NCBI GenBank assembly: GCA_025453975.1
Contig: JALOPI010000012.1
Span: 25,228 to 89,227, forward strand
Reading direction: 5' to 3'
Source: Syntrophobacteraceae bacterium
Lineage (GTDB): Bacteria > Desulfobacterota > Syntrophobacteria > Syntrophobacterales > Syntrophobacteraceae
Length of the DNA: 64,000 nt
Part shown: piece after piece, positions 1-64,000 of the stretch
How positions within the stretch are numbered: position 1 is the stretch's first letter
Layout: the number at the start of each line of letters is the position of its first letter
The notes under the pieces: generated by a model
What the model was told of the DNA's origin: nothing
The model's input: the letters and a program-made list of their open reading frames with translations, nothing else
Database searches by the model: none
Translations under genes and position numbers: made by a program

Positions 1-2
1 TG

Positions 3-1040
3 GTGGTGAGGAGCGGCACCATACTGCGCCATGGCGGGCAGGCCCGCCTGCTGAGTGAAGCCAGGACCCTCGCCCCGGAAGACGCCGTGGCCATCCTCAA
101 TGAGACCACCCTGGTGGCCGCCGTCTCCCCCTCGAGCCACAAGGTCTTCCCGCTGCGCTATGAGCATGTCAAGCTCAATGCCATCCTCGTTACGGGCGTG
201 ACCTCCAATTTTGCCGAGGTGAGGAATTTCCGAGTCAAGGAAGGCCGTTTTTTCAGCGATGAAGAGGACAGACGCCTGGAGCGGGTGGTGGTGCTGGGCA
301 GGAAGGTGGCCGGGAAGCTCTTTGGAGAAGAGAGTCCCCTGGGCCGGCACATCCTGGTCTTCCGGGTTCCCTGCCGGGTCATCGGGGTCATGGAGGAGAA
401 GGGGGTCGATGCCTCCAACGTGGACCAGGACAATCAGGTCTTCGTCCCCCTCGGCACGTTCCTGCGCCGCCTGGTCAACCAGAGCTTCATCAATACCATT
501 TACGTCCAGACGGTGAGCGATGCGGTGATGACCGAATCCCGTCGGCAGATCGAGGAGCTTCTGAGAAAGCGGCACAACATCGGGCCGGGTCAGAAAGACG
601 ACTTTGCGGTGATCGACCTCAAGGATGTGATTGCGCTCAAGACCCAGGCCATCTCGATGATCAGCGTCCTCGGGCGGATCGCGGCCGGCGTGTCGTTCAC
701 CATCGGGGCCCTCGGAATTCTGTCCATCATGATCCTCATCGTGAGCGAGCGGCGCATGGAGATCGGCATCCGCCGGGCCGTCGGGTCCAGGAAGCGCGAC
801 ATTGTCCTGCAGTTCCTCATCGAGTCCTCCTTCATTTCCCTCCTCGGGGGTGGGGCGGGGGTGCTCTTCGGGGTCCTCGTGTGCGTGGTCATCTACAGGT
901 TCTCGGGATTGCCTTTCGCCATGGCGCCCCTGGGGCTGGAGGCTTCCTTCGCCGCATCGGTGGCCGTGGGTATCCTGGCGGGCATTTACCCATCCCGTCG
1001 GGCTACGGCCATCCAGCCCGTCGATGTCATCCGGAGCTGA
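3..1040 (+). CDS. ABC transporter permease, MacB/FtsX type (5' end may be outside window)
   Basis: MacB-like periplasmic segment followed by C-terminal TM block with 'SERRMEIGIRRAVGSRKRDI' and 'YPSRRATAIQPVDVIRS', typical of FtsX-family permeases. Confidence 0.85.
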   Translation: MVRSGTILRHGGQARLLSEARTLAPEDAVAILNETTLVAAVSPSSHKVFPLRYEHVKLNAILVTGVTSNFAEVRNFRVKEGRFFSDEEDRRLERVVVLGRKVAGKLFGEESPLGRHILVFRVPCRVIGVMEEKGVDASNVDQDNQVFVPLGTFLRRLVNQSFINTIYVQTVSDAVMTESRRQIEELLRKRHNIGPGQKDDFAVIDLKDVIALKTQAISMISVLGRIAAGVSFTIGALGILSIMILIVSERRMEIGIRRAVGSRKRDIVLQFLIESSFISLLGGGAGVLFGVLVCVVIYRFSGLPFAMAPLGLEASFAASVAVGILAGIYPSRRATAIQPVDVIRS

Positions 1041-1131
1041 GGGCTTTTCGTGAGCTGAGCTGAAATCCCCCGGGCCACCGTGGGAGCGTTCTCGGTAAGA
1101 ATTCGGGAATATTAACAAAAGCACTTTAGCA

Positions 1132-1153
1132 GACCTGAATGATCATTCAGGTC
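1132..1153. promoter_or_regulatory. 22-nt perfect palindrome gacctgaatgatcattcaggtc; candidate operator upstream of HPr gene
   Basis: Read directly; lies just upstream of a TTGACT hexamer and about 100 bp before the HPr start. Confidence 0.5.
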
Positions 1154-1254
1154 ATCTTGTTGACTTCAAATATCCCTTGTGCTAAGAGACGGCGGGACTT
1201 GAGGCGGGGAAACCGGCGACGACGAAACGTCAGCTTGATTGAGAGACGGTTGTT

Positions 1255-1518
1255 TTGGAGCAGGAATTCATTGTAGCGAACCAGTTGGGAATCCATGCGC
1301 GGGTGGCTGCGCAGATCGTAAAAATCGCGACCCAATTCGATGCGGATGTGCGCATTTCCAAGAGTGGCAGCACCGTCAACGGAAAGAACCTTCTGGACCT
1401 GCTGACGCTGGTGTGCCCGAAAGGCAGCAAGGTTCTGATTTCAGCCCGAGGTCCGGACGCGGCGGAGGCCCTTTCGGCATTGGCTGCTCTTTTCCAGGCT
1501 AAATTCGGAGAAAGCTGA
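1255..1518 (+). CDS. HPr family phosphocarrier protein
   Basis: 'NQLGIHARVAAQIVKIA' active-site His motif; HPr length (87 aa); followed by enzyme I. TTG start. Confidence 0.88.
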   Translation: MEQEFIVANQLGIHARVAAQIVKIATQFDADVRISKSGSTVNGKNLLDLLTLVCPKGSKVLISARGPDAAEALSALAALFQAKFGES

Positions 1519-1711
1519 ACCGGTTCCCGACCACCTCCAGGGGGGATTGGGCCGGCATCGATCGTGGGCCGGCAGCCGATTCCGCCGCCATCACACTTCC
1601 AGCCTTCCCGCCGAAACGGTATCACCATGCCTGAACGCTCAGCCCCTGACGGGTTGAATTGTCCCCATGCCTTTCCTGCCGGCGATGGCTTCGTACCGTG
1701 GATTTTGACTG

Positions 1712-3529
1712 ATGGATCGTGACGCGAGAATCATAAAGGGTATCGGCGTTTCCCCGGGAATTGCCATCGGGAAGGCCCACGTTCTGGAGCGAGGCCGGGT
1801 GACCGTCCCCTATTATGTCCTGAAGGACGATGCCAGCGTCGAAGCGGAGTGTGCCCGGTTCGAAGCGGCCATCGGCAAGGCCGAGAAGGACCTGCAGGAC
1901 ATCAGGGACAAGATCCGGCCGGAGCTTCGGGAGCATGCCCATGTCATCGAGTTCCATCAGATGATCCTGAGGGACCGGCTCATCTACGACGAGACCCTGA
2001 GGCTCATCCGGGAGGATCGCCTCAACGCTCAGTGGGCTCTGGTGCGGGCCCTCAGGAAAGCTCATGACGTGTTCGGGGGCCTGAGGGATGAATATATTCG
2101 GAGTCGCGTCGCCGACGTGGATGCCGTGGGAGAGCAGGTGCTCCGCAACCTGTCTGGCCGCACCGATGACTGGCTGGACGGCATTCGGGAGCGGGTCATC
2201 GTCGTCGCCCACGACCTGTCCCCCGCCGATGTGGGCCAGCTTCGGCTGGAGCGGACGCTGGGACTGGTCACCGACATCGGGGGACGCACGTCGCACACAT
2301 CGATCATTGCGCGCTCCCTGAACATTCCCGCCATCGTCGGGGCCGAGGGAGCCACGGAGCTGATATCGACGGGCCGCGTGATCATCGTGGACGGAGCTGC
2401 CGGGAAGCTCATCACGAATCCCACCGAGAGGGAGATCAGCCAATACTACGAGCGCCAGGACGAGATCGAGACCTACGTCAAGGAGATCAATCGCAAGGCG
2501 CACCTCCCGGCCAGGACTCGGGATGGCTTCCAGGTGGGTGTCGAAGCCAACATCGAGCTTCTGGAGGAGGTGGTGGCGGCCAAGGACAACGGCGCCGAAG
2601 GCGTGGGCCTTTACCGGACCGAGTTCTTCTTCATGAATCGCAAGGAAATGCCGGACGAGGAAACCCTCTGCCACGAGTACCGGGAGCTGGCGGAGCTCAT
2701 GGCGCCCCAGCCGGTGACCATGCGGACCCTGGATCTCGGGGCGGACAAGCTGGCCACCTGGTATCCCCGCCTGGAAGAGGCGAACCCCGCACTGGGCCTG
2801 CGATCGATTCGACTTTGCCTGCACTACCTGGAGCTCTTCAAGTCCCAGCTTCGGGCCATACTGCGCGCCAGTGCCACGACCCGCAACATCCGTCTCATGT
2901 TCCCGCTGGTCTCGGGCATTGGAGAGCTGATGGAGGCCAAGCGGATCCTCAGGGAGGTGCGGGAGGAGCTGACGGCCAGGCGGGTCCCGTTCGACGAGGA
3001 GATGCGGGTGGGAGTCATGATCGAGGTGCCTTCGGCCGTGGCCATAGCGGATCTTCTCGCCCGGGAGGTGGCGTTTTTCAGCGTCGGCACCAACGATCTC
3101 ATCCAGTACAGCCTGGCCATCGATCGTGGCAACGAGCACGTGGCGTACCTGTACGAGCCCCTGCACCCGGGGGTGCTGCGGTTCATCAAGCAGGTGGTGG
3201 ATGCCGGTCACAAGGCGGGGATCGAGGTGAGCATCTGTGGGGAGATGGCCGCCGAGCCCGTCTACACCCCGGTGATCCTGGGCTTGGAGTTCGACAAGCT
3301 CAGCATGAATCCCCAGGCGGTCCCGCGGGTGAAGAACCTCATCAGCCGCTCGGTCATGAAAGACTGCCGGAAATTCGTGAGGAAGGCCCTGCAGATCAGC
3401 ACGGCAGCGGAGATCGGCGATCAGCTGCACGACATGATGGTGAAGAAGTTTCCCGAGGAATTCCGGGTATTCGACCCGAGTGCCCTCATGGCTCGTCCGG
3501 CTTTGCCCCGGGCCAGGCGCGATCTTTGA
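1712..3529 (+). CDS. ptsI: Phosphoenolpyruvate-protein phosphotransferase (PTS enzyme I)
   Basis: '[21 protein letters not shown]' phospho-His motif; '[14 protein letters not shown]'; '[21 protein letters not shown]'; 605 aa. Confidence 0.95.
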
Positions 3530-3540
3530 TGGTGAGGGGA

Positions 3541-4032
3541 ATGAGCTTAGGCACGCAAAAGAGTGGAAAAGGCGCCGCCACCGAAGGCAGGCGACTCGTA
3601 TGTCAGAATAAAAAAGCCTACCACGATTACGAGATCCTGGAGACCTTGGAGGCGGGGATGGTGCTTCTGGGCACCGAGGTGAAATCCCTGCGTAACGGGC
3701 GGGCCAATCTCAAGGACAGCTACGCCAAGGTCAAGAAGGGGGAGGTGTTCCTTTACGGGCTGCACATCAGCCCCTACACCCATGCCACCTATGACAACCA
3801 CGACCCAGAGCGCGTGCGCAAGCTCCTGCTTCACAGTCACGAGATCAAGCGGCTTCTGGGCAAAACCCAGGAAAAAGGTCTCGCCCTGATTCCCCTCAAG
3901 ATTTACTTCAGCAAGGGCCTGGCGAAGATCGACCTGGCCCTGGCGCGGGGCAAGAAGGACTACGACAAGCGGGAGAGCCTCAAGAAGAAGGAAGAGCGGC
4001 GCGAAATGGATCGCATGCGCAAGGAGCGCTGA
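3541..4032 (+). CDS. smpB: SsrA-binding protein SmpB
   Basis: '[42 protein letters not shown]' and C-terminal '[21 protein letters not shown]'. Confidence 0.96.
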
Positions 4033-4197
4033 CCATGGGGCGCCGGCCTGGCGTGGGGATCGGGGGGGAGACCGTGCCCCGTGGAGGCGCGACGTTCATG
4101 AGCCCACGTCACATGGGTATCCCCGAGTCTTCCGTCGCCGATCCATGAGACGTCAACCGACATCGCCTTCGATGTACACTGTCCGGTTTGACCCACT

Positions 4198-5169
4198 GTG
4201 AGCATGAAATCATTGATCCTCCGCCGAGCCGGCAGACTCGAGCTGATCGAGGGACCGGCTCCCGAGCCTCGTGAAGGCGAGGTTTTGCTCAAGACGGCGC
4301 ACTGTGCCCTCTGCCGCACCGATGCCAAGATGTGGCGCCAGGGGCATCGGGATCTGGAGCTTCCCCGTGTGCCGGGGCACGAAGTGTGTGGCGTGGTCGA
4401 GGGGGAGCCCGGGCATTTCGTCGTCTGGCCCGGCGCCGCCTGCGGCCACTGCGGGGCCTGTCTTTCGGGCCGTGAGAACCTGTGCGCGGCCATGCGCATC
4501 CTGGGTTTTCACCGAGACGGCGGACTGGCCGACCTCGTGGCCGTCCCCCGCGGGAGCCTGGTTCCCGTGCCGCATGGCCTGGAGGGTCACCTGGCCGTGC
4601 TGGCGGAGCCTCTGGCCTGCACCCTCAACGCCATGGACCGTGTGGCTCTGGGACCGGGCGAGCGGGTGCTGATCCTGGGCGGGGGACCCGTCGGGCTGCT
4701 CATGGGGCTTGCCGTGCTGGCCGCTCGGGCGTGCCCCTCCATCGTGGATCCCGATCGCCGCAAGCTCGCCAAGGGCCGGCTCTTTCGCCTCGGGACCGGC
4801 ATCGAGGCTTCCGAGGCGCCGGGCGCGGGCCCGTGGGATGTGGTCGTCAATGCGGCCCCCGATGGAGCCACTGTCCTGGAGGGGATCTCGCGGGTCAGGA
4901 AGGGCGGGCGTTTCTGCCTGTTCAGTGGGCTCACGTCGCCGGAGGCGGTTCCCGTCTCATGGCTGAACGAGATCCACTACCGGGAGATCCAGGTTTCCGG
5001 AGCCTATGGCTGCACGCGGGAGCAGATGCGACGGGCTTTGGGCATCATTGCGGCCCATCGCGCGGGCGTCGAGATGCTCATCGAGGAGAGGGTGTCCCTC
5101 GACCACGTCACGGATTCGCTGTCGGCCATCTGGGACGGGCGGGCGCTCAAGGTGGTGGTGGATCTTTGA
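4198..5169 (+). CDS. Zinc-binding medium-chain dehydrogenase/reductase
   Basis: 'PGHEVCGVVEGEPGH', structural zinc Cys cluster 'CGHCGACLSGRENLC', Rossmann 'LILGGGPVGLL'. Confidence 0.85.
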   Translation: MSMKSLILRRAGRLELIEGPAPEPREGEVLLKTAHCALCRTDAKMWRQGHRDLELPRVPGHEVCGVVEGEPGHFVVWPGAACGHCGACLSGRENLCAAMRILGFHRDGGLADLVAVPRGSLVPVPHGLEGHLAVLAEPLACTLNAMDRVALGPGERVLILGGGPVGLLMGLAVLAARACPSIVDPDRRKLAKGRLFRLGTGIEASEAPGAGPWDVVVNAAPDGATVLEGISRVRKGGRFCLFSGLTSPEAVPVSWLNEIHYREIQVSGAYGCTREQMRRALGIIAAHRAGVEMLIEERVSLDHVTDSLSAIWDGRALKVVVDL

Positions 5170-5261
5170 TGGCTGGAATGTGGAGCACGGGCTCACCGGA
5201 TCCATCGATCGCGGGGGGGGGCCGTGGATTCTTTGAGAGATCTGCAGCGGAAGGGCGGGAC

Positions 5262-6335
5262 ATGATGGATGAAATGGGGCTGCGCGGGTTCGGCCGGCTG
5301 ATCTGTTCGGTGGCGGCTGGCAAGCCGATGACGCGGACGGAATGCTGCGAGGCCTATCGACAGGTCATTTTGAACGAGCAGCCCGAGCTGCAGCAGGGGG
5401 CCTTTCTCATGGCCCACATTGCCCGGGGGCCCACCACCGAAGAGCTGTCGGGGGCCTGGGACGCTCTGGACCGCTATGATACCGCCAAGATCCATGCCGA
5501 CCTCCAGGAGACCGTCTGCGACATCGTGGGCACGGGGTCCGACCCTCTGAAAACCGTGAACTGCTCGACACCGGCCTCCCTCATCGCGGCCGGCTGCGGA
5601 CTGACCGTGGCCAAGAAGGGGGCGAGACTGGTGACGGGGGTTTCTGGAGCTTCGGACATTTTGGAGATTCTCGGCGTGGATCTCTCCTCTCCCCTTTCCC
5701 AGGCCGAGGCCTGCCTCCGGAAGCACGGTTACTGCTACCTCCCTGGAGAAGCCTTCCTCCAGTCCGGATGGGCCCGGCTCATCCAGTCCATGCGGTTCAC
5801 CTCGGCCTTCAACATCATCGGGCCCCTCACGCGTCCCTGCGAGCAGACGAGCCGCATCGTCATCGGGGGTTATTCGCCCCAGGTCTGTGACCAGCTCATC
5901 GCGGTGCTTAAGGAGATTGGCATGACCGCGGCCCTGGCGCCCTTTGGAATGGCGGACGGCATGAGCCCGGAGCTGGGCATGGACGAGTTTTCCCTGGCCG
6001 GCTTGACTCGCGTGACGGAGCTTCGAAACGGTCGGGTCCAGACCTACCAGGTGGCGCCCGAGGACTTCGGGGTGAAGCGCGTGGATTTTGAGCGGATTGC
6101 CAGCCGGGGAACGGCACGTGGGAATGCCCAGGCCATCCTGGAGGTGCTGCGGGGCCGCTACGATACGCCCCTGGCGGATTTCTTCTGCATCAATGCCGCT
6201 TCCGCTCTTTATATCGCGGACCAGGCGCGGGACTGGGCTCACGGTGTGGATCTGGCCCGTTCGGCCCTGGCTTCGGGCCAGGCCCTTCAGAAGCTGGAGC
6301 ATCTGCTTCGGTTTCAGGGAAAAGTCCCGGCCTGA
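5262..6335 (+). CDS. Divergent anthranilate phosphoribosyltransferase (TrpD)-like protein
   Basis: 'GTGSDPLKTVNCSTPASLIAAGCGLTVAKKGARLVTGVSGASDILEILGV' and 'AFNIIGPLTRP', 'GMDEFSL' recall TrpD, but several canonical residues are changed. Confidence 0.75.
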   Translation: MMDEMGLRGFGRLICSVAAGKPMTRTECCEAYRQVILNEQPELQQGAFLMAHIARGPTTEELSGAWDALDRYDTAKIHADLQETVCDIVGTGSDPLKTVNCSTPASLIAAGCGLTVAKKGARLVTGVSGASDILEILGVDLSSPLSQAEACLRKHGYCYLPGEAFLQSGWARLIQSMRFTSAFNIIGPLTRPCEQTSRIVIGGYSPQVCDQLIAVLKEIGMTAALAPFGMADGMSPELGMDEFSLAGLTRVTELRNGRVQTYQVAPEDFGVKRVDFERIASRGTARGNAQAILEVLRGRYDTPLADFFCINAASALYIADQARDWAHGVDLARSALASGQALQKLEHLLRFQGKVPA

Positions 6336-6374
6336 GGGATCGGGTTCCCCGGGCGGTGGCGAAAACGGTGAAAA

Positions 6375-7553
6375 ATGCGCTTGAGAGCACCTTCCGGCAA
6401 AAACGGGCATGGGTATGAATCAGGCGCGGGACGGGATCCGGGCAGATGCAGGCGGGTCTACCCGGTGTTTCTCCCGCAGTGGGGCTGCCCGCACCAGTGC
6501 GTCTACTGCAATCAGGGGGTGGCCGCTCCGGCGGCCGGCAAAGGCGCGGCCGGGGAGGGCGGTCTCGCCTCCGTCAAGGAGCGGATCGCGGGCCTGGCCC
6601 GGGACGCGCGGCTCAAGGGATTGCCGGGGGAGCTGGCTTTCTACGGTGGAACGTTCACGGGGCTGCCCGGGGCTTGGCTGGAAAGCATTCTGTTTACGGC
6701 CGGCCTGTTTGTGGAAGATGGCGCTTTTTCGGGAATCCGTTTCTCGACGCGGCCCGACGCTCTCGCTCCCGAGGTCCTGGAGATTCTGGACCGCCACCCC
6801 GTGCGGACGGTCGAGCTGGGCGTCCAGAGCCTCTCGGAAGCGGTGCTGCAACGGAGCCGCCGTGGCTACGGCGCCGGCATCGTGAGGGAAGCCGTCCGCC
6901 GTGTCCGCCTGAAAGGCTGGAGGCTGGGGCTTCAGCTCATGCCTGGCCTTCCCGGGGACAGCCGCCGGCGCTTCATGGAATCGGTGCGGGGAGCCCTGGA
7001 TCTGTCTCCGGATTTCGTCCGCATTTACCCGACCCTGGTCCTCAAGGGCACAATCCTTGCCGATTGGCTCGCAGCCGGGGAATACGCTCCCTTGACCCTG
7101 GACGGGGCCGTCGAGTGGTCGGCGGCGGCACTGGATCTGTTCTGCGACGCGGGCATTCCCGTCATTCGCATGGGGCTCCACCCGGATCCAGAGCTTCTGA
7201 AGCCCGGTGTCATCGTGGGTGGACCTTTCCACCCTGCCTTCGGATATCTGGTGAAGGTCCGCCGGTGGCGGGACCGGGTCGATCGATGGTGCGCCGGTCT
7301 GGACCTGGCTTCGGAGGGCAGGCGGGCTGTTGTGCGTGCTCCGCGCGAGGCGGTGAGCGAGGTGATGGGACCGGGCCGGGAGAATCTGGCCCACTGGCGG
7401 ACCCGCTGGGGCTGGGCCGGCATAAGGGTCGAGGCCATGTCGGACTGGCCACCCCATCGGTTCGAGGTGTTTGCCGAGACCGGAGCGGCCGGTGCCGATC
7501 CCGACGGCGGTTTTCAGGACGATGACGCGAGGCGAGAACATGAAAGCAACTGA
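6375..7553 (+). CDS. Elp3-like radical SAM protein
   Basis: 'PVFLPQWGCPHQCVYCNQ' CxxxCxxC cluster; 'FYGGTFTGLP'; 'VELGVQSLSEAVLQRSRRG'; no GNAT domain. Confidence 0.82.
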   Translation: MRLRAPSGKNGHGYESGAGRDPGRCRRVYPVFLPQWGCPHQCVYCNQGVAAPAAGKGAAGEGGLASVKERIAGLARDARLKGLPGELAFYGGTFTGLPGAWLESILFTAGLFVEDGAFSGIRFSTRPDALAPEVLEILDRHPVRTVELGVQSLSEAVLQRSRRGYGAGIVREAVRRVRLKGWRLGLQLMPGLPGDSRRRFMESVRGALDLSPDFVRIYPTLVLKGTILADWLAAGEYAPLTLDGAVEWSAAALDLFCDAGIPVIRMGLHPDPELLKPGVIVGGPFHPAFGYLVKVRRWRDRVDRWCAGLDLASEGRRAVVRAPREAVSEVMGPGRENLAHWRTRWGWAGIRVEAMSDWPPHRFEVFAETGAAGADPDGGFQDDDARREHESN

Positions 7554-8460
7554 TGGGCACAAGCCCTTCAAGTCCGGGTATGTGGCCCTGGTCGGGGCGC
7601 CCAATGTGGGGAAGTCCACCCTGCTCAATCAGCTCCTCAAGGAGAAGGTCTCCATCACGGGTCCCAGGCCTCAGACCACTCGGAACCGCATTGCGGGCAT
7701 CCTCAATCGGTCCGACTGCCAGATCATCCTCCTCGACACTCCGGGGATCCACAAAGCCAGGGATGCCTTCAACCAGATCCTGGTGGATACCGCTCTGGGG
7801 ACCCTGGGCGAGGTGGACGTCATCTGCATGATCGTCGACGCCACGGCGACCCACCGGGAGATCGACGAGATGATCCGCGAGAGGCTCTCCAGGATCGGCA
7901 TCCCTGTGGTGCTGCTCCTCAACAAGGTGGACCTGGTCCGCAGGAAGGGCGACCTGCTCCCCATGCTCGGGGAGCTGGGGGAAAAGTGGGCCTGCCACGC
8001 CATCATCCCCATTTCCGCTCTGAATGGAGACGGCGTGGACCTGGTTTTGGACGAGCTGATGGAGCTGCTCCCCGAGGGGCCGCGCTATTATCCCGAAGAT
8101 GATCTCACCGATCAGCCCGAGCGCTTCCTGGTGGGCGAGCTGGTGCGGGAGAAGGTGTTTCATCTGGCTCACCAGGAAGTCCCTTACGCCGTCGCCATCA
8201 CCGTGGACCGTTTCAGCGAGGATCCCGAGCGGCGCCGCGTCGAGATCGAGGCGACGATCCATGTGGAGCGGGACTCTCAGAAGGCCATCATCATTGGAAA
8301 GCAGGGTCAGATGCTGAAGGAGATCGGGAAGCAGGCCCGCCACGACATCGAGGCTCTGCTGGGCTGCCATGTTTTCCTGGGCTTGTACGTCCGGGTCCAG
8401 AAGAACTGGAGGAAAGACCCCCGTGCCCGGGCGGATTTCGGGTATCGACCCCAGCGGTGA
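7540..8460 (+). CDS. era: GTPase Era
   Basis: 'GYVALVGAPNVGKSTLLNQLLKEKVSITGPRPQTTRNRIAGI', 'LLDTPGIH', KH domain 'KAIIIGKQGQMLKEIGKQAR'. Confidence 0.96.
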   Translation: MKATDGHKPFKSGYVALVGAPNVGKSTLLNQLLKEKVSITGPRPQTTRNRIAGILNRSDCQIILLDTPGIHKARDAFNQILVDTALGTLGEVDVICMIVDATATHREIDEMIRERLSRIGIPVVLLLNKVDLVRRKGDLLPMLGELGEKWACHAIIPISALNGDGVDLVLDELMELLPEGPRYYPEDDLTDQPERFLVGELVREKVFHLAHQEVPYAVAITVDRFSEDPERRRVEIEATIHVERDSQKAIIIGKQGQMLKEIGKQARHDIEALLGCHVFLGLYVRVQKNWRKDPRARADFGYRPQR

Positions 8461-8539
8461 GGTGGGGCTCGGGAGACGGTCGTGATCATGGGCCTGATGA
8501 ACGTTGGAAACGTTTTCAAGGCCGAGGGACGTGGGGGGA

Positions 8540-9772
8540 ATGTCCGAAGCTCAGGCCGCTTCACTCACGAGCCATCCAACGAATGACCCCATCATGCCGG
8601 ATGTGATCATCATCGGAGCAGGCGCATCGGGGCTCATGTGCGCCATGGAGGCCGCCCGCCGCGGGCGGTCGGTGCTGGTCCTCGACCATTCTCCGGAGGT
8701 CGGCAGGAAGATTCTCGTATCCGGGGGAGGGCACTGCAATTTCTCCAACCGGAGCGTCACCCGGGACCACTACCTTTCCGGGAACCCCCATTTCGTGGTC
8801 TCGGCGCTGTCGCGCTATACGACGGAAGATTTCCTGGCACTCCTCCTCAAGCACGGCATCGGCCACCACGAGCGCAACGAAGGCCAGCTCTTCTGCAGCG
8901 GGGGCTCACGCCGGATCGTGCACATGCTGAAGGAGGAGTGCCAGAGGGCTTCGGTCCGTTTTGGCCTCAACTGCGCCGTTCAAGAGGTCCGGCGGATTGC
9001 GGGGGTGAAGGACGCGCGGTTCTCCGTGGCCACGGACCATGACTCGTTCCAGGCCGCATCGCTGGTCGTCGCCACGGGGGGACTGTCCTGGCCCGGCCTG
9101 GGAGCCACGAGCTTTGGCCATGCGCTGGCCCGGCGTTTCGGGATCGCCGTCACCTCCCCGCGGCCGGGGCTGACTCCCCTGAGGCTGCGCCGGGAAGATG
9201 CCGAACGATTCTCGTCCCTCAGCGGCATCTCGGTCCAGGCTGCCGTCAGCAGCGGAGGGCGGCGGTTCGAAGGAGGGGTTCTCTTCACCCACAAGGGTCT
9301 CAGCGGTCCCGCGGTGCTCCAGCTTTCGTCATACTGGGACGGCAATGCCCCCGTCGAGCTGGGTCTCCTCCAAGGGATCGACCTGGAAGGGCATCTCGCC
9401 GAGAAGCGCGGGAGCAAGATGCAGCTCAAGACCTTCCTGGGACGGTTCCTGCCGGATCGCCTGGCGGGCTTCTGGTGCGACCTTCACGGCCATTCCAGGC
9501 CCATCGGCCAGTATTCACCGAGGGAGATTCAGGAGGTATGCCGCCTCCTGCGCCGCTGGGAGCTCAGGCCCGCGCGGGTCGAGGGCTTCAACAAGGCGGA
9601 AGTGACGCTGGGTGGCGTCGACACCCGGGAGCTGTCGTCCAGGACCATGGAATGCAAAAAGGCTCCCGGACTCTATTTCACGGGGGAGGTCATGGACGTC
9701 GCGGGTCAGCTGGGAGGCTACAACCTTCACTGGGCCTGGGCCTCGGGCCAGGCGGCCGGCCAGGTGGTCTGA
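8540..9772 (+). CDS. NAD(P)/FAD-dependent oxidoreductase, HI0933 family
   Basis: 'DVIIIGAGASGLMCAMEAARRGRSVLVLDHSPEVGRKILVSGGGHCNFSN' and C-terminal 'GGYNLHWAWASGQAAG'. Confidence 0.9.
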   Translation: MSEAQAASLTSHPTNDPIMPDVIIIGAGASGLMCAMEAARRGRSVLVLDHSPEVGRKILVSGGGHCNFSNRSVTRDHYLSGNPHFVVSALSRYTTEDFLALLLKHGIGHHERNEGQLFCSGGSRRIVHMLKEECQRASVRFGLNCAVQEVRRIAGVKDARFSVATDHDSFQAASLVVATGGLSWPGLGATSFGHALARRFGIAVTSPRPGLTPLRLRREDAERFSSLSGISVQAAVSSGGRRFEGGVLFTHKGLSGPAVLQLSSYWDGNAPVELGLLQGIDLEGHLAEKRGSKMQLKTFLGRFLPDRLAGFWCDLHGHSRPIGQYSPREIQEVCRLLRRWELRPARVEGFNKAEVTLGGVDTRELSSRTMECKKAPGLYFTGEVMDVAGQLGGYNLHWAWASGQAAGQVV

Positions 9773-9784
9773 CCCGAGGCGCCG

Positions 9785-11713
9785 TCACTTCGTGTGGAGG
9801 CGGTCCATGGTGAGATAGGTGCCGCCCATGCGCTGAGTGATTTCATATCCATAGCCGACGGCCATGGGGTTGAACTCGGTATCCACCAGGATGGACTGGA
9901 TCCCCAGGCGACGGATTTCCTCGGCGGCACGAAGAGCCTCCTCGAGGGGATCGCCGCCGAAGCAGCTGATGTTCGGACGGCCGTCGGAAAAGATGAGCAT
10001 GACCGGCAGGGTTTCCGGGTTTTTGCGCTTTTCCTGGGTCAGCATTCGAATCCCCAGGTCCAGTCCCGCCGCGAGGGGGGTTCTCCCTCCCACGGGAAGC
10101 CGCTCGATGCCGTCCACCGCATCGCGGATGTTCTGGCTTAAGGGGAGGATCACCTCGGCTCCGGTGTGACGGAAGGTGATGATTCCCAGCTTGTCCCGCC
10201 TCAGATACATGTCCTGAAACAGGGCCTCGATGATCCCCTTGGTCACGGACATGCGATCGTTGGTGCGCATGGAAGCGCTGGAGTCGACGATCATCACCAG
10301 GGAGAGTCCCGTCTTGCGGGAGCGTTTCCGGATTCTGAGATCATCCGCCAGAATCCGCGGGGAGACGTCGCCATTCCCCCGGTTCTGCTGGCGGGGTGCC
10401 GCGGCGCGCAGGGTCCCCATGAGCGAGACATCCCGAAGTGCCTCTCCACCTCGGGGAATCCGGCTTCCATGGACGGTGCCGCCGCGCTGGGGGGCGGGCA
10501 CCAGGAATCTTCTGCCCCGATGGCTGCCGGCCATGATCCTGTGCCAGGGAATGTCGGGGTGCACTGTGCGGCTTCCCTTGCAAAGATGGGTGACGGCGTC
10601 AATGGGAGACTGACAGGCTCTGGTTCTGGAGACCGACCGGGGCGGATTCTGGTGAGTGGGCGACCATTCTTCCCCGGCGCCTTCGAGGGAGGATGCCTGG
10701 CTCATGATCTCCTGAAGCTTGTCCTCGCTCAGCTCCGAGCGCCTGAGAGGGGACTTCCCGATCCGGTGGGGCAGGGCCAGACGGGCTGCCAGCTGGAGGT
10801 CTTCCGGCGACACCCGGCTCCGCCCTTCGAGGGCCGCGTTGGCGCGGGCCGACTTCATCATGACGATGTCAGCCCGGTGCCCGTCCGTTTCCATGGCCAT
10901 GGCCAGCCTGGACGAGGTTTCCAGAATGGCCTCGGTGAAGGTCACCTGGGGCAGCGATTCCTTGGCTCTCACCAGATTCCGCGCCAGCTCGGCGTCCTTT
11001 TGGGCCCAGATGGCTCGGAAATCCCGTGGGTTCTGCTCGAAGCTCAGGCGCCTCTTGACGATCTCCACCCGCTCGGAAAGGGTATGGATGCCCTCGATGC
11101 TCACCGACAGGCCAAAGCGGTCCAGGAGCTGCGGGCGCAGGTCTCCCTCCTCGGGATTCATGGTACCCACCAGCACGAAGCGGCTGGCATGGGAGAAGCT
11201 GATGCCCTCCCGCTCCACCAGGTTTCGGCCCGAGGCGGCCGCATCCAGGAAGAGATCCACGATCTGGTCATTGAGGAGGTTCACCTCGTCGACATAGAGG
11301 ATGCCACGGTGAGCTTCCGCCAGCAGGCCGGGCTCGAAGGCTTTTTGCCCGCTCTTGAGCGCTTTCTCGATATCGATGGCTCCCAGGAGCCGGTCCTCGG
11401 TGGTCCCGATGGGCAGGTTCACCAGGCGAATGCCGCGCTCCAGCACGGGAATGGGCTGGCCGCTCCCCAGGCTCTCCCGGCAATGGGGACAGAATCCGTC
11501 GATGTCGTCCGGGTCGCAATGGAAGGGGCACCCGGACACGACGCGTATCGTGGGCAGAAGGCCGGCGAGGGCCCGGACGCCCGTGGACTTGGCCGTGCCG
11601 CGCTCCCCCTTGATGAGCACACCGCCGATGGACGGGTCGATGACATTGAGGAGAAGAGCGCGCTTCATCAGATTCTGGCCGACAAGGGCCGAAAAGGGAA
11701 ATGACTGGATCAT
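9785..11713 (-). CDS. Magnesium/cobalt chelatase-type AAA+ and vWA fusion protein (ChlI/ChlD-like)
   Basis: '[37 protein letters not shown]' AAA+; C-terminal vWA with MIDAS 'MIVDSSASM'. Confidence 0.85.
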
Positions 11714-12032
11714 GCCGGTGCGGGTGCTCCTCCTGGGCGGGTTCGGTTGTACACCATCTGGCCAATCATCGCGAGGACCAAGGCGGATCATAATGAGCCT
11801 GGTGCCAAGAGGCAAGGGCCTTTACCCCCATCACCGGTCGGCGGCCCGGGGGGAATACTGAGGGGCATGCCGACAGGAAGGTTGAGCCCGTTCCCTTGAG
11901 CCTGTATCATGAGAACTTATCTTTTGCCAGTGGCTTGGACAACGACCAGGGCGATGTACCGCTGAATGCTTTTTGATCCCGGGCGGTGATGGGACGGGCG
12001 GGTGTCATCGTGTCCTCAGCATGGGGGATTCA

Positions 12033-12374
12033 ATGATCGAGCACTTTCGATTCGGCAGCATGACCATCGATGGTCGTCAGTACCAGAGTGATCTGAAGAT
12101 CGTCGACGGCCAGGTGGTCCCGGATTGGTGGCGTCGGGAAGGACACTGGGCCGATGTGGGGGACATGCAGGATATCCTCGACGCGCGGCCCGAGATTCTG
12201 GTGGTGGGAATGGGATCGCCCGGCAGGTTGAACCTTGCCGAAGACCTGAGGCAAGTCCTTGCCGAGAGGAAGATCCGGCTCGTCGAGGAGCCCACGGAGG
12301 AGGCCGTGAACAGTTTCAACCGCTTCTGGGAAGCCGGCCGCAAGGTCGCGGGGGCCTTCCACCTCACCTGCTGA
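12033..12374 (+). CDS. Mth938-like domain protein
   Basis: 'FRFGSMTIDGRQYQSDLKIVDGQVVPDWWRREGH' and 'ILVVGMGSPGRLNL'. Confidence 0.75.
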   Translation: MIEHFRFGSMTIDGRQYQSDLKIVDGQVVPDWWRREGHWADVGDMQDILDARPEILVVGMGSPGRLNLAEDLRQVLAERKIRLVEEPTEEAVNSFNRFWEAGRKVAGAFHLTC

Positions 12375-12386
12375 AAGTCACTGCTG

Positions 12387-12896
12387 ATGCTGTACTTTGT
12401 GGAGACCCGGAGCGCCGAGCAGCGCATGCTCCTTTGCCAGTGGGTGGAGCATTTTTACGAGTCGGGGCGAACAGCCCAGGTTCTTGTGGATTCGACCCTG
12501 GCCGCCCAGCACCTGGACCAGATGTTGTGGACCTTTTCCCAGCCCAGCTTCATTCCGCACCGCATCCTGTCATCCGCTGACGCCATTCCGGTGGACGAGC
12601 CCGTGATCATCAGTATCGGGGAGGTTGTAATGCCGGAAAGGGAGGCTCTGGTCTGCGACGCTTTGGCAGGGCTGGAGTTTCTGGGACGTTACGGTGTGGT
12701 GCTGCATTTTGTCATCCAGGATGAGCCCGAGGGGCTTCAGGCGAGCCGGCTCCTGTGGCAGCAGGTGCGGGACCTGGGTTTGGGTGCTCAGCACGTTCCT
12801 TACGCTTTCAATCATCCGCGGTTCGGATGGCCTCCTCGCGATGGGGCGGCGGCCTCCCATCGGCCGCATGGCATCCAACGGGCTGGCGGACAATGA
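12387..12896 (+). CDS. holC: DNA polymerase III chi subunit-like protein
   Basis: 'MLYFVETRSAEQRMLLCQWVEHFYESGRTAQVLVDS...LDQMLWTFSQPSFIPHRIL' HolC pattern. Confidence 0.7.
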   Translation: MLYFVETRSAEQRMLLCQWVEHFYESGRTAQVLVDSTLAAQHLDQMLWTFSQPSFIPHRILSSADAIPVDEPVIISIGEVVMPEREALVCDALAGLEFLGRYGVVLHFVIQDEPEGLQASRLLWQQVRDLGLGAQHVPYAFNHPRFGWPPRDGAAASHRPHGIQRAGGQ

Positions 12897-12919
12897 GTCC
12901 CGAGGAAAAGGAGAACGCG

Positions 12920-13348
12920 ATGTCTCGAGATTGGTTCCTGGAGGTTCAACCTTCCCTGGATGCAGTGCTCACCCTGCGCCTCACGCTGCGCGGAGAAAAA
13001 GGGGGCGAGGGAGGCACGTTGGCGGCATCCTGCGGCTCCGTGGACGAGCTGCGGGAGGAGGTCGCCCGGATGAAGTCCGAGCTGGATGGGGCCATGGACA
13101 AGGCCCTGGCCGAGGTGGAGGCTTTTCAGAAAGCGGGTGGAGGCTCACGGGTGGCGGATCCTTCACAGGTCTGGAAGGAGATGGAGGGCCTGCCCAATGA
13201 GGGAGAGATGTTCAGCCACTTCAATGAGTTCAGCCTGGCCGATCGCCAGGTCATTGCCGAGTACATCCTGTCCCATGTGAACATGTTCAAGGGACGGGGT
13301 CCAGTCTTTTCAGAGCATTACGATTCGGACACCCATCGCCTGGAATAA
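12920..13348 (+). CDS. Hypothetical protein
   Basis: ORF MSRDWFLEVQPSLDAV... with gaaaaggagaa-type RBS, downstream of holC. Confidence 0.6.
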   Translation: MSRDWFLEVQPSLDAVLTLRLTLRGEKGGEGGTLAASCGSVDELREEVARMKSELDGAMDKALAEVEAFQKAGGGSRVADPSQVWKEMEGLPNEGEMFSHFNEFSLADRQVIAEYILSHVNMFKGRGPVFSEHYDSDTHRLE

Positions 13349-13370
13349 CGGCCTCCTGGCCAAAGAGGCC

Positions 13371-15311
13371 TCAGGCATCGGGCTCCATGAGGCAAACGTC
13401 GGCCAGCTGCCCCGTGTGGAGCCGGATTTCGTGAACCCCCTCGACGTAGGAGCTTTCCACGACATAGCCGAGCTTCTGGAACACTCCGAAGACCCGCTCG
13501 TTTCCAGGCGTGATGTACGCCTTGAGCAATCGAATGCACTTGGATTTCGCGATGGAGACGATGTGGTGGAGGAGAAAGCTGGCGATGCCTTTGCGGCCAT
13601 ACTCCGGCTGGACGGCGAAATCGATCTCGGCGGTCAGGGTCTCCTCGTCGAGGACATACTGAGCCACGGCCACGATACGCTCCGTCTCGAGCTCTCCGAC
13701 GACACCCACGATGGTCATCACTCGATGATAGTCGATGTGCACCATGCGGCGAACGTCGTAATGAGGGAAGACCTTCATGTTGGAAAGGAATCGGATGTAG
13801 GATTCCTCACGGGGCAAAGAGTAGAAGAACTCCTTGATGGGCCGTTCGTCCGTGGCCCGGGCGGGCCGAAAAAGCACGCGGGTGTTGTCGCGGAAAACCT
13901 GGACGACCTCGAGGTGCGAAGGGTAAAGGGCCATGGGGCCGTGAGCCCCCAGCTCACCCTTGCGAAGATAATTCAGATCGTGAGCCGCCCGCAGGAGCTC
14001 TTCCCTGAAGTCGGGGTGGGCGATCTCGATGAGGGCGAGGGTCCGCTCGCGAATGCTCCTGCCCTGGAGCTGGGCCACGCCGTACTCGGTCACCACGTAT
14101 TGGACGCCGCCCCGGGTCGTGACGACGCCGCCGCCCTCGGCCAGGACGGCCTGGATCCTCGAGCGCTTGCCGTCCACCGTGGTGGATGGAAGCACGACGA
14201 TGGCCTTGCCGCCTCGCGAGTAACGGGCCCCACGCAGAAAATCGATGGCGCCGCCAACCCCGCTGTAGATTTCATATCCCACCGAGTCGGCACAGACCTG
14301 CCCCGTGAGATCCACCTCCAGGGCCGAGTTGATGGAGACCATTCGGTCGTTTTCCGAGATCACCAGGTAGTTGTTGGTGTACTCCACCGGATAAAAGGCC
14401 ACCATGGGGTTGTTGTGGACGAAGTCGTAGAGCTCCCGGGTGCCGAGGCAGAAGCTGGTCACGATCTTTCCGGGGTGCAGCGTCTTGCGGCTATTGGTGA
14501 TGACCCCCTTTTTGACCAGGTGAAGGTAGGCGTCGGTCAGCATGTCCGCATGCACACCCAGGTGCTTTTTGTCCTCCATGGCGTGCAAAACGGCGGTGGG
14601 AACGCTTCCGACTCCCACGCGAATGGTCGAGCCGTCCTCCACGATTCTGGCGACGTTTCGGCCGATTTCATCGGCGATGGGGCTCGGCGGGGAGGGCGGC
14701 AGCTCGAGAATGGGCTCTTCATGCTCCACGAAGGCGGAGATATCGCCGACGTGGACGAAGGAGTCGCCCAGCGTCCGGGGCATCCTGGGATTGACCTGAG
14801 CGATGACCTGGCTCGCGCTCCGCGTGGCTGCCCGCACGATGTCCACGGCGACTCCCAGGGAGCAGAACCCGTGTGGGTCGGGTGGGGACACCTGGATCAG
14901 GGCCACGTCGATGGGCATGGCGCCACTGCTGAAAAGCTCCGGGACGTCGGCCAGGTTGATGGGCGTGTAGTCGGCGCGGCCCTCGGCCACGGCCTCCCGG
15001 CTGGCGGCGGCGACGAAGAATGATTTCAGCCGGCACTTTTCGAAGAACCGATCATCGGTGTAGCGGGCCTTGCCGATGCTCAGGATATGGAGGATCTCCA
15101 GGTCCGCCAGCGTAGGGATGACCACTTCCAGGGCCCTCGTCAGCTCCTGAGGCTCTCCACACCCAGACCCGATGAAGACGCGATTGCCCAGCCGGATGGC
15201 CTTGAGGGCCTTGGAAGCCGTGGTCCGCCGCGACTCGTACATGGATTGCCAGGGGCGGGGAGAATGGTCCTCCATGGGCAGGGTCGGGGGGGCATCAGAG
15301 TCTGTGGTCAT
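13371..15311 (-). CDS. Acetyl-CoA hydrolase/CoA-transferase with C-terminal GNAT domain
   Basis: CoA-transferase motifs 'VGVGSVPTAVLHAMEDKKHLGVHADMLTD', 'YPVEYTNN' (catalytic Glu); C-terminal 'EIDFAVQPEYGRKGIASFLLHHIVSIAKSKCIRLLKAYITPGNERVFGVFQKLGY' GNAT. Confidence 0.85.
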   Translation of the reverse strand: MTTDSDAPPTLPMEDHSPRPWQSMYESRRTTASKALKAIRLGNRVFIGSGCGEPQELTRALEVVIPTLADLEILHILSIGKARYTDDRFFEKCRLKSFFVAAASREAVAEGRADYTPINLADVPELFSSGAMPIDVALIQVSPPDPHGFCSLGVAVDIVRAATRSASQVIAQVNPRMPRTLGDSFVHVGDISAFVEHEEPILELPPSPPSPIADEIGRNVARIVEDGSTIRVGVGSVPTAVLHAMEDKKHLGVHADMLTDAYLHLVKKGVITNSRKTLHPGKIVTSFCLGTRELYDFVHNNPMVAFYPVEYTNNYLVISENDRMVSINSALEVDLTGQVCADSVGYEIYSGVGGAIDFLRGARYSRGGKAIVVLPSTTVDGKRSRIQAVLAEGGGVVTTRGGVQYVVTEYGVAQLQGRSIRERTLALIEIAHPDFREELLRAAHDLNYLRKGELGAHGPMALYPSHLEVVQVFRDNTRVLFRPARATDERPIKEFFYSLPREESYIRFLSNMKVFPHYDVRRMVHIDYHRVMTIVGVVGELETERIVAVAQYVLDEETLTAEIDFAVQPEYGRKGIASFLLHHIVSIAKSKCIRLLKAYITPGNERVFGVFQKLGYVVESSYVEGVHEIRLHTGQLADVCLMEPDA

Positions 15312-15394
15312 GGGTTTGGCTCCACTGGACTGTTTTCCGGCATCCGGGATCCAGCATCACATTCAGGGGTGCAATGACCCTCACCGGAGCCCCC

Positions 15395-16228
15395 TCAGGG
15401 GCGCCGGGAAGCGTTCTGTCGTGGCGTCCCGGCGCCGGGCGGGGCTTCCGGGCTGGGGAGCAGCAGGGCCAGCAGGGCAGCCCCGACGACCATGGCGAGG
15501 CAGAGCATCTGGCCCATGGTGAGGAATCCCAGCACCAGGCCGATCTGGGGGTCAGGCTCCCGGTAAAACTCGATGACGAAGCGGAACACTCCGTAGAAGA
15601 ATACGAAGAAGACCACCATCATGCCGTCCCGGAAACTCCTTTGACGGAGAAACCATAAAAGGCTAAAGAGAACGAGACCTTCAAGGGCGGCTTCATAAAG
15701 CTGCGAGGGATGGCGGGGCAGGGGGCCGCCTTCGGGAAAGACCATGGCCCAGGGAACACCGCTGGGGCGGCCGAAAAGCTCCCCGTTGATGAAATTGCCC
15801 AGCCGGCCCAGACCGAGGCCGATGGGGGCCGTGACCACGGCGCTGTCAGCGATGGCCCAGAACGGCATCTTTCTCCTTCGGGAGAAAATCCAGCCCGCGA
15901 GGACGGCTCCGACGAAACCTCCATGAAAAGACATGCCGCCATGCCAGGTCGCCAGGATCTCCAGAGGATTCTGGAGATAGTGCGCGTAGTTGTTGAACTG
16001 ATAGAATGCAACGTAGCCCAGGCGCGCCCCGAGGATCAGCCCGAGGGCCAGGTAAAAGATGAGATCCTGCGCAACGGTTCCCTGGAGGCCAATCTCCCTG
16101 GATCGCTTCTGGCGCGGTATGAGCCAGTAAGCCCCGAGAAAGCCCAGGACGTACATCACTCCGTACCAGCGGATCTTGATGGGCCCGATGGTGATCAAAT
16201 CGGGATTGATCTTGGGATAAGGGATCAT
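15395..16228 (-). CDS. lgt: Prolipoprotein diacylglyceryl transferase
   Basis: 'WYGVMYVLGFLGAYWL', 'WHGGMSFHGGFVGA', 'LGLGRLGNFINGELFGRPS', 'RHPSQLYEAALEG'. Confidence 0.96.
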   Translation of the reverse strand: MIPYPKINPDLITIGPIKIRWYGVMYVLGFLGAYWLIPRQKRSREIGLQGTVAQDLIFYLALGLILGARLGYVAFYQFNNYAHYLQNPLEILATWHGGMSFHGGFVGAVLAGWIFSRRRKMPFWAIADSAVVTAPIGLGLGRLGNFINGELFGRPSGVPWAMVFPEGGPLPRHPSQLYEAALEGLVLFSLLWFLRQRSFRDGMMVVFFVFFYGVFRFVIEFYREPDPQIGLVLGFLTMGQMLCLAMVVGAALLALLLPSPEAPPGAGTPRQNASRRP

Positions 16229-16306
16229 GCTTTCACCTTCCTTCTCGGCCAAGCAGGCTAACACAGGGGACACGCGAGGGTCAATCACCAGGAGGAGCAT
16301 CGGACC

Positions 16307-16780
16307 GTGAGCCATCATGACCACCGTGACGACCATCATCATGACCATCATCACCATCAAGACGACCATCACCACCATGGGAATGAGCACCAGCATCAGC
16401 ACGGCGATGCCCATTCCCATGGCCACTCGCATGAGCACTCACATGAGCACTCGCATGGCCATGACCATGGAACAGGCCACCCTCACGACCCCCACCACGG
16501 GCTCCACCCGGAGCGCGATCATCAGTCGTCGCGGGAATCACGGCCCGAAGGAGGTCCATCCGAAGGCGAGAAGCTGTTGAAGATGGTTCAGCACTGGTTC
16601 CACCACAATGAGGATCACGCCCGGTCGTACCGGCAGTGGGCCGAGCGGGCCCGGGGTCTCGGCCAGGCCGAGGTGGGCCGGATTCTCGAGGAGGTCGCCC
16701 TGGAGAGCCTGCGGCTCAATGGTGAGATGGAGCGAATACTGACCCTCCTGCGCGGGGATTCCTCCCGGGACGACGGCTGA
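16307..16780 (+). CDS. Histidine-rich putative metal-binding protein
   Basis: GTG start with AGGAGGAG RBS; N-terminal ~70 aa dominated by His/Asp; C-terminal helical domain 'LLKMVQHWFHHNEDHARSYRQWAERARGL...LEEVALESLRLNGEMERILTLL'. Confidence 0.75.
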   Translation: MSHHDHRDDHHHDHHHHQDDHHHHGNEHQHQHGDAHSHGHSHEHSHEHSHGHDHGTGHPHDPHHGLHPERDHQSSRESRPEGGPSEGEKLLKMVQHWFHHNEDHARSYRQWAERARGLGQAEVGRILEEVALESLRLNGEMERILTLLRGDSSRDDG

Positions 16781-16831
16781 TGGAGCCCGTTCACGAGAGC
16801 TTGCGGACGGACTCCGGACTCAGCCGGCCGA

Positions 16832-16861
16832 TTGACAGTGCCGAAGCCGTTGTGACATAGT
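16832..16861 (+). promoter_or_regulatory. Candidate sigma70 promoter TTGACA-N18-CATAGT
   Basis: Perfect -35, 4/6 -10, 62 bp upstream of the aldehyde dehydrogenase start. Confidence 0.4.
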
Positions 16862-16922
16862 ACCCGGTCTTCGGGGAGTTCAGGGACCGAATCCCAACAG
16901 AGGAGCGGGGAGCGGCGTCTTG

Positions 16923-18347
16923 ATGGTTCATCGTTGCTGGATAAACGGGGAGGAGAGGGAGGGGGAGTGGCGTTACCCCCTGGTCGATCCCTCCACCGGG
17001 GAGGTCTTTGCCGAGGTGGCCGGAGCCGGGATGGACCTGGTCCATGGGGCCATGGAGGGCGCTGGCAAGGCCTTCCCCGGGTGGCGGTCCCTTTCGGTCC
17101 ACGAGCGGGCCCGGGTGCTGAGGGCAGTGGCACGGTCCATTCGCTCCGGCGCCGATCGCCTGGCGCGGCTCCTTTCACGCGAAGTGGGAAAGCCGCTTTC
17201 TTCCGCTCTGGACGAAGTACTGAGTGCCGCCTCGGTTTTCGACTATTTCGCCGAGGAGGCTTCCCGGATGAGCGGCCGGATTCCGCTCCTCGGCATGGAT
17301 CGGGAGCACGTCCTGATCCTGCGGGAGCCCATCGGCGTGGTCCTGGCCATCACCCCCTTCAACTACCCCCTGTCGACACTGAGTGCCAAGGTGGCGCCGG
17401 CACTGGCCGCGGGCTGCACCGTGGTGGCCAAGCCGGATGAGCACACTCCCGCCAGTACCCTGGAGGTGGCTCGACTGGCTGCCCAGGCCGGACTTCCGCC
17501 CGGTGTATTCAATATCGTCCTGGGGGACGGTCCCGTCACGGGACGCGCCGCCGTGAGCCATCCCCTCCCCCGCCTGGTGACTTTCACCGGCAGCACCACG
17601 GTGGGCAAGGAGATCCAGAGGGCCTGCGCGGACAGGGTGAAGCGGGTCGTCCTGGAGCTGGGGGGCAACTGCCCGGCCATCGTCTGCGGGGACGCCCCCT
17701 GGCGGGATCTCATGCCCCAGCTGGTGGCTCAGTGCTACAAAAACAGTGGCCAGTACTGTTATCGCATCAGCCGCCTGTATGTGGCCGGCGGGATCCTTGA
17801 GGCATTCCTCGACGAGCTCGTCCGCCAGTCGGAAGCCCTGAGGCTGGGCCCGCCCCATGAAGCCACCACGGATCTGGGACCGCTCAACAATGCCGAGATC
17901 CTCACGCGGGTCGAAAGGCAGGTGCAGGAGGCCGTTTCCGGTGGAGCCGAGCTGAGGTCGGGGGGCGGCGGGGTCCGTCCCCGGACTCCCGGCTTCTATT
18001 ACCCGCCGACCGTTCTCGTCGACCGGCATCGAAGCTCGGGCATTCGGTTCGAGGAAGTCTTCGGGCCGGTGGTGGTCGTGATCCCCTTCGACGGCCCCGA
18101 GGAGGCCCTGGAGGATGCCAACGCCTCGCCCTACGGCCTGGCGGGATACATCTTCACCAGGGATTTGGCTCTCGCCCTTCACCTGGTGGGGAAGCTCGAA
18201 GTGGGTAGCATATGGGTCAACCGCATCCATCAGGCCTATCCGGAGGTGCCCTTCGGTGGCATGAAGGAAAGTGGCCTGGGGCGAGAAAAGTCCGGCTATG
18301 GGCTCGAGGAGTTCACGGAGCTCAAGTCCGTTTATCTGAGTTATTGA
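16923..18347 (+). CDS. NAD(P)-dependent aldehyde dehydrogenase (non-phosphorylating GAPDH/succinate semialdehyde type)
   Basis: 'VVLELGGNCPAIV', catalytic 'NSGQYC', 'EEVFGPVVVVIPF', 'PFGGMKESGLGREKSGYGLEEFTE'. Confidence 0.92.
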   Translation: MVHRCWINGEEREGEWRYPLVDPSTGEVFAEVAGAGMDLVHGAMEGAGKAFPGWRSLSVHERARVLRAVARSIRSGADRLARLLSREVGKPLSSALDEVLSAASVFDYFAEEASRMSGRIPLLGMDREHVLILREPIGVVLAITPFNYPLSTLSAKVAPALAAGCTVVAKPDEHTPASTLEVARLAAQAGLPPGVFNIVLGDGPVTGRAAVSHPLPRLVTFTGSTTVGKEIQRACADRVKRVVLELGGNCPAIVCGDAPWRDLMPQLVAQCYKNSGQYCYRISRLYVAGGILEAFLDELVRQSEALRLGPPHEATTDLGPLNNAEILTRVERQVQEAVSGGAELRSGGGGVRPRTPGFYYPPTVLVDRHRSSGIRFEEVFGPVVVVIPFDGPEEALEDANASPYGLAGYIFTRDLALALHLVGKLEVGSIWVNRIHQAYPEVPFGGMKESGLGREKSGYGLEEFTELKSVYLSY

Positions 18348-18383
18348 GGCCCGGGATCGCCGGGCCGGGAGGGGAATGGTTTC

Positions 18384-19040
18384 ATGCTGCCTATTCTGTG
18401 CATGGTTGGGGCGTCCAATTCAGGGAAGACCACCCACCTGGAGAAGCTCATCCCGGAGCTGAGCCGGCGGGGTCATCGCATCGGAACGGTCAAGCACGAC
18501 GTCCATGGCTTCGAAATGGACCGCGAGGGGAAGGACACCTGGCGGCATCGCAAAGCCGGCGCGTCCACCGTTGCCATCTCGTCGCCGACCCAGGTGGCCA
18601 CCATCAGGCAGCTGGACGGAGAAATGGGCCTGGACGAGCTGGCGGGCCGCTACTTCTGGAGCGAGGACCTCCTTCTGACGGAGGGGTTCAAACGGTCGCG
18701 CTTTCCCAAGATCGAGGTCTTCCGCAAGGTCATCGAGGCTGCTCCCATCTGCCGTCCCGAGGACAACCTCGTCGCCCTGGTGACTGATGATCCGGTGGAG
18801 CTGGATGTCCCCGTTTTCAGGTTCGACCAGGTGGAGGCCCTGGCGGATTTCATCGAGAAGCGGTACCTGACGGACCGAAAGGCTCATCAGGCCACGGTGC
18901 TTCTCGACGGGAGGAAGCTTCCCCTGAACGACTTCGTGCGGGATTTTCTGGTGGGCGGTATCCATGGCATGCTTTCGACCCTCCGTGGCTGGAAGGATCC
19001 CGACAAGATCGACATCCAGATCCGCCTGAAAGGAAAATGA
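18384..19040 (+). CDS. mobB: Molybdopterin-guanine dinucleotide biosynthesis protein B
   Basis: 'VGASNSGKTTHLEKLIPELSRRGHRIGTVKHDVHGFEMDREGKDTWRHRKAGAS'. Confidence 0.9.
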   Translation: MLPILCMVGASNSGKTTHLEKLIPELSRRGHRIGTVKHDVHGFEMDREGKDTWRHRKAGASTVAISSPTQVATIRQLDGEMGLDELAGRYFWSEDLLLTEGFKRSRFPKIEVFRKVIEAAPICRPEDNLVALVTDDPVELDVPVFRFDQVEALADFIEKRYLTDRKAHQATVLLDGRKLPLNDFVRDFLVGGIHGMLSTLRGWKDPDKIDIQIRLKGK

Positions 19041-19613
19041 GTGCTCACCGGGGCGGTTCTGGCGGGGGGGCGGAGCTTGCGCTACGGGCGCAACAAGGCT
19101 CTCGAGGTCTTTGAGGGCCAGCGACTGGTGGATCGTGGGGTCGAGGCATTGCGCCGGGTCTGCTCGCCCGTTTTTGTGGTCGCCAATGATTTGACGCCTT
19201 ATCTGGACGTCCATGCCAGCCTCCTCCGTGATCTCTTGCCCTTCCAGGGCCCCCTGGGCGGTATCTACACCGCCCTGCTTTTCAGCCCCAACGACTGGGT
19301 GGTCGTGCGCGCCACGGACATGCCGCTGCTGGTGCCCGAGGCGCTGGAGAGCATGCTGGCGCTGGCCAACCCCGGCGATGCCGATGCCGTGGTGCCGCTT
19401 ACGGGGGAGAAATACGAGCCCCTTTTCGCCCTCTACCATCGAAGGTGCATTCCCGCCATCGCCGATGTCCTGGCTGGGCCCCGCAGGAACGTCATCAGTT
19501 TTTTCACGAAGATACGCCTCAGGCGATTGGAGGAGGATGAATGGCGCCAGGTGGATCCAGGGGGGCTGAGCTTCCGGAACGTGAACACTCCCGAGGACTG
19601 GAGCAGTCTGTGA
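19041..19613 (+). CDS. mobA: Molybdenum cofactor guanylyltransferase
   Basis: 'LTGAVLAGGRSLRYGRNKALEVFEGQRLVDRGVEAL', 'GGIYTALLF...ATDMPLL'; GTG start abutting mobB stop. Confidence 0.9.
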   Translation: MLTGAVLAGGRSLRYGRNKALEVFEGQRLVDRGVEALRRVCSPVFVVANDLTPYLDVHASLLRDLLPFQGPLGGIYTALLFSPNDWVVVRATDMPLLVPEALESMLALANPGDADAVVPLTGEKYEPLFALYHRRCIPAIADVLAGPRRNVISFFTKIRLRRLEEDEWRQVDPGGLSFRNVNTPEDWSSL

Positions 19614-20866
19614 TCACGCTCCAGGAGGCGAGGCGCTTCCTGACCCTGGGGCTTCCCGAGCCCGGTTCGGAGTGGGCTCCCCTGGATGAGGCCCTGGGGC
19701 GCGTTGTGGCATCGGACCTGGTGGCGCCTTGTCCTCTCCCGGCGGAATCCCGGTCCCGCCTGGATGGCTACGCCATTGCGAGTGGGGACACCCGCCACGC
19801 CTCCGAGGACCGGCCGGCCCGCTGCCGCCTGGCTCCGTGGAGTGTCACGGCGGGCCGGGCTCCCACGGAGGGGATCGAGGCCGGATGGTGCGCGAGGGTG
19901 ATGACCGGTGCGGTCATCCCCAGGGGGGCCGATGCCGTCGTGGCCCTGGAGCGGACCCGTACCGTCGGGGACCACCTGCTCATTGCGCACCCCGTGGAAC
20001 CTTTGAGCGGAGTGGTACGGGAAGGGAGCGATGCGCTCCAGGGGGAGGTCCTGGCGGTGGCGGGGGAGGTCCTCACTCCCACGAAGCTCGCCATGGTGGC
20101 GGCATACGGCTTCCACCGGCTGGAGGTCGCCAGGCAGCCGCGAGTGGCTCTCCTCTCCACGGGTGACGAGGTCCGTGAGCCGGGGGAGGCCCTTTCTGCC
20201 GGAGGTATCTACAGTAATCATCGCCACCTTCTCGGCTGGCTCACACGCCTGAACGGTGGGGTGGCGGTGCATCTCGGGGTTTCGGGAGACGACCCGGCTC
20301 GAATGGCCGAGAGCTTGGAGCGAGTGGATGCGGATGTTTACGTGACGACGGGCGGCACGGGGCGCGGCGACAGGGATTACGCTTCCGAGGTGTGGCGAGG
20401 GCTGGGGGTTCAAGAGGTCTTCAAGGGCGTGCTCGTGTCTCCGGGCAAGGGAGCCATGGCGGGTTTCCGAGATGGTCGGCTGTATCTGGCGCTCCCGGGA
20501 AGCCCGTGGGGGGGGCGGATCATCTTTGAGGAGCTGCTCCGGCCCTTTCTCTGGGGATTTCAGGGGCTTTCCCGCCGCTGGCCCCTGACCGTCAAGGCTC
20601 TGCTGGGGGAGCAGGTCACCCACGGGGGCGGCATCTGCCGGGTTGTGGCGGGAGTGCTGGACATGACCCAGCCGACGTTGTCGTTCCTGCCGCTCCATGG
20701 TAAGGGGGAAACGGTCCTCCAGGAGGCTCGCCGCAGCATTGCTTATATTCTTTTGGAGCCTCATGTGCTAGAAATGGCCGCCGGCAGTGAGGTGGATGCA
20801 CGGTTGTTCGATCTGCCCCTGCTGGCCGTGGCTCTCCTGGGATCTCCCCCAACGGCTGGGGACTGA
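19610..20866 (+). CDS. moeA: Molybdopterin molybdotransferase
   Basis: 'SRSRLDGYAIASGD', 'RVMTGAVIPRGADAVV', 'LLSTGDEV', 'YVTTGGTGRGDRDY', 'LPGSP'; GTGA overlap with mobA stop. Confidence 0.92.
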   Translation: MITLQEARRFLTLGLPEPGSEWAPLDEALGRVVASDLVAPCPLPAESRSRLDGYAIASGDTRHASEDRPARCRLAPWSVTAGRAPTEGIEAGWCARVMTGAVIPRGADAVVALERTRTVGDHLLIAHPVEPLSGVVREGSDALQGEVLAVAGEVLTPTKLAMVAAYGFHRLEVARQPRVALLSTGDEVREPGEALSAGGIYSNHRHLLGWLTRLNGGVAVHLGVSGDDPARMAESLERVDADVYVTTGGTGRGDRDYASEVWRGLGVQEVFKGVLVSPGKGAMAGFRDGRLYLALPGSPWGGRIIFEELLRPFLWGFQGLSRRWPLTVKALLGEQVTHGGGICRVVAGVLDMTQPTLSFLPLHGKGETVLQEARRSIAYILLEPHVLEMAAGSEVDARLFDLPLLAVALLGSPPTAGD

Positions 20867-20892
20867 ACGCTGGGATTGGAAAGAGGTTGCTT

Positions 20893-21534
20893 ATGCTCAA
20901 AGGGACTTCCCTTGAGGTCGGGTACTATCGACTCCTCGAGCGCCGTCTGGTGCCCTTTCTGGCAGTGACCGGAATCAAACCGGATCATCTGTCGGTTCTT
21001 GGCCTCCTCATCAGCCTGGTGGCCGGTTTCGCTTTTGCTTTCTATCCCCTCATCGGGGGGCTCCTCACGCTCGTCACTGGCCTTCTCGACACCCTGGACG
21101 GGAGTCTGGCGCGATCGACGGGGCAGAGCAGGAAGTTCGGGGCTTTTCTGGATTCCGTGCTGGACCGCTACACGGAGCTCGTCATCTACATCGGGGTGTG
21201 GTTCTATTTCTACCGCCAGGGAAGCACCTCTCCGGCCTTTTACCTGACATTCCTTCTCATCCTGTTCGGGTCGCTCATGGTGAGCTACACGAGAGCCCGC
21301 GCCGAAGGACTGGGCGAGCGATGCATGGGTGGGATTTTCCAGCGAGGGGAGCGGATCATCCTCATCGCGCTGGCAGGCATCTTCAATCCCCTGGTGAACC
21401 GTTTGATGGACTCCCATCCTGGGCATTGGATGAGCGACATTGTCCTCGTCGTCGTGCTGATGGTGCTTGCCGTGGGCACGAACCTGACGGCCATCTGGCG
21501 GTTCCTGAATGTGCTGCGAAACCTCAAGCCCTAG
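20893..21534 (+). CDS. CDP-alcohol phosphatidyltransferase family protein
   Basis: 'LLDTLDGSLARSTGQSRKFGAFLDSVLDRYTE' signature D-G-AR-G-D-D motif with multiple TM segments. Confidence 0.9.
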   Translation: MLKGTSLEVGYYRLLERRLVPFLAVTGIKPDHLSVLGLLISLVAGFAFAFYPLIGGLLTLVTGLLDTLDGSLARSTGQSRKFGAFLDSVLDRYTELVIYIGVWFYFYRQGSTSPAFYLTFLLILFGSLMVSYTRARAEGLGERCMGGIFQRGERIILIALAGIFNPLVNRLMDSHPGHWMSDIVLVVVLMVLAVGTNLTAIWRFLNVLRNLKP

Positions 21535-21702
21535 ATATTACAGATCAATCGGGAAAGATCCTCCCGGGAAGAGGAGCAGGGCTCCCCGTCCGGGCCATGG
21601 ACCCTCGGCAGGATGGAGCGGGGCTGGGCGAGTTGCATGGGCCCTCGCCGTGCAGCGGTGGCTTCGCTCTTTGTGAATGCTTCGGATTTCCATCAGGTCG
21701 GG

Positions 21703-22131
21703 TCACTGTAGGGGCACGTCGCTCTTTTTCAAAATGACGCGATCATCCTCCCGATAAATTTCGAATGAGTCCCCCACTTCGAATCCCAGCTGCTCGATGA
21801 GCAGGGCTTTATTGAGCGTCACGCTGCCGCTCTGACCGATCGTTCGGAAATTATTGGTCTTGATGACGATCTGCGGCTTTTGGGGAATCTGTTTCTCGCG
21901 CCTTCGCACCAGCGGCCGCTCGGCCACGTCGGGAGACGGTCTGCCGGGAGTCTGCTTGGAGAACCCGACCTGGGGAATCTCTCCCAGCTCCATGAGACCG
22001 CGAAGGTACAAATCCTGGACCTCACTCTTGAACTTGATGCCGAACAGTTTCTGCACGGATTCCAGAGATCGGCCGTTTCGGATTTCATTGACCACCAGCT
22101 TGGCGTCGATGTTCTTATACTCAACCTGCAT
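21703..22131 (-). CDS. AbrB/SpoVT-like putative transcriptional regulator
   Basis: C-terminal 'RTIGQSGSVTLNKALLIEQLGFEVGDSFEIYREDDRVILKK' resembles swapped-hairpin AbrB fold; N-terminal possible helical domain. Confidence 0.55.
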   Translation of the reverse strand: MQVEYKNIDAKLVVNEIRNGRSLESVQKLFGIKFKSEVQDLYLRGLMELGEIPQVGFSKQTPGRPSPDVAERPLVRRREKQIPQKPQIVIKTNNFRTIGQSGSVTLNKALLIEQLGFEVGDSFEIYREDDRVILKKSDVPLQ

Positions 22132-22661
22132 GGTATTTCCTTATTGAAGTGTTTTCAACCTGTTCCGTCTCGGTGATCGGATTCTGGGCAGGACAGGCGT
22201 TGGAACGCCATCATTCCGCTTTCCGGCAATCCATCGATGAGGCGACGCGGCGGACATGGATGCTCGGGAAGACACACGTGGGCCAGCCACGCGTGGGCGA
22301 AAAGCCTCGGAGGCGGCCCCGGCCCCGCCGGCTTCTCACTTGTCTGATCGCCTGGACCTCGAGCGACAATCCTTCGAACAAAGGGTTGAGCCGTGGAGCA
22401 CGCGGTATGCAAATCAGGACTCGTCAGATAGGACCCAGCGGTCGTACGAATCCCTGCCGAAAATTGTGCATCCGCATGCTCGATAACGGGACTTACCTGG
22501 TTCGGGGGTTGGAGCAACGCTCCATCGACGGGCAATAAACAGCCATAGCGTAATGAATCGCGCGAGGATTGTCAAGGCTGCGATTGACGGGATTCATGAC
22601 CTCCGATTGAGGTCCCGATTGAGTCGGGAACCCCCCGGGCTTTTCTGTTCAATATGTTGGA

Positions 22662-22746
22662 TATAATCATAAAGTGAAGTCCGTGGACGGCCATGGTCCA
22701 TGGAGGCCCGGGCAGAAGCCCCTCTCCTCCGCTTCGGGGAGAGGGG
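22662..22746 (+). ncRNA. Candidate small structured RNA downstream of a perfect TATAAT
   Basis: TATAAT at 22662-22667, no convincing ORF, 9-bp stem cccctctcc/ggagagggg at 22719-22746. Confidence 0.25.
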
Positions 22747-22785
22747 GAGCCGCGTCAGGCCGGAAGAGCTCCTCTTCCGACGATC

Positions 22786-23079
22786 TCAACAGCAGAGCGT
22801 TCGAACGCATCCGTCAGCTTTCGAACAGGCCAAGCGCCAGCCATGCCCCAGGTCCTCGGCGAAATCGCGGGCGCTGTTCTTCATGAGGTGACCGAGGGCA
22901 CGGGTCTTCTCATGGATGGGCAGGTCCGCATTGAGGGCGATCCAGTCAACGCCGTTCCTGTTGAAGCGAATGCCATTCCGGGTATCCAGTCCCCTGGCTT
23001 CGACGACCTTGAGATTTGACGCCCTTGCCAAATCCAGGAGAGTTGTGTAGTCGGTTCTCTGTAGTGAAGCATTTTCCAT
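22786..23079 (-). CDS. ImmA/IrrE-like protein lacking an intact HExxH motif
   Basis: RBS aaggag then ATG; 'GIRFNRNGVDWIALNADLPIHEKTRALGHLMKN' resembles ImmA/IrrE around the zinc site but with HExxH absent. Confidence 0.55.
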   Translation of the reverse strand: MENASLQRTDYTTLLDLARASNLKVVEARGLDTRNGIRFNRNGVDWIALNADLPIHEKTRALGHLMKNSARDFAEDLGHGWRLACSKADGCVRTLCC

Positions 23080-23408
23080 GTTGGCAGCTCCTTTTCAGGG
23101 TGTATTGGAGATCCGCCGGCTGCGCACTCCGGCTTTTCATCCCTTCAGCGAATTTAATCACCGCATTGCGGTTTTGCCGCTCCGGCAGACAGTTTCGGGG
23201 TGCGCCTCCACGGCGGGGCAGAAGGGGGCTTTGCGGGACGAGGGGGGGAGCGGTGGAGCCCTACGGCTCAGCCTGGTGAGCTTCCGTGAAGCGGTTCCAT
23301 GGTGACCTTGCTGGTCCATTCTGGCATGAGAATTGTCTAAAGAGGTTCTGGCAATGGGATCATGATTGCGGGCAGCTGGTGTCTAACAGAGTGGAGGGTT
23401 CCTTTTTC

Positions 23409-25511
<2,103 letters not shown>

Positions 25512-25672
25512 GGGTCAGAACCTTCGCTTCCGCAAGCCGTGGGTGCAATGAGCCTTTCGCCCCTGAAAATCGCTGCGGCAGCATCGATCAGCAGGCAAGA
25601 ACCGTAGGATTAGAGCATTTCAAACACATCGAGCATGAGCACCGTCGGCCGTGCCGATGGGAAGGAGAGGCC

Positions 25673-26425
25673 ATGCGCGTGGCTCGAGCGATCATTTCCT
25701 CGGACTGGAACGAATGTCTGGCCCCCTGCGGCCCGTTCGACTTCATCTCCTTCACCCATCCAGGGCTCCGTGACCGCCTGGAGATCATCTTCCGCCAGTA
25801 CACCACGGGAGGGATGACGCTGGGCACGGCGGTCCAGGCACTGCGGGCATCGCTTCCCGGGCCCTTGACGGTGGAGCAGATGGACGCATACCTGGACGCC
25901 TCTTTCGCGACTTACCCGGGATTGCCGGAATGGATCGAATGGTGTCTTTCCCGCGACATCCTGTTCATGATCAATACCACCGGCATGGTGGGGTATTTCC
26001 AGCGCATTTTCGCCAGGGGGCTCCTGCCCGTGGTTCCCGTTCTGTCAGCTCATCCCATGATTCGCTTCCGTGACCTGCCGACGGATCCCATATGGATCCT
26101 GGACCTCCTCGAAATCCAGGACAAGCCAAGGAATACGGAGGCGGCCCTGAGTGCTTTCGGGGTTGCACCCAGCAAGGTCGTCGTCATGGGGGACAGCGGG
26201 GGGGACGGCCCCCATTTCGAGTGGGGTGCCAGGGTCGGGGCGGTCCTGGTGGGCAGCAGGACCAAACCCTCCCTGGCCGCTTTCTGCGCTGAGCGCGGGA
26301 TCACCATCGACGTCCAGATCGGCGACGCGGGGCAAGGAGATGCGGTGGGGGCGGACAGGCGAATACTGCCCGGGGAAAGCTTCCTGGAGCTGGTCCCCGT
26401 CATCGAGCAGCTTTTGAAGCCCTGA
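25673..26425 (+). CDS. HAD-superfamily-like protein
   Basis: 'IISSDWNECLAPCG' degenerate motif I and 'KVVVMGDSGGDGPHFEWGARVGAVLVG' motif IV. Confidence 0.65.
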   Translation: MRVARAIISSDWNECLAPCGPFDFISFTHPGLRDRLEIIFRQYTTGGMTLGTAVQALRASLPGPLTVEQMDAYLDASFATYPGLPEWIEWCLSRDILFMINTTGMVGYFQRIFARGLLPVVPVLSAHPMIRFRDLPTDPIWILDLLEIQDKPRNTEAALSAFGVAPSKVVVMGDSGGDGPHFEWGARVGAVLVGSRTKPSLAAFCAERGITIDVQIGDAGQGDAVGADRRILPGESFLELVPVIEQLLKP

Positions 26426-26544
26426 AGGCTTCATCTCTTTCAAGAGGCGGCCTTCGGGTCGCGTCTCCCTGTCCCTCCCCCCTCCGTGTCCTTCCTTCAA
26501 CCGGTCGAAGCCATTGCCCGCATCGCAGGGGTGGGGCGTGACGG

Positions 26545-27363
26545 TCACTCCCCGGCCTCGACAAACCAGTCGATGAGCCGTCGGGCAATGCTGATCTTCT
26601 CTGGGATCCAGGGAAGACCGTCCCGTTTGAACCAGCCGGCGTCGGCGATCTCGGTAGGGTCGGGGCGGATGTCGCCCCCGGCGTGCTCGGCCGTGAAGGC
26701 CACCATGAGCGAGTGGGGAAACGGCCACGACTGGCTTCCGAAGTAACGGATGTTCCGAACCTCGATGCCCACCTCCTCCCGGACTTCCCGGGCCACACAC
26801 TCCTCCAGGGTCTCCCCTGGCTCCACGTAACCCGCCAGGACACTGTAAAAGCCCTGGGGAAAGCGCTGGGCCCGGGCCAGGAGCAGCTCGTCCCCTCGGG
26901 TCACGGCGACGATGACGGCCGGGGAGAGGCGCGGAAAGCTGGCCAGGCCGCAGCTGGGACAGGTTCTGGCCCGCTCGTCTTCCATGCTCAGGGTGGAGAT
27001 TCCGCACTGACCGCAGTACTGGTGGGTCCGGTCCCAGAAAACGATCTGTTTGGCGCGGACGGCGACGCTGTAAAGATCGTCCTCCAGCACCCCGAAGAGC
27101 CTTCTCAGCCCTTGGAACGTCCACCCTTCGGGAGGCACTGTGTCGTCGGGCAGCTCGGCCGAAAAGCAGGGCCTCTGATCCAGCCAGCCCAGAAACTGGG
27201 TGCGGACGGGGTGAAGCCCGAAAGCTTCCAATCCATCCGTCAGGAGGGGAACCGTCGCTGACGAAGGGGCCAGCCGCGCGAGTAATCTTTCGCCGGAAAA
27301 GGCAAGCCACCAGGCAGGACCGCCGGGCTCGCGCCGGGGGGCTACCGCGGGCAGGAATGACAT
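26545..27363 (-). CDS. nudC: NAD(+)/NADH pyrophosphatase (Nudix)
   Basis: Zinc ribbon 'CGQCG...CPSCG'; Nudix box 'GYVEPGETLEECVAREVREEVGI'; 'SQSWPFPHSLM' NudC signature. Confidence 0.94.
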   Translation of the reverse strand: MSFLPAVAPRREPGGPAWWLAFSGERLLARLAPSSATVPLLTDGLEAFGLHPVRTQFLGWLDQRPCFSAELPDDTVPPEGWTFQGLRRLFGVLEDDLYSVAVRAKQIVFWDRTHQYCGQCGISTLSMEDERARTCPSCGLASFPRLSPAVIVAVTRGDELLLARAQRFPQGFYSVLAGYVEPGETLEECVAREVREEVGIEVRNIRYFGSQSWPFPHSLMVAFTAEHAGGDIRPDPTEIADAGWFKRDGLPWIPEKISIARRLIDWFVEAGE

Positions 27364-27776
27364 GGAGACAGTGTCCTTTCTCTGCGTCTGAAGTATTGAG
27401 CATTTAAGAGCTCGTTCCTCAATAACCCAGGATGGGATTTCATGGTAGTCCGATGGACGCTTCGCCGGGTGCTCGGGCATGGGCTACTGCCTCCATTCCT
27501 CTCAAACGGGGTTTTGTACCTAGGTAAACATGATTAGTTGTGCTCATTGACCCGTGAGCTTCCCTTGAGTAGCTTCATTTCTGAGGGAAGGGGTGAACGG
27601 TGAGGGTGAGCCTGCCTTCGGGGGGATGGGATGCAGGCTTTGGGATTCTGGATGGGGGAGGATGAAAGGAGGCGGCGGGTGATGAAAGATACTGGCATGC
27701 CGAGTCCAAGATAGCCTGACAGGGAAGCCCAAGCGTAAAGAAAAAAATAGACCTCTCATTCTCAAGGGGTGTGGAC

Positions 27777-29342
27777 ATGACGACTACGAAAACAAGATTA
27801 TCGATGTTGATGGTGATGGCGGCACTGGCCGTTGTGATGGGTTTTTCACAACCGGGCCACGCGACTTTAACGGCGGTCGGGCCTGTGAACCCGGCCAACG
27901 GATATCCCCAGTTCTACACGGACAACGCGGGGCTCAGCCTGGCGCCTTGTCTGGATGTTTTTGACGTCAACGCGGTGGCGGCGGGGTGCGTCCCCTTCGA
28001 TGCGGAGCCCACTTTCAACCCATTGAATCCGGTGGTGTTTCCGACGAACTTCCCGTCGGAGTTCTTCTACTGGATCGCCGAGCCTGACTTTGGGGCTGCC
28101 ACCAATCTGTTCGCTCGATTCGCCTTGGAGGGTGCTTTCGCCAACGAGGTGCCCGCGGCCAACGACCAGATCGTGTTCGCTCGCAAGCGCTTCCGCATCG
28201 AGGGCTTCACTCCCGGTGCCACGATCACCATCACCCATCCGTTCGGCACCGATATCATTCTCGATGGCAACGCTGACCAGGATGGCGATGGACTCGTCAA
28301 CGGCATCATCAATGTCACCATCGATGAGCCAGCAGGCATTCCCCTGGATTTCGCCGGTGTGCTGGCCAGTAATCTGATCGGTCCCCGCCTCTTCGTGGGC
28401 AATCCGCTGCCCGCCGCTCTTCCCGGCTACATCGGTGACTTCGCGGCCTCGCAGCTGGTTACGGGCGGGCCGGTTCGGAACAACATCACCATATCCGGAG
28501 GCGGACTCAATGCGACGACGGCCCTATGGTTCGTGGCGGGCAAGATCTTTGCCAACGCTCCAGGAGCCGTCTCCATCGACCGCGCCACTTACAGCGCCAG
28601 CGGCACGGCCATCAACCTGGATGTCTTCGCCACCTCGACGGTAGGTGCGGCGGTCACCGTGGTGGGTACTCCCGTTCCCACCCCGGCGGTTCCTCTGCTG
28701 GAAGGCGCTCTTGGGAAATTCTTCATCAGCACGCCGGTGGCCTCGGTGCCGACAGCCATCACGGTTTCCGCCACTCCGGCGGGCGGTGGCGCGGCCTCCC
28801 TGGTGGGTGCGTCACCCATTCCCGACCTCGTGGTGATCAGCCGGGTCGAATACAGTACGTCGACGAGGGTGCTCAGCATCAACGCGGCTTCGAGCGACCA
28901 GAGGACCCCTGGACCCAGCCTCACGGCGGTGGGCTTTGGAGCCCTCACCGGGGGCGTGGGAACCTTTCCTCTGCCCCCTGGCGCCATCCCTCCGGCGACG
29001 GTAACGGTCAATTCCAGCGCCGGCGGATCCCACACTCAGGATGTGAACATCGTGGCGGGTGGAGTCCCGGCTCCCAATCCTCCCGCGGGTGACACGGTCA
29101 CCGTCACACAGGCGGTCTTCAACTCTCGCCTGGCTGCCTGGACTTTGGCCGGAAGGGCGGGTGCCCGCGCGAGGGTGACCGTCTCCTTGAACGGTGTCAC
29201 GGTGGGTCAGGCCACCGCTGGAGCGACGGGCATATGGCGGCTGGTGGTACGCAACTCTCCCGTTATCCCCGGTGTGGGCGCTTCCGTGAGTGCCATCTCG
29301 AGTCTGGGCGGCTCCGCTTCCCGAGCCGTCACGATCCGGTAA
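27777..29342 (+). CDS. Secreted protein with about three repeated ~88-aa beta domains
   Basis: Signal peptide; repeats starting VSIDRATY / VVISRVEY / VTVTQAVF at about 28569, 28830, 29097. Confidence 0.7.
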   Translation: MTTTKTRLSMLMVMAALAVVMGFSQPGHATLTAVGPVNPANGYPQFYTDNAGLSLAPCLDVFDVNAVAAGCVPFDAEPTFNPLNPVVFPTNFPSEFFYWIAEPDFGAATNLFARFALEGAFANEVPAANDQIVFARKRFRIEGFTPGATITITHPFGTDIILDGNADQDGDGLVNGIINVTIDEPAGIPLDFAGVLASNLIGPRLFVGNPLPAALPGYIGDFAASQLVTGGPVRNNITISGGGLNATTALWFVAGKIFANAPGAVSIDRATYSASGTAINLDVFATSTVGAAVTVVGTPVPTPAVPLLEGALGKFFISTPVASVPTAITVSATPAGGGAASLVGASPIPDLVVISRVEYSTSTRVLSINAASSDQRTPGPSLTAVGFGALTGGVGTFPLPPGAIPPATVTVNSSAGGSHTQDVNIVAGGVPAPNPPAGDTVTVTQAVFNSRLAAWTLAGRAGARARVTVSLNGVTVGQATAGATGIWRLVVRNSPVIPGVGASVSAISSLGGSASRAVTIR

Positions 29343-29380
29343 GGATGCAGTCCTTCCGGAAGCCACTCCGCGTTAACCTC

Positions 29381-29417
29381 CAGGCACGGTCGGGAAATCC
29401 CCCGGCCGTGCCTGTTT
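29381..29417 (+). terminator. Rho-independent terminator-like hairpin
   Basis: aggcacggtcggg / ccccggccgtgcct stem (one G-U), then gttt. Confidence 0.65.
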
Positions 29418-29511
29418 CATGCCGGTCGGGTGCTTTCCATTGATTTTGGGCCTGCGAGGCATTATAGGGTGCTGAACAACTCAACCGATACAGAGGGAGG
29501 CTTGGAAACCT

Positions 29512-29733
29512 ATGCGTGAAGAAGTGGAAAAGGCCTTGGCGAAGATTCGACCGATGCTGGAGCGTGACGGCGGCAGCGTAGAGCTTGTGGACGTGGACGG
29601 AACGACGGTCAAGGTGCGCCTGACGGGGGCGTGCAAAGGCTGCCCCATGAGCCAGATGACCCTCAAGGCGGGCATCGAGCGCATCGTCAAACAGGACGTC
29701 CCCGAAGTGACGGAAGTGGTGGCCGTGATGTGA
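29512..29733 (+). CDS. NifU-like C-terminal domain iron-sulfur scaffold protein
   Basis: 73 aa 'VEKALAKIRPMLERDGGSVELVDVDGTTVKVRLTGACKGCPMSQMTLKAGIER'. Confidence 0.92.
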   Translation: MREEVEKALAKIRPMLERDGGSVELVDVDGTTVKVRLTGACKGCPMSQMTLKAGIERIVKQDVPEVTEVVAVM

Positions 29734-29851
29734 GCGGTCGCAAGCCTTGACGGTGGTTGAAGGCATTTTCGTCCGTGGCGGACTCCTCGGGCTCTCGGAT
29801 GTGCGGCCGGGCTCGAGAGCCGTCGCCGGAAAGCGCGGCGCGGCCTGAAGC

Positions 29852-30325
29852 TCAACGATGATAGGGCTCGCCCTTGAGGATGGTGAAGGCCCGGTAGAGC
29901 TGCTCCACCAGAATCAGGCGGGTGAGGTCGTGAGGAAAAGTCATCCTGGACAGGGCCAGGGTACGGTTGGCCCGCTCCAGGATTTTTTTTGAGTGTCCCA
30001 CCGGCCCCCCGATGGCCATCCACACTTCCGGGCTGCCATCTCTTTTCAGCTGCTCCAGGTAAGCCGCCAGCCCTTCCGAATCGAGCTGGGCCCCATGACG
30101 GTCCAGGGCGACGAGCACATCCCGGCTCCCCACCAGTTTGAGGATTCTCTCCCCCTCGCGATCCATGACTGTCTTCTCCCGGCTTCTTTCCGCAATCTTT
30201 TCGGCCCTGACCAGGTGGACTTCCACCGAGGCGTAGTGGCGCAGCCGATCCAGGTAGCGCTGGATGGCCTGGTCCATTTCCGGAAAAGCGGTTTTGCCGA
30301 CAAAGACGAGATGGAGATGAATCAT
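29852..30325 (-). CDS. rlmH: 23S rRNA (pseudouridine1915-N3)-methyltransferase RlmH
   Basis: 'LVALDRHGAQLDSEGLAAYLEQL', 'FVIGGP'-like 'MAIGGPVGHSKKIL', 'LTRLILVEQLYRAFTILKGEPYHR'. Confidence 0.94.
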   Translation of the reverse strand: MIHLHLVFVGKTAFPEMDQAIQRYLDRLRHYASVEVHLVRAEKIAERSREKTVMDREGERILKLVGSRDVLVALDRHGAQLDSEGLAAYLEQLKRDGSPEVWMAIGGPVGHSKKILERANRTLALSRMTFPHDLTRLILVEQLYRAFTILKGEPYHR

Positions 30326-31089
30326 GGGGAGTCGACCCGAGCCGGGGACCGATGGCGGATGGCCGCCAGGAGGAACTCGCGGTTTCCCTTGGGGCCCAGG
30401 ATGGGGGAGGGAGTGACGCCGAGAACCACGCAGCCGAGGGATTCGGCGAGGTCGACGGCGGCGCGGCACACCTCGTCGTGGACCGCCGGGTCGCGAACCA
30501 CGCCCCCCTTGCCCACATGAAGCCGCCCGGCCTCGAACTGGGGCTTCACGAGGGCTACCAGGGTGGCTCCGTCGGCGAGGAAAGGCACGGCGGCTGGCAA
30601 AACGAGCCTGAGGGAGATGAAGGATGTGTCCACGGTGGCCACCTGGATGGGCTCGGGAATCCGGTCGGCCGGCAGGGAGCGAATATTCTGACGCTCGATG
30701 ACCACCACCCTCGGATCCTGCCTCAGGCTCCAGGCCAGCTGACCGTAGCCCACATCGACGGCGTAAACCCGAGCCGCGCCCCGCTGCAGCAGGCAGTCCG
30801 TGAACCCTCCCGTGGAAGCCCCCACGTCCATGGCCACACGACCTTCCACGGAGATGGCGAATGCTTCCAGGGCGTGCTCGAGCTTCAGGCCGCCCCGGCT
30901 CACATAGGGAAGATCCGCACCGGTGAGGGTGATGGCGCCCCCGGAGGACACCAGCCGCCCGGCCTTGGTGATCTTCTCCCCGTCCACCAGGACCTTGCCC
31001 GCCAGGATGAGCGCCTGGGCCCGCTCGCGGCTAGGCGCCAATCCCAGGTCAACAAGCAGCTTGTCCAATCGCGCGGAGGTGCTGGCCAT
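30322..31089 (-). CDS. tlyA: TlyA family RNA methyltransferase (S4 + FtsJ-like)
   Basis: '[31 protein letters not shown]', '[13 protein letters not shown]', '[20 protein letters not shown]', '[11 protein letters not shown]'. Confidence 0.95.
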
Positions 31090-32992
31090 GGTGGACATTC
31101 ATCAGGGCCATTGCGGCCCGCTCGATGCCTTCGGCATCGATGCCGTGAAGGTTTCTCAGGACGGCCTGGCCGCCGTGGGGAACAAAGGTATCCGGAATGC
31201 CGAGCCTCATGAAGCCGCTGGGAGTGAAGAGCGACTCCTGAAGCATCTCGAGCACGGCGCTCCCGAATCCGCCCTGGAGGACATTTTCCTCGATGGTGAT
31301 GACTCGGCCGGTCTTCCTGGCCCAGTGGAGAATCAGCTCCTGGTCCAGCGGTTTGACGAAGCGAGCGTTGATGACAGCCGCCTGAACACCCATCTGGTCC
31401 AGGCGCTCCGCGGCTTCCATGGCCGTCGCCACGGTCTGGCCGATGCCGACGAGCACCATGTCGCTCCCCTCGCGAAGGACCTCCCCCTTGCCGATGGGGA
31501 GGGAATGGAGTGATTCGTCCATTTGAATCCCGAGACCATTTCCCCTGGGGTAGCGCAGGGCGGCGGGGCCGTTGTGCTCCACGGCCGTTTTCAGCATGTG
31601 CTGCAGCTCGTTTTCGTCCTTGGGAGCCATGAGGATCATGTTGGGAATGGGACGCAGGAACGACAGATCGAAAAGCCCGTGGTGAGTCGGACCGTCCTCA
31701 CCCACGATGCCGCCGCGATCCATGGCGAAAACCACCGGCAGGTTCTGGAGGCAGACATCGTGGATGATCTGGTCATAGGCGCGCTGAATGAACGTGGAGT
31801 AAACCGCCACCACCGGTTGGAAGCCCTCGGTGGCCAGGCCCGCCGCGAAGGTGACGGCATGCTGCTCGGCGATGCCCACATCGAAGAACCGATCGGGGAA
31901 CCTGGTGGAGAAGGCATCGAGACCCGTTCCCTGGGGCATGGCGGCGGTGATGCCGATAACCTTGGAGTTTTCCTCGCCCAGCCGGACCATGGTCTGGCCG
32001 AAGACCTGGGTGTAGGAAGGCGGGCACGGCTTGCCGGAATCGGCCCCGCAGCTCTTCCCCGTGGCGATGTCGAAGGAGCCCACGCCGTGGAAGCTCGTGG
32101 GGTCGGACTCCGCGGGCTTGTAACCGCGCCCTTTCTGGGTCATGACGTGGACCAGGACAGGACCTTCCAGCTGCTTGGCCCTCTCGAAGGTCTCGATGAG
32201 CCGGTCCAGCCGATGCCCCTTGATGGGGCCTATGTAATGAAAGTCGAGGGCCTGAAAGAGCATGCCGGGCGTGAAGAAACTGACCAGGGAATCCTCGCTG
32301 CGCTTGAGGATCTGGATGATATTGGGACCCAGGCCTGGGATCGAGCGCAGGACGCTCTCGACTTCTTTCTTGAGGTTCATGAGGGTCCGGTTGGAGAGCT
32401 TGCGGCTCAGGAATGACGAGAGAGCCCCGACATTGGGGGAGATGGACATCTCGTTGTCGTTGAGGACCACGATGAGATTCCGGTTGAGATCCCCGGCCTG
32501 ATTCAGGGCTTCGAAGGCCAGCCCCCCCGTCATGCTTCCATCCCCAATGACCGCGATGGCCCGGTGAGGGACGTTCTTGAGGGAATTGGCCACGGTGATG
32601 CCGAGAGCCGCGGAGATGGACGTGCTGGAGTGGCCGGTCCCGAAGGCGTCGAACTTGCTCTCGGACCGCTTGGGAAACCCGCTCAGCCCTCCATGCTGGC
32701 GAATGGTGTGAAACTGGGACTGGCGTCCCGTCAGGAGCTTGTGGGCGTAGGCCTGATGGCCCACATCCCAGATGATGCGATCGAGGGGTGCCTCGAAAAC
32801 ATGATGAAGGGCCAGAGTGAGCTCCACAACCCCGAGGTTGGGGGCCAGGTGTCCACCGTTCTTGGCCACGGTGCGGATGATCGTGTCGCGGATTTCCTCG
32901 GCGAGCTGCTGAAGCTGGGGAAGAGTGAAAGTCTTGAGCTGGCCTGGGCCGTCGATTTGGGGCAGGAGCGATTTGTCCGTGTTTTCTTTCAA
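31049..32992 (-). CDS. dxs: 1-deoxy-D-xylulose-5-phosphate synthase
   Basis: '[43 protein letters not shown]', '[19 protein letters not shown]', '[23 protein letters not shown]'. Confidence 0.97.
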
Positions 32993-33047
32993 TGCTCAAC
33001 CTCTCGGAGGAAGCAAAATGGTTTCGATGGCACACGTTTTCGTTGGG

Positions 33048-33950
33048 CTAGGCCCGCCGGACGAGCAGGTACCGTGCGAGGGCCCGAAGGGGCTCCGCGG
33101 CCGCTCCAAAGGCCGCAAGCTCTTGCAATGCCTGTTCCACGTGCTCGCGGGCTGATTCCTTCGAGCGGACCATGCCCAGAAGCGCGGGGTAGGTCTTCTT
33201 GTTCCTGGCTGCGTCCGATCCAGGCTTCTTGCCCATCTCCACGGCGTCCCCTTCGATGTCCAGGAGATCGTCGGTGATCTGAAAAGCGAGGCCGAAATGG
33301 TGTCCGTATCGCCTGAGTCGCGCGGTATCCTCGGGCGAGCCGCCTCCCAGCAGCGCTCCCATTTCAAGGGAGGCCGACAGGAGGGCACCCGTCTTGTGGA
33401 CGTGCATGTATTCGACCGTGGCGATGTCCGTCTCCAGGTTTTCGCACTCCAGGTCGATGGCCTGGCCGCCGATCATGCCCCGGTATCCCGCCGCCTTCAC
33501 CAGGATGCGGATGGCCCTGAGGATTCGGTCCGGTGACTGCCCGGGAGCGTCCTGCAGCCGGGCCACCAGCTCGAAGGCTTCCGTCATGAGGGCATCCCCG
33601 GCCAGGATGGCGATGGCTTCACCGTACACCTTGTGGTTGGTGAGCTGTCCCCTCCGGTAGTCGTCGTTGTCCATGGCCGGAAGGTCGTCGTGAATGAGGG
33701 AATAGGTGTGGATCATTTCCAGCGCGCAGGCCGCCGGCATGATGGGCCGGGAGTCCCCGCCCACGACCTCCGCGGCGGTCAGGCACAGAATGGGCCGCAG
33801 GCGCTTGCCTCCGGCGAAAAGGCTGTAACGGGCCGCTTCGATGATACTTCTCTGAAGGCCCGTGGGGGGTGGCAGGGACGTCTCGAGGGCCGCTTCCACC
33901 TCTCGTTTTCGCTCGGCCAGGTAAAGCTTGAGATCGAAGACTTCGTGCAT
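33048..33950 (-). CDS. ispA: Polyprenyl synthetase (farnesyl/geranyl diphosphate synthase)
   Basis: 'GGKRLRPILCL', 'MIHTYSLIHDDLPAMDNDDYRRG', 'FQITDDLLDIEGD'. Confidence 0.95.
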   Translation of the reverse strand: MHEVFDLKLYLAERKREVEAALETSLPPPTGLQRSIIEAARYSLFAGGKRLRPILCLTAAEVVGGDSRPIMPAACALEMIHTYSLIHDDLPAMDNDDYRRGQLTNHKVYGEAIAILAGDALMTEAFELVARLQDAPGQSPDRILRAIRILVKAAGYRGMIGGQAIDLECENLETDIATVEYMHVHKTGALLSASLEMGALLGGGSPEDTARLRRYGHHFGLAFQITDDLLDIEGDAVEMGKKPGSDAARNKKTYPALLGMVRSKESAREHVEQALQELAAFGAAAEPLRALARYLLVRRA

Positions 33951-34201
33951 AAGCCTCCCATGAAATGGTGCAGGGCTCGCCCCCGCCGTTTATGGCATCG
34001 TGCGTCATGGAAGCCGGGCGGGCTCCACGAGGCCGAGCCTCCAACGTGACCGCTTCAGCTCGCGCCTGTACGATTCATGTGAACCCAGCTGTGCTCAGGG
34101 AGTTTTATGGCGTCTGCAAGCAATCATCTGTTTTTTATACCACTCAGAAGATCCCAGTACCATCGTTTTGATATGGAGGTGCCAGGAGCAGCCCCTCCAC
34201 G

Positions 34202-34459
34202 CTATTCCTCCTCCGTCGAGCCGCCGGTGGGGGTATCAAAAGGCATGGTCTGCCATTCCCCCTCGGAATCTTTCATGAGCATCCGCACTTTCGATTCGGC
34301 CTCCTCGAGCTTCTGGTGACAGGCCTGGGCCAGCCTCATGCCCTCGGTGTAGGACTCCACCGCTTCTTCCAGGGGGAGATCCCCGCGCTCCATCTTTTCC
34401 ACAAGGGCCTGAAGCTTCTTCAGGGATTCCTCGAACGGGTCGGTCTTCTTCCTTGCCAT
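34202..34459 (-). CDS. xseB: Exodeoxyribonuclease VII small subunit
   Basis: 'FEESLKKLQALVEKMERGDLPLEEAVESYTEGMRLAQACHQKLEEAE'. Confidence 0.94.
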   Translation of the reverse strand: MARKKTDPFEESLKKLQALVEKMERGDLPLEEAVESYTEGMRLAQACHQKLEEAESKVRMLMKDSEGEWQTMPFDTPTGGSTEEE

Positions 34460-34555
34460 ACGCATCCTTTTGCAAATCCCCGCCAGGCAGCCCCTCGGGC
34501 TGGAGGATGGCCTCGAGGATTCATCTGTCAACACAGCCTTTGCCATGGAGCCTGG

Positions 34556-35941
34556 TCAGGCGCCCCCCGAGTCGTCCTCCTTCGCGGTGACCCGGCATTC
34601 CAGCGCTCCCTGTCCCAGACGTACGCGCACGGGGTCTCCCACCTCGACCTGCGAGCTTCCTCGAATGATCCGTCCATCCGTCACGCTGTAGGCAATGGCA
34701 TATCCGCGGATCAGGACCGCCAGGGGGCTGAGCATGTCCAGCTGGCTTGCGGCACGGTCCAGCCGGAGCCGCAGGAGGCTCATCTGGCTCAGGAACCGCT
34801 GGGTGAGCTCCTTCCCGAGCTGGGCCACCCTTTGGCGCAGGGGCTCGATCTGCCTGGCCGGGTGGCACTGCCCCAGACGCCCGGTCAGATGACCGTGGAA
34901 GGTCCGACGCCGCTCCAGGTCCCGGTGCCAGGCCATCTGCAACCGATCCATCCGGTCATCCAGCATGAGTCTCAGGTCCTCCAGGCGGCGCCTGGGATCC
35001 TTGAGCCCCTTTTCCAACAGGCCAAGCCGATGGCCGTAACGCTCCAGCAGACTCCGCATGCGCTCGGTGACCTGCTCCCGGGAGCGCTCCAGCTCGCGTT
35101 CCAACGATTCCAGGCGCGCCACGACCCACTCGGCGGCGGCCGTCGGGGTGGGGGCACGCAGGTCCGCCACCAGGTCGGAGATGCAGAAATCAATCTCGTG
35201 GCCGACGGCTGAAACGGTGGGCACCCTGCAGGAGGCCAGGGATCTGGCCACCGTCTCTTCGTTGAAGGGCCAGAGATCCTCCATGCTGCCACCCCCGCGC
35301 CCGACGATGACCAGGTCCCAGCCAAAGCGCTCACACAGCGCATCGACGGCACCAAGGGCCGCGGAAATCTCTCCCGCGGCGTCCCTGCCCTGGACCCGCA
35401 CAGGCAGGAGGGTCACCGCCAGCGGATAGGGGCTGCGCTGGAGCATCTTGAGCATGTCTCGAACGGCGGCTCCCGTGGGCGAGGTCACAATGGCGATCCG
35501 ACGGGGACAAACGGGGAGGGGCCGCTTTCGGGACGTCGAGAACAGCCCTTCAGCCTCCAGCCGCTTCTTGAGCTGCTCGAAGGCGAGCTGCAGCGCCCCC
35601 AGTCCCGCGGGCTCCATCACTTCCACGATGAGCTGATACTCCCCCCGCGGCTCGTAGACGCTCACCCGTCCCTGGCAGACCACCTGGAGCCCATCCTCGG
35701 GAACGAACTTCAGCCGCCGATTCTGGGCTCGAAAAAAAACCGCTCGCACCTGGCTCTGGGAATCCTTGAGGGTGAAATACTGGTGGCCTGAGGCCGGTAT
35801 CTTGAAATTGGAGATCTCTCCCTTGACCCAGACGAAAGGGAGGCTGCCTTCCAGAATGGAGCGGATGCGGGAGTTGAGCTCCGATACGGAGAACACCCCC
35901 GTTTCATCGCCGGGAATGGGGTGAAGCAAGGAAACGCTCAT
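34556..35941 (-). CDS. xseA: Exodeoxyribonuclease VII large subunit
   Basis: 'FSVSELNSRIRSILEGSLPFVWVKGEISNFKIPASGHQYFTLKDSQSQVRAVFF', 'VIVGRGGGSMEDLWPFNEE'. Confidence 0.95.
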   Translation of the reverse strand: MSVSLLHPIPGDETGVFSVSELNSRIRSILEGSLPFVWVKGEISNFKIPASGHQYFTLKDSQSQVRAVFFRAQNRRLKFVPEDGLQVVCQGRVSVYEPRGEYQLIVEVMEPAGLGALQLAFEQLKKRLEAEGLFSTSRKRPLPVCPRRIAIVTSPTGAAVRDMLKMLQRSPYPLAVTLLPVRVQGRDAAGEISAALGAVDALCERFGWDLVIVGRGGGSMEDLWPFNEETVARSLASCRVPTVSAVGHEIDFCISDLVADLRAPTPTAAAEWVVARLESLERELERSREQVTERMRSLLERYGHRLGLLEKGLKDPRRRLEDLRLMLDDRMDRLQMAWHRDLERRRTFHGHLTGRLGQCHPARQIEPLRQRVAQLGKELTQRFLSQMSLLRLRLDRAASQLDMLSPLAVLIRGYAIAYSVTDGRIIRGSSQVEVGDPVRVRLGQGALECRVTAKEDDSGGA

Positions 35942-36468
35942 AGGCATCCATCCTGTTGTCCATGCACCCCTTGGGTCAGCCCCCGAGCCTGGTAGCCCGA
36001 GCACTGAGCCCGCGATGCGCTCGATTCCCGCTCCGTCAAGCTCTCTCGGAACAGCTTCGGGTCCATGGCGTCGCGCAGACCTTTGCCCACGAAACTGTGG
36101 GCCGTGATGCTTGGGAAAATGGCGGCCCCTGGAAAAACGGTCAGCCACCAGGCGAGCTCGATGCAGTCCCGGCTCCGGGACAGCATATCACCCCATCCAG
36201 GGGACGTGCCGAAATCGAAGGTGATCACCCGTTTCACCCGGAGTTCATACCGGGGGTGCAGCGGTTCGTCCAGGGCGTAAAGCTGCCTGGTCTGCTCAAT
36301 GAACTGCTTGGAGATGGCCTTTTCGGCCACCTGGCCTCCGCCCGCCATGCGGAGCTTGCAAAGGGCGGGGTTGCCGGGGGCGAGCTGGATGATCAGAAAT
36401 GTGATGAGGGTGATGCCGAGGAGGGTGAGAATGATCTGGAGGAGTCGTTTGATCAGGGTGGCCTTCAT
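35938..36468 (-). pseudogene. Chimeric dipeptide/oligopeptide ABC permease: DppB N-terminus fused in frame to DppC C-terminus
   Basis: 'KRLLQIILTLLGITLITFLIIQLAPGNPA...FDFGTS' (DppB) then 'WGDMLSRSRDCIELAWWLTVFPGAAIFPSITAHSFVGKGLRDAMDPKL' (DppC); stop overlaps xseA ATG. Confidence 0.75.
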
Positions 36469-36861
36469 CGTGGATTTCGAATCTCCCTTCCGCGGAAGCC
36501 CGCTTCCCTTGAGCCCCTTCCGCCACGCAAGCCACCGTCCCGGGTTGAAGGCTTCACCGTTCATGGTGCCGGAAACCATTCTAGCGCTTCCATCGCCCCA
36601 GGACCACAAGTTTTGGAAGAGGAAAAGGGGTTGACGCCTGTGATCCGTCGGCCATACTGAATCCGTCATGATGTGTGACGATGCGGCCATGGCTTCACGG
36701 TGAGCGGCCCCGAAAGGGTGGGGCGGAGCCCGCCAGTGATGGTTGACATGCTCGCGCGGGATATTCTTGGAGAGGGGAGCCCCAGGAGCTCTGGAAAGCC
36801 TGGCCGACGGGCGAGGCGCCGTGAGCAAAGGGCTTGCCTTCACACTGGAGAGGATGAGCAG

Positions 36862-38553
36862 GTGTCAGACATTGAGCATTCCAGCGATGAAGAATGGGAA
36901 AGACTGCCTCCCCTGGAGATCGGACGGAGGCTCATGTCGCTTCCTGCCCGACGAAGGCTGGAGATCATCCTGAGCCGTCCGGACCCTGAGCAGGTCGTTT
37001 CCCGCATGGCGGAGCAGGATTTCTTTCTGACGGTCAAGGAGATCGGCCGTGAGGATTCCCTTCCTCTCCTCGCCCTGGGGACCATGGATCAGCTCGGCCA
37101 TCTGTTCGATATTGAATGGTGGAGGAAGGATACCGTTGTCATAGGCTCCGCCCTGGAGTGGCTGGATCTCCTCCGCCGCGCGGGAGAGGGGAGGCTCCTT
37201 GCCTGGCTGTACCAGGTCGATTTCGAGCTCCTCACGCTGCTGTTCAAGCGTTGGATCCAGGTCGTCATGATTCCGGAGGATGTGGACCTGGTCGAAGCCC
37301 GGGGCGATCTCCCGCCCCACACCATCGACGACCAGTTCTTCTGGGAGTGCAGCTACCCACAGTATGAAAGCCTGGCGCACCATGTGCTCGGTCTCCTGTT
37401 TGAAGCTCACCAGGGCTTCTACCTTGAGCTCATGAACCACATCCTGTGGCTTCCGGATGCCGAGTGCGAGGAGGCGGCCTACCGGTTTCACCGGGGCCGT
37501 CTCGAAGACCTCGGGGTGCCGGATTTCTATGATTCACTGGCCATCTACCGCTCGCCCCGTCCCCAGGAGCTCGGGCGAGGAAGGTTCGCCGCGGAGCCCC
37601 CCGTCGAGGGGGCTGCCCCATCTTTTGCCCTGACCGTGACCGGCGAAGGGGATCTGTTCAGACGCTGTCTCGCGGAGATCGACGACAGGCGTCTTCTCGA
37701 CACGCTGGGGATGGAGCTGGCCAGTCTGGCCAACAAAGTGCTGGTGGCCGACGAGATGCCTCCCGATGACCCTCGGGCTCTGCCGCGCGCCGCCGAAAAG
37801 GCTGCGGCGTATGTCAACCTGGGGCTGACGGAGCGAAGTCAGGACAGCCCGACAGCGGCCCAGGCTCTGCTGAGGGAGATCTACCTTGAAGATCTGTTTC
37901 GGCTGGGGAGCGGGATGGTCTCCAGGGTCCAGCGCCGGGTCGTCGGCCTGATCGAGGGCGGCTGGATCTCCGGCTGGCCGCACAGAATCCAGTGCCTGGA
38001 TCCGGAATGGCATGAATGGGTCGAGAGGATCCTTCAACGGACGCCTCAGCTCCGCCGTGAAGGGGAGAGGTTCGTTGTGGGAGGCCGGGAGGATGTCTTC
38101 AGGACCCCCCGAGATGTTGCAGAAGCTGAGCGCCGGATCGATGTGCTGGTCGTCATGGGGCGTCTCCTGAATTCCCTGCTGGACCAGGAGGGGCCGCCCG
38201 ACTGGGATCTATGGTCCGAAAGCCTGATTTCACGGATGGAGAATGTCACCCTGGGCTCAATGATCTGGACGGCCGCCTCCCGGGCCATCCTCGAAGGCGA
38301 ATGGCGGCTGGCGCCGCTTCCGGCTTCCCAATGGGCCGCTGCATGGCCCGCCCTGCATCCCGCCGATTTCGAGGGCGTCATTGGGAACTGGGTGGTCTCC
38401 GTTTTGAGGGAGCCGGATCAGATCGAGCTGACTCAAACCTACCTGGGCCCCATCCATGACGAGTATGCCCGGCAGAGGCGCTCGATCCTGGAGGCGGGAA
38501 GTGCGGTGCCGGACCCCCGGCTCATGGGCTTTTTCCTCTTCACCGATGGATGA
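36862..38553 (+). CDS. Uncharacterised protein, likely DUF6178 family
   Basis: Long intact ORF; 'EIGRRLMSLPARRRLEIILSRPDPEQVVSRMAEQDFFLTVKEIG' resembles the family seen in Desulfobacterota; GTG start with RBS. Confidence 0.6.
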   Translation: MSDIEHSSDEEWERLPPLEIGRRLMSLPARRRLEIILSRPDPEQVVSRMAEQDFFLTVKEIGREDSLPLLALGTMDQLGHLFDIEWWRKDTVVIGSALEWLDLLRRAGEGRLLAWLYQVDFELLTLLFKRWIQVVMIPEDVDLVEARGDLPPHTIDDQFFWECSYPQYESLAHHVLGLLFEAHQGFYLELMNHILWLPDAECEEAAYRFHRGRLEDLGVPDFYDSLAIYRSPRPQELGRGRFAAEPPVEGAAPSFALTVTGEGDLFRRCLAEIDDRRLLDTLGMELASLANKVLVADEMPPDDPRALPRAAEKAAAYVNLGLTERSQDSPTAAQALLREIYLEDLFRLGSGMVSRVQRRVVGLIEGGWISGWPHRIQCLDPEWHEWVERILQRTPQLRREGERFVVGGREDVFRTPRDVAEAERRIDVLVVMGRLLNSLLDQEGPPDWDLWSESLISRMENVTLGSMIWTAASRAILEGEWRLAPLPASQWAAAWPALHPADFEGVIGNWVVSVLREPDQIELTQTYLGPIHDEYARQRRSILEAGSAVPDPRLMGFFLFTDG

Positions 38554-38881
38554 GGCCGCCCGGCGGTTTGATGGCCTCGGGACGCTCATGGATCTTGACT
38601 TTGGCGGCATGCTTTTTGATAATGTCGATGAATTTTCAGGCCGTGCTTGCGCCTGGCCCTCGACTGGAGTCGAGGCTTCTGACAAGGGCTCCCGAGATGT
38701 GGGAGCGTCCGCAGCGTGATCCGTTCAAATGACTGTATTCCATCGTTCCAAACCGCGTCCTCACTGAATTTTCGATGTGCCGCCCATCGCCCCCGGGCGA
38801 GGGTCGATGACGGCGGCGCGCGCAGAGGACCGGGGAGCGTTCCGGTAAAGGTCATCAATCGTTTGCAGAGGTGGGACCCCC

Positions 38882-41728
38882 ATGCTTCACCCCAGCGATC
38901 TCATCGGAAAACAGATCGACCAGTTCAGGCTCGACGATTTCATCGCCAAGGGCGCCATGGGCATGGTGTTCAAGGCATTCGACACCGTGCTGGTGAGAAC
39001 GGTAGCGCTCAAGCTCATCTCCAGGCAGCTCCTCGAGGAGCTGACGCAAGAGGAAGTCTCCATCCGCAAGGAGGCTCGGAACCAGCTGATTCAGGAGGCG
39101 AAGACAGCCGGTCGGCTGAATCATCCCAATATCTTGACGATTTACTCTTATGGGGAAACGGACGATTTCGAATACATCTGCATGGAGTATCTTAAGGGCA
39201 GAACGCTGAGCCAGGTCCTGTCCGAAAAGAAGGTCATCGATGTCGATCATTCCATCCCCATTCTCGAGCAAATCCTCCTCGCCCTGGAAGCAGCCAGCAA
39301 GGAGGGGATCGTCCACCGTGACATCAAGCCTTCGAACATCATGATCACCGAAGACGGGCGGGTGAAGGTCATGGATTTCGGGATCGCCAAACTGCCGTCC
39401 TTTTCCATGACCACCACGGGAACCGTCCTGGGTACGCCTTACTACATGTCTCCGGAGCAGATAACGGGGCATAGGGTGGACATCCGGTCGGACATCTTTT
39501 CGGTGGGTGCGGTGCTGTATCAGATGGTCACGGGGGAGCGTCCCTTCGAGGCCACCAATACAGCCACTCTGGCCTACAAGATCGTCCAGGTGGATCCCAT
39601 CCCCCCCGACGTGATCAATGTCCACGTCCCCTACGCCCTGAGCCTGATCCTCAAGAAAGCCCTGGCCAAGGCCCCCTCCGAGCGCTACCAGATCCCGTTC
39701 GAGATGATGCAGGACTTGAAGGCTTTTAAGGAGAAAAAGCCGCTGCCGAGCCAGGTGGGCTCCAGTGCTTCGTCCTCCCATGCGAAGGGCTGGAACGGCT
39801 CCATCATCAAGGATGCGAGGATGGCCTCGGCATCGGCGGGCATCCAGGGATCTCCCGATGGATATGAGGCCGCCGTGACGGGGGAAGTATCGTCGCCCAG
39901 GATTCGCGTCGTCGAATTCCGCCGTCCAGGTGGGGCCGGGGGAACCGGTGAGGCTCCGCAGCCGCCGGTCCATGGGGAAGATGACTGCTGGATATCGCCC
40001 GAAGGCGAAGATCCCACCCTGCAGGCCACCCTGGATGGGGAGCAGCTTCCCTCAACGAGGCATGTGGCCCAACTGGTTCCCAGCCTCATCGGGAGTGAAC
40101 GGTATCCAGCCCACGACCACAAGCGCTATCGGTTCGTCGGCATCCTCTTCGTCCTTGTCGTCGTGGCCGGCTTCTGGTACGTGGCCTTCAATGCCTTTCG
40201 CGAGATCCGGGGAGTGGGCAAGTCACCTGTCGGTTCCGGCGGCACCCTTCCGGATGTGAAGACCCAGCTGCCCGCCTCCGCGGCCCTCTCACCTCCGGCG
40301 ACGAGTCAGGGCGATGCTTCTCCCGGGACTCACGCAGCCTCGTCGTCTGATGAGTCCTCGGGGTCGGCTTCCGTTGAGCGGCTCATCCAGGAGGCCAAGA
40401 GCCTGTGGCCGTCCGATCCCGCAAAGGCCCAGAAGCTTTTGGAAAAAGCCGTCTCGCTGCAGCCGGATCATTTCGAGGCGTCGTTTCAGCTGGCCCGGCT
40501 CCTGGCCCACCGCATGGACTATGCCGCAGCCAGACAGCAGTATGAAAAGACTCTGCTCCTCAATAAGTCAAACCCGGAAGTCTACTTCAATCTCGGGCAC
40601 ATTCATCTCACGCAGGGAGATTACGACGCGGCCATCAAGAATCTCGAAGCCTGTCTGGCTCTCCATCCGAGCTACAAGGACGAGGTTCTCGCCAACCTGG
40701 GGATCGCCTATTTGAAGACAGACCGCCTCGATCAAGCCAGGGAGGCTTTCAGGAAGGCCGTGGAGCTCAATGCGGCCAACGCCGTCGCCAAGGCGCACCT
40801 GGCCGCCCTCTCGTCAGAGGAGGCCGGGGGGAGCGCTCCAAAGCCGACCGAGGAAGGGAAGGCAGCTTCGAGTGTGGATCTGCTGGTGGCTCAGGCCAAG
40901 AACCTGATGGAGGATGACCCGTCCCAGGCCAGGAAGCTTCTGGATGAAGCCATCCAGAGGGATCCCAACGGCTTTGAAGCGATCTTCCAGCTGGGCCGGC
41001 TTCTGACTTTTCAGAAGGATTATCCAGCCGCTATCCAGAACTATGAAAGGGCTCTTTCCCTCAACCCCGCGTCAGCGGACGCCCTTTTCAATCTGGGATA
41101 TATCCATCTGGTGTCCAGGAATTACGACCAGGCCATCCAGTATTACGAATCGTGCCTGGCCCTCGGTCCTCCTTACCGCGACGAGGTCCTCACCAACCTG
41201 GGTCTCAGCCATCTCAAGAAGGCCAATCCGGCCAGGGCACGGAAGCTCTTTGAAGAAGCCCTGGAGATCAACCCGGAGAATCGAGTGGCTCAGGGATATC
41301 TGCGCAATATGGATAAGCCGCGGCAAAGCCGGTTGGACATTCAGTTGCCGGGAGCGCCAGGCGAGGTCGGGAGCCGCCAGGCGCCATCGTTGAGCGCTGC
41401 GGACCCGAAGCCTGCCGAAGCGAAGCCCGCCACTCCGCAGCCGCTGGAGGGGGATTATCTCGTGGAGGGTGTGAATCCGAGCGGCAGCACCTACAAGGGC
41501 AAGGCTTCCTTGAAGCGTGAAGGAAACGGCTTCATCGTCACCTGGGTCATCGCCAACGTCAAGTTCTCGGGAAAGGGCAGCATGAACGGAGACATTCTGG
41601 CGGTGAACTGGCAGACCTCCACGGGTCAGTCCGGCTCCGTGAGCTATCAGCTCGGCCAGGACGGGACCCTGAGGGGAAGCTGGGCCGATGGCATGGGTGG
41701 AGAAACCCTGGTTCCCGTGCGTCGCTGA
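38882..41728 (+). CDS. Ser/Thr protein kinase with TM segment, duplicated TPR block and C-terminal beta domain
   Basis: 'HRDIKPSNIMITEDGRVKVMDFGIAKL'; TM 'FVGILFVLVVVAGFWYVAF'; two homologous TPR blocks; C-terminal 'GSTYKGKASLKREGNGFIVTWVIANVKFSGKG'. Confidence 0.93.
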   Translation: MLHPSDLIGKQIDQFRLDDFIAKGAMGMVFKAFDTVLVRTVALKLISRQLLEELTQEEVSIRKEARNQLIQEAKTAGRLNHPNILTIYSYGETDDFEYICMEYLKGRTLSQVLSEKKVIDVDHSIPILEQILLALEAASKEGIVHRDIKPSNIMITEDGRVKVMDFGIAKLPSFSMTTTGTVLGTPYYMSPEQITGHRVDIRSDIFSVGAVLYQMVTGERPFEATNTATLAYKIVQVDPIPPDVINVHVPYALSLILKKALAKAPSERYQIPFEMMQDLKAFKEKKPLPSQVGSSASSSHAKGWNGSIIKDARMASASAGIQGSPDGYEAAVTGEVSSPRIRVVEFRRPGGAGGTGEAPQPPVHGEDDCWISPEGEDPTLQATLDGEQLPSTRHVAQLVPSLIGSERYPAHDHKRYRFVGILFVLVVVAGFWYVAFNAFREIRGVGKSPVGSGGTLPDVKTQLPASAALSPPATSQGDASPGTHAASSSDESSGSASVERLIQEAKSLWPSDPAKAQKLLEKAVSLQPDHFEASFQLARLLAHRMDYAAARQQYEKTLLLNKSNPEVYFNLGHIHLTQGDYDAAIKNLEACLALHPSYKDEVLANLGIAYLKTDRLDQAREAFRKAVELNAANAVAKAHLAALSSEEAGGSAPKPTEEGKAASSVDLLVAQAKNLMEDDPSQARKLLDEAIQRDPNGFEAIFQLGRLLTFQKDYPAAIQNYERALSLNPASADALFNLGYIHLVSRNYDQAIQYYESCLALGPPYRDEVLTNLGLSHLKKANPARARKLFEEALEINPENRVAQGYLRNMDKPRQSRLDIQLPGAPGEVGSRQAPSLSAADPKPAEAKPATPQPLEGDYLVEGVNPSGSTYKGKASLKREGNGFIVTWVIANVKFSGKGSMNGDILAVNWQTSTGQSGSVSYQLGQDGTLRGSWADGMGGETLVPVRR

Positions 41729-41808
41729 CAGGGGCAAACAGCACGGATTTCTGGCTCTCGTTGCGAACCCTCGGAATGGAGACCACCCGAAACGGAAGGA
41801 TGTGGTGA

Positions 41809-42249
41809 ATGAGACCAATGGTTGAGAAGGCTCTCTGGGCTGTGCTGGGGATGACCCTTCTGGCGAGCTGCGGCTTCACGTCCGGGACCCAGGTCCAGAG
41901 GACCATGCTGACATCCCCACCCACGGTGGAACGGCCCGCATTCATTTTCCATCGCGTGGTGGCCGGCGAGACCATGGGTACCATTGCTCGCTATTATTCC
42001 GGAAAGGAAAGTGCCTGGCGTGAGATCGCCGATGCCAATCCCGGCCTGAGCCCGTTCAAATTGAAGGCGGATGAGATCGTCAAGGTGCCCGTGGCCGTTG
42101 CCACGGTGAACCAGGAGCAGCCCGCCACCTCCACGGCGGCCAGAAAGCCCAGGAAGCCCCCGACCAAGTCGGGAGCCTCCGCGGCGGACCCCACGGAGCT
42201 GGATGAGGAGGTGGAGGAGAATTTCGAGCCCATATTCGGTCCCAGGTGA
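41809..42249 (+). CDS. Lipoprotein with LysM domain
   Basis: Lipobox 'LLASCG'; 'HRVVAGETMGTIARYYSGKESAWREIADANPGLSPFKLKADEIVKVP'. Confidence 0.85.
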   Translation: MRPMVEKALWAVLGMTLLASCGFTSGTQVQRTMLTSPPTVERPAFIFHRVVAGETMGTIARYYSGKESAWREIADANPGLSPFKLKADEIVKVPVAVATVNQEQPATSTAARKPRKPPTKSGASAADPTELDEEVEENFEPIFGPR

Positions 42250-42318
42250 TCTTCGGGCCCCCCTCCGGAACGTAGCCGGCAGGACTTTCAAGACCCGAGG
42301 CCGTCATTCATCCAGGTC

Positions 42319-42879
42319 TCAATCACTTTTCCAGACCTGTTTCTTCTCTTCGCTGGAGACGATCGCTCCCCTGGAGTCATAGAACACCCGCTTGACCGGA
42401 TTCCCACGCGCGTAGAGCACCTCGACTCTTGCATAGTTCCTGCGCGCCGCGAATGCGTCGGTATACCAGATCTCCTCCCTCTGCTTATGGCCCTTTGGGT
42501 CATAGTGGACCTCAATCCGGCTCAATCCCTGAGCTTCGGAATAGGCCTCGGTATAGAAGAACGAAGCCTTCCTCAAAATGGGACCCTTGAAGGTGCCAGG
42601 CTCGTAGTGCTGCTCTCTGCTGCCGATGCCGTCCCGTCGTGCCCGCTCTTCTGTGTAGTGATGCTCTATTTTGCGGATGCGCCCGAAGTGATCGTAATGT
42701 GTGACGGAGCGGACGATGCCTTCCTTGTAAGCCTGGTCGTCGGGTCCAGGGACTTCCTCCATGGTTTTGCCTTTGAACTCATTCCTGGGATTGACGATCC
42801 TTTCTTCTTTCGAGAAGCAGACCTCCGCGACACAATACGGGACCATCAGAATGGCCAAAATGCATACCAGTCGCTTCAT
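42319..42879 (-). CDS. Hypothetical secreted protein
   Basis: N-terminal signal 'MKRLVCILAILMVPYCVAEVCFS'; repeated Y/H-rich strands. Confidence 0.6.
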   Translation of the reverse strand: MKRLVCILAILMVPYCVAEVCFSKEERIVNPRNEFKGKTMEEVPGPDDQAYKEGIVRSVTHYDHFGRIRKIEHHYTEERARRDGIGSREQHYEPGTFKGPILRKASFFYTEAYSEAQGLSRIEVHYDPKGHKQREEIWYTDAFAARRNYARVEVLYARGNPVKRVFYDSRGAIVSSEEKKQVWKSD

Positions 42880-43080
42880 ATCACTCTCCTTTCGCTCATC
42901 GGGGATCGGCAGTGCCTGTCAATGCCGTGGATTCAAGGGTCGGCACGGCTCAAAGAGAGCCTGAACCGTGGTTGTCCGAGTAAGCCTGCTGGCCGGGCCT
43001 TCTTTCGCTCAAGGCACGCTCCCGGGCTTCGTGACCATGAGCTGATGCATCCATGCCGCCGATGGCCCCTGGGAGTCGAT

Positions 43081-44115
43081 CTATGCTGCGGCAATGGCGT
43101 CGCGCGTTGACTCCTTGACTCTGTACATGGCAATGTCCGCGTACCCCAGGAGACCGACCTGGTCGGATGCATCCCCGGGGTAGGACGCCACACCAAAGGA
43201 CGCGGTGATGTGAAGGTCGATGCCCTCATCCGCCAGGAAGGTGGTTTCATTGATGAGCCGGCGCAGGTTTCCAGCGAATGCCAAGCCTTCATCCTTGCTC
43301 GACCCTGGCAGCAGGACGACGAACTCGTCTCCGCCATAGCGGAAAGGGATCACACCGGGCCTCTCCTGGCGGCGCAGCAGGTGACCAACTTCTCGAAGGA
43401 CCTTGCTTCCCCGGAGGTGGCCGTGAGTGTCGTTGACACGCTTGAAGTGGTCGAGGTCGAAAAAGACCATGGCGACCTCGTGCCCGCTCAGCCGCGCGCG
43501 GGCCAGTTCCTGATCGAGGGTATCATAGAGGTGCCGACAGTTGTAAAGCGATGTGTGGTCGTCGGTGATCACCAGACGCTGGGCGCGGTCAAAAAGGGCC
43601 GCGTTCTGGATGGCGATGGCGCCATATTCGGCCAGGGTTTCGAGGGCGCGCATGTCGAGGTCCGTGAACGCTGTCTCCTCCATGCGGTTGATGAGCTCAA
43701 TGACGCCGACGACCCGCTCACCGATCTTCATGGGCACGCAGATGATGGAGCGCGTGGTGAAACGGGAGGCTTCGTCGAAGCGGCTGCAGAAGCGCTCGTC
43801 CGCGCTGGCGTCCTCCAGGAGCACGCTCCTTCCGTTTTGGGCGACCCAGCCGGCAATGCCTTCCCCCACGCTGAGGCGGCTTCCGGCAAGGGTCTGGGCC
43901 GACGGCCCGACGGCGATCTCGAAGTGCAGGTGACGTCCGTCCTCTTCCATGAGGAGGAGGGACCAGCTCCGCGGCTTCAGGAGGGTCTCCACCTTCTCCA
44001 TGATGATCCGCAGCACTTCCGACAGATCGAGGGTGGATGTGAGGGTCCTGGCCAGATCGGAATATATCTGGTGCTCCTGCTTGAGTCTTTCATAATCACT
44101 GCCCGAGCACGGCAT
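43081..44115 (-). CDS. GAF domain diguanylate cyclase
   Basis: GAF region 'LSVGEGIAGWVAQNGRSVLLEDASADERF'; 'FDLDHFKRVNDTHGHLRGSKVLREVG' and 'RYGGDEFVVLLPG'. Confidence 0.93.
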   Translation of the reverse strand: MPCSGSDYERLKQEHQIYSDLARTLTSTLDLSEVLRIIMEKVETLLKPRSWSLLLMEEDGRHLHFEIAVGPSAQTLAGSRLSVGEGIAGWVAQNGRSVLLEDASADERFCSRFDEASRFTTRSIICVPMKIGERVVGVIELINRMEETAFTDLDMRALETLAEYGAIAIQNAALFDRAQRLVITDDHTSLYNCRHLYDTLDQELARARLSGHEVAMVFFDLDHFKRVNDTHGHLRGSKVLREVGHLLRRQERPGVIPFRYGGDEFVVLLPGSSKDEGLAFAGNLRRLINETTFLADEGIDLHITASFGVASYPGDASDQVGLLGYADIAMYRVKESTRDAIAAA

Positions 44116-44362
44116 GGCATCCTTCCTTAAACAGTCTAAACAGGCGCGCGAGGGGCCGCTCCACGCTCAACCGGGGTATACGCCTCCCGGCGCATGTTAC
44201 ACGACCTTCGATCTGCTGCAAGAAGCTTCTCCTCGCTCGCCGCTCGGCTCCGAGCTTCCTGCCGAGAAGGTGTCAAGCCTGCCGGCACGGGCTCCTCCGA
44301 GGATGCTCCGGGTCGGCAGGTCATCCACGAGGTCTCGGGGGGATCGGGATGGGATCTGGGGG

Positions 44363-45694
44363 TCATCCTCCAGACCGTCCATGGACCATCTCGCCCCGGA
44401 GCCCTCCCGGAGTGATGTCCAAGGGGCGAACCCGCACCTTCTCCCCCGGTGTCAGGTCCCTGGGGCCATGGAAATCGATCTTGAGATAGTTGGGGGTTGT
44501 TCCCCTCCAAAGAGGCGTTCCAGCCTCATGCTTTTCGACCAGCACCTCGAGGATCCGCCCTGTGAAGGATGCGGCGAACGCCTGCCGTTTCCGGACGCTC
44601 AGGTCCCTGAGTGCTGCGCACCTGGCTTTGAGGGTGGAGCCGTCGATTCTGTCCTTGAGGCTGAAAGCCGGGGTGCCGGGGCGGGGCGAGAACGGAAACA
44701 CATGCAGGTAGGTGACGGGAATTTCCTGAAGGAGATGCAGGGTATTCTCGAAGCGGGAAGGGCTCTCGCCGGGAAAGCCCACCAGCACATCGGCGCCGAG
44801 GGCCGAGTCGGGGAAGGCCTGGCGAAGCGACTGGATCAGGTCTCGATAGAGTCTGGCCCCATAAGGACGGCCCATGGCTTTCAAAACATCGTCGTCGCCG
44901 CTCTGGAGAGGGATGTGGAAGTGAGGGCAGATCTCGGGAATGGCTCGAAGCTCCCGCAGCAGTTCCTCGGTCCATTCCAGAGGCTCGAGAGAGCTGAGCC
45001 GCAGGCGGCCGGGGAGCCTGCCGACCTTCAGGCGCCGGAGGAGTGAGGCCAGGCTGTTGGCAGGTCCAAGATCGCGACCCCACTGCCCCAGATGGATCCC
45101 CGATAAGACGACTTCATGGAAGCCTTGCGAGAGGTATCGGTCCAGCTGGCTCCGGATGGCCGGCCCCGGCAGACTGCGGCTGCAGCCGCGGGTGTGCGGG
45201 ACGATGCAGTAGGTGCAGAAGGCATCGCAGCCGTCCTGGATCTTCAGAACCGCGCGGGACCGTCCCAGAGCCATCCGATGGACGCGGATCTCACGGAGTC
45301 CTCGAAGGGACCTGGGAGGAGTCACGGCGACGCAAGGCATTTGAAATGTGCCGGGCTCCCCCAGCCATTGGAGGATGTCGAGCTTTTCTCCATTTCCCAG
45401 AATATGGGTGGCCAGTGCTTCCGAGGTCATGCGATGGAGCTCCACGTGCACGTCACACCCCACGGCGACAACAGGTCCCGCCGGATTCGCCCGCCGGGCC
45501 CTGCGAAGGAGCTGTCTGGTCTCGAAGCTGGCCCGGGAGGTCACGGCACAGCTGTGAACGATGGTGAGATCCGGGGCCTCTCCCCGCCCGGCGATGGTGT
45601 ATCCGGCTTCGGTGAGAACCTCGAGGAAGAATGAGGATTCGAGCTGATTGACTTTGCAGCCCAGGGTGTGGATGGCGACTTTTTGGACGGTCAA
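44363..45694 (-). CDS. mtaB: tRNA (N6-threonylcarbamoyladenosine37) methylthiotransferase
   Basis: 'VAIHTLGCKVNQLESSFF', 'VHSCAVTSRA', radical SAM 'CDAFCTYCIVPHTRG', 'GADVLVGFPGE'. Confidence 0.92.
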   Translation of the reverse strand: MTVQKVAIHTLGCKVNQLESSFFLEVLTEAGYTIAGRGEAPDLTIVHSCAVTSRASFETRQLLRRARRANPAGPVVAVGCDVHVELHRMTSEALATHILGNGEKLDILQWLGEPGTFQMPCVAVTPPRSLRGLREIRVHRMALGRSRAVLKIQDGCDAFCTYCIVPHTRGCSRSLPGPAIRSQLDRYLSQGFHEVVLSGIHLGQWGRDLGPANSLASLLRRLKVGRLPGRLRLSSLEPLEWTEELLRELRAIPEICPHFHIPLQSGDDDVLKAMGRPYGARLYRDLIQSLRQAFPDSALGADVLVGFPGESPSRFENTLHLLQEIPVTYLHVFPFSPRPGTPAFSLKDRIDGSTLKARCAALRDLSVRKRQAFAASFTGRILEVLVEKHEAGTPLWRGTTPNYLKIDFHGPRDLTPGEKVRVRPLDITPGGLRGEMVHGRSGG

Positions 45695-46818
45695 AGCGGA
45701 CTCCGGATAGCTTGGGCTCTTGTATGAACCGTTAGGGGCTCTTCGATGATTCCCCCGCCCAGCAGCACTTCGCCGTCATAGAATACCGCCGCCTGTCCGG
45801 GTGTAACGGCACGCTGAGGCACATCGAAAACGACCTGAGCCCGGTCCGCGGAGAGGGGCGTGACCAGCGCCGGGGCGGACTCGTGCCGATATCGTATCTT
45901 CACCGAGCACCGCAGCGGCGCCAGGGGGGCGTCGATGGAAACCCAGTTGAGTCCGACGGCCGTGAGCCCGGGGCAGTCCAGGTCCTGGGCTCCGCCCACC
46001 CGCAGGGTGTTGTTGGGCAGATCCAGCTCGACGACGTAAAGGGGCGCGGACGAGGAAATGCCCAGCCCGCGCCTCTGCCCGATGGTGTAGGCGAAAAGTC
46101 CCTGGTGCTCTCCCAGCACCTTCCCCTGGCGATCCACAATGGGCCCCCTCGCCGTGGCACGGTCCCCGGGATACCGCTCCAGGAAGAAGTCCTGATAACC
46201 ACCCTGGGGGATGAAGCAGATCTCCTGGCTCTCCCTGGGAATCTCCCGCTCCAGCCCCACGGAGCGGGCCCACTGACGGGTCTGCCCCTTGCTGGAGCCC
46301 CCGAGGGGAAAGAGGGCTCGGGCCAGCTGCTCCTGCGTCAGGCCGAACAGGAAGTAGGACTGGTCCTTGCCAGCGTCCACACCGCGGAGTATTCCATGGC
46401 GGCCGGCCCATGAAGGGGCGGGGGAGATTCTCGCATAATGACCCGTGGCCATGATGTCGGCCCCAAGTTTCAGGGCTTCCCGAAGGATGATGGCAAACTT
46501 GACCCGGGGATTGCATTGAACGCAGGGGTTGGGGGTGATCCCCCTTCGATAGGCGTCGAGAAAAGGCTGGATCACGAGCTGCTCGAAAACGTCCCTGCAG
46601 TCGATGATGGACACGGTGATGCCAAAGCGCGACGCCACCTGGCGCAGCGCTTCCTCGCGAGCCTCCAGGGTCTCCTCGGCCGCCCATCGCCCTGCGGGGG
46701 AAGGGGGCGGCAGCCGCATGTGAAGGCCCAGGACTTCATGTCCGCCCTCCTTCAGCAGCGTGGCCGCCCGAAAGCTGTCCACACCGCCGCTCAAAGCCAC
46801 GGCGACGCGCGGTTTCAT
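45691..46818 (-). CDS. mnmA: tRNA-specific 2-thiouridylase MnmA
   Basis: 'VAVALSGGVDS', 'TPNPCVQCNPRVKF', 'DQSYFLFGLTQEQL', 'ESQEICFIP'. Confidence 0.94.
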   Translation of the reverse strand: MKPRVAVALSGGVDSFRAATLLKEGGHEVLGLHMRLPPPSPAGRWAAEETLEAREEALRQVASRFGITVSIIDCRDVFEQLVIQPFLDAYRRGITPNPCVQCNPRVKFAIILREALKLGADIMATGHYARISPAPSWAGRHGILRGVDAGKDQSYFLFGLTQEQLARALFPLGGSSKGQTRQWARSVGLEREIPRESQEICFIPQGGYQDFFLERYPGDRATARGPIVDRQGKVLGEHQGLFAYTIGQRRGLGISSSAPLYVVELDLPNNTLRVGGAQDLDCPGLTAVGLNWVSIDAPLAPLRCSVKIRYRHESAPALVTPLSADRAQVVFDVPQRAVTPGQAAVFYDGEVLLGGGIIEEPLTVHTRAQAIRSPL

Positions 46819-46902
46819 ATGGAGATCATCGCGGGAAACGGGAAGCGGCGGATCACCGAAGCCCCTTCCACGGGCGGTCGGCGTGAAAGGCCGGGGCGAC
46901 GC

Positions 46903-47328
46903 TCATGCCACGAGATGACGATCGAACGTCACGATCATGGCCCTGGCCGGACAGGCCTTGACGCACAGCTCGCAGGCGCTGCAGCGCTCGGATTCGAAGA
47001 GCACCTCCATCTCCGGGCGCCGGATGTGGAGTGCGTGAGTGGGGCATACGGCCGTGCACGCTCCGCACTGGTAGCAGAGGTCGTTGTCCCGACGGATCCC
47101 ATGAGCGACGGGCTCGATTTCAACCCCGGTCTCCTTCAGGTAGGCCAACCCCCTGTCGTAATCCTCCTTGGTTCCCTGGAGCTCGAGGACCACGATTCCT
47201 TCCCGTTGAGGATAAATCTGTGCCTTGAGTATGTTGAAGCTGAGGTTGTAGTCTCGCACCAGATTCGTGATGATGGGTTGATCCACGATCTGCTTGGGGA
47301 ATCTGAGCACCAGCATCCTGGCAAACAT
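46903..47328 (-). CDS. NIL domain 4Fe-4S ferredoxin-like protein
   Basis: N-terminal NIL-like region; two clusters 'CYQCGACTAVCP' and 'CSACELCVKACP'. Confidence 0.88.
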   Translation of the reverse strand: MFARMLVLRFPKQIVDQPIITNLVRDYNLSFNILKAQIYPQREGIVVLELQGTKEDYDRGLAYLKETGVEIEPVAHGIRRDNDLCYQCGACTAVCPTHALHIRRPEMEVLFESERCSACELCVKACPARAMIVTFDRHLVA

Positions 47329-47761
47329 GGCAGATGGACTCCTCGGGTCAGCGACACAATGGGCTCACACGACAGGGATGATGTCCTGTCCCCGGTACCC
47401 GGGGCTCCTGGGCAGCATCGGTCATGCTTTCGCATGGAAGTGAACCAACATAGGTTCATAACATGTCAATGGCAAAAGCCAAACGCCTTTTCATGACGGC
47501 AGGGGAGCCGCGAGGATGGGGCGACGCGCTTCCATTGCTGTAGCGCGTCATGAGATGAGGGACCGCTCCTCGCACACGCCTCGGGTGGATCAACCCCCAA
47601 GTCGAAACGGCTCGCCAAGGACGCTCTTCAGTCTTATGATAGGTGCTAGGGGAACGCTGAGCCGCATGCGGGGCGCGAGCCAGATCAAGGGTAAATGTTG
47701 ATCTTCGGGCTCAAGTGAGCTTTCATCGTCGAGGGATATCATCTAAAAGGGGGGAAGCCTT

Positions 47762-48874
47762 ATGGGGCGGGAGATCTTTTCCGCGCGACTGGGCCGATTT
47801 CGCGAGCTGCTCGTCCGGGAAGACCTGGATGCCTTTCTCGTAGCCGTACCTGAAAATCGATACTATCTGAGTGGTTACAAGGCAGGGGATTTGGCTTTGA
47901 TCGAAAGTTCGGGCTATCTTCTGATCACCGCGGATCGCCAGTTCCTGCTGACGGATTTCCGATACCAGGAGGAAGCCAAAACCGAGGCGCCTGACTTCGA
48001 GCTGCTCATCTACACCGAGGGACTGGGTCAGACGCTCCCCGAGGTCTTCGTTTCCCTGGGTACCCGACGACTGGGGTTCGAAAAGGACTACCTCACCGTC
48101 AAGCGTTGTCAGGATGTGGAGGAAGCATTGGCTTCAGCCCGTCCGGCGGCGGGGATGGTGCCTTCGGAGGATCTTGCCCAGGAGCTTCGCGTCATCAAGG
48201 ATGCCGTGGAGATCGAGCAGATCCGGAAATCCCTCCAATTGACCGAATCCGTGCTGGAAACCGTCTGGACCGACCTCCGCGTGGGACAGAGGGAGATGGA
48301 CGTGGCCTGGGAAATAGAAAAGGGCATCCGCCAGGGGGGTGCCGAGTCGGTTTCGTTTCCGCCCATCGTAGCCAGCGGACCCAATGCGGCCCTGCCTCAC
48401 GCGGTTCCGGGGGATCGCGCCATCCGGGATGGGGAAGCTGTCATTCTGGACCTGGGGTCCAGAATGGACCAGTATTGCTCGGACATGACGAGAACCTGGG
48501 TGGCGGGCAGACCCGAGCGTCGCCTGGCGGAGATTTATCGCATCGTTCGAGAGGCCCAGCTGGCGGCCCAGGATGCGATACGCCCCGGCGAGGATTCGGT
48601 GGCGGTGGATGGCGTGGCACGCGGCGTCATCGAGAAAGCGGGATACGGCGACCTGTTCGGTCACGGGCTTGGGCACGGGGTCGGGCTGGCGGTGCATGAG
48701 AAGCCGGGACTCCGCAAGCGTCAGCCCACGGTGCTTCAGGCCGGCATGGTCGTGACCGTCGAGCCTGGAATCTATATCCCTGGATTTGGAGGGGTCAGGC
48801 TGGAGAACATGGTCTGTGTCACGGAGCGCGGCTGCGAGGTGCTCAACCGGCTGGACCTCTTCTACGATCTCTGA
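47762..48874 (+). CDS. Xaa-Pro aminopeptidase (M24 family)
   Basis: 'FPPIVASGPNAALPHAVPGDRAIRDGEAVILDLGSRMDQYCSDMTRTWVAG', 'GHGLGHGVGLAVHEKP', 'VTVEPGIYIPGFGGVRLENMV'. Confidence 0.93.
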   Translation: MGREIFSARLGRFRELLVREDLDAFLVAVPENRYYLSGYKAGDLALIESSGYLLITADRQFLLTDFRYQEEAKTEAPDFELLIYTEGLGQTLPEVFVSLGTRRLGFEKDYLTVKRCQDVEEALASARPAAGMVPSEDLAQELRVIKDAVEIEQIRKSLQLTESVLETVWTDLRVGQREMDVAWEIEKGIRQGGAESVSFPPIVASGPNAALPHAVPGDRAIRDGEAVILDLGSRMDQYCSDMTRTWVAGRPERRLAEIYRIVREAQLAAQDAIRPGEDSVAVDGVARGVIEKAGYGDLFGHGLGHGVGLAVHEKPGLRKRQPTVLQAGMVVTVEPGIYIPGFGGVRLENMVCVTERGCEVLNRLDLFYDL

Positions 48875-48898
48875 CAAGCTCTGTTCGGGAGGATGAGG

Positions 48899-50119
48899 AT
48901 GCGGTTCCTGAAGCTCGACTTTCGCAGCGCCCAGGGGGATCGGCTCTCGGCAAGGCTCGATCTGCCCCTTGACGAGAAGCCGTCAGCCTATGCTCTGTTC
49001 GCTCACTGCTTCACGTGCAATAAGAACTTCAACGCGGTGTTCAACATCAATCGCGCCCTGGCGAGCCAGGGTATCGCCGTCCTGCGATTCGACTTCACGG
49101 GGCTGGGGGAGAGCGAGGGCGATTTTTCCCAGACCAGCTTTCGGTCGAACGTGGAGGACCTTGTCACGGCGGCGGAGTTTCTGGCATCGGAATTCGAGGC
49201 GCCCCGGCTGCTCATCGGCCACTCCCTCGGCGGGGCCGCCGTCTTGCAGGCTGCTTCCCGGATTCCATCGGTGAGGGCCGTGTCCACCATTGCGGCGCCG
49301 TTCGACCCGTCGGACCTTGGACGCTTTCTGGGCAGCACCCGGGAGCAGATCCTGGAGCGGGGCGAGGCGGAAATCACTCTGGCGGGTCGGACTTTCCTGA
49401 TTCGAAAGCAGTTTCTGGACGATCTGGAGCAGGTGCGGATGGACGAGGTCATCCAGCACCTCGACAGGGCTCTCTTGATCTTTCACTCGCCCCGGGACAC
49501 GATCGTCTCCCTCGACAATGCCGGCAAAATCTTTCAGGCCGCGAAACACCCCAAGAGCTTCGTCTCCCTGGACGATGCCGACCACCTGCTCTCCAACCGC
49601 AGGGATTCCATTTACGCCGGCACGGTGCTCGCCGCCTGGGCCGGGCGATACCTGGATCTCCCGCGCCGGGAGGCCGTGGATCGGGACCTGACCGACAACC
49701 GGGTGGTCGCGCGCACGGGCAAGCGGGGGTTTCAGACGGAGATCATTGCGGGCGGACATCGGCTCATGGCCGATGAGCCCCTTTCCCTGGGGGGGTCCGA
49801 TACGGGCCCCAACCCATACGACTATCTGGCGGCCAGCCTGGGGGCCTGCACCTCCATGACGCTCCGGATGTATGCGGACCGGAAGGGATGGCCCCTCGAT
49901 GCGGCCACGGTCCGCCTGCGGCACCGGAAGGTTCATGCCGAGGATTGCGAAGATTGCGAGACAAGGACGGGCACCGTGGATCTCATCGAAAGGGAGATCG
50001 AGATCGAGGGCGATCTGGAGCAGCTCCAGCGCCAGCGTCTGCTGGAGATCGCGGATCGGTGCCCCGTTCACAGAACGCTCCATTCCAAAATCGAGGTCAT
50101 CACCAGGCTCAGGGACTGA
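48899..50119 (+). CDS. Bifunctional alpha/beta hydrolase - OsmC family protein
   Basis: 'LLIGHSLGGAAVL' hydrolase nucleophile; C-terminal 'GPNPYDYLAASLGACTSMTLRMYADRKGWPLDAATVRLRHRK' OsmC. Confidence 0.92.
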   Translation: MRFLKLDFRSAQGDRLSARLDLPLDEKPSAYALFAHCFTCNKNFNAVFNINRALASQGIAVLRFDFTGLGESEGDFSQTSFRSNVEDLVTAAEFLASEFEAPRLLIGHSLGGAAVLQAASRIPSVRAVSTIAAPFDPSDLGRFLGSTREQILERGEAEITLAGRTFLIRKQFLDDLEQVRMDEVIQHLDRALLIFHSPRDTIVSLDNAGKIFQAAKHPKSFVSLDDADHLLSNRRDSIYAGTVLAAWAGRYLDLPRREAVDRDLTDNRVVARTGKRGFQTEIIAGGHRLMADEPLSLGGSDTGPNPYDYLAASLGACTSMTLRMYADRKGWPLDAATVRLRHRKVHAEDCEDCETRTGTVDLIEREIEIEGDLEQLQRQRLLEIADRCPVHRTLHSKIEVITRLRD

Positions 50120-50195
50120 GCCACGCGCGCCACCGTTGTGACTGACGAAGGTGTGCTTTCTGTCGTGTCATTCCAGCAAGAGGAGGAGGTTGGCA

Positions 50196-50726
50196 ATGAA
50201 GGGACCTGTGGAGATCAGCTCGAGGAACGTTGAACTGCCTGAGGAAATGGTTGGTCTGATTCAGGAGAAAGCGGGCAAGCTGAACAATTTCCACGACGGC
50301 ATCATGTCCTGCCGTGTCATGGTCGAAGTGCCTCACCGAAGCCAGAGGAAAGGTGTTTCCTATAATGTTCGCATCGACATCAGCGTTCCCGGTAGCGATG
50401 TCATCGTCAAACGGGAGCCAGGAGAGGATCTTTACGTCTCCGTATGCAACGCTTTCGATGTGGCGGAGCGGCAGCTCAAGGAGCACATCGACAGGCAGCG
50501 TGGGGATATCAAGCGGCGGGAAGTGAAGCCCGTGGGGCGGGTGGTGAGGATCTTCCCGGAAGACGGATATGGATTCATCGAGAATCTTGAAGGACGCGAG
50601 GTCTATTTTCACGAGAATGCCGTTTTAGGAGGTAAATTCAAGGATCTCGCCGTTGGCAGCCTGGTCACGTTCGTCGAGCGAGAGGGCGACGAGGGGGCCC
50701 AGGCCAGCAGTGTCAGCCTGTCTTGA
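50196..50726 (+). CDS. HPF/RaiA-like ribosome-associated domain fused to cold-shock domain
   Basis: AGGAGGAGG RBS; 'ISSRNVELPEEMVGLIQEKAGKLNNFHDGIMSCRVMVEVPHR' HPF-like; 'GRVVRIFPEDGYGFIENLEGREVYFHENAVLGGKF' CSD-like. Confidence 0.85.
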   Translation: MKGPVEISSRNVELPEEMVGLIQEKAGKLNNFHDGIMSCRVMVEVPHRSQRKGVSYNVRIDISVPGSDVIVKREPGEDLYVSVCNAFDVAERQLKEHIDRQRGDIKRREVKPVGRVVRIFPEDGYGFIENLEGREVYFHENAVLGGKFKDLAVGSLVTFVEREGDEGAQASSVSLS

Positions 50727-50911
50727 GCATGCCGTGCTTCGCGCTATGCCAGGGCCTGGAATTCCTCCATGGCTTGTGAGCCCCGTTCACTCATCCTTCA
50801 GTGGCCGCGGCGGACCCTTCGGGTCTCCACCGGCCGCTGGAGCACAACGCAGTGGCGTCGCCTTCAATCGCCTTTTTGAATGACCTGGAGCGATGGCGGC
50901 CTGAGCACATC

Positions 50912-52219
50912 ATGACTTTGGAAATAGTCATCCTGATCATACTGATTCTGCTCAACGGGCTCTTCTCCATGTCCGAAATCGCCATCATCTCGGCGCGCAA
51001 GGCACGTTTGCTCCAGAAAGCCGAGGAAGGCGACGAGCGGGCCCGCGTGGCTCTGGACCTCGCCAACCAGCCCAACATGCTCCTTTCCACGGTCCAGATC
51101 GGGATCACCCTGGTGGGGGTCCTGAGCGGTGCCTTAGGCGGTGCTACCCTCGCCCGGGAATTGGCTCACGTTTTCAACCAGGTCGCATGGATCTACCCTT
51201 ATGGGCAAAGCGTGGCCCTGGGGCTGATCGTTCTCTGCATCACCTATCTGTCCCTGGTCGTCGGCGAGCTGGTGCCCAAGCGCATCGCCTTGAATCATCC
51301 GGAGCGCATCGCCATCCGGGCGGGAAGTCCCATGCGCGCCCTGGCATCCATCGCTGCTCCCGCGGTCCATTTGCTCAGCGCATCCACCAACCTGGTCCTG
51401 GGACTCCTCAGGCTCAAACCGTCGGAGGAGCCACCCGTGACCGAGGAGGAGATCAAGATCCTCCTCGAGCAGGGGACCCTCGCCGGGGTATTTCACGAGG
51501 CCGAGCAGGAGATGATGGGCCGGATCATGAGGCTGGGCGATCGCAGGGTTGGCGCGCTCATGACTCCCAGAAAGCGGATCGTCTGGCTGGATGTGAATGA
51601 TTCGGCGGAGAAGAACCGCCGAAAAATCGCCAAGAGCCTCCGGTCTCGATTTCCCGTGTGCCAGGGACGGCTCAGCAACGTGCTCGGGGTCATCGACGTC
51701 AGGGATCTTCTGACCAGATGCCTGGCCGGGAAAATCCTGGACATCCGTTCGGGTCTCCAGCAACCGCTGTTCGTGCTGGAAAGCACTCATGTGCTCCGGG
51801 TCATGGAGCTGTTCAAGGAATCTGGAACTCAGGTGGCGCTGGTGGTGGACGAATATGGGACCATCGAGGGACTGGTCAGCCTCACCGATCTCCTGGAATC
51901 CATCATCGGCGACATCCCGTCCATGGACGCGTCGGAGGAGCCTCCCGTGGTGCTGCGGGAGGACGGCTCCTGGCTGGTTGAAGGCATGATTCCCGTGGAC
52001 GAGCTGCGGGAGCTTCTCAACGTCCCGAAATTTCCCGACCGGGCGAGCGGCGACTATGAGACCCTGGGGGGGTTCATCATGAACAGCCTCAAGCGCATCC
52101 CCCATGCGGGGGACCGCTTCCAGTGCTGCGGGTTCGAGTTTGAGGTCATGGACATGGATGGGCACCGGGTTGACAAAGTTCTGATCAGCCGACGCGAGCC
52201 TTCGGATACCTCTCTGTGA
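50912..52219 (+). CDS. Hemolysin/CNNM transporter (DUF21-CBS-CorC)
   Basis: 'LLNGLFSMSEIAIISARKARLLQKAEEGDERARVALDL', CBS repeats, 'DEYGTIEGLVSLTDLLESIIGDI'. Confidence 0.94.
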   Translation: MTLEIVILIILILLNGLFSMSEIAIISARKARLLQKAEEGDERARVALDLANQPNMLLSTVQIGITLVGVLSGALGGATLARELAHVFNQVAWIYPYGQSVALGLIVLCITYLSLVVGELVPKRIALNHPERIAIRAGSPMRALASIAAPAVHLLSASTNLVLGLLRLKPSEEPPVTEEEIKILLEQGTLAGVFHEAEQEMMGRIMRLGDRRVGALMTPRKRIVWLDVNDSAEKNRRKIAKSLRSRFPVCQGRLSNVLGVIDVRDLLTRCLAGKILDIRSGLQQPLFVLESTHVLRVMELFKESGTQVALVVDEYGTIEGLVSLTDLLESIIGDIPSMDASEEPPVVLREDGSWLVEGMIPVDELRELLNVPKFPDRASGDYETLGGFIMNSLKRIPHAGDRFQCCGFEFEVMDMDGHRVDKVLISRREPSDTSL

Positions 52220-52449
52220 GCGGATCGATGCTTTCCGGCCGCATCGATCACCCCGTGACTTTCTCCCTTGCTCGACCCTATAGGGGATAGGCTCCCTATT
52301 GAAGCCGACTCGAGGTGTCCCTCCCTCCCCCGTGGCGCGAGGGAGGACCATGTGCCCGCGCCCACACCCGGGCCTGGTCCGTTTTTTGCCTCGGTCAGCT
52401 CCTGTGAGCTTGGATGACAAGACGGGAAGCAGGGAGGCGAGGGAGGTCC

Positions 52450-54969
52450 ATGAAGCTGCGAAGACTGTGGATGATGACCGCGATGATGGCGGCGACGTTT
52501 TTCGTCGTGCCGCCCGGCTCCAGTGCACAAAACCATCGAGCCTCCCTGGAGCTCGATCTCCTGAGGATGAGCGACGGGCGGGGCCGCATCTCCAGGGATG
52601 CCCACGACGGCCGCGTGCGGTTTTTCGGGGCCGACCGGAAGGGTGCCGTGCCACCCGAGGGGAAAGCCAGGCCGTCGTCGGCCGTGGAGGCCGGCGAAGG
52701 ATTCCTGTCCCGCTACGGGAGGCTCTTTGGCCTGCGTGAGCCGTCCCGTGAGCTTCGAGCCGATCAGGTGAGGAAGACGAGGGATGACCGGTCCATCATC
52801 CGCTATCAGCAGCACCACGAAGGAGTGCCGGTGGTCGGAGGGGAGCTGATCGTGCAGACCACGGGACCTGATAACCGTGTGCTTTTGGCGGGAGGCAAAA
52901 TCGCGGCGGACCTCGGTTTGAATGTGGTTCCCAGGATCACGCCCTTCGATGCCCAGGCGACGGCCCTTGCGGGGGTGGCCAAGCATCATGGGATGGAGGA
53001 GGACCGTTTTTCGGTGACGGAGCCGGAATTGTGGGTGTACGATCCGAAGGTCCTCGGAGGGCCTGGAGGAACACCCTGTCTGGTTTGGAAGATGGAAGTC
53101 CTGCCCCGGGAGACCTTGCCCATTCGGGAATGGGTGCTGGTCGATGCCCTCCGTGGAGGTCTGGCCCTCCATTTCAACCAGTCGACCCTGGCCCTGAGTC
53201 GCAGGGTGTATGATGCCCGAGGTCTGGAGACCCTTCCCGGAGAGCTGGTCCGGTCCGAAAGCCAGCCCGCGACCGGCGATGGCGATGCCGACGACGCGTA
53301 CCGCTTCATGGGGAGCACCTACGACTTCTATTTCGATCAGCACCACCGCGACAGCATCAACAACGCCGGAATGATCCTGCAGGCGACCGTCAACTATGGT
53401 GTCGGCTATGCCAATGCGTTCTGGGACGGCACGCGGATGGTTTTCGGACAGGGCTTCGTGGCCGATGACGTGGTCGCCCACGAGCTGACCCACGGGGTGA
53501 CGGAGCACGAATCCCGCCTCTTCTACTATTACCAGTCGGGTGCCATCAACGAGGCCCTTTCGGACATTTGGGGAGAATTCGTCGATCTGACCAACGGCGC
53601 CGGAAACGACTCCGACGCCGCGCGCTGGCTGGTGGGTGAGGATCTCCCCATGGGACCCATCCGAAACATGAGGAGCCCGAGCCAGTTCGGCCAGCCCGAA
53701 AGGATGGGGGATTCAAGCTCCTACTACTGTGGAACGGGAGACAACGGCGGGGTCCACGTCAACTCCAGCATAGCCGCCAAGGTTGCGGTGCTCTTGACGG
53801 ACGGAGGAGCTTTCAATGGTTACTCGATCCAGAAGCTTTCGGGCGGCATCCCCATGGTGGCGGGCCTGTTCTACGAAGTGCAGGCCAACCTGCTGACTTC
53901 GGCCTCGGACTACCAGGATCTCGCCAACGCGCTGATCCAGGCGGCGGACAACCTGGGACTTGGCGTCTCGGACCGGCAGGCGGTGCTGAATGCGGTCGAC
54001 GCCGTGGAGATGGGCCTGCAGCCCGCGGGATGCCCCAGTACGGATGCCCCGGACCCCATCTGCTCCGCGGGTGACACGAAGGTTCTCTTTGACGACAACC
54101 TCGAGAATCCCGCCGCTGGCAACTGGCGGGCTTCCTCGTCCCAGGCGCCCTGGTACTACCCCCCCCGCGACAACCCCTATGCTTTTGACGCCACCTACGC
54201 CACCAGCGGCATCCACAATCTTTGGGGGGACAACGTCGACCGTGTCGGCGATTACTCGATGGCCATGAGCCGCAGCGTGGTCCTCCCGACCAGGGGCTCA
54301 TTCTACCTGCAGTTCAATCATGCCTATGGATTCGAGGCCAGTTCCACGCCCGGCGTCGGCTTCGACGGGGGTGTCGTGGAGTACAGCGTGGACGGCGGGA
54401 TCAAATGGGCCGATGCGGGGCCGTTCTTCACTCACAACGGCTACACCCGTACCCTGTCCTCAGGCTATGATAATCCCCTGAAGGGGCGGATGGCTTTTTC
54501 CGGGGCCAGTCGCGGCTACCTCACCTCCCGGCTGGATGTCTCGTCCCTGGCGGGGCAGAGCGTGCGTTTCCGCTTCAGGATCGGCACCGACAGCTACGTG
54601 GGAGACTGGGGCTGGTTCATCGACGACATCCGGATCTTCGCCTGCGGCAGTGAAGGTCCATCCGGACAAATCTCCATCACCGCCCCAGCGGGAGGAGGGG
54701 CCTGGATGGCGGGAAAACGGCAGACCCTCTCCTGGACTGGTGCCCCTGAGTTCGGGAGGACCGTCCGCATTGAGCTCTGGAAAGGAAACAGCCTGGCCCG
54801 CCTCATTCGACGAGTGGCCCGCGTCAGGGCCGATGGAAGCGGCTCCATCGTCTGGGTGATCCCACGAAGGCAGCAGCCTGGAGACGACTACGGTATTCGC
54901 ATCACAGGAAGGACGGGTGGTGTCGGGGTGAGCGAAGCGCCTTTTTCCATCGTGCCTTATTCGCGCTGA
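52450..54969 (+). CDS. Secreted M4 (thermolysin-like) metallopeptidase with C-terminal beta domains
   Basis: Signal peptide; propeptide; 'VVAHELTHGVTEHES'; 'GAINEALSDIWGEF'; C-terminal 'ITAPAGGGAWMAGKRQTLSWTG' Kre9/KNH-like. Confidence 0.93.
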   Translation: MKLRRLWMMTAMMAATFFVVPPGSSAQNHRASLELDLLRMSDGRGRISRDAHDGRVRFFGADRKGAVPPEGKARPSSAVEAGEGFLSRYGRLFGLREPSRELRADQVRKTRDDRSIIRYQQHHEGVPVVGGELIVQTTGPDNRVLLAGGKIAADLGLNVVPRITPFDAQATALAGVAKHHGMEEDRFSVTEPELWVYDPKVLGGPGGTPCLVWKMEVLPRETLPIREWVLVDALRGGLALHFNQSTLALSRRVYDARGLETLPGELVRSESQPATGDGDADDAYRFMGSTYDFYFDQHHRDSINNAGMILQATVNYGVGYANAFWDGTRMVFGQGFVADDVVAHELTHGVTEHESRLFYYYQSGAINEALSDIWGEFVDLTNGAGNDSDAARWLVGEDLPMGPIRNMRSPSQFGQPERMGDSSSYYCGTGDNGGVHVNSSIAAKVAVLLTDGGAFNGYSIQKLSGGIPMVAGLFYEVQANLLTSASDYQDLANALIQAADNLGLGVSDRQAVLNAVDAVEMGLQPAGCPSTDAPDPICSAGDTKVLFDDNLENPAAGNWRASSSQAPWYYPPRDNPYAFDATYATSGIHNLWGDNVDRVGDYSMAMSRSVVLPTRGSFYLQFNHAYGFEASSTPGVGFDGGVVEYSVDGGIKWADAGPFFTHNGYTRTLSSGYDNPLKGRMAFSGASRGYLTSRLDVSSLAGQSVRFRFRIGTDSYVGDWGWFIDDIRIFACGSEGPSGQISITAPAGGGAWMAGKRQTLSWTGAPEFGRTVRIELWKGNSLARLIRRVARVRADGSGSIVWVIPRRQQPGDDYGIRITGRTGGVGVSEAPFSIVPYSR

Positions 54970-55237
54970 TCTCTTTCCGCGCAATGGGAGTCCCAGACTG
55001 CCCGGCGCGTGAAGGGGAGTCTCGCGACCTGTCCCGTCGGGGGCGGCCCGTCATTTGCCCAAGGCCGTCCCGCCCGCCGTGGCGCGATCTGGTGGAAGAC
55101 ATCACTCCGATGGATGCGATGCGGGATTGGAGATGCTGGGCGCGGGATCCCGTCGGCAGGTGTCTTGAAGAGGGAGCATCCCGCTCCCATTTCAGACCGG
55201 TGCTGCCCTTATCCCACCCGGCCCGGCGTGCAGCGAA

Positions 55238-56227
55238 TCAGATCCAGCCGCCCAGCATGAGGGCCGCCGCCAGGACGGCGATGCCGATTCTGTAGTACCC
55301 GAAAACCTCGAGCCCATGGCGGTTCAAATAACCCACCATCCATTTCACGGATATCACGGCGGAGAGGAAGGCCGTTACCAGGCCCAGGAGGAGAGCGAGG
55401 CTGCTGAAGGCTTCCAGCATCTCCCGCCCGTGCTTCAGGGCATCGAAGACGGTGGCGGCCCCCAGTGTCAGCACGCCCAGCAGGAAGCTGAACTCCACGG
55501 CAGCGGGCGTCGAGAGCCCCACCAGGACCCCTCCCAGAATGGTGGCCAGGCTGCGGCTCACCCCGGGCCACATGGCCAGGCATTGAATGAAGCCAATGAC
55601 CAGAGCCATCCGCACGTTCAGGGCGGAGAGGCCTGCGCCCCCGGAGGCGCGGGAGCGGCCCGACCGCCGCATGCGCTCAATCCAGAGGATCGCGACTCCA
55701 CCTGCCAGCCAGGCGAAGATGATGGGCCAGGGACCGAAAAGGTGTGCTTTGATGGTTTTGTGGAGGAGAAAGCCCAGGGCAGCCGCCGGCAGGAAAGCCG
55801 CCATCAGGTTGACGACCAGCCGAAGGCCCGGGGGGTCCCGCCCCAGGACGCCCAGGCACATCTGCCGGACTCGCTTGAGGTAAAGCCCGAGCACGGCGAC
55901 GATGGCGCCAGCCTGGATACATATGGCGTAGGCGTCGGCGGCATCCTTGTCGTTTTGGGAGTGAGGATTCGAGGGGGTGCCGCCGGTGCCGATCCCCATG
56001 ATGCGCTGGGCCAGGAGCAGGTGCCCCGTCGAGCTCACGGGCAGGTATTCGGTCACTCCCTCGACGATCCCAAGCACCGCGGCCTGGAAATAGGTCATGC
56101 CTCCAGGGTCTCTGGCGACCTCCTGGGGAGGGGCCTGGGCAGCCGGCGGTTGAAGGCTCGGGACGCCCGTAGCCAGAAGGATCGACAGCCCGAGCAGAGC
56201 GATGTGCATTCGGCGAGGTGATGACAT
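55238..56227 (-). CDS. uppP: Undecaprenyl-diphosphatase UppP (BacA family)
   Basis: 'GIVEGVTEYLPVSSTGHLLLAQRIMGI', 'ALVIGFIQCLAMWPGVSRSLATILGG'. Confidence 0.95.
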   Translation of the reverse strand: MSSPRRMHIALLGLSILLATGVPSLQPPAAQAPPQEVARDPGGMTYFQAAVLGIVEGVTEYLPVSSTGHLLLAQRIMGIGTGGTPSNPHSQNDKDAADAYAICIQAGAIVAVLGLYLKRVRQMCLGVLGRDPPGLRLVVNLMAAFLPAAALGFLLHKTIKAHLFGPWPIIFAWLAGGVAILWIERMRRSGRSRASGGAGLSALNVRMALVIGFIQCLAMWPGVSRSLATILGGVLVGLSTPAAVEFSFLLGVLTLGAATVFDALKHGREMLEAFSSLALLLGLVTAFLSAVISVKWMVGYLNRHGLEVFGYYRIGIAVLAAALMLGGWI

Positions 56228-56658
56228 TTCGTGTCCTGAGCAGGGTATCGATTGAAGGCGGAGGGGCGGCTTGAGCCTGCACCCGTGCGCGGCTCCGCCA
56301 TGCCATCCCGGTCCCCTCGGCGAACGAGAACAGCTTATAGCCTCATTGTGCTGCCGTGTCCATGGGCTCTCTACACCGAGATCGGCCCCCCTCGCCCCGG
56401 GATCGTGCAAAGGTCGGGGTTCCCATCCGGGAGGCAGGCTCTTATAAAGAGAGACTGATCGGTCGGAATGCTCCCGAGGATGTACAAGTGGCGCCTTTCA
56501 CTTCGTGTCCTCCCTTCGGCGCTCACAAACGGACTGCCAAGGAGGCTCCCCTGGTCATCGGCGCCGGCAGACCCGGGATGGGAGTCACGGGCCGGATGGT
56601 GGAGGGTGCCATGGGGTGTGCCAGCGAGAATCCGCATTCTAATGAGGCAAAGGTAACG

Positions 56659-57918
56659 ATGAAGAGCGTGCTGAGATTGTACAACACCATGTCACGAAGC
56701 AAGGAAGTGTTCGTGCCGCGCAGCTCGACCGGAGTCAAGATGTTCACCTGTGGACCTTCCGTTTACCGCAGACCGCACGTGGGCAACTATCGGACCTTCG
56801 TCTGGGAGGACCTGCTGCTCCGATACCTGCGTCATCTGGGCTACTCCGTGGAGAGGGTGATCAACCTGACGGACATCGAGGACAAAGCCATCGCCGAAGC
56901 GGGACGACATGAAGTGAACGTCGGGCAGCTCACCGGCGAAGTGGTGGATCGTTTCCTGGATGAGTGCCGCCGGCTGCGGATCGATCTCCCTGGCATCATT
57001 CCCCGCTCTTCGACATCGGTGGACCAGGCTGTCGAGCTGATCAAAGTTCTGCTCCACAAGGGTTATGCCTACCGGCATGGCGGGGATATCTTCTTCGATC
57101 CCCTCAAATACGACGGGTTTGGAAGACTGTTCGGACTGGACATGAGCCGCTGGCCCAGCCAGAAGCGACGGTTCAGGCGCGACACCTATCCCGGGAGGCG
57201 CTGGAACCTGGGGGACTTCATCCTTTGGCATGGGGAGAAGAAAGGGGTGGAACCGGTCTGGAGCACCGAGATCGGCCGGGGGAGACCCGCCTGGAACATA
57301 CAGGATCCTGCCATGATCACCAAGCACCTTGGCTTCTCCCTCGACATCTGCTGCGGGGGGATCGACAATCTCTATCGCCACCACGATTACAACCTGGCAG
57401 TGGTCGAAGCCTCGTCGGGAGTCGATTTGGCCCGCTTCTGGATTCATGGTGAGCACCTCCTGTCCCGCGGCAGGAAAATGTCCAAAAGTATCGGCAACAT
57501 TGTCTATGTGGAGGATCTGGTCCAGGGAGACTTCACCGCGGATCACCTGAGATTTTTCCTGCTTTACGGACACCATCGCAAGAGGGTCAATCTGCTGCCC
57601 TCCAGCTTCGAGAAGACCGCGGCACGGCTCGACGATCTGAGACGCCGGGTGGATCTGCTGCTTTCGGACACCTTGCCGATGGGCCTGGAAGCCCTGCCTC
57701 AGGGGGATCCGGCCGGGTCCCTCATCGATGATTTCAACGATCGAATGAACGATGACCTGGATGCGCGGTCCGCCATCGACTCCCTGTTCTGCAATCTGGA
57801 TCGCCTGGAGACCATGCGGAGCAATGGTCTTCTGGCGGCTCGGGGGCGCGATGGGGTCAGGGCGGCCCTGGAGCGCATCGACGAGGTGATTCAATGCATT
57901 TTTGAGGTGCGGGAATGA
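56659..57918 (+). CDS. Class I CysRS/MshC-like adenylating enzyme, divergent
   Basis: 'MFTCGPSVYRRPHVGNYRTFVWEDLLLRYL', 'VINLTDIEDKAIAEA', 'KMSKSIGN'; zinc-region motifs altered; 419 aa. Confidence 0.75.
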   Translation: MKSVLRLYNTMSRSKEVFVPRSSTGVKMFTCGPSVYRRPHVGNYRTFVWEDLLLRYLRHLGYSVERVINLTDIEDKAIAEAGRHEVNVGQLTGEVVDRFLDECRRLRIDLPGIIPRSSTSVDQAVELIKVLLHKGYAYRHGGDIFFDPLKYDGFGRLFGLDMSRWPSQKRRFRRDTYPGRRWNLGDFILWHGEKKGVEPVWSTEIGRGRPAWNIQDPAMITKHLGFSLDICCGGIDNLYRHHDYNLAVVEASSGVDLARFWIHGEHLLSRGRKMSKSIGNIVYVEDLVQGDFTADHLRFFLLYGHHRKRVNLLPSSFEKTAARLDDLRRRVDLLLSDTLPMGLEALPQGDPAGSLIDDFNDRMNDDLDARSAIDSLFCNLDRLETMRSNGLLAARGRDGVRAALERIDEVIQCIFEVRE

Positions 57919-57937
57919 GAATGCCAGGGGTGGACCG

Positions 57938-58681
57938 ATGATGGACGAGGGTAGGGGGGATGCCCGGCTGCCAGGGGGCCTGGTGCAGGTGGCGGGCATT
58001 CTGGACATGGGCGAAGCCCGTCTGCTTCTGGAGGCGGGGGCGCACCTTCTGGGTTTTCCCCTCGGTCTGGACTTCCACGAAGAGGACATCCCCTGGGTCG
58101 AGGTGGCGCGAATCGTGAGGGTTTTGGGGCTGGAGCGGAGCGGGGTCCTGATCACGTACCTGAGTTGGCCGGGGGACATTCTTGAGCTGGTACGGCGGAT
58201 TGGGGTCCGAACGGTGCAGCTCCACGGAGCCGTGAGCGTGGAGTGTGTCCGTGAGCTGCGGCGGCTCATGCCGGAGCTGGTGGTCATCAAGAGTCTCATC
58301 GTGCGCGAGGGCGGCCTGGGCGGCTTGCTGGATGAGATGAGAGCGCTCGAATCTCGGGTGGATGCCTTCATCACGGATACCTTCGATCCCGAGACGGGGG
58401 CTTCCGGAGCCACGGGAATGACCCACGACTGGCAGGTCAGCCGGAGGCTGCGGGAGGCCACCTCAAAGCCCTTGATTCTCGCCGGGGGGCTGACCCCGCA
58501 AAACGTGCGCGAGGCGATCCTCGCCGTCGAGCCGCATGGCGTCGACGCTCACACAGGGCTGGAAGGCCCTGGCGGCCGAAAGGATCCTTGGAAAGTGAAA
58601 GCCTTCGTCGCCCAGGCGAAGCGAGGCTTTGCAGAATTACGGGCTTCCATGGAGGCTCATGTCCCCGAACCCTCATCGTAA
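57938..58681 (+). CDS. TrpF (phosphoribosylanthranilate isomerase)-like TIM-barrel protein, catalytic Cys absent
   Basis: 'VQVAGILDMGEARLLLEAGAHLLGF', 'VQLHGAVS', 'LAGGLTPQNVREAI', 'GVDAHTGLEGPGGRKDPWKV'. Confidence 0.78.
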   Translation: MMDEGRGDARLPGGLVQVAGILDMGEARLLLEAGAHLLGFPLGLDFHEEDIPWVEVARIVRVLGLERSGVLITYLSWPGDILELVRRIGVRTVQLHGAVSVECVRELRRLMPELVVIKSLIVREGGLGGLLDEMRALESRVDAFITDTFDPETGASGATGMTHDWQVSRRLREATSKPLILAGGLTPQNVREAILAVEPHGVDAHTGLEGPGGRKDPWKVKAFVAQAKRGFAELRASMEAHVPEPSS

Positions 58682-58893
58682 CCCCCACCGGTCCGGGGCC
58701 GGATCCGACAAAAGAGGTGCGCGACGAGCGCCGGCGCTTCCGCCATTAACGGACGTCTCTCGCCGGGTTTGCCGCGCGGTGCATGCATGAAGTCGCCTGG
58801 ATGCCTTCTCCGCTGCATTCGGACCCCGGCTGAGTTGAAATGTGCCGGCGGAAACGGGCTTGAGCCCCTGCCACATGCTCTTCGAGCGGGTTG

Positions 58894-59652
58894 TCATGCC
58901 AGTTGCGGCCGACCCTGGCGGGCCAGCAGCTTTTCCACCTCCGGAATGTCCTCCGGGGTGTCCACTCCGTGGGTCTCGTGGGCCGTGAGCCCCACCCGGA
59001 TGGCGTAGCCGTGCTCCAGGGCGCGGAGCTGCTCGAGCTTTTCGGCGTTTTCCAGGACCCCGGGGGAGAGCCTGGCAAAGACCCCCAGGAATCCGCGGCG
59101 ATAGGCGTAAAACCCCAGGTGCTTCAGGAACGCCGGCGGCGCGCCCGAGGGATCCCTCCAGAAGGGAAGGGGGGAGCGGGAGAAGTACAGGGCGAGCCCC
59201 TTCCCGTCGACCACCGCCTTCACCACATTGGGGTCCCTGTACTGAGCTTCGTCGCTGCTCGCAAAAGCCAGGGTGGCCATGGGACACGGGGGCGCCTCGA
59301 GGAGCGTCCGAACCAGGCCCTGGATCATGTCGGGGTGGACGAGGGGCTCATCCCCCTGGATGTTGACGACCACGTCGTCATCTTCCAGGCCCAGGATCCG
59401 GCAGGCCTCCTCCAGCCGGTCCGTGCCGCTGGCGTGGTGGGCTCCCGTCATGATGGCCCGGCCGCCGAACCGGCCCACGGCCGCCTCAATCCGACTGTCG
59501 TCCGTGGCCACGTAGACGGCGTCGAGGCAGGTCGCCAGAATGCAGCGTTCCTGAACGTGCTGGATCATGGGCCTGCCGGCGATCTCGGCCAGGGGTTTTC
59601 CCGGGAAACGGCTCGACGCATAGCGAGCCGGAATGATTCCAATGGTCCGCAT
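58894..59652 (-). CDS. kdsB: 3-deoxy-manno-octulosonate cytidylyltransferase
   Basis: 'GIIPARYASSRFPGKPLAEIAGRPMIQHV', 'VVNIQGDEPL', 'LYFSRSPLPFWR', 'HLGFYAYRRGFL'. Confidence 0.95.
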   Translation of the reverse strand: MRTIGIIPARYASSRFPGKPLAEIAGRPMIQHVQERCILATCLDAVYVATDDSRIEAAVGRFGGRAIMTGAHHASGTDRLEEACRILGLEDDDVVVNIQGDEPLVHPDMIQGLVRTLLEAPPCPMATLAFASSDEAQYRDPNVVKAVVDGKGLALYFSRSPLPFWRDPSGAPPAFLKHLGFYAYRRGFLGVFARLSPGVLENAEKLEQLRALEHGYAIRVGLTAHETHGVDTPEDIPEVEKLLARQGRPQLA

Positions 59653-59801
59653 GGGGCTCCCTCCCATCCTGATGTTCAGGGTTGCCGGGGCCATTGAAGC
59701 CCCTCGGCCGTACATCCTATAGCAATCGTTCCCCGCTGTGAAACACTCCCTGCGAGGGCATGGATGCCATGGCCTGATTCAGAGACGCCAGGGGGACTTC
59801 C

Positions 59802-59853
59802 GAAAATTTCTCCTTGTCATTTCGTACGGAGCATGGCGAAGAGAGAAATTTCC
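59802..59853. repeat. REP-like imperfect palindromic element
   Basis: gaaaatttctcc-ttgtcatttcgtacggagcatggcgaag-agagaaatttcc; terminal inverted halves. Confidence 0.4.
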
Positions 59854-60374
59854 AAGAGCCAATCACTTGCGAAGATCGAGAGTTTTCGTTTTCGGTCGAG
59901 ACGACGGTCCAGGAGAGCCTCCTGGACGGGCTCCCATGGGTGCGTGAATTCAATCGCAACGCGCCGGGGCTGGAACCCCACCCGGGAGCAGCACTTCCGC
60001 GCGGCTGGAGTGCGCCAATCGTGTCTGAAGAAAGGTCTCCGGAGACAGCGAGGATGTTTACCCCCGGCCCCTTTCCATCCGGCCCGAGGAAAACGGCCCG
60101 TCGGGATTCGCGGCTGGAAAAGAAAATTTGAGTCCCACTGCTGCGAAAGGGTATAAATGAATCCAGAAGGTTGGCATGACTTCAGCCGAGGAAGCTCACC
60201 CCGGTCGGGGGCGGCACCCCGTGAAGCCTCCTGCGGTCCCCCCTGGAGGAGGACACGAGGATTCGGCTGAACCGTGACGTCGACCTCAGATGGCGGGAGT
60301 GAGGATTTGCGCCCAGCCGTAACGGGAAGGTGATGATGTTGTTGGCTTGAGGTCTCGCCATATCCCACTCTCCA

Positions 60375-61205
60375 ATGTTTTTGGAGGGAGACGGAACCTT
60401 GATCGACAGCATGGGAACAGGAGGAAGGGAGATGCCGAACGGTCAGTTGGCACAGCGCGTGGGCACCCTCGAGGAATACATGAAGGACCTGAGCTTCCAG
60501 GCGCTCCGGACCGAGCGCGAGCTTGCGCGCCTGAGCCAGGAGATGCGGGACTTCAAGGACGAGATGAAGGACTTCAAGAATGAGATGAAGGACTTCAAGG
60601 ACGAAATGCTCGAGTTCAAGGGTGAGATGAAGGACTTCAAGAACGAGATGAAGGACTTCAAGGATGAAATGAAGGACTTCAAGGACGAGATGCTCGAGTT
60701 CAAAGGGGAGATGAAGGACTTCAAGGACGAAATGAAGGACTTCAAGGACCAGGCCGAGCGGGACCGCCGGGATATGAATCGGAAGTGGGGCGAGCTGGCC
60801 AACAAGATGGGCACCATGGTGGAAGACATCGTGGCCCCCAACCTTCCCCGGGTGGCTCGCGAGCTGTTTGGCTGCGGCGAGCCCGAATGGTCGGGCATTC
60901 GCATGGTGCGGCGGCGTGGCGCCGACACCGTGGAAATCGATGCGCTGGTGGTGTGCGAGGGGCTGGTCCTCTTCAACGAGACCAAGAGCACCGTGTACAG
61001 CCGCGATGTGGACGATCTCCTGGTCAAGCTGGACCGCTTCGGCGATTTTTTTCCGGAATTCGCCCAGCGCAGGAGGGTCGGCGTTCTGGCCTCCCTGTAC
61101 ATCCCCGAAAGTATCGTGATCGCCGCCACCAGCCGGGGGATCCTGACCATGGGGATGAAAGACGACACCATGCAGATCCTCAACCCGGAGGCCGCCGCCC
61201 CGTGA
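60375..61205 (+). CDS. Coiled-coil protein with C-terminal PD-(D/E)XK nuclease-like domain
   Basis: Heptads MKDFKDE/MLEFKGE, then 'ADTVEIDALVVCEGLVLFNETKSTVYSRDVDDLLVKLDRF' (D...ExK). Confidence 0.8.
   Translation: MFLEGDGTLIDSMGTGGREMPNGQLAQRVGTLEEYMKDLSFQALRTERELARLSQEMRDFKDEMKDFKNEMKDFKDEMLEFKGEMKDFKNEMKDFKDEMKDFKDEMLEFKGEMKDFKDEMKDFKDQAERDRRDMNRKWGELANKMGTMVEDIVAPNLPRVARELFGCGEPEWSGIRMVRRRGADTVEIDALVVCEGLVLFNETKSTVYSRDVDDLLVKLDRFGDFFPEFAQRRRVGVLASLYIPESIVIAATSRGILTMGMKDDTMQILNPEAAAP
60551..60750 (+). repeat. 21-bp coding minisatellite (gacttcaaggacgagatgaag-type units)
   Basis: Tandem 21-nt units read directly, with higher-order arrangement of MLEFKGE units. Confidence 0.9.
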
Positions 61206-61246
61206 GCCGCCGCAAGCCGCCAACCTGTCATCCCACGGGGTCCTGA

Positions 61247-63994
61247 ATGTCTCACGGTGATCTGGATACCATTCGATTCGCCTCCCAGTATTTCGCAACC
61301 CTCCTGAGAAGTCATCCCGAGCATGCGAGCTGGCTCTGGGACCAGAGAAACCTCCACCGGCGCTGGCCCGTGGCCGAGCTGCACCAGGAGCTGGTGGGAG
61401 CCGCCTCCCTGGCCGACGACTGGAGCTGTCTCATGACGGAGATGCGGGCATTCAAGCAGCGTCACTTCCTTCGCATCGGCGGCCGGGATTTCCTGGGACT
61501 GGCTGATCTGGTGGAAACCACGGCCCAGGTCAGCGACCTGGCCAGCGTGGCGCTCCAGGTGGGGATCCATGCCCTGGGGGAGCACCCCGACTGGTGGCTT
61601 GAGAACGGCGAGCACCAGCGCTGGGCGGCTGTTGAGAGTCAGGCCGCCCTGACCGTCATCGGCCTCGGCAAGCTCGGTGGGCAGGAGCTCAATTATGTCT
61701 CCGACATTGACATACTGTTTCTCTACGAAGCCCGGTCGGGCGGGATCACCGGCGAGGTGGTGCCGGTTCTGAACCGCTTCTGCCAATCCCTTTGCCGGCT
61801 GATCGGGGACAACCACGAGGGGGACCGGGTCTTCGTGGTGGACCTGCGGCTGCGTCCCCAGGGCAAGGACGGTCCACTGGTCCCTTCGGTGGGGGCGGCT
61901 TCGGACCACTATCTGCAGTTCGGCCGCCCGTGGGAGCGGCAGATGCTCCTCAAAGCCCGTCCCGCCGCCGGGGATCGGATGGTGGGGAGGGCCTTCATTC
62001 AGCAGGTCCGACCCTTCGTATTCCGGCGTTTCCTGGACTTCCAGGCACTGGACGAGCTCCGGAGCATGAGGGACCGGATCCTGGCGGAAGCGGCCAGGCC
62101 AAAGCCGGGGCATGATCTGTTCGACGTCAAGCTCGGCATCGGGGGGATCCGGGAAGTCGAATTTCTCGTGCAGTCCCTCCAGCTCATCTACGGGGGGCGG
62201 GAGCCCGAGCTGGACGAGCCGGGAACCCTCCGCTGCCTGGACAAGCTGGCTCGTCTGGGGATCCTGGCCCAGGACGTGAGAGACCGGCTGCGTGATGCGT
62301 ACATCTTTCTGCGAAGGGTCGAGCACTGGGTGCAGCTGGATCAGAACCGTCAGACCCAGAAGCTGCCCAAATCCGAGGAGGCTCTGGGCAGGATGGCGAC
62401 GGTCCTCGGCTTCGGGGGGGATGCCGGGCGGTTCCGAGCCGCCCTGGCCGAGCACTGCGGCGGGGTCCACGAACAGTTCACGTCCCTCTTCCAGTCCGGT
62501 CAATCCCGGCAGCCGGAGCCGGTGGCGCCCGGTGACGACCGCTCGCTGGAAGATCCCCTGGCCGACCTGCCCGGTCTGGCTCCCGACCTCCTGCGGAGAC
62601 TCCGCGGGAAGCTGGAGGCGGTGCCCGAAGGACTGCGCCGGGAGTCGCCGCGGGTGCTGAGACGGCTGGCCCCCGCGGCTCCGCCCGATCTCCTGGAAAA
62701 GGCCTGCAACCGCCTCGACCTTTACCTGGCCAAGATCTCCAGGCGGCCAGGTCTCCTCAAGGTCTTCGAGACCCCTGGATCGTGGCTGGCCTCTTTCCTG
62801 GAAGGACTGATGACCAGCGAGCTCCTGGCTGCTCTTCTCTCTCATGGCCCGGCCCTGGTGGAGGGTGTGGCGACTTCGGGGGGGCAATGCCCCTCCCACG
62901 ACCATTGGACGCGGCGCGGCGAGGAGGTGCTGGCCCGTGCCGGGGGCTATGAGGAGGGGTTCGAGTGGCTCCGCCGACTCAAGAACGAGCGGACCCTGCA
63001 GCTGGCCCTGGCCCTGCTCGGCGGAGGGCTCGGACATGGCGCCGTTGAGGGCGAGCTGACCCGGCTGGCCGACTTCGTCATCCGACATTCGCTGCGGCGC
63101 GTGCTCCAGGAGCTGGGCCTGACTCCGGACCTGCCCCTGGCGATCCTGGGCCTGGGGAAGCTCGGCAGCGGGGAGATGGGACTCCTTTCGGACCTGGACC
63201 TGGTCTTCGTGTACGATCCCCTGCCCGGCGAGTCTTCCGAGACCATCCCCGAGGCGTGCTTCCGGCTCATTCAGCGCCTCATGCGCATGCTCTCGACGCC
63301 CCTGCAGGAGGGGCCGGGCTATCCCGTGGATGCCCGGCTGAGGCCCACGGGAACCTACGGCCCCCTGGTGGTCACGCGCGGAAGCTGGCTTGAGTATTAC
63401 ATGCACCAGGCGGACCTGTGGGAGATCCAGGCCCTCATCCGCATGCGGTGCGTGGCGGGACACGCGGCGCTGGGGCGGGCCATCGAGGACGACGCCCGCC
63501 GCATCTGTTACCAGGAGCGCGACCCCCGGGCGGTCTGGGAGCGGTTGTGTCACCTGAGGCAGCGCATGCAGCGCGAAAGGGCCGACGAAAGGGAAGGGGC
63601 CGTCGATATCAAATTGGGAGAAGGTGGGCTCACGGATTTCGAGTTCCTGGTTCAGGGCATCCAGATGACGCAAGGGTTCCGGCAGGAGGCTCTGAGAGCC
63701 CGGTCGGTACGGGATGCCCTGGAGCCCGCCCTGGCCTGCCTGGACCCGGCTCCGGCGGTGATCAGGGATGCGGTGCTGGCTTTTCGGACCTTGAGGGCCC
63801 TGGAGCATCGGCTGCGGCTCCACTCGGGGCAGGCCTCCTCCCGGATCCAGGAGTCGACCTTCATGGAGATGAAGGCCAGCGGACACTGGCCTCCCTCCCC
63901 AGAGGAGACTCGTCTCGAGGAATGGCAGGACCTGCTGGTGATGCGCCGACGGGTGCGGGCACTCTTCAGGTCCTGCTGCCCGGAGCTCCAGTGA
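61247..63994 (+). CDS. glnE: Bifunctional [glutamine synthetase] adenylyltransferase/adenylyl-removing enzyme
   Basis: Two nucleotidyltransferase cores 'GLGKLGGQELNYVSDIDILFLY' and 'GLGKLGSGEMGLLSDLDLVFVY'; 915 aa. Confidence 0.95.
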   Translation: MSHGDLDTIRFASQYFATLLRSHPEHASWLWDQRNLHRRWPVAELHQELVGAASLADDWSCLMTEMRAFKQRHFLRIGGRDFLGLADLVETTAQVSDLASVALQVGIHALGEHPDWWLENGEHQRWAAVESQAALTVIGLGKLGGQELNYVSDIDILFLYEARSGGITGEVVPVLNRFCQSLCRLIGDNHEGDRVFVVDLRLRPQGKDGPLVPSVGAASDHYLQFGRPWERQMLLKARPAAGDRMVGRAFIQQVRPFVFRRFLDFQALDELRSMRDRILAEAARPKPGHDLFDVKLGIGGIREVEFLVQSLQLIYGGREPELDEPGTLRCLDKLARLGILAQDVRDRLRDAYIFLRRVEHWVQLDQNRQTQKLPKSEEALGRMATVLGFGGDAGRFRAALAEHCGGVHEQFTSLFQSGQSRQPEPVAPGDDRSLEDPLADLPGLAPDLLRRLRGKLEAVPEGLRRESPRVLRRLAPAAPPDLLEKACNRLDLYLAKISRRPGLLKVFETPGSWLASFLEGLMTSELLAALLSHGPALVEGVATSGGQCPSHDHWTRRGEEVLARAGGYEEGFEWLRRLKNERTLQLALALLGGGLGHGAVEGELTRLADFVIRHSLRRVLQELGLTPDLPLAILGLGKLGSGEMGLLSDLDLVFVYDPLPGESSETIPEACFRLIQRLMRMLSTPLQEGPGYPVDARLRPTGTYGPLVVTRGSWLEYYMHQADLWEIQALIRMRCVAGHAALGRAIEDDARRICYQERDPRAVWERLCHLRQRMQRERADEREGAVDIKLGEGGLTDFEFLVQGIQMTQGFRQEALRARSVRDALEPALACLDPAPAVIRDAVLAFRTLRALEHRLRLHSGQASSRIQESTFMEMKASGHWPPSPEETRLEEWQDLLVMRRRVRALFRSCCPELQ

Positions 63995-64000
63995 GCGGGG

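Follow-up and report, generated by a model that had tools for sequence, protein, structure and literature searches.

A probable stand-alone CysRS-derived ligase with an altered metal site, encoded beside a TrpF-like paralogue in Syntrophobacteraceae

The window, a stretch of 64,000 nucleotides from a Syntrophobacteraceae bacterium, carries a CysRS-like gene followed on the same strand by a TrpF-like gene:

56659–57918, forward strand: CysRS-like ligase of 419 aa, a member of the rewired clade that lacks the anticodon-binding domain (PF01406, 231 bits; AF2 pLDDT 91; clade support 100)
57938–58681, forward strand: TrpF-like (beta/alpha)8 protein without the catalytic Cys (PF00697, 63 bits; AF2 pLDDT 88.5)

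The stop of the first frame lies 19 nt from the start of the second, which is preceded by an AGGGG-type ribosome site. Neither frame arises by chance, given their Pfam E-values (2e-68 for PF01406 and 4e-17 for PF00697), the retention of the altered residues in 47 homologues and dN/dS ratios against the nearest relative of about 0.14 (CysRS-like) and 0.16 (TrpF-like), with dS near saturation. Every motif that the initial annotation cited for the first protein (FTCGP, PHVGN, KMSKSIGN, AWNIQDPAM, DICCGG and RHHDYN) is present as quoted, as are those of the second: VQVAG in place of VKICG, no SPR and the C-terminal phosphate-site motifs. The host genome encodes a separate canonical cysS (C26, 458 bits) and a separate canonical trpF (C75, with VKICG and SPR). 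A third CysRS-like protein of this genome is fused to a cysteine synthase (C45).

Residues of the ligase pocket were assigned by sequence mapping onto the numbering of E. coli CysRS, whose zinc ligands we take to be Cys28, Cys209, His234 and Glu238, and whose alpha-amino-binding residues are presumably Asp229 and Thr68. The alignment places the following features:

56749–56751, forward strand: Cys31, matching zinc ligand Cys28; present in 47/47
56776–56787, forward strand: HVGN, the HIGH-type ATP-binding motif; HxGN in 47/47
57292–57309, forward strand: WNIQDP where CysRS has WHIECS; the Cys209 equivalent is Asp216, 47/47
57349–57393, forward strand: CCGGIDNLYRHHDYN; His234 has its counterpart here, Glu238 does not; Cys232 is new (44/47)
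57475–57489, forward strand: KMSKS motif; M274, S275 and K276 do not vary; 40/47 have the first K

The suspected loss of at least two of the usual zinc ligands extends across all 47 homologues. Only the equivalents of Cys28 and His234 are kept among the four; Cys209 is replaced by Asp in every clade member and Glu238 by Asn, Thr, Ser or Ile. Further changes found in all or nearly all members are Glu208 to Gln, His206 to Asn, Asn237 to Tyr and Glu236 to Asp, and the new cysteine (window Cys232) corresponds to E. coli position 225. The equivalents of Cys28, His234, Trp205, Asp229 and Thr68 are kept in all 47 members together with HxGN and MSK, and 55 columns are invariant across the bacterial and archaeal sequences. 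The altered metal site makes it less likely that cysteine is recognised in the usual way. The invariant Asp229 and Thr68 equivalents, in turn, favour an alpha-amino acid as substrate, and the organic acid that had been proposed as an option is unlikely. With HxGN, MSK and the alpha-amino site all invariant, the protein looks like an active amino-acid-activating paralogue, as first suggested. Altered zinc ligands might also be expected of a non-functional relic, a reading that is hardly credible considering the dN/dS of about 0.14 and the invariance of the ATP-site residues across two domains of life.

All 47 members are 404–433 aa long and lack the anticodon domain, whereas CysS runs on to about 480–497 aa. 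The 419 aa of the window ligase agree with the MshC-like size noted initially (about 410 aa, no anticodon domain). Profile searches confirmed its relation to CysRS through PF01406 but left it outside both specific families, with 278.5 bits against a cut-off of 340 for TIGR00435 (CysS) and 164 bits against 485.1 for TIGR03447 (MshC). Sequence searches of the PDB scored 215 bits for CysRS versus 124 for MshC. The AF2 model is of high confidence and has a CysRS fold (best PDB matches CysRS, TM 0.87, then MshC, 0.81); its substrate pocket was read from the sequence mapping.

A scan of GTDB genomes retrieved 121 encoding stretches; 80 of these were retained. Carriers belong to Desulfobacterota (including Syntrophobacteraceae), Spirochaetota, Nitrospirota, Bathyarchaeota, Methanofastidiosa and Methanosarcinaceae, so that the observation made in the window holds more generally than first stated, clade-wide in bacteria and archaea. 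In Desulfobacterota, the host's phylum, about 10 of 297 evenly drawn genomes are carriers; clade members score 450–650 bits, and all other CysRS-like proteins in these 297 genomes reach at most 366 bits. About 7 of 61 genomes drawn around Methanococcoides encode a protein of matching size and score. One Methanosarcinaceae homologue (G397:C4:463732-464637) contains one in-frame TAG, which may encode pyrrolysine. Among phage and plasmid sequences nothing closer than ordinary CysRS (about 35% identity) was found, and no real fusions that would reveal a partner were found among the homologues. In a tree of 55 sequences, the 33 members form one clade (SH-aLRT 100; stem length 1.27 changes per site), apart from CysS and from the CysK-CysRS fusions. 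These fusions (about 770–850 aa) are common in Desulfobacterota (L003/L145, which is G000:C45, and L181-L188). In most of them the cysteine/zinc site is intact (GWHI[EQ]C-like, HHENE) and KMSKS is eroded, a mirror image of the rewired clade, and they perhaps carry a cysteine-sensing domain on the cysteine synthase. We found no paper on the rewired clade in the open literature, and this family of CysRS-derived enzymes is apparently undescribed.

The ligase is not the cell's CysRS. Canonical CysS accompanies the paralogue in the host genome and in 15 out of 20 carriers whose loci were searched. Methanococcoides, Methanomethylovorans and Methanofastidiosum lack canonical CysS and encode SepRS above the cut-off; in two fragmentary Desulfobacteraceae bins canonical CysS was not found, which incompleteness may explain. 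By genome content, the ligase would be dispensable for charging tRNA-Cys with cysteine. A divergent but otherwise ordinary second CysRS would account for the fold and motifs, but not for a score below the CysS cut-off, for zinc ligands altered in every member or for the presence in carriers of canonical CysS, or of SepRS where that is absent, one archaeal carrier (G367) having both; we regard it as very improbable.

The second gene of the window encodes a TrpF relative whose altered motif lies here:

57986–57997, forward strand: QVAG where TrpF has KICG; Gln and Ala do not vary among 11 sequences

It shares with TrpF/PRAI the (beta/alpha)8 fold, the phosphate site and the position of the catalytic Asp (TDTFDP), but lacks both the catalytic Cys and the Arg of SPR. 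All 11 paralogues read QVAG or QIAG, in which Ala takes the place of the catalytic Cys and Gln that of Lys. The protein passes the cut-off of the broad Pfam PRAI model (PF00697) and misses those of all NCBIfam TrpF models (best 99.7 versus 215); in Foldseek searches, the best fold for its AF2 model is PRAI (E 5e-15, TM of target 0.86–0.90). The idea of a TrpF paralogue without its general-base cysteine is therefore upheld, and from its sequence we consider the protein a genuine, probably catalytically altered, TrpF paralogue. The proposed coupling of the two genes fared less well. Within 6 kb of the ligase gene, a TrpF-like gene occurs in only 4 of 87 loci, all in Syntrophobacteraceae, and the pair is conserved as neighbours only locally; eight genomes of other families encode the TrpF-like paralogue without the ligase. 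A two-gene pathway, in which the ligase and a phospho-sugar isomerase-type TrpF-like enzyme act on one metabolite, would fit the gaps of 2–28 nt in three genera, the 4 kb spacing in a fourth genome and the finding that all four Syntrophobacteraceae carriers of the TrpF-like gene have the ligase nearby. Given the counts above, however, such a pathway is quite unlikely and a conserved ligase-TrpF operon is ruled out: the TrpF-like gene is merely a local companion of the ligase. Separately, the TrpF-like carriers (G001, G027, G029, G031, G033, G035, G037, G039 and G047) tend toward HgcA, which is present in 9 of 12 TrpF-like carriers versus 3 of 16 others among the relatives examined, a comparison confounded by family membership. 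For the ligase itself, a link to mercury methylation (HgcA), prompted by a similar taxonomy, was rejected, with about 15 of 35 carriers versus 10 of 25 others showing no association.

The rewired family is markedly basic, with a median pI of 9.1 versus 5.8 for CysS, and in same-genome comparisons (eight pairs and the host genome) the paralogue was more basic than CysS each time. The difference resides mainly in two regions:

57139–57228, forward strand: residues 161–190, a new conserved basic loop (WP, a Lys/Arg run, RF, DTYPG, WNxGDF); mean net charge +4.2 versus -1.0 in CysRS
57559–57708, forward strand: residues 301–350, a second basic patch; mean net charge +4.3 versus -3.8 in CysRS

In the family their summed charge ranges from -1 to +17, compared with -10 to -1 in 13 CysS; the ligases of a few carriers, including one from Desulfohalobiaceae, are acidic overall. 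The two conserved patches suggest a polyanionic acceptor, perhaps RNA. Charge is indirect evidence for the acceptor, as an acidic surface does not keep ordinary CysRS from binding tRNA.

No recurrent tRNA gene adjoins the ligase in the 80 loci. The complete carrier genome G016 encodes an ordinary set of 47 tRNAs according to the Rfam tRNA model, with one gene per anticodon (three for Met), among them a single tRNA-Cys(GCA) and a single tRNA-Sec; that model shows no extra or orphan tRNA. A dedicated tRNA, at least one that the Rfam model detects, is thus unlikely. The initial annotation had favoured a pathway other than tRNA charging. As regards a dedicated tRNA this agrees with the one complete genome; the basic patches nevertheless favour a polyanion, and an RNA acceptor is possible. 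A candidate tRNA-Sec link in the host genome was discarded, the best matches being tRNA-Trp and tRNA-Ser. In Desulfobacterales, cysS* occurs with selC* and selB*, and CysRS*, a CysRS paralogue without the anticodon domain, charges a special tRNA with cysteine (PMC7609411, PMC9437257). The rewired ligase shares the missing domain, and several of its carriers are Desulfobacterales. That it should likewise charge a special tRNA with cysteine is nonetheless distinctly improbable: neither a recurrent selB-like neighbour nor an adjoining tRNA-Sec-like gene was found in the 80 loci, G016 has no extra tRNA and the cysteine zinc site is altered.

No conserved operon partner or biosynthetic neighbour of the ligase was detected in 87 loci. 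In 12 loci of one subclade, from Nitrospirota and deltaproteobacterial genomes, a MATE-family transporter gene directly adjoins the ligase gene (L086, L094, L095, L098, L099, L107, L109, L111, L114, L115, L117 and L163). This exporter could instead indicate an exported small molecule. The enzyme would then be an MshC-like ligase that couples an amino acid to a small anionic metabolite through the latter's amine, yielding a thiol, osmolyte or signal for export in some lineages, in line with its size, domain loss and fold (TM 0.81) and with its patchy, accessory distribution in Desulfobacterota. We deem this rather unlikely, considering the low MshC profile and PDB scores, the strongly basic patches and the lack of conserved biosynthetic neighbours in the 87 loci. 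As side observations, a radical SAM protein is encoded a few genes upstream of the ligase in some Desulfobacteraceae-type loci (L126, L061 and L160), and a small cupin-like protein directly before it in L126 and L061.

Being common to many anaerobic bacteria and archaea, the rewired enzyme probably attaches some amino acid to another molecule. Our preferred reading, to which we give a probability of roughly 0.6, is that of a stand-alone class I ligase derived from CysRS that would adenylate some alpha-amino acid, either not cysteine or not recognised as cysteine is, and pass its aminoacyl group on to a polyanion. In the sequence the ATP and alpha-amino-binding sites are intact, the side-chain/metal pocket is rebuilt yet strictly conserved, the anticodon domain is absent and two conserved basic patches are new. 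Two kinds of acceptor seem likeliest. One is an ordinary RNA, where a tRNA nucleoside might be the target as it is for GluQ-RS, and to this we give a nearly even chance; the other, only slightly less probable in our view, is not RNA but a phosphorylated carrier or small molecule, by analogy with MshC. In its narrower form, that of an enzyme of anaerobic bacteria and archaea activating a non-cysteine amino acid onto RNA, as a new aminoacyl modification of ordinary tRNA, or onto another polyanion, the proposal is put forward with some reserve. In either case, a synthetase paralogue with a visibly changed substrate site is conserved over two domains of life, and aminoacylation of RNA or another polyanion, if true, would define a new modification or metabolite.

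GluQ-RS (YadB) is a truncated class I synthetase paralogue that derives from GluRS and acts on a tRNA base; its likeness to the ligase, which is CysRS-derived, is an analogy only. With CysS (TIGR00435) the ligase has in common the catalytic fold, HIGH/KMSKS, the alpha-amino site and the helical domain, but it differs in the replacement of Cys209 and Glu238, the missing anticodon domain, the new basic patches and its sub-cut-off score. MshC (TIGR03447) likewise combines one catalytic module with helices in about 410 aa, although the ligase is clearly nearer to CysRS. From CysRS*, which also lacks the anticodon domain, it is set apart, by description, by the absence of a selB*/selC* partner, a much wider taxonomy and the altered zinc site. 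MshC, GluQ-RS and CysRS* are all synthetase paralogues without an anticodon domain, in which new chemistry has appeared repeatedly.
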